NCBI RefSeq assembly: GCF_000518885.1 | Contig: NZ_JAEL01000045.1 | Location: 286 to 32,795 of the forward strand | From: Bacillus sp. J33 | Lineage (GTDB): Bacteria > Bacillota > Bacilli > Bacillales > Cytobacillaceae | Direction: 5' to 3' | Length of the DNA stretch: 32,510 nt | Part shown: positions 1 to 32,510 of the stretch, piece after piece | Position numbering within the stretch: the first letter of the stretch is position 1 | Layout of the letters: the number at the start of each line of letters is the position of its first letter | Notes under the pieces: generated by a model | What the model was told of the DNA's origin: nothing | Database searches by the model: none | The model's input: the letters and a program-made list of their open reading frames with translations, nothing else | Translations under genes and position numbers: made by a program

Positions 1-44
1 CAATCAACAGGGTGCTAAAATCAACAATAAGCTTTAACACAGCC
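1..44 (-). repeat. Family A repeat, end fragment (copy A0)
   Basis: The reverse complement of this stretch begins GGCTGTGTTAAAGC and continues to CTGTTGATTG, which is the left end of the family A element seen again at 1690-1875, 5791-6022 and 23474-23549. The window therefore starts inside a reverse-oriented copy upstream of rnmV. Only the end is present, so its full length is unknown. Confidence 0.7.
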
Positions 45-109
45 TATTTTTTATAAAGGCAGCTAAGCCAGTAAATCCAGCTGTTTCGTTTGTAATATTA
101 GGAGGAAAC

Positions 110-1541
<1,432 letters not shown>

Positions 1542-1547
1542 ATATGG

Positions 1548-1575
1548 AAGCCTGCGGAAAGCGGGCTTTTTTTAT
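1548..1575 (+). terminator. Terminator after rsmA
   Basis: Stem AAGCCTGC / GCGGGCTT (one G-U pair) with loop GGAAA, followed by a run of T. It ends the rnmV-rsmA unit. Confidence 0.85.
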
Positions 1576-1689
1576 GGGCAAAAATAAGCTGTCTCCAACT
1601 AATCTCCTTTTATACGCACATGTTTATAGACGAATGCATAATTTATGACATGAATATTAAATTCCCTAAGCGGCTTTTTCCTGTTCATA

Positions 1690-1875
1690 TGCTGTTTTAA
1701 AGCACATTGTTAGTTTTGGCCCACTGTTGGTTAAGCGGAAGGCACGAGGTCTCCAAGATGCATCCGCATTTACTGATTCAAAGTCCTGCGGGATATGCGG
1801 GGCTAAGGGAGACCGATCAGTTGAGTATGAGCAGAGTGCCTGGAGCGTGAATCAACAGGCATATATAACAGAGCC
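1690..1875 (+). repeat. Family A repeat, full-length but degenerate (copy A1)
   Basis: Left end GCTGTTTTAAAGCACATTG, inner motif CTGTTGGTTAAGCGGAAGG (about 1723-1741), central CCTGCGGGA and GGGAGACC blocks, and right end with AATCAACAG then AACAGAGCC (1867-1875). The ends are inverted copies of each other, and the same block order is found at 5791-6022. A 66-codon open frame across this copy (1727-1927) does not look like a protein and I attribute it to the repeat. It fills most of the roughly 400 bp between rsmA and yabG. Confidence 0.7.
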
Positions 1876-1941
1876 AAAAAATAAACGCAAAGAGATTAGA
1901 GAAGCCCGGGTGTTCATTGCGGGCTAATTGGAGTGACGACA

Positions 1942-2826
1942 TTGACTATTAATATTATGGATATCGTCGGAAGAATTTCTTATCGCTGTGATATTCTTTT
2001 CCGGGTTATTGATATAAAAGAACAGGGCGGCAGAAAAATAGCTGTATTGTTCGGTGAGGATATACGTCTTGTAGCCGATGCTCCCTATGAGGATTTAATC
2101 GTCATCAACCAGGCGGACCGGATGAAAATTGAACAGGAGTATAGATCATTGGAGGAGCAATCTTTTCAGCTTTTTAGGCAGGATTTGGCTCTTTTAAGGG
2201 AAAAACAGGAGTATGACGTTACAGACGGGTATAGCAAGACCCCTAATTATTTTCAAATACCGGGAAGAGTGCTGCACTTGGATGGAGACCCGTCTTATTT
2301 AAAAAAATGCTTGAGCGTCTATGATAAAATAGGCATTCCTGTAACAGGCATCCATTGCAATGAAAAGGAGATGCCAATAAAAATCGGACAGCTTATTGAT
2401 CATTACAGACCTGATATTCTGGTTATAACAGGACATGACGCTTATTCAAAGTCTAAAGGAAAGAAATCAGACATTAATGCTTACAGGCATTCCAAAGAGT
2501 TTGTGCAAACGGTAAGAGAAGCGAGGAAGAAGATTCCTCACCTTGATCAGCTCGTTATTTTTGCCGGAGCCTGCCAATCCCACTTTGAATCGCTGATCCA
2601 TGCAGGAGCCAACTTTGCAAGTTCACCTTCAAGGGTAAATATACATGCGCTTGATCCTGTCTATATTGTTGCTAAAGTAAGCCTTACTCCATTTATGGAA
2701 AGAATTAATTTATGGGATATTTTAAGAAACACATTAACAGGAGAAAAGGGACTGGGCGGCATTGAAACGCGGGGTGTTTTAAGAACAGGAATGCCATTTA
2801 ATGATGAACAGTTAAATGAATCGTAG
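1942..2826 (+). CDS. yabG: Sporulation-specific protease YabG
   Basis: Cysteine protease made late in the mother cell that processes spore coat proteins such as SpoIVA and SafA in B. subtilis. The 294-residue protein contains the family core: VLHLDGDPSYLKKCL, DILVITGHDAYSK, IFAGACQSHFESL (probable catalytic Cys in GACQSH) and FASSPSRVNIHALDP. I choose the TTG start at 1942 because GGAG (1930-1933) lies 8 bases upstream and because MTINIMDIVGRISY then lines up residue for residue with the known B. subtilis N-terminus. The GTG at 1933 overlaps that binding site. It is monocistronic, with a terminator directly after it. In B. subtilis it depends on sigma-K; I found no convincing sigma-K promoter here. 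Family A repeat sequence ends 66 bp upstream of the start. Confidence 0.95.
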   Translation: MTINIMDIVGRISYRCDILFRVIDIKEQGGRKIAVLFGEDIRLVADAPYEDLIVINQADRMKIEQEYRSLEEQSFQLFRQDLALLREKQEYDVTDGYSKTPNYFQIPGRVLHLDGDPSYLKKCLSVYDKIGIPVTGIHCNEKEMPIKIGQLIDHYRPDILVITGHDAYSKSKGKKSDINAYRHSKEFVQTVREARKKIPHLDQLVIFAGACQSHFESLIHAGANFASSPSRVNIHALDPVYIVAKVSLTPFMERINLWDILRNTLTGEKGLGGIETRGVLRTGMPFNDEQLNES

Positions 2827-2830
2827 CGGC

Positions 2831-2866
2831 AAGCCGTTTGTATTTTATGGAACGGCTTGTTTTTTT
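2831..2866 (+). terminator. Terminator after yabG
   Basis: Perfect stem AAGCCGTT (2831-2838) / AACGGCTT (2851-2858) with a 12-base loop, then GTTTTTTT. Confidence 0.9.
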
Positions 2867-3040
2867 ATTTAATGCTGCAAATTACGATATATTTTGACAA
2901 TTCGCCATCGTGGATAATAAGGGGGATAACAGATAATAATCTCTTGTCTTAATGCCTTTTTAAAAACTATACATATTCTCTAGTGTTTAGGGCAATCCTA
3001 AAATTGTTGAAAATTAGAAGAAAAAGTAGAACAAAACATA
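2867..3040. other. AT-rich intergenic stretch, no gene seen
   Basis: Between the yabG terminator and the veg promoters. It is AT-rich and holds an isolated TTGACA at 2894-2899 without a well-spaced -10. No reading frame, repeat or hairpin stands out. Confidence 0.5.
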
Positions 3041-3111
3041 TTGACATTTATTTTTAAACACTGTTATAATTTATATTTTTGTTTGACAGTATTGTGTCAG
3101 TGTGATATACT
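3041..3111 (+). promoter_or_regulatory. Tandem sigma-A promoters of veg
   Basis: Promoter 1: TTGACA (3041-3046), 18-bp spacer, TATAAT (3065-3070), a perfect consensus. Promoter 2: TTGACA (3083-3088), 17-bp spacer, TATACT (3106-3111). B. subtilis veg is also served by two strong tandem promoters. The second would start only a short distance before the veg start codon. Confidence 0.85.
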
Positions 3112-3132
3112 TTACATAGTGAGGTGGACCGA

Positions 3133-3396
3133 ATGGGAAAAACATTATTGGATATTAAAAAAGCTCTTGATTCAAATCTTGGGAAAAGGCTTTTGCTAAA
3201 AGCAAATGGCGGGCGCAGAAAGACAATCGAGCGTTCTGGTGTTTTGGCAGAAACATACCCTTCTGTATTTGTGATTGAATTAGATCAAGATGAAAATGCA
3301 TTTGAACGTGTATCTTACAGCTATGCGGATGTTTTAACAGAAACGGTTCAAATTACATTCTACGATGACACATCAGGACAGGTTGCTTTAAGCTAA
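3133..3396 (+). CDS. veg: Veg protein
   Basis: Small, highly expressed 87-residue protein linked in B. subtilis to biofilm matrix gene expression (by lowering SinR activity) and to spore outgrowth; its biochemical activity is not settled. The block [31 protein letters not shown] is nearly invariant in Bacillaceae; the DUF1021-type fold is SH3-like by family knowledge. The ATG at 3133 follows GAGGTGG (3121-3127); an in-frame GTG at 3124 lies within that binding site and is rejected. Tandem consensus promoters directly upstream predict strong expression during growth. Confidence 0.95.
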
Positions 3397-3491
3397 CATA
3401 TATTTTACAGCGGAGCGGTGAACAATTTGTTTGCTGCTTTTTGTTTTGCTTTTTTTAGGTGTTAATCTTTTGTTCAGGATAAATAAGGCTC

Positions 3492-3521
3492 TTATGAATG
3501 CAGGGCTCGTGTTCCATAATA
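3492..3521 (+). promoter_or_regulatory. Possible sigma-G/F promoter for sspF
   Basis: TTATG (3492-3496; 4 of 5 to GHATR), 18-bp spacer, CATAATA (3515-3521; full match to CATWMTW). Placed about 30 bp before the sspF start. Consistent with the forespore expression known for sspF. Confidence 0.5.
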
Positions 3522-3550
3522 AAAGTACCGCAGTGCGAAAGGAGATGTTA

Positions 3551-3727
3551 ATGTTGGGCAGAAGAAGAGGCATTATGTCTGATGGGTTAAAAGAAGAAAT
3601 TGCAAAAGAGCTTGGATTTTATGATGTTGTCCAAAAAGAAGGCTGGGGCGGAATACGCGCTAAAGATGCCGGGAATATGGTAAAGCGCGCCATTGAGATG
3701 GCACAGCAAAATCTTCTTAACAAATAA
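3551..3727 (+). CDS. sspF: Small acid-soluble spore protein SspF
   Basis: Minor alpha/beta-type small acid-soluble protein that coats DNA in the spore. The 58-residue protein has the family signature in its C-terminal half ([19 protein letters not shown]) and the N-terminal [21 protein letters not shown] choose ATG 3551 because AAAGGAG (3538-3544) sits 6 bases upstream and the length then matches the roughly 61 residues of B. subtilis SspF. The open frame continues 40 codons further upstream with a hydrophobic, unrelated sequence that overlaps the promoter and should not be annotated. It is followed by a terminator and stands alone between veg and ispE. Confidence 0.93.
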
Positions 3728-3780
3728 AATTGGCTTAGATCCATTATTTCAACCATTAACAATTAAATAGTACTGCGGCT

Positions 3781-3814
3781 GCCGGAGCATCTTGCTTCGG
3801 CATTTATATTTTAA
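3781..3814 (+). terminator. Terminator after sspF
   Basis: Stem GCCGGAGCA (3781-3789) / TGCTTCGGC (3793-3801), one G-U pair, then ATTTATATTTT. The T tract is interrupted, so efficiency is uncertain. Confidence 0.7.
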
Positions 3815-3865
3815 AAATCTCTCCTGAAACCTGAAAATCATGAGAAAACCTTATATTTCAAGGCC

Positions 3866-3896
3866 TTGAGCTTTTCTGTTTATTTTGTGGTAAAAT
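3866..3896 (+). promoter_or_regulatory. Possible sigma-A promoter of ispE
   Basis: Extended -10 TGG-TAAAAT (3888-3896) with a weak TTGAGC (3866-3871) 19 bp upstream. It would give a leader of roughly 130 nt before ispE. Confidence 0.5.
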
Positions 3897-3904
3897 AGGA
3901 CAAA

Positions 3905-4030
3905 AAATGGAGACGCTCTAAAAGAATAGCCCATGGCACCTGCTTATTGACCGCATAATCCGGGCAGATAGTGCCATCAGCTAGACAGTTGCCGAAGTCC
4001 AATTTTATAAATTTTTCATATTCAAAGAAG
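3905..4030 (+). other. ispE 5' leader with a hairpin
   Basis: The leader contains ATGGCAC (3933-3939) pairing with GTGCCAT (3971-3977), extended inward by CTGC (3940-3943) / GCAG (3964-3967) across a 3-base bulge. I recognise no known riboswitch class. It may be structural or incidental. Confidence 0.4.
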
Positions 4031-4039
4031 TAGGTGGAA

Positions 4040-4912
4040 ATGTTGAAGGTCATGGTTAAGGCACCTGCTAAAATCAATTTGTCATTGGATGTTTTACATA
4101 AAAGGGAAGATGGCTATCATGAAGTTGAAATGATTATGACAACAATTGATTTGGCAGACCGCCTAGAATTAACGCTTTTAGACAAAAATGAAATAAAAAT
4201 TATTTCCCACAACCGTTTTGTTCCGGATGATCAGCGTAATCTCGCATATCAGGCTGCACATCTTCTTAAAGAACGGTTTCAAGTACAAAAAGGTGTGGCC
4301 ATTACAATTGAAAAAACGATTCCTGTTGCTGCTGGGCTGGCGGGCGGAAGCAGTGATGCAGCAGCAACTCTTAGAGGATTAAACAAGCTATGGAATTTGG
4401 GGCTTTCAATGGATGAGCTTGCTGAGATCGGTGCGGAAATCGGTTCGGATGTGTCCTTCTGTGTTTATGGAGGAACTGCCTTGGCAAAAGGAAGAGGAGA
4501 AGTGATTAAGGAGCTTCCTGCGCCTCCAACATGTTGGGTAATTCTAGCCAAGCCGTTTATAGGTGTATCTACAGCGGATGTATATAAAAGGCTGGATGTC
4601 AGCCGCGTTAAGCATCCAAATACTAATGGGATGATTGAGGCTATACATAACGGAAGCTATGAAGGTGTATGCAGCAACCTTGGGAATGTCCTCGAGGATG
4701 TGACGCTTCAGATGCATCCTGAGGTGGCACAAATTAAAGACCAAATGAAACGATTTGGGGCCGATGCAGTTCTGATGAGCGGAAGCGGGCCAACTGTGTT
4801 TGGACTGGTTCATCATGATTCAAGAATGCATCGGATTTATAATGGCCTTAGAGGATTCTGTGACCAGGTTTTTGCAGTCAGAATGCTTGGAGAAAGGCAT
4901 AGGCTTGATTAA
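4040..4912 (+). CDS. ispE: 4-diphosphocytidyl-2-C-methyl-D-erythritol kinase
   Basis: GHMP kinase that phosphorylates CDP-methylerythritol with ATP in the non-mevalonate (MEP) isoprenoid pathway, in the cytoplasm. The 290-residue protein shows the N-terminal [12 protein letters not shown] substrate-binding motif, the glycine-rich ATP loop [16 protein letters not shown] (about residues 95-110) and the C-terminal GHMP motif [13 protein letters not shown] take ATG 4040. The binding site AGGTGG (4032-4037) is close to it, so TTG 4043 or GTG 4034 are alternatives; all give the same conserved body. A PurBox pair starts at its stop codon, marking the promoter of the next gene, purR. Confidence 0.96.
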
Positions 4913-4955
4913 ATCCGTATATTAATGGTATATTATCGTTAAAATATTCGGATTT
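4911..4955 (+). promoter_or_regulatory. Inverted PurBox pair, purR operator
   Basis: AAATCCGTATATT (4911-4923) and, inverted, AATATTCGGATTT (4943-4955). Against the B. subtilis PurBox AWWWCCGAACWWT the first scores 11 of 13 and the second (read on the minus strand) 12 of 13. The two are 19 bp apart, and the AT-rich gap must hold the promoter. Divergent arrangement of two boxes is the known PurR operator architecture. The first box overlaps the ispE stop codon. Confidence 0.75.
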
Positions 4956-4972
4956 ATATGGGGGTTCCATAA

Positions 4973-5791
4973 ATGAAATTTCGCAGGAGCGAACGGTTAA
5001 TAGATATGACTAATTATTTATTAAACCATCCGCGTCAGCTGGTATCCTTAACTTTCTTCTCAGAAAGATATGGTTCTGCCAAGTCTTCCATAAGCGAGGA
5101 CTTGACAATTATAAAAGAAACATTCGAACAGAGAGGGATAGGCACTCTGCAAACTGTGTCTGGAGCTGCTGGCGGGGTTAAATTCAATGTAAAGGTAAAT
5201 GATGATGAGGCTCGGCCTTTTGTGGAGGAGCTTTGCAGCTTAATTGCCAGTCCGGAAAGGCTTTTGCCCGGAGGCTATCTTTATATGACCGACATTCTGG
5301 GTGACCCATCGATAGTCCAGCGTGCCGGAAGATTATTTGCATCCGCATTTGCTGATAAGCCAATTGATGTCGTTATGACAGTGGCTACAAAAGGAATTCC
5401 GCTCGCCTATGCCGCGGCCAATTATCTCAATGTCCCAGTCGTCATTGTTAGACGCGACAGCAAGGTGACAGAAGGGTCGACAGTAAGCATTAATTATGTT
5501 TCAGGCTCTGCCAAGAGGATTCAAACTATGGTTCTTTCGAAAAGGAGCCTCGCAGAAGGCTCAAATGTTTTAATCATAGATGATTTTATGAAAGCTGGCG
5601 GAACAGTGAATGGGATGGTCAGCATGCTTGAGGAATTCAAGGCCAATTTGGCTGGTATTGCCGTTCTGGTTGAGGCAGAAAAGGCTGAGGAACGGCTGGT
5701 TGATGAGTATCTTTCGCTTGTGCGCCTATCTGATGTAGATGTACGGGACAAAAAGATCAATGTAAGTGAGGGAAACTATTTTAGAAAATAG
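4973..5791 (+). CDS. purR: Purine operon repressor PurR
   Basis: Transcriptional regulator of purine synthesis and salvage genes; binds PurBox pairs and is released by PRPP. The 272-residue protein has an N-terminal winged-helix DNA-binding domain (about residues 1-75; helix region SERYGSAKSSISEDL) and a C-terminal phosphoribosyltransferase-like domain. The PRPP motif LIIDDFMKAGGTVNG (about 201-215) has the paired aspartates but serves ligand binding rather than catalysis. A PurBox pair directly upstream indicates autoregulation. The stop codon TAG touches the first base of a family A repeat, which separates purR from ridA, whereas these genes are adjacent in B. subtilis. Confidence 0.97.
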   Translation: MKFRRSERLIDMTNYLLNHPRQLVSLTFFSERYGSAKSSISEDLTIIKETFEQRGIGTLQTVSGAAGGVKFNVKVNDDEARPFVEELCSLIASPERLLPGGYLYMTDILGDPSIVQRAGRLFASAFADKPIDVVMTVATKGIPLAYAAANYLNVPVVIVRRDSKVTEGSTVSINYVSGSAKRIQTMVLSKRSLAEGSNVLIIDDFMKAGGTVNGMVSMLEEFKANLAGIAVLVEAEKAEERLVDEYLSLVRLSDVDVRDKKINVSEGNYFRK

Positions 5792-6022
5792 GCTGTCTAA
5801 AAGCTTAATGTTCACTTAACACTTGTTTATTGAAGCGGAAGGTTCCTTAAAAAAATCTTTGCATTCTTCGTGCGGTGTTTTTTCGAGGATGCCCAGCCAT
5901 TCAATATCCTGCAGGAGAAGCATCCCAAGGGAGACCCGGCAGGCGTAAAACGCGCGACGAGCCGGAAGCTCGCAGTTCGCTCTAGTGTCTGCAGCAAATC
6001 AGCATTCAAAAATAACAGAGCC
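5791..6022 (+). repeat. Family A repeat between purR and ridA (copy A2)
   Basis: Left end GGCTGTCTAAAAGCTTAATG, inner TTGTTTATTGAAGCGGAAGG, central GGGAGACCCGGCAGGCG block (about 5930-5946), right end ATTCAAAAATAACAGAGCC. The outer ends form an imperfect inverted repeat. At 232 bp it is the longest copy here. It begins on the last base of the purR stop codon and ends 30 bp before ridA. It keeps one frame open in phase with ridA, so automated calls may wrongly extend ridA by about 60 residues. Confidence 0.75.
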
Positions 6023-6052
6023 AAATTAAATAATGTTTTAGGGGGAGAATTC

Positions 6053-6427
6053 ATGAAAGTCATTCAAACGAATCAGGCACCTGCAGCAATTGGCCCATAC
6101 TCACAAGGGATTACGGTTAATAACCTCTTTTACAGCTCTGGCCAAATTCCGCTTACAGCAGAAGGCGTTTTGGTTGACGGCGATGTAAAAGAACAGACTC
6201 ACCAGGTATTTAAAAATCTTCAGGCTGTGCTTGAAGAAGCAGGCGCTTCGTTAAACACAGTAGTGAAGGCGACTGTCTTTATTAAAAACATGGACGATTT
6301 TACAGCTATTAATGAAGTGTATGGAGAATATTTCAGCACACATAAGCCGGCCCGTTCCTGTGTTGAAGTTGCGCGCCTTCCCAAAGATGTACTGGTGGAA
6401 ATTGAGGTCGTAGCACTAGTTAAATAA
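6053..6427 (+). CDS. ridA: Reactive intermediate deaminase RidA (YabJ)
   Basis: YjgF/YER057c/UK114 family trimeric enzyme that hydrolyses reactive enamine/imine intermediates such as 2-aminoacrylate; in B. subtilis also needed for normal purine regulation. The 124-residue protein carries [12 protein letters not shown] at the start, FYSSGQIPL, the substrate-binding arginine region [21 protein letters not shown] and ends ALVK. I choose ATG 6053, preceded by GGGGGAG (6041-6047). An in-frame upstream extension from 5870 runs through the family A repeat, has no homology-like features and is rejected. A terminator follows. Its B. subtilis partner purR is 261 bp upstream here, so it may have its own promoter or rely on read-through of the repeat. 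Confidence 0.96.
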
Positions 6428-6443
6428 GTTTGGTTATTCCCAT

Positions 6444-6474
6444 CGCTCGTTGAATTTTTAACGGGCGTTTTTTA
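6444..6474 (+). terminator. Terminator after ridA
   Basis: Stem CGCTCGTT (6444-6451) / AACGGGCG (6460-6467) with one G-U pair, then TTTTTTATTAT. Confidence 0.85.
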
Positions 6475-6591
6475 TTATACGAGAAGAGTTAAATATACTG
6501 GTATTAAGGTCCGAAGCTGATATAATTTCATGCTTAATTGCCATGAGGAAAAGCTTGCACAAAATATTCAAAAAATATTTTCCAATTAAGA

Positions 6592-6618
6592 AGGAGATTT
6601 AACAAATATGTTGAATTT
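6592..6618 (+). promoter_or_regulatory. Sigma-H promoter of spoVG
   Basis: AGGA core of the -35 (6592-6595) and GAAT core of the -10 (6613-6616) with exactly 17 bases between, the same spacing as between AGGA and GAAT in the classical B. subtilis spoVG promoter. The region upstream (about 6555-6590) is AT-rich, as at B. subtilis spoVG where AbrB binds. The -35 looks like a ribosome-binding site before a 4-codon ATG frame, which I consider chance. Confidence 0.75.
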
Positions 6619-6660
6619 ATAAAATTAGGATTATATCTTCTCGAAAAGGTGGTGAACAGA

Positions 6661-6951
6661 ATGGAAGTGACAGACGTTAGATTACGCCGCGTCAATACGG
6701 ATGGACGAATGAGGGCAATCGCATCTATTACATTGGATCATGAATTTGTTGTTCATGATATTCGGGTAATTGATGGAAACAATGGCTTATTTGTAGCCAT
6801 GCCTAGCAAACGTACTCCGGATGGGGAATTTAGAGATATTGCGCATCCTATCAATTCAGGAACGCGCGGTAAAATCCAGGAGGCTGTATTAGCCGAGTAC
6901 CACCGTTTAGGTGAATTAGAAGTTGAATTTGAAGAAGCCGGTGCTTCCTAA
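6661..6951 (+). CDS. spoVG: Septation/regulatory protein SpoVG
   Basis: Small nucleic-acid-binding regulator (96 residues) involved in asymmetric septation and, in other Firmicutes, in broad post-transcriptional and virulence control. The sequence is close to invariant in the family: [58 protein letters not shown]. The ATG at 6661 follows AAAGGTGGTG; an in-frame GTG 12 bases upstream overlaps this site and is rejected. It is transcribed from a recognisable sigma-H promoter and followed by two tandem terminators, so it is insulated from glmU. Confidence 0.97.
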
Positions 6952-6967
6952 AAAAATAAATCATCAA

Positions 6968-6998
6968 GGGCCTACTTCAAAAGTAAGGCTCTTTTTAT
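6968..6998 (+). terminator. First terminator after spoVG
   Basis: GGGCCT (6968-6973) pairs with AGGCTC and ACTT with AAGT across one bulged A, followed by TTTTTATTT. Confidence 0.75.
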
Positions 6999-7015
6999 TT
7001 CATTTCAAAAAAATT

Positions 7016-7063
7016 AAGCTCTAAGCCAGCCAGCTATTGGAGGTGCTTAGGGCTTTTTTCTTT
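7016..7063 (+). terminator. Second terminator after spoVG
   Basis: Stem AAGCTCTAAGC (7016-7026) / GCTTAGGGCTT (7045-7055), one G-U pair, 18-base loop, then TTTTCTTTT. Confidence 0.8.
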
Positions 7064-7146
7064 TACCCAGCATGATTTGATGTAAACCTCTTTAGAAAAA
7101 ATTCCGTGCATGGCAATGACAAATATTTGTACTTTATCATCATTCC

Positions 7147-7175
7147 TTGAAATGAGAGCCCATTTAAGATATATT
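7147..7175 (+). promoter_or_regulatory. Sigma-A promoter of glmU-prs
   Basis: TTGAAA (7147-7152), 17-bp spacer, TATATT (7170-7175), about 35 bp before the glmU start. Confidence 0.7.
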
Positions 7176-7211
7176 CTTAATGGATAAAAAGGTTAAATTG
7201 GAGGCCTGTAA

Positions 7212-8585
7212 ATGTCTAATCGATACGCGGTAATTTTAGCCGCAGGCCAGGGGACTAGAATGAAGTCAAAGCTTTATAAAGTCCTTCATCCTGTTTGCGG
7301 CAAACCGATGGTTCAACATGTTGTTGATCAAGTTACAAAGCTTAATATAAAAGAAATTGTCACCATAACAGGGCATGGTGCCGAGATGGTTGAAGATCAG
7401 CTTGGCTCAAGCAGCAAATATGCTCTTCAGGAAGAGCAGCTGGGCACAGCTCATGCCGTCATGCAAGCGCGCGAGCTTCTTGAAGGCAAAGATGGCGTTA
7501 CAATCGTTGTTTGCGGAGATACTCCACTGATCAGGCATGAAACAATGGAAGCGCTTTTTAAGCACCATGAGGAGCTTTCTGCTAAAGCGACTATTTTAAC
7601 TGCGCACGCTGAAAACCCGTTCGGATATGGACGTGTAATCCGCAATGATATGGGAATGGTGGAAAAGATAGTAGAGCATAAAGATGCATCCGAGGAAGAA
7701 CGGAAAATCCAAGAAATCAATACTGGAACATACTGCTTTGATAATAAGGCGCTTTTTGAAGCCTTGAACAAGGTTACAAATGATAATGTACAGGGTGAGT
7801 ATTATCTTCCAGATGTAATCGAGATTCTTAAAAATGAAGGTGAAGTAGTAACGGCTTATCAAACACCCGACTTTGAGGAAACTTTGGGCGTCAATGACAG
7901 GGTGGCATTATCCCAGGCAGAAACATTCATGAAAAAGCGGATTAATGAAGAACATATGCGTAATGGGGTTACAATCATTGATCCGTCAAACACCTATATT
8001 GGTCCCGATGTGAAGATTGGTTCCGATACAATTCTTCATCCTGGAACAATCGTATCCGGCAATACGGTGATCGGTTCAGATTGTGTAATCGGACCGAATA
8101 CTGAGGTTTCAGATTGCCATATTGGAGACCAGACTGTGATCCGCCAATCTGCAGCGTATGACAGCCATATTGGCTCACATGTTAATATTGGTCCATTTGC
8201 GCATATTCGCCCTCAGTCTGATATTCATGATGAAGTAAAAATAGGCAATTTTGTGGAAGTGAAGAAGTCTGTTTTTGGAAAAGGAAGCAAGGCATCACAC
8301 CTAAGCTATATTGGCGATGCGGAAATTGGCAAAGACGTAAATTTAGGCTGCGGCTCAATTACTGTCAATTATGACGGAAAAAATAAATATTTGACCAAGA
8401 TAGAAGATGGCGTGTTTATTGGCTGTAACTCTAATCTGGTTGCACCCGTAACAATTGGTGAAGGTGCTTATGTAGCAGCAGGATCAACCATTACAGAAGA
8501 TGTGCCGGGAGAGGCGCTTTCCATTGCCCGGGCACGCCAGGTAAATAAGGAAAATTACACTCAAAAATTAAATAATAAGAAATAA
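7212..8585 (+). CDS. glmU: Bifunctional UDP-GlcNAc pyrophosphorylase / GlcN-1-P acetyltransferase
   Basis: Makes UDP-N-acetylglucosamine for peptidoglycan and teichoic acids in two steps: acetyl-CoA-dependent acetylation of glucosamine-1-phosphate, then uridylylation. In the 457-residue protein the N-terminal nucleotidyltransferase has [19 protein letters not shown] (about residues 9-27), EQLGTAHAV and CGDTPL. The C-terminal half (from about 250) is a left-handed beta helix of hexapeptide repeats ([20 protein letters not shown]) with the catalytic IRPQ and NYDGKNK region. Length matches the B. subtilis enzyme (456). It is followed 55 bp later by prs, and I see no terminator between them, so they form one operon. 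Confidence 0.98.
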
Positions 8586-8640
8586 TTTTCCTGGACTTAT
8601 TAAATATTATGAGCAAGAAATAAATCGATGGAGGCCCAAC

Positions 8641-9597
8641 ATGTCAAACCAGTATTTAGATCCAAATTTGAAGGTGTTCAGTTTAAATTCAAACCGGAAG
8701 TTAGCGGCAGAAATTGCGAATGTTATAGGTGTAGAGCTTGGAAAATGCTCTGTAACCCGTTTTAGCGATGGAGAAATCCAAATAAATATCGAGGAAAGTA
8801 TCCGCGGATGCGATGTGTATGTCATCCAATCAACAAGCTCTCCTGTAAATGAGCACTTAATGGAGCTTCTAATTATGATTGATGCACTAAAGCGTGCATC
8901 AGCGAAAACAATCAACATTGTTATGCCTTACTATGGCTATGCCCGCCAGGACCGAAAAGCAAGAGCCCGTGAACCGATTACAGCTAAGCTTGCAGCGAAC
9001 TTACTGGAAACAGCAGGTGCAACCCGTGTTATTACGCTTGACTTGCACGCACCGCAAATTCAAGGTTTCTTTGATATCCCTATCGATCATTTAATGGGTG
9101 TGCCGATCCTGTCTGATTACTTTAAGAATAAAATTATGGATGGCGATATCGTTATCGTTTCCCCTGACCATGGCGGTGTAACGCGTGCCCGTAAAATGGC
9201 AGATCGCCTTAAAGCTCCGATTGCCATTATTGATAAGCGCCGTCCAAAGCCAAATGTCGCAGAGGTTATGAATATTGTTGGTAACATCGATGGGAAAATT
9301 GCCATCTTAATCGATGATATTATTGATACTGCCGGAACGATCACTCTTGCGGCTAATGCACTTGTGGAAAATGGCGCATCAGAAGTGTATGCATGCTGTA
9401 CACACCCAGTACTATCCGGACCTGCCATCGAAAGAATCGAAAACTCAAAAATTAAAGAGCTGGTTGTGACAAACTCAATCACTCTTCCAGAAGAAAAGAA
9501 AACAGATAAGATTGTTGAACTTTCAGTAGCACCGCTTATCGGCGAAGCTATTATCCGTGTTCATGAAGAGCAATCTGTCAGCACTTTATTCGATTGA
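8641..9597 (+). CDS. prs: Ribose-phosphate pyrophosphokinase
   Basis: PRPP synthase: transfers pyrophosphate from ATP to ribose-5-phosphate, feeding purine, pyrimidine, histidine and tryptophan synthesis; PRPP is also the effector of PurR, encoded nearby. The 318-residue, class I protein shows [11 protein letters not shown], the flexible-loop [17 protein letters not shown], the cation-binding [14 protein letters not shown] and the PRPP loop DDIIDTAGT (about residues 225-233). The start follows GGAGG at the usual spacing. It is the second gene of the glmU operon. A strong hairpin without a T tract follows, so some read-through to ctc is plausible. Confidence 0.98.
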
Positions 9598-9620
9598 TAG
9601 CATAATTTAATAAGCATTCC

Positions 9621-9642
9621 AGGCTTGCTGAAAAGCAAGCCT
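9621..9642 (+). other. Perfect hairpin after prs, no T tract
   Basis: AGGCTTGCT - GAAA - AGCAAGCCT, 9 perfect pairs with a GNRA-type tetraloop, followed by GCTGTGCTATCG instead of T. It may protect the glmU-prs mRNA 3' end or attenuate read-through rather than act as a simple terminator. Confidence 0.7.
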
Positions 9643-9687
9643 GCTGTGCTATCGCAAATAAATATTTCAAGCAGAGAAATCTAAAAC

Positions 9688-9713
9688 GTTTAGACTTCCT
9701 CATTTTAGGGCAT
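9688..9713 (+). promoter_or_regulatory. Sigma-B promoter of ctc
   Basis: GTTTAG (9688-9693), 14-bp spacer, GGGCAT (9708-9713). This matches the general-stress consensus GTTTAA / GGGWAT with one mismatch in each half. The 14-bp spacing is that of the classical B. subtilis ctc promoter. Confidence 0.75.
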
Positions 9714-9771
9714 TTTTTTATATAGACAGTCAATGACTTAACTATTTCTAAATGAGGAAGGGGACGTAATA

Positions 9772-10425
9772 ATGACAGCTGTATTGCAAGCAAAAGAAAG
9801 AAAAGGATCGCGAAATTCTCACTTAACCGAGCTGCGCCAGGAAGGAAACTTTCCTGCAGTAGTATATGGTTCAAAGCTTGAAAGCAAGTCCATCTACTTA
9901 AGTGAAGCGGACTTCCTTAAGACGATAAAGGAAGTTGGAAGAAATGGAGTTTTCTCTTTGGATTTGGATGGGAATAAATATGATGTAATGCTGGGCGACT
10001 ACCAGTCCAATCCGTTGAAAAATGAAATTGTCCATGCTGATTTCCTTGCTGTGGATATGACAAAGGAAATCACAGCCGATGTACGGGTGGTACTGGTTGG
10101 GGAAGCAGCCGGAGTTAAAGACGGCGGCGTTATGCAGCAATCCATGCATGAAGTTTCTGTCACAGCCACGCCAAAAAATATTCCTTCTTCTGTTGAAGTC
10201 GATGTTACCAACCTTCAGGTAAATGACACTTTAACCATTGCTGATATTAAAGCTAATCGCGGCTATGAAATCAATAACGAAGAAGAACAGGTTATTGCTT
10301 CTATCCTTCCTCCTAGACAGGAAGAGGAAATTAATAGCGGTGAGGAACAGGAAGCGGGCACTCCTGAAAACGAAGAAGGAAGAGAGACAACAGCAAAAGA
10401 AGATGAAGCTAAGAGTGAGGAATAG
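9772..10425 (+). CDS. ctc: Ribosomal protein bL25, general stress protein Ctc
   Basis: bL25/TL5-family protein that binds 5S rRNA in the 50S subunit; in Bacillus it is a sigma-B-controlled stress form. The 217-residue protein has the N-terminal 5S-binding beta-barrel (about 1-90; KGSRNSHLTELRQEGNFPAVVYG) and the C-terminal TL5 domain (about 100-185). A highly acidic tail rich in Glu follows (about 185-217), somewhat longer than in B. subtilis Ctc (204 residues). The ATG follows GAGGAAGGGG. It has its own sigma-B-type promoter and ends in a large hairpin. Confidence 0.96.
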   Translation: MTAVLQAKERKGSRNSHLTELRQEGNFPAVVYGSKLESKSIYLSEADFLKTIKEVGRNGVFSLDLDGNKYDVMLGDYQSNPLKNEIVHADFLAVDMTKEITADVRVVLVGEAAGVKDGGVMQQSMHEVSVTATPKNIPSSVEVDVTNLQVNDTLTIADIKANRGYEINNEEEQVIASILPPRQEEEINSGEEQEAGTPENEEGRETTAKEDEAKSEE

Positions 10426-10446
10426 GCTGAAAAAGCCTTTTCAAGC

Positions 10447-10480
10447 AGGGGCTGGGCAATTTTGGGCCAGCCCCTATTTG
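10447..10480 (+). terminator. Hairpin terminator after ctc
   Basis: AGGGGCTGG (10447-10455) / CCAGCCCCT (10467-10475), followed only by ATTTGCTT. A strong stem with a weak T tract; probable but not certain terminator. Confidence 0.65.
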
Positions 10481-10608
10481 CTTGCATAATTGCCATTTGC
10501 AGCACTATATTAAAATGGAAGTCCAGCATTTTTAGACGTGCTTTCATATAAGCGTTTGGGCGTATGTCTGGGTAGGCATGCGATCGAGCTTAACTAGGGG
10601 GGAAAAAA

Positions 10609-11169
10609 ATGAAGCTGATTGTAGGCTTGGGGAATCCCGGCAAACAATATGATAAAACAAGACATAATATTGGTTTTGATGTAATTGATGTCTTATCAGA
10701 ACGGCTGAATATTCCTTTAAATCAAGCTAAATTAAAAGGGGTATTTGGAACTGGTTATGTAAATGGAGAAAAGGTGTTTCTTCTCAAGCCTCTTACATAT
10801 ATGAATTTATCTGGTGAATCCATACGTGCTGTGATGGACTATTTTGATATTAACGATGACGAATTGGTTATTATTTATGATGACCTTGATTTGCCTGTGG
10901 GCAAGATTCGCCTTCGTCAAAAAGGCAGTGCAGGAGGGCATAATGGCATTAAGTCTACAATAGCCCATCTGGGGACACAGGAGTTTAACAGAATAAGAGT
11001 GGGCATTGACCGGCCTCCCAGCGGCATGAAGGTTCCTGATTATGTTTTGGGGCGATTTACAAAAGAAGAACAGGAAATTATGGACGAAGTGTCCAGAAGG
11101 TGTGCGGATGCTTGTGAAGAGTGGTTTAAAAAGCCATTTTTGCAGGTCATGAATGATTTTAATCAATAA
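10609..11169 (+). CDS. pth: Peptidyl-tRNA hydrolase
   Basis: Releases tRNA from peptidyl-tRNA dropped by stalled ribosomes; essential, and identified in B. subtilis as spoVC. The 186-residue protein has catalytic Asn9 (GLGNPG), His19 (TRHNIGFD) and the conserved aspartate in [15 protein letters not shown]. The family block [32 protein letters not shown] follows. Length and all active-site residues are normal. It starts at an ATG after a purine-rich GGGGGGAAAAAA site. A sporulation-type promoter for fin lies in the gap just after it. Confidence 0.97.
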
Positions 11170-11237
11170 ATTTCATATTTTCTTGCTCTTATCATAAAAT
11201 AATGTTACTTATAAACATCAATGAAGGTGTGCATGAT

Positions 11238-11267
11238 GAATAAGTTCCCTCTCAACCGTTCATAATA
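11238..11267 (+). promoter_or_regulatory. Sigma-F-type promoter of fin
   Basis: GAATA (11238-11242), 15-bp spacer, GTTCATAATA (11258-11267). The -10 matches GGNNANANTR at all but one position and the -35 matches GYWTA at 4 of 5. Read as sigma-G it is GAATA, 18 bp, CATAATA, a full match. Either would place expression in the forespore, as expected for fin. Confidence 0.65.
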
Positions 11268-11300
11268 GAATTATGGACAGTTCGACGGGGAGGGACAGGC

Positions 11301-11531
11301 ATGGCTATTCATTATCATTGCCGTCATTGCGGAACAAAGATTGGTTCAATTGAAAATGACTCTGTTCATACAGAACAGCTGGGCTTTCATAAGTTGAATG
11401 ATGAAGAACGCCAGGAAATGATTTCTTATGACCAATCAGGAAATTTGCATGTAAAAGCTATTTGCGAGGATTGCCAGGAATCGCTGGAACGCAATCCGGA
11501 TTATCATCAGCAGGATTTTATCATTCATTAA
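11301..11531 (+). CDS. fin: Anti-sigma-F factor Fin
   Basis: Small forespore protein (formerly YabK) that binds and inhibits sigma-F, helping the switch to sigma-G during sporulation. The 76-residue protein has two CxxC pairs, Cys8/Cys11 (CRHCG) and Cys55/Cys58 (CEDCQ), consistent with zinc binding as known for the family. The length equals that of B. subtilis Fin. It has its own sigma-F-type promoter 34 bp upstream of the start and a good GGGAGGG binding site. A clean terminator follows. Its position between pth and mfd is conserved in Bacillus. Confidence 0.94.
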   Translation: MAIHYHCRHCGTKIGSIENDSVHTEQLGFHKLNDEERQEMISYDQSGNLHVKAICEDCQESLERNPDYHQQDFIIH

Positions 11532-11534
11532 CAA

Positions 11535-11562
11535 GCTTTGGAGACAATCCAAAGCATTTTTC
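11535..11562 (+). terminator. Terminator after fin
   Basis: Perfect stem GCTTTGGA (11535-11542) / TCCAAAGC (11548-11555), loop GACAA, then ATTTTTCT. Confidence 0.9.
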
Positions 11563-11662
11563 TATTTTCTATTGCAAGAGGTTTTCGTTCTTCTTTTAAA
11601 GATAAATATATGTTCCATTTCCTTTAAATTTTGTTGGAAAGGGAATGATTTGATAGAAACTC

Positions 11663-11824
11663 ATTTATCCCGCATTAACGGGCAGTAAGGCCCCCATTTC
11701 AAGAGTTTGAGAGTCAAAGGGATAATTCTAAGTGGGGGTTCAACTGCCCGTAAATGCCCGATTGGTTCAACTAACCATCAGTGGGGGGATGAAAAAACCC
11801 CCACTGATGGAAGTTTCACTTTAT
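11663..11824 (+). repeat. Family C multi-hairpin repeat (copy C1)
   Basis: Hairpin 1: ACGGGCAGT (11678-11686) / ACTGCCCGT (11743-11751) with an inner CCCCCA (11691-11696) / TGGGGG (11733-11738). A small TGGTT/AACCA hairpin comes next. Hairpin 3: CCATCAGTGGGGG (11775-11787) / CCCCCACTGATGG (11798-11810), 13 perfect pairs. The tail AAGTTTCACTTTAT (11811-11824) recurs exactly at the end of a related element before tilS. No protein is encoded. Confidence 0.7.
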
Positions 11825-11915
11825 AGAGTCCTTGTTGCATAATGAGCTTTTTTAGTAAGATTATGATAGTTAAAGTCGATGAAGTATTTATAAAAAAAAT
11901 TATTATTTCAAATTT

Positions 11916-11975
11916 GGCAGTGTTGGGCTTTGCTTTTGCAATTTGCCCTGCACTGCCATGGCGCTTGCGCTTTCT
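11916..11975 (+). repeat. Hairpin plus family B right-end fragment
   Basis: GGCAGTG (11916-11922) / CACTGCC (11951-11957) with inner GGGC (11925-11928) / GCCC (11945-11948), followed by GGCGCTTGCGCTTTCT. The last part matches the right border of the family B copy that follows at 11997-12119. This looks like a remnant or rearranged copy. Confidence 0.5.
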
Positions 11976-11996
11976 ATAGATAAAGTAAATTTTTTC

Positions 11997-12119
11997 GAAC
12001 TGCGATAACTGTCTAGCTCCAGCGCCTACCCCCTCGAGGTCACAAGAAAGGCAAAGAACGCCTTTCCGTGGGGCTCGTCTTGTGCTTGTCGGGGGTGGGC
12101 AAGGCGCTTGCGCTTTTCT
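11997..12119 (+). repeat. Family B cruciform repeat before mfd (copy B1)
   Basis: Nested arms: GCGCC (12022-12026) / GGCGC (12103-12107); CCCCC (12029-12033) / GGGGG (12091-12095); CACAAG (12041-12046) / CTTGTG (12079-12084); AAAGGC (12047-12052) / GCCTTT (12060-12065) around loop AAAGAAC. The left border is GATAACTGTCTAGCTCC, and the right border runs into GCGCTTTTCTT. It ends about 6 bp before the mfd ribosome-binding site, and its T-rich right border could work as a terminator for read-through from upstream. With C1 it accounts for most of the roughly 600 bp without genes between fin and mfd. Confidence 0.8.
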
Positions 12120-12137
12120 TAATTAGGAGGGGCTTTC

Positions 12138-15100
12138 ATGTTAGGTCTTAAACAGATAATTAGCCAGCAGGATGATTTAAGTGCCATCTTGTCTGGGATA
12201 GAGGAAGGATTAAGGGAGCAAATGCTTGCCGGTTTATCAGGATCTGCACGCACTCTGTTTCTTTCATCTGTATATGAGCAATCCGGAAGGCCAATGCTGG
12301 TTGTAACCCATAATCTCCTGCAGGCCCAAAAGCTTTATGATGATATTGTAAGTCTGGCAGAGGATACAGAGGTATTTTTATACCCTGCGAACGAACTGAT
12401 TGCAGCCGAGATAGGAGTTGCCAGCCCGGAGTTAAAGGCCCAGCGGATTGAAGCTTTAAATTACTGGAGTAAAAATAAAAAAGGAATCATGATTGTTCCT
12501 ATGGCTGGGCTAAGAAAAATATTGCCTCCTCCATCCCACTGGAGCAAATACCAGCTTTCCTTAAAGATTGGCGATGAATTGACCGAGGAACAGTTAAAAA
12601 GCTTTGTCAAAATGGGATATGTCCGGTCAGAAATGGTTTCTTCACCTGGGGAGTTCAGTGTCAGAGGCGGCATTATTGATATTTATCCATTAACAGAAGC
12701 AGATCCGGTAAGGATTGAGCTTTTTGATACAGAAGTTGATTCTATTCGAACTTTTTCTTTGGAAGATCAAAGGTCAAAAGAAAGATTAAATGAAGTGACC
12801 ATTGGTCCTGCAACAGAAATACCTCTGGATGCTGAGCATTTTAATAAACTGATTGAAAAACTGGAAAAAGGCTTGGGTGATAGCCTAAAAAAATTAAAGG
12901 ACGATAAAGCCAAAACGCAGCTGGCACAAAATGTAGGCTATGAATTGGAACAGCTGAGAATGGGAAATAAACCTGAACAGCTCTTCAAATACTTATCCTT
13001 TGCATTTGATAATGGAAGTAGTTTAATAGACTATCTCCCTGCAAATGGATTAATTTTCATAGATGAAATCAGCCGTGTGCAGGAAATGAACGACTCTCTT
13101 GAGAAGGAAGAAGCGGAATGGTACACGAGTCTGCTGGGTGAAGGGCAGATTATCCATGATGTTAAGGTTTCTCATAACTTAAAGGAAATTTTGCATCGAT
13201 CCAAGCAGCCGATCACATATATGGCCTTGTTCTTAAGGCATGTGCCGAACACGAATCCGCAAAACATTATCAATATCTCCTGCAAGCAAATGCAAAATTT
13301 CCATGGGCAAATGCATGTGCTGAAAAGTGAGCTGGAAAGGTGGAAAAAAGGCAAGTATTCCGTTGTTTTTCTGGGTCCTGATGAAGAGCGGGTCAAGAAG
13401 CTTCAAAGAGTTCTTGAGGATTATGAAATTGATGCGGCTTTTGTCAATGCAGACCAGCCGCTTTTACGGGGCAAAGTTCAAATTTTAGAAGGAAGCCTTC
13501 AGACAGGCTTTGAGCTCCCAGGCCAAAAGCTTGCTGTTATTACGGAAGAAGAGCTTTTTAATAAACGCACGAAAAAGAAAGCACGCAGGCAAAAGCTATC
13601 AAATGCAGAGAGAATCAAAAGCTATTCAGAACTTAAAGTCGGAGACTATGTGGTCCATGTAAACCATGGTATCGGAAAGTATCTGGGGATTGAAACGCTT
13701 GAAATTAATGGAGTCCATAAAGATTACCTCCATATCCGTTATCAGGGCAGCGATAAGCTATATGTACCGGTGGAGCAAATTGACCTTGTCCAAAAATATG
13801 TTGGTTCAGAAGCAAAAGAGCCAAAAATCTATAAATTGGGCGGAAACGACTGGAAGAGAGTTAAGAAAAAGGTTCAATCATCTGTACAGGATATTGCAGA
13901 TGATCTGATTAAGCTATATGCAGAGAGAGAGGCATCCAAGGGCTACGCATTCAGTCCTGATGGAGATATGCAAAGAGAGTTTGAAGCAGCATTCCCTTAT
14001 CAGGAAACGGAGGATCAGGTTCGTTCTATTCACGAAATCAAAAAAGATATGGAAAGAGAACGCCCGATGGACCGCCTGCTATGCGGCGATGTGGGCTATG
14101 GCAAAACAGAAGTGGCAATCCGTGCTGCCTTCAAGGCAATTGCAGATGGAAAACAGGTAGCTTTCCTGGTTCCTACCACTATACTTGCCCAGCAGCATTA
14201 TGAAACCATGAAAGAACGATTCCAGGATTATCCCATTGAAATAGGGCTATTGAGCAGATTCAGAACAAAAAAACAGCAAACAGAAACGCTAAAAGGCTTA
14301 AAAGCAGGGACTATTGACGTAGTTGTCGGCACGCACCGGATTTTGTCAAAAGATATCCAATATAGAGATTTAGGCCTGCTCATTATTGATGAAGAGCAGC
14401 GCTTTGGCGTGACGCATAAAGAGAAAATCAAACAGCTAAAGACCAATGTTGATGTCCTTACCTTGACTGCTACCCCTATTCCGAGAACCCTTCATATGTC
14501 AATGCTTGGAGTCAGGGACTTATCTGTTATTGAAACTCCGCCGGAAAATCGATTCCCGGTTCAAACCTATGTGATGGAGTATAATGGCTCATTAGTCCGT
14601 GAAGCGATTGAAAGGGAACTGGCAAGGGATGGACAGGTCTATTTTCTATATAATCGTGTAGAGGATATAGAACGAAAAGCCGAGGAAATATCCATGTTAG
14701 TTCCAGATGCAAAGGTAACTTATGCCCATGGGAAAATGACGGAAAATGAGTTAGAATCTGTAATGTTAAGCTTCCTTGAAGGCGAGTCCGATGTTCTTGT
14801 CAGTACAACGATTATTGAAACTGGAGTTGATATTCCAAATGTCAACACATTGATTGTACATGATGCTGACAAAATGGGCCTATCGCAGCTCTACCAATTA
14901 AGGGGAAGAGTTGGCCGATCCAATAGGGTTGCCTATGCGTATTTCACATACAGAAAAGATAAAGTATTAACAGAAGTAGCTGAAAAAAGGCTTCAGGCAA
15001 TAAAAGAATTTACGGAACTAGGGTCAGGCTTTAAAATCGCAATGCGCGATTTATCGATTAGGGGGGCCGGCAATTTATTGGGAGCCGAACAGCATGGGTT

Positions 15101-15674
15101 TATTGACTCTGTCGGATTTGATTTATATTCTCAAATGCTTAAAGAAGCTATTGAAGAGAGAAAAGAGAATATTACCGGCGAAGTAAAGGCAGCTAAAATA
15201 GAAATTGATTTGGATGTAGATGCCTATATTCCAGACTTCTATTTGTCTGACGGCCACCAGAAAATTGAAATGTACAAACGTTTTCGGGGTATAACCTCTC
15301 TTGAAGAGGTAGAAGAACTTCAGGATGAAATGATTGACCGATTTGGTGAATACCCTGATGAAGTGGCTTATTTATTCCAAATTGCCGAAATGAAGGTTTA
15401 TGGAGAGATGGCAGGAATTGAAACTGTAAAACAGTCTAAGCATGAAGTGCTCATTCTCTTATCTGAACATGCAAGCGAAAATATAGACGGCCAGAAAATA
15501 TTCCAAATCACAAGCAAACACGGAAGAATGATTGGCCTTGGAATGGAAGGAAAGAAACTAAAGGCTGTCCTCCATATCAAAGGAATTAAAACAAATGAGT
15601 GGTTAAACATCGCCTACGAAGTAATAAAAGGCATGCATGAAGCCAAAAAAGAGCAACAACATCCAACTGCGTAA
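12138..15674 (+). CDS. mfd: Transcription-repair coupling factor Mfd
   Basis: DNA translocase that removes RNA polymerase stalled at DNA damage and recruits UvrA to the template strand. The 1178-residue protein has the UvrB-like N-terminal module (about 1-340) and the RNA-polymerase-interacting CarD-like domain (about 490-580; KVGDYVVHVNHGIGKYLGIE). The RecG-like translocase motor has Walker A GDVGYGKTEVA (about residue 650), the DEEQ box in IIDEEQRFGV and the QLRGRVGRS motif. The C-terminal TRCF regulatory domain (from about 1020) completes it. Length matches B. subtilis Mfd (1177). It starts at an ATG after AGGAGGGG, right behind a family B repeat. Confidence 0.98.
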   Translation: MLGLKQIISQQDDLSAILSGIEEGLREQMLAGLSGSARTLFLSSVYEQSGRPMLVVTHNLLQAQKLYDDIVSLAEDTEVFLYPANELIAAEIGVASPELKAQRIEALNYWSKNKKGIMIVPMAGLRKILPPPSHWSKYQLSLKIGDELTEEQLKSFVKMGYVRSEMVSSPGEFSVRGGIIDIYPLTEADPVRIELFDTEVDSIRTFSLEDQRSKERLNEVTIGPATEIPLDAEHFNKLIEKLEKGLGDSLKKLKDDKAKTQLAQNVGYELEQLRMGNKPEQLFKYLSFAFDNGSSLIDYLPANGLIFIDEISRVQEMNDSLEKEEAEWYTSLLGEGQIIHDVKVSHNLKEILHRSKQPITYMALFLRHVPNTNPQNIINISCKQMQNFHGQMHVLKSELERWKKGKYSVVFLGPDEERVKKLQRVLEDYEIDAAFVNADQPLLRGKVQILEGSLQTGFELPGQKLAVITEEELFNKRTKKKARRQKLSNAERIKSYSELKVGDYVVHVNHGIGKYLGIETLEINGVHKDYLHIRYQGSDKLYVPVEQIDLVQKYVGSEAKEPKIYKLGGNDWKRVKKKVQSSVQDIADDLIKLYAEREASKGYAFSPDGDMQREFEAAFPYQETEDQVRSIHEIKKDMERERPMDRLLCGDVGYGKTEVAIRAAFKAIADGKQVAFLVPTTILAQQHYETMKERFQDYPIEIGLLSRFRTKKQQTETLKGLKAGTIDVVVGTHRILSKDIQYRDLGLLIIDEEQRFGVTHKEKIKQLKTNVDVLTLTATPIPRTLHMSMLGVRDLSVIETPPENRFPVQTYVMEYNGSLVREAIERELARDGQVYFLYNRVEDIERKAEEISMLVPDAKVTYAHGKMTENELESVMLSFLEGESDVLVSTTIIETGVDIPNVNTLIVHDADKMGLSQLYQLRGRVGRSNRVAYAYFTYRKDKVLTEVAEKRLQAIKEFTELGSGFKIAMRDLSIRGAGNLLGAEQHGFIDSVGFDLYSQMLKEAIEERKENITGEVKAAKIEIDLDVDAYIPDFYLSDGHQKIEMYKRFRGITSLEEVEELQDEMIDRFGEYPDEVAYLFQIAEMKVYGEMAGIETVKQSKHEVLILLSEHASENIDGQKIFQITSKHGRMIGLGMEGKKLKAVLHIKGIKTNEWLNIAYEVIKGMHEAKKEQQHPTA

Positions 15675-15939
15675 AAATATGGAAATATTTCTGTTAAAAA
15701 AATGAAACAATAGAAATGTTTATCTGTTCCATACAAGGGTAATTTCTATTTGAGGGATCATTTGGAATGTTTATCCGATTTTGGAATCTATATCATCTAT
15801 GAGAAAAAGTTTTTGGTGCACGTATATAACTTTCCATATGAAAGATACTAAGTTCAAACATGGCGATGTATTCATTTTCTCCCAATATGAGTCATAGCCA
15901 AATTTAAAAAATCATCAGATGAAAGTGAGGCAACGTTGG
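15675..15939. other. mfd-spoVT intergenic region
   Basis: AT-rich, with no reading frame and no convincing terminator after mfd. It contains a possible sigma-G promoter, GTATA (15822-15826), 17-bp spacer, GATACTA (15844-15850; one mismatch to CATWMTW). That would fit the forespore expression known for spoVT, but on sequence alone it is a weak call. Confidence 0.45.
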
Positions 15940-16476
15940 ATGAAAGCAACTGGTATAGTTCGTCGTATCGATGATTTGGGTCGTGTAGTAATTCCTAAAG
16001 AAATCCGCAGAACATTGCGGATTCGTGAAGGGGACCCGCTGGAGATTTTCGTAGATCGTGATGGAGAAGTCATCTTAAAGAAATATTCACCAATCAGTGA
16101 ACTGAGCGATTTTGCAAAAGAATACGCAGAAGCCTTATATGACAGCCTGGGAAATCCAGTGTTAATCTGTGACAGAGATTCTTACATCGCTGTTGCAGGA
16201 GGTTCCAAAAAAGATTACTTAAACAAAAATATAAGCGATCTTGTTGAAAAGACAATGGAAGAGCGCAGTTCAGTCCTTGTTAACCAGCCTGGCGATATCT
16301 CGCTTGTTGACGGGAACACAGAACCTTCCTCCGCTTATACAATTGGCCCAATCATTGCAAATGGAGATCCAATTGGAGCAGTCATTATTTATGCTAAAGA
16401 AGATTCATTAGGCGATGTGGAGCAAAAAGCAGTTGAAACAGCTGCAGGTTTCCTTGCCAGACAAATGGAATCATAA
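15940..16476 (+). CDS. spoVT: Stage V sporulation regulator SpoVT
   Basis: AbrB-like transcription factor that tunes sigma-G-dependent genes in the forespore. The 178-residue protein has an N-terminal swapped-hairpin DNA-binding domain (about residues 1-50; MKATGIVRRIDDLGRVVIP, EIRRTLRIREGDPLEIF) and a C-terminal GAF-like domain (about 55-178). The N-terminal domain is essentially identical to the B. subtilis protein. I choose ATG 15940 because GTGAGG (15925-15930) precedes it and it gives exactly the family length; an in-frame ATG 21 bases upstream would add seven non-conserved residues. A terminator follows. Confidence 0.97.
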   Translation: MKATGIVRRIDDLGRVVIPKEIRRTLRIREGDPLEIFVDRDGEVILKKYSPISELSDFAKEYAEALYDSLGNPVLICDRDSYIAVAGGSKKDYLNKNISDLVEKTMEERSSVLVNQPGDISLVDGNTEPSSAYTIGPIIANGDPIGAVIIYAKEDSLGDVEQKAVETAAGFLARQMES

Positions 16477-16492
16477 AAATGAGTACTAAATG

Positions 16493-16520
16493 AAAGGGGT
16501 AGCGGAATGCTGCCTTTTTT
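16493..16520 (+). terminator. Terminator after spoVT
   Basis: GGGGTAGC pairs with GCTGCCTT (with G-U pairs) around loop GGAAT, followed by TTTTTCTTTTT. Confidence 0.75.
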
Positions 16521-16584
16521 CTTTTTCTAAGTAAAGAACCATTATCACTCGGACATAAGCGCATCTTTTAACCAATGGTTCGCA

Positions 16585-16800
16585 TATAGCCGCAGGCTCT
16601 CGCAGAAATCAGTTGAATTCGCATGCAAACCGCAGGGGGCCGAGCACAAATGAGGAAAACCTACGCACAAAATCCGCTGAAATGCGCAAAATGCTAGTAT
16701 GTGCCCAAAAATCAGCTAAACTCGCCGTTAACCGCATGAGGCTTTGCACCAATAAAGAAGTTTCACGCAAAATTGCCTGATCAGCGCACAAATCCAGTAG
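16585..16800. repeat. Degenerate tandem repeat between spoVT and yabM
   Basis: Variants of a CGCACAAAATCnGCTGA-like word recur. CGCAGAAATCAGTTGA is near 16611, GCACAAATGAGG near 16644, CGCACAAAATCCGCTGA near 16664, GCCCAAAAATCAGCTAA near 16703, CGCAAAATTGCCTGA near 16766, and GCGCACAAATCCAGTAG near 16784. Spacing is about 20 bp or multiples. No protein reading frame is convincing on either strand. It fills most of the 470-bp gap. Confidence 0.55.
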
Positions 16801-16905
16801 ACCCCCAAAGCTGCTTAATCCATTTCCGTATCCGATTTACTAAAGCTTGTAACAATTCGTTTTCTAAATTTAAAATAGAAGCCATCTGAAGGAGCAGTCC
16901 TGATA

Positions 16906-16914
16906 TGCTATAAT
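16906..16914 (+). promoter_or_regulatory. Extended -10 promoter of yabM
   Basis: TGC-TATAAT (16906-16914) is a consensus extended -10 element; the -35 position shows only a weak CTGAAG. It lies 32 bp before the chosen start of yabM and probably drives the yabM-yabN-rqcP unit. Confidence 0.6.
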
Positions 16915-16946
16915 ACATTCGAATTCAATTGGAAGGAGATGGGCAA

Positions 16947-18554
16947 TTGAAGCCCGTTCAAACATCAGGCGATCTATTTAAAGGTGCTTTTATTTTGACG
17001 ATCGCCGCCCTTGTTACAAAAATTTTAAGTGCTATATACCGTGTGCCTTTTCAAAACATTGTCGGTGATATAGGCTTTTATATTTACCAGCAGGTCTATC
17101 CCTTTTATGGGGTTATTTTAGTGTTATCTACATATGGATTTCCTGTCGTGATTTCAAAGCTTTATGCCGAGCAGGCTGCTTTGAAGGAGGAAAAGGAAAT
17201 TCAAAACTTATTTGTGATTTCTGCCTTTATCCTGACAATAATAGGTTTTATAGGGTTCACCCTGCTGTATTGGGGATCAGACTGGCTGGCTGCCAGAATG
17301 AACGATCCGCAGCTTGCTGTTTTGTTGAGGGTGGTTGCATTTGCTTTTCTTATTTTTCCTATTGTCTCGATCTTCAGGGGTTTTTTCCAAGGAAAAGGAG
17401 ATATGCTGCCCACTGCAGTTTCGCAGGTAGGGGAACAGCTGGTAAGGGTGATAACCATTCTGCTTGCGGCTTTTCTGTTGGTAAGGGAAGGACGTTCTCT
17501 TTATATTGTAGGGGGAGGCGCCCTTTTTGGAGCAATCACAGGGGGTTTTACGGCCGTACTTATATTAATTACATTCTTTTATTTAAAACAAAGAAGGAGG
17601 CTTCCTTCTTTTATTGAAATTGATTTTAAAAAAAGCGGAAAAATTGCCAAGGCGCTTATGATCCAGGGGTTTGCGATTTGCATTAGCAGCCTTGTTCTCA
17701 TTTTTATCCAGCTGGCAGATTCACTGAATTTGTATTCACTTCTGTTAGCTTCCGGTTATGAGGGGGGGCAAGCAAAGGAACTGAAAGGTGTGTATGATCG
17801 TGGCCAGCCAATTGTACAGCTTGGGATGGTAGTAGCGACGTCGATGTCTTTGTCGCTCGTACCGCTGATTTCCAAAGAAAAAATGAAAAACCAGGCTGAT
17901 TTTCTTCAAGATAAAATCAGGCTTGCACTTCAAATAGGCATTCTCGTTGGAGCAGCCGCAACAGTGGGCTTATGGACGATCATTGAACCGGCAAATATAA
18001 TGCTTTTTGAAAATATGTCGGGTTCAGATGTACTATCTGTTCTTAGCCTGTTAATTTTTTTAAGTTCCATGATTATCACCATTACAGCCATATTGCAGGG
18101 GCTCGGGTTTATTCTGTATCCTGCGGTAGTAATTGTCCTGGGGTTTGTGATTAAGTATGGCTTGAACGTTCTATTGGTGCCATTGTATGGGACAATTGGG
18201 GCTGCGGCTGCCTCTTGCCTTGCACTTGGGGCGGTACTTATGCTTCTTTTCATCAAGCTAAAAAGGTACTTCCGAATATCCCTGATTTCAGCCCGCTTTT
18301 TATTTATTATTGGTTCGGCAGCTGCTGTTATGGCCATTGTTTTACAATTGTACCTTGATGCAACAGGATTGTTCGCATCTCCTGAGCGGGACCGCATGTT
18401 TGCCGGGTTTCAGGCGTTAAGTGCCGTGGCTCTGGGGGGCTTTATTTATTTGTATATTGTGTTTAAAGGCAATACTTTTAAAGAGGAAGAGCTCGCTATG
18501 CTTCCATTTGGAAGCAAACTAATGTTCTTGCTGCCTAAAAAGAATAGGAGATGA
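16947..18554 (+). CDS. yabM: MOP-family flippase YabM (SpoVB/MurJ-like)
   Basis: Multidrug/oligosaccharidyl-lipid/polysaccharide (MOP) family membrane protein, related to SpoVB and to lipid II flippases of the MurJ/Amj system; its exact substrate is not known. The 535-residue protein has about 14 predicted membrane segments, and the N-terminal ILSAIYRVPFQNIVGDIGFYI and YPFYGVILVLSTYGFPVVISK blocks are typical of the SpoVB branch. I choose TTG 16947 because GGAAGGAG (16931-16938) lies 8 bases upstream; a frame extension to TTG 16929 would swallow that site. It is separated from yabN by 8 bp and is therefore the first gene of an operon. Confidence 0.92.
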   Translation: MKPVQTSGDLFKGAFILTIAALVTKILSAIYRVPFQNIVGDIGFYIYQQVYPFYGVILVLSTYGFPVVISKLYAEQAALKEEKEIQNLFVISAFILTIIGFIGFTLLYWGSDWLAARMNDPQLAVLLRVVAFAFLIFPIVSIFRGFFQGKGDMLPTAVSQVGEQLVRVITILLAAFLLVREGRSLYIVGGGALFGAITGGFTAVLILITFFYLKQRRRLPSFIEIDFKKSGKIAKALMIQGFAICISSLVLIFIQLADSLNLYSLLLASGYEGGQAKELKGVYDRGQPIVQLGMVVATSMSLSLVPLISKEKMKNQADFLQDKIRLALQIGILVGAAATVGLWTIIEPANIMLFENMSGSDVLSVLSLLIFLSSMIITITAILQGLGFILYPAVVIVLGFVIKYGLNVLLVPLYGTIGAAAASCLALGAVLMLLFIKLKRYFRISLISARFLFIIGSAAAVMAIVLQLYLDATGLFASPERDRMFAGFQALSAVALGGFIYLYIVFKGNTFKEEELAMLPFGSKLMFLLPKKNRR

Positions 18555-18562
18555 AGAAATAA

Positions 18563-20017
18563 ATGAAGAAAATAACGATTCTCGGGCTTGGAGCAGGAGA
18601 TTTGGACCAGCTTCCTTTAGGAGTCTATAAAAAGATCAGGAATGCAGAAACCCTTTATTTACGTACAAAGGAGCACCCAGTTCTGCGAGACCTTGAGAAA
18701 GATGGGCTGGAGTACCAGTCTTTCGACAGTATCTATGAAAAGCATGGCCGATTTGAGGAAGTTTATGAAGAGATCTGTGAAACATTGCTGGAAGCAGCCC
18801 TTGACACAGATGTGACATATGCTGTACCTGGCCATCCTCTTGTTGCAGAAAGAACAGTACAGCTGCTGATCGAAAGAGCCCCGCAACAAGACATCGAGAT
18901 TGACCTTGGCGGCGGGCAAAGTTTCCTCGACCCCCTATTTCAGGCATTGAGAATAGATCCAATAGAAGGATTTCAGCTCCTCGATGGAACTGATTTAAAT
19001 AGGGATGAAATTGAAGTTGCCCAGCACATTATTATTGGGCAGGTTTATGATCAATTTGTCGCTAGTGATGTCAAGCTGACACTTATGGAAAAGCTTCCTT
19101 ATGATTATGAGGTTTACATCGTTACGGCTGCCGGCAGCAGGGAAGAAAAAGTGACAAAGGTACCACTGCATGAACTTGACCATGGTATGGAGCTAAATAA
19201 CTTAACTTCTGTGTATGTGCCTCCTGTGAAGGATGAAACGATTTTATATAAGGAGTTTTCAAAGCTGCGCAGCATCATAGCAGAATTGCGCGGACCGAAT
19301 GGCTGCCCGTGGGATCTTAAGCAAACCCATGAATCACTAAAAAAATATTTAATTGAAGAAGCATATGAGCTAATTGAAGCGATTGATAATGAAGAAAGCG
19401 AACATATGGCAGAAGAGCTTGGAGATGTCCTGCTTCAGGTTATGCTGCATGCCCAAATTGGGGAGGATGAAGGCTATTTCACCATTGATGATGTTATCCA
19501 AGGGCTTTCTGAGAAGATGATCCGCCGCCATCCGCACGTTTTTGGAGATGTACAAGCTGAAAATGAAGAGGATGTTTTGAAAAACTGGCAGAGCATTAAG
19601 CAAGAAGAAAAAGGTGAAAAGCAGGAATTTATTATGGATTCTATACCTAAATCCTTTCCTAATCTTATGAGAGCTGCAGAAATTCAAAAAAAGGCAGCTA
19701 AAGTCGGCTTCGATTGGAAGGAAGTCGAACCTGCCTGGGAGAAAGTGAAGGAAGAGATTTCTGAATTCGAATCTGAGGCAAGAGCTGGCAGCAGCCAAAT
19801 GGAAGCTGAATTCGGGGATATTTTATTTGCATTGGTTAATATTGCCCGTTTCTACAAAATCGATGCTGAAGAAGCGACTAGAAAGACAAATGAGAAATTC
19901 ATCCGCCGTTTTTCGTTTGTGGAAGAGCGAGTAAAGATGAGCGGCAGAAGCTTTGAAGATTTTACGCTGGAACAGCTTGATGACTTTTGGAACGAGGCAA
20001 AAGCGAAGGGATATTAA
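18563..20017 (+). CDS. yabN: YabN: tetrapyrrole-methylase-like / MazG pyrophosphohydrolase
   Basis: Fusion of an N-terminal tetrapyrrole methylase-like domain (about residues 1-220; [30 protein letters not shown]) with a C-terminal MazG nucleoside triphosphate pyrophosphohydrolase (about 245-480). The MazG part shows [15 protein letters not shown] and the metal-binding [10 protein letters not shown]...EELGDVLLQ pattern, with a second related segment, [15 protein letters not shown]. MazG enzymes clean up aberrant NTPs; the role of the methylase-like half is not established. At 484 residues it matches the B. subtilis protein. It follows yabM by 8 bp and precedes rqcP by 25 bp. Confidence 0.95.
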
Positions 20018-20042
20018 TGGGAAAACCAGAGGAGTGGCAAAA

Positions 20043-20309
20043 ATGAGATTGGATAAATTTTTAAAAGTATCAAGGCTTATTAAAAGAAGGACACTGGCAA
20101 AAGAGGTTTCCGACCAGGGCAGAATAACAATTAACGGACAGCAGGCTAAAGCAAGCTCGACTGTTAAAGTAGGAGATGAGCTTCAAATCCGTTTTGGGCA
20201 GAAGCTGGTCACTGTCAAAGTGGAGCAGCTGCAGGAAACCACACGCAAGGAAGAGGCAGCGGAAATGTACAAGATTATCAAGGAAGAGAAAGCTGAAACA
20301 GAAGCATAA
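20043..20309 (+). CDS. rqcP: Ribosome-associated quality-control protein RqcP (YabO)
   Basis: S4-domain RNA-binding protein, homologous to Hsp15, that works with RqcH on stalled 50S subunits during C-terminal alanine tailing. The 88-residue protein is mostly the S4 domain (about 1-60; [43 protein letters not shown]), with a charged C-terminal extension. The ATG follows GAGGAG with good spacing. It is the last gene of the yabM-yabN-rqcP unit; a small family B remnant with a T-rich end comes next. Confidence 0.95.
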
Positions 20310-20324
20310 AAACAGGAATTTATA

Positions 20325-20366
20325 AACTTCAATAACTGTCTGGATGTGGCGCCTTGCGCTTTTCTA
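20325..20366 (+). repeat. Minimal family B remnant (copy B2)
   Basis: AATAACTGTCTGG fused directly to GGCGCCTTGCGCTTTTCT. These are the left and right borders of the family B element with the whole cruciform interior missing. The remaining GCGC-CTT-GCGC followed by TTTTCT may give a weak terminator after rqcP. Confidence 0.6.
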
Positions 20367-20383
20367 ATTGGCTTGTTCTAATT

Positions 20384-20412
20384 TCATTTTCCTATTCATA
20401 AACATGTACAAA
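20384..20412 (+). promoter_or_regulatory. Possible sigma-E promoter of yabP-yabQ
   Basis: TCATTTT (20384-20390; 6 of 7 to KMATATT), 14-bp spacer, TGTACAAA (20405-20412; 5 of 8 to CATACAMT). Weak match, but yabP and yabQ are mother-cell sigma-E genes in B. subtilis, and the placement about 33 bp before yabP fits. Confidence 0.35.
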
Positions 20413-20445
20413 AAGGTTGTACTATGTGATTGCGGGGGATGAATA

Positions 20446-20748
20446 ATGAGCCAATATTATGAGTCAAGTTCAAACAAAGTGAATACCCAGGAACATGATG
20501 TTATCATGAGAGGCAGAAGGCTTCTGGATATCACAGGGGTTAAACAGGTTGAAAGTTTTGATAATGAAGAGTTCTTGCTGGAAACGGTGATGGGGTTCCT
20601 GGCGATTAGAGGGCAGAATCTGCAGATGAAAAACCTGGATGTGGACAAGGGAATTGTTTCCATCAAAGGAAAGGTATTTGACCTCGTTTATATAGACGAT
20701 CAGAATGGAGATAAAGCTAAAGGTTTCTTTAGCAAGTTATTCCGATGA
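20446..20748 (+). CDS. yabP: Sporulation protein YabP
   Basis: Member of the YabP/YqfC family needed for spore cortex formation in B. subtilis; biochemical role unknown. The 100-residue protein carries the family pattern RRLLDITGVKQVESFDNEEFLLET, GFLAIRGQNLQMKNLDVDKGIVSIKG, which resembles a small beta-rich domain. It starts at an ATG after GCGGGGGATG. Its stop overlaps the yabQ start (ATGA), so the two are translationally coupled. Confidence 0.94.
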   Translation: MSQYYESSSNKVNTQEHDVIMRGRRLLDITGVKQVESFDNEEFLLETVMGFLAIRGQNLQMKNLDVDKGIVSIKGKVFDLVYIDDQNGDKAKGFFSKLFR

Positions 20749-21377
20749 CACTGACCACTCAATTTATGACCATGCTGGCCATGATTGGCATGGGAAGTGT
20801 TTTTGGGGCTGCCCTTGATACCTATAATCGTTTCCTTATGAGAACCAAGCGGAAAAGCTGGATTGTCTTTATTAATGACATCCTTTTTTGGCTGCTACAG
20901 GGATTGGCTATCTTTTATATTTTATTCCTGGTTAATAAAGGTGAACTGAGGTTTTATATTTTTGTTGCCTTGCTTTGCGGATTTGCTGCTTATCAAAGCT
21001 TATTTAAAAAAGTGTATTTGCGGGTATTGGAGATTTCCATCAGAATGGCTATCTCCATATACCGCTTTTTAGTTAAGGCATTTACTTTAGTCATTTATAG
21101 ACCCATCCAAGGGCTTATAACTGCGTTAATTGCTATCAGTGTTATGCTTGGGAAGGGGATTTATTCCCTTTTAAAGGTAATCTTAAAGGTCCTTTGGCTT
21201 ACTGTGAAGGTGGGATTTATGCCTGTCAAATGGCTTTTGTCACTTTTGTGGAAACTTTTGCCGAAAAATATTAAAAAATCCGTCGAGAAGTTATATAATA
21301 AATTGGCAGGATATTTACAGCAAACAAAGAATTATGTTTTAAAGTGGATCTCAAAATGGAAAAAGCATAAAGAGTAA
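20745..21377 (+). CDS. yabQ: Spore cortex membrane protein YabQ
   Basis: Mother-cell membrane protein needed for cortex formation; in B. subtilis it locates to the outer forespore membrane. The 210-residue protein has an N-terminal hydrophobic region with several membrane segments (about residues 5-95). A long, basic, hydrophobic second half follows (from about 110), ending in a Lys-rich tail. The start ATG overlaps the stop of yabP by 4 bases (ATGA). divIC follows 15 bp later, so a sporulation gene pair and a division gene share a transcript here. Confidence 0.93.
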   Translation: MTLTTQFMTMLAMIGMGSVFGAALDTYNRFLMRTKRKSWIVFINDILFWLLQGLAIFYILFLVNKGELRFYIFVALLCGFAAYQSLFKKVYLRVLEISIRMAISIYRFLVKAFTLVIYRPIQGLITALIAISVMLGKGIYSLLKVILKVLWLTVKVGFMPVKWLLSLLWKLLPKNIKKSVEKLYNKLAGYLQQTKNYVLKWISKWKKHKE

Positions 21378-21392
21378 GGAGGGAATGCGAAA

Positions 21393-21806
21393 GTGAGTGT
21401 CAGCAAGAAAAAGAATGTAGCCAAAATGGAAACAAGCTATGTCAGACAGCAGGAAGCGGCAGAGATCAGTGCGGGCCGGAGAAAAAAGCTTTTATTTAGA
21501 AGATTAGCAGCATTTTTTACAATGGCAGCCGCCATTTCTGTTTTTATGATCTCCACACTCGTTTCGCAGTCTGCTGCTCTGGAAAGTAAAGTGGAAGAAA
21601 AGAATCGGCTGGACAAAGAGCTGGCTGAATTAAAGAAAAAGGAAGTCATTCTTGAGGAAGAAATTGTAAAGCTCAATGATGATGAATATATCGCTAAGCT
21701 TGCCAGGAAAGACTATTTCTTATCTGACAATAATGAAATTATTTTTAGCCTCCCTGAAGAGACAGAAAATGAAAAGAAAAAGGATAAGGAAAAATCAGCT
21801 GACTAG
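21393..21806 (+). CDS. divIC: Cell division protein DivIC (FtsB-like)
   Basis: Bitopic membrane protein of the divisome; forms a complex with FtsL and DivIB at the septum. The 137-residue protein has a basic cytoplasmic N-terminus (about 1-35), one membrane segment (about 38-56; FFTMAAAISVFMISTLV) and an extracytoplasmic coiled coil (about 62-98; LESKVEEKNRLDKELAELKK). A short C-terminal domain ends in a charged Lys/Glu tail. It starts at GTG 21393 after AAGGAGGG. At 137 residues it is slightly longer than B. subtilis DivIC (125), mostly from the tail. Confidence 0.95.
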   Translation: MSVSKKKNVAKMETSYVRQQEAAEISAGRRKKLLFRRLAAFFTMAAAISVFMISTLVSQSAALESKVEEKNRLDKELAELKKKEVILEEEIVKLNDDEYIAKLARKDYFLSDNNEIIFSLPEETENEKKKDKEKSAD

Positions 21807-21814
21807 AGGCTGTA

Positions 21815-21844
21815 TTGACACTCTTTTTTTTGATTCTGTATAAT
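21815..21844 (+). promoter_or_regulatory. Sigma-A promoter of yabR
   Basis: TTGACA (21815-21820), 18-bp spacer, TATAAT (21839-21844). Both hexamers are perfect, immediately after the divIC stop. Confidence 0.85.
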
Positions 21845-21889
21845 ATATAGAAAGTATGATTTATATCTTTCAAGGAGGAAATTTTTTTA

Positions 21890-22345
21890 ATGTCAATCGA
21901 AGTAGGCAGCAAGTTACAAGGAAAGGTCACAGGTATCACAAATTTCGGAGCTTTTGTGGAGCTGCCGGAAGGCTCAACCGGTCTGGTGCACATAAGTGAA
22001 GTCGCAGACAATTATGTAAAAGATATTAATGATCACCTAAAAGTAGGTGACGTGGTCGAAGTAAAAGTCATTAATGTCGAAAAGGATGGCAAGATCGGTT
22101 TATCCATCAAAAAGGCGAAAGACCGTCCTGAGCGATCTGATAGACCTGAAAGAGGCGACAGGAAAGAATTCAGAGGACATTCTAATTCTGGCCGTCCTCG
22201 TCATGGCAGAACAAATGATAACCGCTCTAAAGAAAATTTTGAAGCCAAAATGGCTCGTTTTTTAAAGGATAGCGAAGATCGCCTGTCATCATTAAAACGC
22301 CACACTGAATCCAAGCGTGGAGGAAGAGGCGCAAGACGAGGATAA
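21890..22345 (+). CDS. yabR: S1-domain RNA-binding protein YabR
   Basis: General-stress-type S1 RNA-binding protein (GSP13/YabR family). The first roughly 72 of 151 residues are an S1 domain: EVGSKLQGKVTGITNFGAFVEL, GLVHISEVADNYVKDI, VGDVVEVKVINVEKDGKIGLS. The rest is low-complexity, rich in Arg, Asp, Gly and Glu (RPERSDRPERGDRKE), and ends in GGRGARRG, a likely disordered RNA-binding tail. The ATG follows AAGGAGG. It has its own strong sigma-A promoter and a terminator. Confidence 0.95.
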   Translation: MSIEVGSKLQGKVTGITNFGAFVELPEGSTGLVHISEVADNYVKDINDHLKVGDVVEVKVINVEKDGKIGLSIKKAKDRPERSDRPERGDRKEFRGHSNSGRPRHGRTNDNRSKENFEAKMARFLKDSEDRLSSLKRHTESKRGGRGARRG

Positions 22346-22379
22346 CTTGCTGCTGTTCGTGATATATATCAGGAAAAAG

Positions 22380-22406
22380 CAAGTCCGTTTAGGGCTTGTT
22401 TTTTTG
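22380..22406 (+). terminator. Terminator after yabR
   Basis: Stem CAAGTCC (22380-22386) / GGGCTTG (22392-22398) with one G-U pair, loop GTTTA, then TTTTTTT. Confidence 0.9.
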
Positions 22407-22456
22407 TTGTCTAGGAAATTATAAAATTATGTGAATAACTTTGTGAAAAGTTGTCT

Positions 22457-22670
22457 GCATCTAGCTCCAGCGCCTAGCCCCTCGGGTCATAAGCCAAATC
22501 ACTCCAGAAATCAGGACAAGGAAGGCTTCGGCAGCGATACATCGCCTGACCAAAGCGAGCTTTGGTAGGTTTCCTGCGTGATTCGTCTTATGCCTGTCGG
22601 ACTTGCACAGGACGTGGCGGTTTTTAGCTGAAGTTCCTATGTCAAGGCGCTTCAGCTTTTGTTCTTTTTC
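22457..22670 (+). repeat. Family B cruciform repeat, large copy (B3)
   Basis: GCGCC (22470-22474) / GGCGC (22646-22650); CATAAG (22488-22493) / CTTATG (22587-22592); AATCAC (22497-22502) / GTGATT (22578-22583). The interior is longer than in other copies and holds a different apical region (about 22503-22577). The GCCCC left arm has lost most of its partner, and a CGGACTTGCACAGG segment interrupts the right side. No coding potential; it fills the yabR-tRNA gap. Confidence 0.7.
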
Positions 22671-22697
22671 TTAAAAATATCCCCTATATAACGCTAT

Positions 22698-22727
22698 CAA
22701 AAAAACGCCAGCCTAAGGCTGACGCTT
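22698..22727 (-). terminator. Minus-strand terminator of the tRNA unit
   Basis: On the minus strand, GCGTCAGCC - TTA - GGCTGGCGT followed by a run of T. It lies just after tRNA-Glu. Confidence 0.85.
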
Positions 22728-22735
22728 CTTTGAAA

Positions 22736-22807
22736 TGACCCGTACGGGATTCGAACCCGTGTTACCGCCGTGAAAGGGCGGTGTCTTAACCGCTTGACCA
22801 ACGGGCC
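22736..22807 (-). tRNA. tRNA-Glu (UUC)
   Basis: Read on the minus strand, it starts GGCCCGTTGGTC and has anticodon TTC in a GCCCTTTCACGGC loop region, a T-arm GGGTTCGAATCCC and 3' end ACGGGTCA. All four arms pair. It closely matches the B. subtilis tRNA-Glu in this same chromosomal position (trnSL). CCA is not encoded. It is second in a tRNA-Met/tRNA-Glu unit, with three family B repeats between the two. Confidence 0.97.
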
Positions 22808-22836
22808 TTGGTAAGATTAATTGTATTTTAACATTC

Positions 22837-22941
22837 CAGCTTCAGCGCGTAGGGGATCTGTCAAAAAGGTAAAGTACAACCTTTCTGCCATCTTGTCTTA
22901 TGCTTGTCGCCCCTGGGCAACACGCTTCCGCATCCTATGAT
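22837..22941 (+). repeat. Family B repeat, tandem unit 1 (copy B4)
   Basis: Shares 86 identical bases (22856-22941) with copy B6 (23106-23191), but lacks a 17-base block containing the CATAAG arm, so its CTTATG has no partner. AAAGGT/ACCTTT hairpin and GCCCC remain. It looks like a deleted duplicate of B6. Confidence 0.75.
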
Positions 22942-23065
22942 GTCCAGCTTCAGCGCCTACCCCCTCGAGGTCACAAGCCGATCCTCCCATAAAGGTAAAG
23001 AACACCTTTCCGTGAGGATCGGCTTGTGCTTGTCGGGGGTGACCAAGGCGCTTCCGCATTTCAGT
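22942..23065 (+). repeat. Family B repeat, tandem unit 2 (copy B5)
   Basis: The most complete cruciform. GCGCC (22953-22957) / GGCGC (23047-23051); CCCCC (22960-22964) / GGGGG (23035-23039); CACAAGCCGATCCTC (22972-22986) / GAGGATCGGCTTGTG (23014-23028), 15 perfect pairs; AAAGGT (22991-22996) / ACCTTT (23004-23009) around AAAGAAC. A 66-codon open frame across it (22904-23101) is not protein-like. Confidence 0.85.
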
Positions 23066-23191
23066 AGTCCAGCTTCAGCGTGTAGGGGCTCGAGGTCATA
23101 AGCCAATCTGTCAAAAAGGTAAAGTACAACCTTTCTGCCATCTTGTCTTATGCTTGTCGCCCCTGGGCAACACGCTTCCGCATCCTATGAT
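23066..23191 (+). repeat. Family B repeat, tandem unit 3 (copy B6)
   Basis: Arms GCGTG (23078-23082) / CACGC (23171-23175); GGGGC (23085-23089) / GCCCC (23159-23163); CATAAG (23097-23102) / CTTATG (23147-23152); AAAGGT (23115-23120) / ACCTTT (23129-23134). The first two arms differ completely from B1 and B5 but still pair. Its right end abuts the 3' end of tRNA-Met. Confidence 0.85.
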
Positions 23192-23264
23192 AGCGGCGGA
23201 GGGGATCGAACCCCCGACCTCACGGGTATGAACCGTACGCTCTAGCCAGCTGAGCTACACCGCC
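23191..23264 (-). tRNA. tRNA-Met (CAU), elongator type
   Basis: On the minus strand it begins GGCGGTGTAGCTCAGC, with anticodon CAT in ACGGTTCATACCCGT, T-arm GGGGTTCGATCCCC and 3' end CCGCCGCTA. It matches the B. subtilis elongator tRNA-Met of the trnSL pair, also upstream of spoIIE. The acceptor begins with G1-U72 as in that tRNA. CCA is not encoded. It is first in the minus-strand unit. Confidence 0.96.
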
Positions 23265-23307
23265 ATATTTTTAATAGATTAACAGTGTGCCTCAAAGCAC
23301 AAGATTT

Positions 23308-23336
23308 ATAATACAAAGTTTTAAAAAGGAAGTCAA
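23308..23336 (-). promoter_or_regulatory. Sigma-A promoter of the tRNA-Met/Glu unit
   Basis: On the minus strand: TTGACT (23331-23336), 17-bp spacer, TATTAT (23308-23313). A small GTGC/GCAC hairpin (23287-23300) lies at about the start of transcription. tRNA-Met begins about 44 nt after the -10. Confidence 0.75.
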
Positions 23337-23473
23337 TAAGATATTTAAAGAAATATGTCGCAAATCTTCACAGAGACTTCGTCAATTTTTTCCAAATGGT
23401 TGATTTTCCGGAAACTGGACTTTTTGGGTTCTCTCACTATTTCTGTTATTCAGGGAAATGTCTTTAACAAAAA

Positions 23474-23549
23474 GGCTGTGTTAAAGCTGAATGTTCTTTA
23501 TAGCATTCTGTTGATTGAGCGGAAATCAGCAATCAAGTTTAACAGAGCC
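23474..23549 (+). repeat. Internally deleted family A repeat (copy A3)
   Basis: GGCTGTGTTAAAGCTGAATG...CTGTTGATTGAGCGGAAATC...AAGTTTAACAGAGCC, 76 bp. It consists of the left border and the right border of family A with the central 100-150 bp missing. Ends form an inverted repeat (GGCTGTGTTAAA / TTTAACAGAGCC). A 97-codon frame across this area (23355-23648) is not protein-like and lacks a ribosome-binding site. Confidence 0.75.
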
Positions 23550-23600
23550 ACCAAAAAAGGCTTTAAATATTGTTATCTAATCCCATATATGGTGGAAAAC

Positions 23601-23666
23601 CGTCGAACGAAAAACCGAGGCTTGTCCGCTATTTTGACAAACTTTTGAGTGCGGGGCTTTTATAAT
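23601..23666 (+). promoter_or_regulatory. Spo0A-dependent promoter of spoIIE
   Basis: TTGACA (23634-23639) and TATAAT (23661-23666) are separated by 21 bp, the unusual spacing known for the Spo0A-activated, sigma-A-dependent B. subtilis spoIIE promoter. An 0A-box-like CGTCGAA (23601-23607; 6 of 7 to TGTCGAA) lies upstream, and TTTGACA (23633-23639), overlapping the -35, is 6 of 7 to the inverse box TTCGACA. Confidence 0.8.
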
Positions 23667-23702
23667 TGTCAGCAACGATAAAAATATGGGGAGTGTAGTT
23701 TA

Positions 23703-26183
23703 ATGGAAAAGGTAGAAAGGAATGTAATAGAGCCGATCGGAGATGTGCCATTTAACAAACCGAAACTGGAATTTGCCAAAGGCTTAAAAAAACTCCAATC
23801 AGGGTTGGAGAATTTCTTTCTTAAAAAAGGCTATGTTCTGTTGATCATTGGCTTTTTGCTTGGAAGAGCCTTGATATTAGCGAAACTAACCCCTTTTAGC
23901 CTTCCGTTTTTTGCAGCGGTTTACTTTATACGAAGAGATAAAGCGCCGCTCGCATTAGTTGGATTGATAGCTGGTGCTGCGACTTTATCCATATCAAATG
24001 CCGTATCTGCATTTGGGATTGCGTTTATATTCTTATTTGCTTTCCGGGTTTCAAAAAAGTGGCTTCATAATGAAATAAAGGCCTTGCCCTTTTATGTTTT
24101 CTTCACCCTATTAGCAGGAAAGCTGCTGGAGGCCTTTATTATGAAGGGCCAGCTGACTCTGTACGATGGTATGATGGCTGGAGTAGAGTCCAGCCTTGGC
24201 TTTATATTAACTCTTATTTTTCTGCAAGGGCTGCCTTTGCTATCCATTAATAAACGGAGGCAATCACTGAAAACGGAAGAAATTGTCTGCCTGATTATCA
24301 TACTGGCTTCTGTTATGACAGGAACAATAGGATGGACAGTCTATGATCTATCTGTGGAGCATATTATGTCACGCTATCTTGTCCTGCTGTTTGCTTTTGT
24401 GGCAGGTGCAACGGTTGGATCTACTGTAGGAGTCGTAACCGGATTAATCTTCTCCTTAGCTAATATATCAAGTTTCTATCATATGAGTTTGCTTGCTTTT
24501 TCAGGCCTGCTTGGAGGCCTTTTAAAAGAAGGCAAAAAATTCGGTGTTGCATTTGGGCTTCTAATCGCTACTCTTCTCATGGGCATGTATGGAGAAGGAA
24601 GCGCAAACTTAATGAAGACCCTGTCAGAAACAGGCGCTGCCATTCTCTTATTTCTGTTAACTCCACAGGCTTTAACTGTAAAATTATCAAAGCATATACC
24701 CGGAACACCTGAATATGCCGCAGAGCAGCAGCAGTATATGCGAAAGATGCGGGATGTTACTGCACAGCGGGTTGCGCAGTTTTCCAGTGTATTTCAAGCA
24801 CTGTCTAAAAGCTTTTCATCTCATGATCAGCCGTCAGAGCGGGAGGAAGATCATGATAGAGAAATGGATTATTTCTTAAGCAATGTAACGGAAAAGACGT
24901 GCCAGACGTGTTTTAAGAAAGAACATTGCTGGACAAAGAACTTTAATACAACCTATGAATATATGATGGATATTATGCATGATGTTGACGATAATCAAGG
25001 TTCTCTTTCCCCAAAACTTGCAAGGGAATGGGAAAAATACTGCACGAGATCCAAGAAAGTGACTGAAGCAGTACAGCAGGAATTAACCTATTTTAAAGCA
25101 AACCAAAAACTGAAGAAGCAGGTACAGGAGAGCAGAAGGCTTGTGGCCGACCAGTTAATGGGCGTTTCAGAAGTAATGGGCGATTTTGCAAAGGAGATTC
25201 AGAGGGAACGTGAAAACCATCATAAACAGGAAGAGCAGATCCTGGAGGCGCTTCAGGAATTTGGCATTCATATTGAGCAAGTTGAAATATACAGCCTTGA
25301 ACAAGGAAATGTCGATATTGATATGACCATTCCGTACTGCCAGGGTCACGGGGAATGTGAAAAACTGATTGCTCCGATGCTATCTGATATTCTTGGAGAA
25401 ACCATTCTAGTAAATTCAGAGGAATGCGCTTCATTTCCAAATGGTTTTTGCCATGTAACCTTCCGCTCAGCTAAGGCATTTGCAGTGGAAACAGGCGTTG
25501 CCCATGCAGCGAAAGATGGCGGTTTTATTTCAGGAGACAGTTATTCAACTATAGAGCTGGGCTGCGGAAAGTATGCCATTGCCATCAGTGATGGAATGGG
25601 CAATGGGGAACGCGCTCATGCTGAAAGTAAAGAAACGCTTAAATTGCTCCAAAAAATACTTCAATCCGGAATCGAGGAGCAAGTAGCAATCAAGTCAGTA
25701 AACTCTGTACTATCTTTGAGAACAACAGATGAAATTTTTTCAACCTTGGACTTGGCGATGATTGATTTGCAAAATGCTGATGCAAAATTTTTGAAGATTG
25801 GATCAACCCCGAGCTTTGTGAAAAGAGGCCACAAGGTAATGAAAATTCAGGCCAGCAATCTTCCGATGGGGATTATCCAGGAATTTGATGTAGATGTGGT
25901 AAGCGAGCAGCTGAAAGCCGGAGACTTATTAATTATGATGAGTGATGGCGTTTTTGAGGGACCGAGGCATGTTGAGAATTTTGATTTATGGATGAAGCGG
26001 AAAATTACAGAGCTAAAGACAGATGATCCTCAAGAAGTGGCAGATTTAATTATGGAAGAAGTGATCAGATCCCGATCTGGTAATATTGAAGATGATATGA
26101 CTGTAGTGGTTTCAAAAATCAAACATAATACACCTAAATGGACAAGCATTCCAGTTCATGCCATCCGCCAGAAAGCCAACTGA
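23703..26183 (+). CDS. spoIIE: Stage II sporulation phosphatase SpoIIE
   Basis: PP2C-type serine phosphatase that dephosphorylates SpoIIAA to release sigma-F in the forespore, and also acts with FtsZ at the polar septum. The 826-residue protein has an N-terminal domain with about 10 membrane segments (about 40-320), a central regulatory/FtsZ-interacting region (about 325-590; Cys-rich CQTCFKKEHCW) and a C-terminal PP2C domain. Metal-binding aspartates are seen in AISDGMGNGE (Asp630), MMSDGVFEG (Asp748) and EDDMTVVV (about Asp797). Length equals the B. subtilis protein (827). It is preceded by a 21-bp-spaced Spo0A-type promoter and stands alone. Confidence 0.98.
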   Translation: MEKVERNVIEPIGDVPFNKPKLEFAKGLKKLQSGLENFFLKKGYVLLIIGFLLGRALILAKLTPFSLPFFAAVYFIRRDKAPLALVGLIAGAATLSISNAVSAFGIAFIFLFAFRVSKKWLHNEIKALPFYVFFTLLAGKLLEAFIMKGQLTLYDGMMAGVESSLGFILTLIFLQGLPLLSINKRRQSLKTEEIVCLIIILASVMTGTIGWTVYDLSVEHIMSRYLVLLFAFVAGATVGSTVGVVTGLIFSLANISSFYHMSLLAFSGLLGGLLKEGKKFGVAFGLLIATLLMGMYGEGSANLMKTLSETGAAILLFLLTPQALTVKLSKHIPGTPEYAAEQQQYMRKMRDVTAQRVAQFSSVFQALSKSFSSHDQPSEREEDHDREMDYFLSNVTEKTCQTCFKKEHCWTKNFNTTYEYMMDIMHDVDDNQGSLSPKLAREWEKYCTRSKKVTEAVQQELTYFKANQKLKKQVQESRRLVADQLMGVSEVMGDFAKEIQRERENHHKQEEQILEALQEFGIHIEQVEIYSLEQGNVDIDMTIPYCQGHGECEKLIAPMLSDILGETILVNSEECASFPNGFCHVTFRSAKAFAVETGVAHAAKDGGFISGDSYSTIELGCGKYAIAISDGMGNGERAHAESKETLKLLQKILQSGIEEQVAIKSVNSVLSLRTTDEIFSTLDLAMIDLQNADAKFLKIGSTPSFVKRGHKVMKIQASNLPMGIIQEFDVDVVSEQLKAGDLLIMMSDGVFEGPRHVENFDLWMKRKITELKTDDPQEVADLIMEEVIRSRSGNIEDDMTVVVSKIKHNTPKWTSIPVHAIRQKAN

Positions 26184-26271
26184 ATAATTTGCTCAAAACG
26201 AAGACAAGTTATGTATAATTCCCCTCTTTTCAGTCAAAAATGGTAACAACTCAGATGTGGAGGGGAGTTTC

Positions 26272-27015
26272 ATGAAAACAGGAACACTTAAGCAAATCTT
26301 GCTGATAACGGACGGTTGCTCGAATCAAGGTGAAGATCCCATTGCAATGGCTGCTCTGGCGAAGGAGCAGGGGATTACTGTAAATGTAATTGGAGTTATG
26401 GAACACGATGTAATTGATGAACAAGGAATGAATGAAATCGAAGGGATTGCCATGTCTGGCGGCGGCGTCAGCCAGGTAGTCTACGCTCAAGCATTATCTC
26501 AGACAGTGCAAATGGTTACAAGGAAAGCGATGACCCAAACTCTTCAGGGAGTTGTGAACAAGGAACTTCAGCAAATTCTAGGCGGATCAAAAACAATGGA
26601 AGACCTTCCTCCTGATCAACGCGGCGAAGTCATGGAGGTAGTTGATGAACTAGGCGAAACAGTCGAGCTGGAAGTATTGGTGCTGGTTGACACAAGTGCG
26701 AGTATGAAACATAAGCTTCCAACGGTAAAAGAGGCGCTGCTTGATTTATCCTTAAGCCTTAATGCCCGTTCCGGTGATAACCGCTTTTCTGTTTTTGTAT
26801 TTCCCGGGAAAAAGAAAGATGTCGAAAAACTGCTGGACTGGACGCCTAAGCTTGAGTCTCTCACCAGTATTTTTGCAAAGCTGACAACAGGCGGGATTAC
26901 GCCAACCGGTCCTGCCATCCGTGAGGCATTGACCTATTTTAAGAAAAAACACTCATTAAGGAGTCTGCTTTCCCGTGATGATGATGATGAATCATTCTTT
27001 GAAGAGTCAGTGTAA
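26272..27015 (+). CDS. yabS: VWA-domain protein YabS
   Basis: Von Willebrand factor A-type protein of unknown role (247 residues), encoded next to the kinase YabT as in B. subtilis. An N-terminal half-motif LLITDGCSNQGEDP looks like a rearranged or second VWA segment. A MIDAS-type motif DTSASMKHK (about residues 142-150) sits in VLVLVDTSASM, with later TGGITPTGPAIREAL. I choose ATG 26272, preceded by GGAGGGG; the in-frame GTG at 26257 overlaps that site. The C-terminus is acidic (DDDDESFFEES), and its GAT repeat is read in another frame as the start of yabT, with an overlap of about 40 bases. Confidence 0.93.
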   Translation: MKTGTLKQILLITDGCSNQGEDPIAMAALAKEQGITVNVIGVMEHDVIDEQGMNEIEGIAMSGGGVSQVVYAQALSQTVQMVTRKAMTQTLQGVVNKELQQILGGSKTMEDLPPDQRGEVMEVVDELGETVELEVLVLVDTSASMKHKLPTVKEALLDLSLSLNARSGDNRFSVFVFPGKKKDVEKLLDWTPKLESLTSIFAKLTTGGITPTGPAIREALTYFKKKHSLRSLLSRDDDDESFFEESV

Positions 27016-27961
27016 AGTAAACCCTGGAACCGTAATCGAAGGAAAGTGGCACCGCAACCGTTATACAATCGTAAAGGAACTGGGTTTTGGTGCAAATGGG
27101 ATTGTATATCTGGCCAAAGGCCAAAATCAGCAGGTTGCTTTGAAAATGAGCGATAACGGGATGTCCATAACTTCTGAAGTGAACGTCCTTAAATCCTTTG
27201 CAAAGGTCCAAGGCTCTGCCCTCGGGCCTTCTTTGCTTGATGTGGATGATTGGGAAAGAAAAAGCGGAAAAGTCTCCTTCTATGTGATGGAGTATATTCA
27301 AGGTCCTGATTTGCTGGCGTTTATTGCACAAAAGGGACCTTCATGGACAGGTGTTTTAATCGTCCAGCTGCTAAGAGATTTGGAATCATTGCACAAAAGC
27401 GGGTGGGTCTTTGGCGATTTAAAGCCAGATAATTTGATTGTAACGGGACCTCCGCCAAAAATCCGTACAATTGATGTGGGAGGAACAACCATCCGGGGAA
27501 GGGCCATTAAAGAGTTTACCGAGTTTTATGACAGAGGGTATTGGGGACTTGGAACAAGGAAGGCCGATCCTGCTTACGATCTTTTCGCTGTGGCGATGAT
27601 TTTGATTAACACTGCCTACCCGAAAAGGTTCAGCAAAACCACAGGTGATCTAAAACAGCTTAAAATGATGGTTCGGCAAAAGAAAGAGCTGATGAAATAT
27701 GAGGATGTCATTTTAAAAGCGCTTCAAGGCCATTATGCCTCTGCTGATATAATGAGAAATGATATGCTTCAGCTTACACGCCCAAATTCAAGGCATAGCA
27801 ATGCATCAAACAGAAAAGCTGGACAATCAGCGACCCGGCAGCCTGCCAGCCGCCAGGCTTACGTCCAAAGAAATAAAAAGGGCAGCTTTATGGAAACGGT
27901 CTCAATTGTCCTAATTGTAACCCTCCTTTATTTCTTCTATATTTATGGGCAGCTTCTTTAA
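26978..27961 (+). CDS. yabT: Serine/threonine protein kinase YabT
   Basis: Hanks-type kinase with a single C-terminal membrane anchor and no external sensor domain; in B. subtilis it is DNA-activated during sporulation and phosphorylates RecA and AbrB. The protein (327 residues) has the glycine loop LGFGANGIVYLAKG, the VALK lysine, and a catalytic loop FGDLKPDN in place of HRDLKxxN. Its metal-binding loop is IDVGG instead of DFG. A basic, Ser/Arg/Gln-rich linker follows (about 265-300), then the hydrophobic end VSIVLIVTLLYFFYIYG. The start is ambiguous: one GTG and four ATG codons run in tandem (26975-26989) after AAGGAG (26958-26963). I take the first ATG. Confidence 0.93.
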   Translation: MMMMNHSLKSQCKVNPGTVIEGKWHRNRYTIVKELGFGANGIVYLAKGQNQQVALKMSDNGMSITSEVNVLKSFAKVQGSALGPSLLDVDDWERKSGKVSFYVMEYIQGPDLLAFIAQKGPSWTGVLIVQLLRDLESLHKSGWVFGDLKPDNLIVTGPPPKIRTIDVGGTTIRGRAIKEFTEFYDRGYWGLGTRKADPAYDLFAVAMILINTAYPKRFSKTTGDLKQLKMMVRQKKELMKYEDVILKALQGHYASADIMRNDMLQLTRPNSRHSNASNRKAGQSATRQPASRQAYVQRNKKGSFMETVSIVLIVTLLYFFYIYGQLL

Positions 27962-28026
27962 ATTTTTTCGAAAAATGAAACCTTTTATAGGTTAAACCGT
28001 ATATAAAGTTTACATATTCCCTTTTG

Positions 28027-28230
28027 ATATTTGTCCTGCATTAACGGGCGGTGAGATCCCCATGCGGCCAAATTGTAAAGAGAATTCTTAATGGGAGCCA
28101 GCTGTACATAATAGCCCTTATCAAAGGTCAGATTGTCCGATGTATTGCTGCCTTGTTCTGGTTTGCCCCGGATCGTGCTGGCCATAACCATCAGAAAGAA
28201 AAGCACCCGCTTATATAAGTTTCACTTTAT
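28027..28230 (+). repeat. Degenerate family C repeat (copy C2)
   Basis: The left part, CATTAACGGGCGGTGAGATCC and the CCCCAT / ATGGG stem, matches hairpin 1 of copy C1 (11663-11824), and the end AAGTTTCACTTTAT (28217-28230) is identical. The middle (about 28107-28200) is unrelated to C1 and may be replacement sequence. A 73-codon minus-strand frame (27985-28206) overlaps it. The element fills the gap between yabT and tilS; I see no gene there. Confidence 0.6.
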
Positions 28231-28323
28231 GGGAAAAAATGATATGCTTTTTTATGCACAAGGATTATATGTACCACGGCAAGGGTAAAGAAAAATATAT
28301 TTATAAATGTAAGGAAGTAGCCT

Positions 28324-29712
28324 ATGCTCGAAGAAAAAGTAAGAGCTTTCCTTAAGAGACAGGGTATTGAACTAAATAATAAGCAGCTCTTGGTTGGAGT
28401 CTCGGGAGGACCTGATTCGATGGCCCTGCTCCATTACCTATGGAGCTTTAAAGATCAATACAATATAGGGCTAATTGCTGCTCATGTCGATCATATGTTC
28501 AGGGGCGAAGAATCCTTCGAGGATGCCATGTTTGTTAAGGAGTATTGCAAAGAAAGGGAAATTCCCTTTGAAATGGAGCAAATCAATGTACCTGAGCATA
28601 TAGAGAAGACGGGAAAGAGTTCCCAAACAGCAGCGAGAGATTGCAGATACGGTTTCTTTCGAAAGATCGGAATAAAGTATGATGTGGATTACATTGCTCT
28701 GGGACACCATGGAGATGACCAGATAGAAACCATATTAATGCGGTTAACAAGGGGAAGTACCGGGAAAGCTAGAGCAGGAATGCCTTTTAGGCGTCCATTT
28801 GGGGATTTCAGCATTATTCGCCCCTTTCTATGCTTGAATAGAAATGAAATTGAACAATATTGCCTTGAAACAGGTCTGAACCCCCGGAGGGATCCCAGCA
28901 ATGAAAAAGGAATATATAGCCGAAACCGCTTCAGAAAAGAAGTGCTCCCGTTCCTGAGAAAGGAGAACCCTCAGGTACATGAGCATTTTCAAAGATTTAG
29001 TGAAGATTTGCAAAGTGATGAAGCTTATCTGCAGGAATTAACTGTCCAAAAGATGAATACAGTAATGAAAAAGAAGGCAGATGGGGAAATTAGCTTGGAT
29101 ATCGATGCTTTTGCGGCAATGCCAATGCCTTTACAAAGAAGAGGGATTCAACTAATATTAAACTATCTTTATGAGGAAAAGCCTGCATCTTTATCTGCAG
29201 CACATATAGAGAGCATTTTTTCCTTATTGAAAAGTCCTCATCCATCGGGAAAGCTAAATTTTCCAAACGATTTACATATTGTACGCTCCTACCGGCAATG
29301 CCATTTCCGATTCCCGAAGGAACCTGTACAATCCTATCGATTTGAAGTCTTCGAACCTGCAATTATTCAACTCCCAAATGGCGGATCCATTATATTTGAA
29401 TATACTGACTGTCCTGATGGAAATCTAAACAATGATGTCTTGCTTCTAGACAGGGAAGATATCTCTCTTCCGCTTATTGTAAGGACGAGAAAAACTGGAG
29501 ACCGCATGACTCTTAAAGGAATGCAGGGAACCAAAAAGATAAAGGACATTTTCATTGATAAAAAAATACCGCTGCAGGAAAGGGAAACTTGGCCGATTAT
29601 AACAGATCGGCATGACCGCATCTTATGGGTTCCAAGTTTGAAAAAGTCACATGATGCCGCGCAGCCAAAAACTGATGCTAGCTATATTATTTTAAAATAC
29701 ATAAAGCAATGA
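28324..29712 (+). CDS. tilS: tRNA(Ile)-lysidine synthase
   Basis: N-type ATP pyrophosphatase that converts C34 of the CAU-anticodon tRNA-Ile to lysidine, so it reads AUA; essential. The 462-residue protein has the PP-loop SGGPDSMALL (about residues 27-36) and the GHHGDDQIETILMRLTRGS motif (about 126-144). A linker/substrate-binding central domain and a C-terminal anticodon-recognition domain (about 370-460; RTRKTGDRMTLKGMQGTKKIKDIFID) follow. The start follows AAGGAAG. hpt follows 20 bp later; in B. subtilis TilS and HprT also interact in ftsH regulation. The tRNA-Met in this window is of elongator type and not its substrate. Confidence 0.97.
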   Translation: MLEEKVRAFLKRQGIELNNKQLLVGVSGGPDSMALLHYLWSFKDQYNIGLIAAHVDHMFRGEESFEDAMFVKEYCKEREIPFEMEQINVPEHIEKTGKSSQTAARDCRYGFFRKIGIKYDVDYIALGHHGDDQIETILMRLTRGSTGKARAGMPFRRPFGDFSIIRPFLCLNRNEIEQYCLETGLNPRRDPSNEKGIYSRNRFRKEVLPFLRKENPQVHEHFQRFSEDLQSDEAYLQELTVQKMNTVMKKKADGEISLDIDAFAAMPMPLQRRGIQLILNYLYEEKPASLSAAHIESIFSLLKSPHPSGKLNFPNDLHIVRSYRQCHFRFPKEPVQSYRFEVFEPAIIQLPNGGSIIFEYTDCPDGNLNNDVLLLDREDISLPLIVRTRKTGDRMTLKGMQGTKKIKDIFIDKKIPLQERETWPIITDRHDRILWVPSLKKSHDAAQPKTDASYIILKYIKQ

Positions 29713-29732
29713 TCTTCTAGGGGGCACAATAA

Positions 29733-30281
29733 ATGATGAAAAATGATATTGAAAAAGTATTAATTTCGGAAGAGGAGCTGCAGGATAAAATCAAATCCCT
29801 TGCTGCTGAACTTACTGAAGAGTACAAGGATCGATTCCCGCTGGCAATTGGTGTTTTGAAAGGGGCAATGCCATTCATGAGCGACCTTTTAAAGCGTGTA
29901 GATACATACCTTGAGATGGATTTCATGGATGTGTCCAGCTACGGAAATGCAATGGTTTCTTCAGGTGAAGTGAAAATTCTAAAAGACCTTGATACCTCTG
30001 TAGAAGGCAGAGATATTCTTATTATTGAGGATATTATCGACAGCGGTTTGACGCTTAGCTATCTTGTTGAACTTTTCCGTTACAGAAAAGCGAAAAGCAT
30101 TAAGATTGTAACCCTGCTTGACAAGCCGACAGGCAGAAAAGCTGATATCAAAGCGGACTATGTAGGCTTTATTGTTCCTGATGAGTTTGTTGTAGGCTAT
30201 GGTCTGGATTACGCTGAAAAGTACCGTAATCTTCCTTATATTGGAGTTCTTAAGCCAGAGGTATACAGTAATAATGAGTAA
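29733..30281 (+). CDS. hpt: Hypoxanthine-guanine phosphoribosyltransferase
   Basis: Purine salvage enzyme converting hypoxanthine or guanine plus PRPP to IMP or GMP. The 182-residue protein shows the PRPP-binding loop [12 protein letters not shown] (about residues 98-109), the [14 protein letters not shown] substrate loop and the purine-binding [19 protein letters not shown] near the C-terminus. Two adjacent ATG codons are possible starts (29733, 29736) after TAGGGGG. It forms an operon with tilS, and the same gene order tilS-hprT-ftsH is found in B. subtilis. Confidence 0.97.
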
Positions 30282-30364
30282 GTAAATCATAAGAAGTATT
30301 ACTAAGTTTAAGCCCTTTACTGAAACAAGAAAACACCCGGTTTTGAAAAGTCTAATTCCTTGTA

Positions 30365-30392
30365 TTGGCACGATTTTCTATGATACTATACA
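30365..30392 (+). promoter_or_regulatory. Possible sigma-A promoter of ftsH
   Basis: TTGGCA (30365-30370), 16-bp spacer, TATACA (30387-30392), about 35 bp before the ftsH start. Moderate match. No terminator separates hpt from ftsH, so read-through is also likely. Confidence 0.5.
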
Positions 30393-30425
30393 CTATAGTT
30401 TGTTTACCGTGGGAGGAGGTAAGGG

Positions 30426-32417
30426 ATGAATCGGATCTTCCGGAATACCATCTTTTATTTATTAATATTTTTAGTCATTATTGGGGTTGTCAGCTTCTTT
30501 AACGGCAACAATGAACCTACAGAGCACATCTCTTATAATAAATTTGTTGAACACTTAGAAGGCGGCGAAATTACGTCCATTTCGCTTCAGCCTGAGAGAG
30601 GTGTTTTTGAGGTACGGGGACAGCTTGAAGGATATGAAGAAGGGAAATACTTTCTGACATATATCATGAACAATGATAGTATCCTTGACCGAGTTGACCA
30701 ATTAGCTCAAACTTCGGATGTTGAGGTAATGCCTGCTAAGGAAACGAGCGGCTGGGTAACGTTCTTTACTTCAATCATACCTTTCATCATTATCTTTATT
30801 TTATTCTTCTTCCTGCTGAACCAAGCGCAGGGCGGAGGAAGCCGAGTAATGAACTTCGGCAAAAGCAAAGCCAAGCTTTATGATGAAAGCAAAAAGAAAG
30901 TTCGCTTTAAAGATGTAGCAGGAGCGGATGAGGAAAAGCAGGAGCTTGTTGAGGTTGTTGAGTTCCTAAAGGACCCTCGCAAGTTTGCTGAATTAGGGGC
31001 AAGAATCCCTAAAGGGGTGCTTCTTGTTGGACCTCCGGGAACTGGTAAAACTTTACTTGCACGTGCAGCTGCCGGTGAAGCGGGTGTGCCGTTCTTCTCC
31101 ATCAGCGGTTCTGATTTCGTAGAAATGTTCGTGGGTGTGGGTGCTTCCCGTGTCCGTGACTTGTTTGAGAATGCTAAAAAGAATGCTCCATGTATCATTT
31201 TTATTGATGAAATTGATGCAGTTGGGCGCCAGCGCGGTGCTGGGCTTGGGGGCGGCCATGATGAACGCGAGCAGACCCTTAACCAGCTTCTAGTTGAAAT
31301 GGATGGATTCGGAGCTAATGAAGGCATTATTATCATTGCTGCAACGAACCGTCCGGACATTCTTGACCCGGCATTATTGCGCCCGGGACGTTTTGACAGA
31401 CAAATTACGGTTGACCGTCCTGATGTCAAAGGCCGTGAAGCTGTACTTAAAGTACATGCCCGCAATAAGCCTTTAGATGAATCGGTCAACTTAAAGAGCA
31501 TTGCTATGCGTACTCCGGGCTTTTCAGGTGCAGACCTTGAAAACCTATTGAATGAGGCAGCGCTTGTAGCAGCCCGCCGAAATAAGAAAAAAGTGGATAT
31601 GGAAGATATTGACGAAGCAACAGACCGTGTAATTGCAGGACCAGCCAAGAAAAGCCGAGTTATCTCCGAGAAGGAAAGAAACATCGTTGCTTTCCACGAA
31701 GCTGGCCATACGGTTATTGGCTTAGTGCTTGATGAGGCTGAAATGGTCCATAAAGTAACGATTGTACCACGTGGGCAGGCTGGCGGTTATGCTGTTATGC
31801 TTCCGAAAGAAGATCGCTATTTCCAAACCAAGCCTGAGCTTCTAGATAAAATTGTCGGCTTGCTGGGCGGACGTGTAGCAGAAGAAATCGTGTTCGGCGA
31901 AGTAAGTACAGGCGCCCATAATGATTTCCAGCGTGCGACAAATATTGCCCGCCGCATGGTTACCGAATTTGGGATGAGCGATAAGCTTGGACCGCTGCAA
32001 TTCGGACAGTCACAGGGCGGCCAGGTCTTCCTAGGACGTGACTTCCATAATGAACAAAACTATTCAGATGCAATTGCGTATGAAATTGATCTTGAAATAC
32101 AGCGTATCATTAAGGAATGTTATGAGAGAGCGAAAAATCTCTTAACTGAAAACCGTGATAAGCTGAATTTGATTGCCAATACATTGCTTAAAGTGGAAAC
32201 ACTTGATGCTGAACAAATCAAGCATTTGTCGGAGCATGGCAAGCTGCCTGACCGTACAGTGGCTTCCATTGAGAGTTCTGATGATGTTAAAGTAAATATA
32301 AGCATTAAAAAAGATGATCCTGCCGAATCAGGAGAAATCCCGGAGACAAGGGAAGGTTCAAGTCCTGCAGAAGCGGATACGCCTCCAGCGATTGATGAGG
32401 AACATAAGGATAAATAA
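30426..32417 (+). CDS. ftsH: ATP-dependent zinc metalloprotease FtsH
   Basis: Membrane-anchored AAA+ protease that degrades misfolded membrane proteins and regulators; in B. subtilis it is needed for sporulation through Spo0E turnover. The 663-residue protein has two membrane segments (about 5-24 and 110-132) flanking an external domain. The AAA module contains Walker A GPPGTGKT (about residues 200-207), Walker B IIFIDEID and the second region of homology [19 protein letters not shown]. The zinc site HEAGH is at about residues 424-428. The C-terminal tail (from about 610) is acidic and variable. The ATG follows GGGAGGAGG. Confidence 0.98.
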
Positions 32418-32420
32418 GAA

Positions 32421-32447
32421 AAAGCGCCTTTGGGCGCTTTTTTCTTT
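32421..32447 (+). terminator. Terminator after ftsH
   Basis: AAAGCGCC / GGGCGCTTT with a short TTT-type loop, followed by TTTTCTTTT. Confidence 0.9.
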
Positions 32448-32472
32448 TCAAAAGATAAGAAAGTATCACTTT

Positions 32473-32510
32473 GAACTTCGATAACTGTCTAGCTCCGGCA
32501 CCCTATCGAC
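32473..32510 (+). repeat. Family B repeat, left border at the window edge (copy B7)
   Basis: GAACTTCGATAACTGTC then TAGCTCC, the left border also seen before copy B1 (11997-12020). The arm begins CGGCACC here, unlike GCGCC. The element is cut by the window end. Confidence 0.65.

Follow-up and report, generated by a model that had tools for sequence, protein, structure and literature searches.

The window, a stretch of 32,510 nucleotides of DNA from Bacillus sp. J33 (Bacillales; genome of 5.56 Mb, handle G000), holds copies of a non-coding hairpin repeat of approximately 120 bp, among them an array set between two tRNA genes. The features are listed below by position, with bit scores from R1, a covariance model built from ten copies of the Bacillus sp. 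J33 genome, or from the Rfam tRNA model.

3979..4016, minus strand: leader and unit remnant GTCTAGCT (inverted repeat I3)
11960..11974, plus strand: right-end remnant of an older unit (GGCGCTTGCGCTTTC), preceding the B1 leader; read from the sequence
11976..12010, plus strand: B1 leader, AT-rich, ending GCGATAACT; other copies carry the same leader type
12011..12118, plus strand: B1, CCCCC/GGGGG arm type (R1, 122.8 bits)
20338..20364, plus strand: deletion derivative, left end joined directly to right end (repeat family D4)
22459..22660, plus strand: B3, with two inserted modules (apical; right arm); R1 matches 22459–22626
22736..22807, minus strand: tRNA-Glu gene, array boundary and synteny anchor (Rfam tRNA, 67.5 bits)
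22834..22936, plus strand: B4, left side internally deleted (R1, 55.9 bits)
22942..23062, plus strand: B5, full-length unit of 121 nt, CCCCC/GGGGG arm type (R1, 140 bits)
23067..23186, plus strand: B6, full-length unit, GGGGC/GCCCC arm type (R1, 118.8 bits)
23191..23264, minus strand: tRNA-Met gene, array boundary and synteny anchor (Rfam tRNA, 60.8 bits)
32419..32510, plus strand: terminator-like hairpin and T-run (AAAAAGCGCC/GGGCGCTTTTTT), leader and unit left end (GTCTAGCTCC), truncated by the window end

B5 and B6 lie head to tail with a spacer of 4 nt, and B4, which is close to B6 in sequence, ends 5 nt upstream of B5. B3 lies on the far side of tRNA-Glu from this B4–B6 array and has the right end CAAGGCGCTTCAGCTTTT; B1 is approximately 11 kb distant from the array. 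The arms of B5 are GCGCC/GGCGC, CCCCC/GGGGG, CACAAG/CTTGTG and AAAGGT/ACCTTT around the loop AAAGAAC, and those of B6 are GCGTG/CACGC, GGGGC/GCCCC, CATAAG/CTTATG and AAAGGT/ACCTTT around the loop AAAGTACA; the apical hairpin of B1 is AAAGGC/GCCTTT. A preliminary description of this DNA had reported that the copies share one layout and that their arms differ in letters while still pairing. Re-reading of the sequence bears out the pairings given for B5, B6 and B1; the second arm of B3 is broken by the inserted modules and B4 has lost part of its left side. No shuffled sequence among 200 folded equally well for B5 (DNA fold, z = −7.2) or for B6 (RNA fold, z = −4.3).

The order of tRNA-Glu and tRNA-Met is the same in 14 relatives. 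The interval between the two genes measures 41–70 nt and holds no full unit in G019, G003, G008 and G011, 147–188 nt with one unit (degenerate in some) in nine relatives, 296 nt with two units in G007, and 383 nt with three units, one partly deleted, in Bacillus sp. J33. Right-end remnants lie beside tRNA-Met in G019 and G003, and none is obvious in G008 or G011. The arm types of the units in this interval differ between species. In some relatives (loci L144, L146 and L156), another short tandem motif (GTGACCGATAAA ...) occupies the stretch between the upstream gene and tRNA-Glu.

Two further repeats were observed in the window. A second palindromic family (TTAACGGGCAGTAAGGCCCCCA ... CCACTGATGGAAGTTTCACTTT) occurs at 11663–11824 and 28029–28230, and a copy like it flanks a hairpin repeat unit near position 241475 of G001. 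Inverted and direct copies of a AACAGAGCC / TTAAAGCT repeat, perhaps the ends of an insertion sequence or miniature inverted-repeat transposable element (MITE), lie at 1–53, 5779–5817 and 23465–23558; a similar stretch adjoins a hairpin unit at L023.

Anatomy and distribution of the unit

The 5′ part of the unit comprises an optional AT-rich leader of approximately 35 nt (often ending GATAACT), GTCTAGCTNCAG, arm 1 (7 bp), an A, arm 2 (4–5 bp) and CTCGAGGTCA. The middle consists of arm 3 with a variable tip, followed by CTTGTCG, and the 3′ part of arm 2′, a T, a one-sided bulge of 5 nt, arm 1′ and TTCCGCTTTTC. The bulge, most commonly GAGCA, GGGCA or GACCA, is present in 93 of the 110 full-length copies. 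The unpaired ends GTCTAG and CGCTTTTC are mostly conserved, their columns ranking among the most conserved of all, and the outermost ends of the unit are not inverted repeats of one another. The unit terminates in a hairpin followed by CTTTTC, and is thus terminator-like. A possible outward promoter in the leader was rejected on inspection by eye, because the candidate boxes are spaced too variably among copies.

Model R1 gave 74 matches at E ≤ 0.1 in Bacillus sp. J33, including four reverse-strand hits to positions that had already been counted. Matches were found in 57 of 61 genomes (Bacillus sp. J33 and 56 of 60 relatives) and in seven of 101 genomes across the class, Bacillus sp. J33 included; the per-genome counts are lower bounds. 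A pattern scan of named genomes found at least 119 stretches, and nearly all of the 80 matches listed are labelled Bacillaceae. Among the matches listed are the genera Cytobacillus, Mesobacillus, Neobacillus, Rossellomorea, Metabacillus, Peribacillus, Robertmurraya, Heyndrickxia and Sutcliffiella, species still named Bacillus, and the odd labels Paenibacillus sp. and Chryseobacterium sp., which may be mislabelled. The repeat was not found in plasmids or phages by blastn, or in viral contigs by pattern scan.

The preliminary description knew of no named family with this layout and had called for a comparison with Rfam. In that comparison, only the flanking tRNAs of the window reach threshold, and the weak hits overlapping B6 (E 0.94 and 0.98) are no better than chance. 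Within the open-licence literature, six short stretches of the repeat were not found in print, no recognisable description appeared in listings and abstract openings, and a passage search of PMC2267715, PMC3733652, PMC8632094, PMC2864571 and PMC3446304 did not find the repeat. The absence of a named family therefore stands within Rfam thresholds and this literature search.

Covariation of the arms and the wobble test

The handful of copies in the window cannot prove covariation, and the case therefore rests on 110 distinct full-length copies from 127 matches, which were aligned in two halves by sequence only, blind to structure, to avoid circularity. The 11 highest covarying column pairs correspond exactly to arm 1 (seven pairs) and arm 2 (four pairs). 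By the APC-corrected G statistic these score 32–60, whereas 20 column shuffles reached at most 16. The shuffles take no account of shared ancestry, through which many columns that do not pair also rise above that value. A further 22 column pairs (ranks 13–34), mostly non-base-pairs, also exceed 16, with the best at 28.6, below all eleven arm pairs. The view of the preliminary description that the covariation reflects a folded molecule is supported.

All four of GC, CG, AT and TA occur at seven of the 11 arm pairs. The 1203 ungapped arm cells comprise 1151 Watson–Crick, 6 G·T, 15 A·C and 31 other combinations, compared with approximately 704 Watson–Crick cells expected from shuffling, and 306 of the Watson–Crick cells hold a pair other than the commonest. 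The copies display 61 distinct arm combinations, 29 of them wholly Watson–Crick; when each is counted once, there are 614 Watson–Crick, 6 G·T, 15 A·C and 29 other cells.

In RNA helices, G·U is the usual tolerated step. In the arms, A·C (the wobble of the minus strand) outnumbers G·T (that of the plus strand) by 15 to 6, which is not significant (p = 0.08), whereas 50 distinct tRNAs from the loci analysed contain 59 G·T and 2 A·C in their acceptor and T stems. The difference between repeat and tRNA is pronounced (Fisher p = 6e-10). This tRNA control was used without a pre-filter for well-paired stems, with the acceptor stem taken as the better of two registers; one of the 70 tRNA sequences had no T-loop match.

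Since G·T is no commoner than A·C, unlike in tRNA stems, selection in an RNA strand is disfavoured, and, judged from these sequences, it is apparently as DNA that the arms keep their pairing. Pairing at the DNA level would mean either that an enzyme reads the folded strand or that one arm templates the other. The preliminary description had not decided between RNA, single-stranded DNA and cruciform DNA, or between selection and copying as a hairpin; the wobble counts tell against RNA, while selection and templating both stand, with the bulge arguing for selection.

Templating, in the form of palindrome correction through template switching in replication, would be what mainly keeps the arms complementary, in place of selection on the fold; the repeat would then be a sequence that is mobile or copied in tandem, and its covariation would be silent on function. 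This alternative would need no shape-reading enzyme. The arms often change as whole blocks, wobble pairs are no commoner than A·C, as templating would give, and ABAB arrays show that ordinary copying also takes place. However, templating should erase a one-sided 5-nt bulge and a mismatched inner loop, and the retention of the bulge together with the conserved unpaired end columns makes it unlikely that templating is the main cause; these features favour selection on shape, with some share of templating possible.

It is very improbable that the repeat is a family of structured non-coding RNAs that spread by duplication and whose hairpin is selected in RNA. This reading would fit the strong predicted fold, the covariation and the position of units within a tRNA cluster, and the bcr repeats of Bacillus cereus, seemingly alike in kind, are described as transcribed in approximately half of their copies (PMC3446304). 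The wobble counts oppose it, as does the absence of any Rfam family at threshold; furthermore, little transcription would be expected of the many units positioned behind terminators.

Sites of presence and absence, terminators and arrays

Sites were compared in a single genome pair, G001 and G003, which are 97.6% identical over 1600 nt at the tRNA-Glu/tRNA-Met locus, using 0.8 Mb of each genome. Seventeen sites, at which the other genome aligns on both sides or nearly so, were picked by hand from 54 unit entries. Five were left out because, in the other genome, the site held an unrelated stretch, an older remnant, or an array longer or shorter by one unit; the remaining 12 were aligned base by base, and one of these was set aside as its ends belong to another repeat family. 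G001 and G003 differ by the presence or absence of a unit at comparable sites. This difference is taken to reflect insertion, with a polarity that is inferred because the comparison has no outgroup, and some differences could be losses.

At eight of the 11 sites, the unit lies at an intrinsic terminator hairpin and T-tract, in the sense orientation and with its left end facing the terminator, as judged by eye from printed folds; the hairpin at G1:417205, among these eight, is only weak (−3.0 kcal/mol). No terminator was seen at the other three (G3:148971, G3:66324 and G1:45334). The possible target duplication at the 11 sites, one of which (G1:163318) aligns poorly on its right side, measures 4, 0, 4, 3, 1, 3, 2, 2, 0, 0 and 2 nt, and there is thus no fixed target duplication. 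A classical MITE served by a DDE transposase was rejected on account of this variation (0–4 nt) and of outermost ends that are not inverted repeats.

A scan of all copies for terminators retained 129 copies (35 array and 94 solo), after the removal of 47 hits that were incomplete or without a left end, eight duplicates and three hits without flank. A strict sense terminator lies within 95 nt upstream of 32 of the 94 solo copies (34%), a class defined by regular expression that includes some array or nested units and in which a neighbouring unit's hairpin accounts for some ‘terminators’; an opposing terminator lies downstream of two of the 94. In the control, which drew on G001 and G003 alone while the copies come from many genomes, a terminator was present at 84 of 600 intergenic positions chosen at random behind a sense gene (Fisher p = 9e-6). 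The distance from the start of the T-tract to the left end of the unit is 7–20 nt in nine copies, 32–56 nt in 21, and 61 and 72 nt in two, classes which fit units without and with the leader. Among 41 units placed between ORF calls, two sit between divergent genes, compared with 125 of 612 long intergenic regions; four entries inside an ORF call were left unplaced. The array in the window, which lies between two tRNA genes and not behind a terminator of its own strand, counts against a terminator rule. At L017:1501–1615, the unit does not follow the terminator hairpin (AACACTGCT ... AGCAGTGTTTTTTT) but lies within its loop.

Arrays of five to eight units with spacers of 3–6 nt occur at L266, L352 (Rossellomorea sp. 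AcN35-11) and L253. Unlike arm types are mixed in L253 and L266; in L352, two types alternate (ABAB), a pattern that plain tandem duplication of a pair explains. Some array junctions read CTTTAT. At several sites, a unit is nested after the CACAAGC of another to give a composite of approximately 270 nt, and the recurrence of this composite suggests that the outer ends define what moves. Companion hairpin modules (CAAGGAACGCAGACTAAGAACGCCACGTCC ... and CAAGGAACGCTACGGCAGC ...) were observed within units at L019, L021, L023, L024 and L028, and units thus seem to be targets for other small repeats.

Candidate enzymes and relation to known elements

Profile searches for candidate mobilising enzymes covered 61 genomes, with ‘no match’ denoting none at E ≤ 0.001. 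Y1_Tnp (PF01797) had no match in 18 genomes, 11 of which have at least 50 repeat matches (G001, G004, G005, G009, G010, G013, G019, G024, G028, G029 and G035). The GIIM maturase (PF08388) was unmatched in 33 genomes, including the copy-rich G001, G004, G009, G010, G013, G019, G029 and G035, and RVT_1 in 24, including the copy-rich G001, G009, G010, G013, G016, G019, G025, G029, G045 and G055. The IS110 transposase (PF01548) was unmatched in 14 genomes, among them G025, G038, G040 and G060 with at least 33 copies each, and an element of the IS110 type, with a bridge RNA, was rejected on that count. All four profiles were set aside because they are unmatched in copy-rich genomes. The integron integrase (TIGR02249) exceeded its cut-off in none of the 61 genomes, and relatives of the tyrosine-recombinase (Xer-type) kind score below that cut-off in all 61. 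A core tyrosine recombinase of the Xer kind is, as a matter of speculation, a candidate mobiliser.

Among the matches listed, a unit lies in the flanks (approximately 1.5 kb per side) of two of 36 transposase, maturase or reverse transcriptase loci, and of two of 30 scanned Y1 loci. A left end paired with a right end at a gene's length was not found in 1.6 Mb. G008:C18 has nine equal-scoring matches to an IS200-like Y1 transposase gene; one of these, L086, has three repeat units and a fragment within 1.3 kb downstream.

From these comparisons, the hairpin repeat is probably mobilised in trans by a putative enzyme that would recognise the folded DNA and insert it behind terminators. The best reading is of a non-autonomous mobile DNA hairpin that targets terminators, resembling REPINs and attC sites and a member of neither on the features tested. 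The folding reported in the preliminary description is retained, and the mobility, the terminator-associated sites and the wider arrays, which it had not seen, change what the repeat is taken to be. In the proposed mechanism, the enzyme would read the unit folded as single-stranded DNA or as a cruciform and join its left end behind a hairpin and its T's. With its own terminal hairpin and CTTTTC, the unit could serve as the next target, which, alongside ordinary tandem duplication, would give rise to arrays. A unit behind a terminator would do little harm, so that copies may accumulate, and the letters of the arms would drift freely provided that pairing holds.

In a REPIN, one REP occurs twice in opposite orientation and bears a conserved tag, GTAG or CGTC. 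In the present repeat, arm 1 is inverted at both ends, but GTCTAG and CGCTTTTC differ, and a minus-strand GTAG beside arm 1 is possible only if arm 2 starts with C, as in at most 39 of the 110 copies. REPINs are described as REP doublets that form hairpins and are thought to be moved by RAYT transposases (PMC3116915). They share with the repeat a short, non-coding hairpin of inverted parts, many intergenic copies, compensatory stem changes and tandem clusters, as reported in the same source. However, the repeat is a single asymmetric hairpin with a one-sided bulge, a preference for terminators and arrays of unlike units, and the RAYT to which REPINs are tied would be a Y1 transposase, unmatched in the 11 genomes listed above and with units in the flanks of few of its loci. 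Movement of the repeat as a REPIN-like element by a REP-associated Y1 (RAYT) transposase is accordingly highly doubtful.

Integron cassettes form head-to-tail arrays at one attI, and the R boxes of attC sites read GTTRRRY / RYYYAAC. The repeat likewise forms head-to-tail arrays, and the GTTRRRY / RYYYAAC boxes were not seen by eye in its consensus. For attC sites, PMC2727003 describes little sequence conservation, recognition of the folded site by extrahelical bases, a central spacer and a variable tip. The repeat similarly appears as a folded site with one-sided extrahelical bases (the bulge) and variable arms (the 61 combinations), with shape kept over sequence. In contrast to integrons, which need the integrase IntI, the repeat occurs in genomes with none over the cut-off, no gene was seen in the unit, and its sites are scattered over the chromosome.

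BCR elements are described as 100–400 bp in length, with suspected movement resembling site-specific recombination at TTTAT motifs (PMC6542083), and bcr1–bcr3 have been called MITE-like (PMC3446304). Both are repeats of Bacillaceae, and TTTAT occurs at some junctions only of the present repeat (CTTTAT); BCR elements, compared here by description and not by sequence, are said to be confined to the B. cereus group. The blastn search gave no match of the present repeat in plasmids. Of the stem-loop families (Bhal-1, Bcr1) that Cozzuto et al. describe as repeated in Bacillus genomes, Bhal-1 is listed as 74 nt (PMC2267715), against approximately 120 for the repeat, and is set apart by description only.

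Group IIC introns are described as inserting just after rho-independent terminators (PMC8919778), which resembles the position of the repeat behind terminators (eight of 11 sites by eye; 32/94 vs 84/600). The repeat differs in being 120 bp without a gene and in occurring in many copy-rich genomes with maturase and reverse transcriptase unmatched, and ribozyme parts were not seen in it by eye. That a unit RNA ending in U's is reverse-transcribed into the A-rich strand of terminator T-tracts, the sites that group IIC introns choose, is barely plausible: the shared site preference, a T-run at both junctions of several sites and the lack of a constant target duplication speak for such a retroelement, but RVT_1 and GIIM are unmatched in copy-rich genomes and the wobble test opposes constraint in RNA.

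A non-autonomous hairpin that targets terminators could also, as a tentative possibility, belong to a gene-less cassette system, in which a shape-reading recombinase would use intrinsic terminators as chromosome-wide attachment sites and the unit would amount to a self-made, terminator-like site. If so, units would insert behind terminators and behind each other to give arrays without an integron, and any stretch between two hairpin-plus-T sites could be carried along.

Small hairpin repeats are common, and few cases show that the shape of the DNA, and not its letters, is what is kept. Here, subfamilies have arms that differ yet pair, with no favour for wobble, which provides a direct sequence test of folding at the DNA or the RNA level. 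If the inferred targeting holds, group IIC introns would not be the only mobile DNA to find a safe harbour at intrinsic terminators, and the terminators of these genomes would be recombination sites. Which enzyme moves such orphan repeats is testable in one genus with many close genomes.
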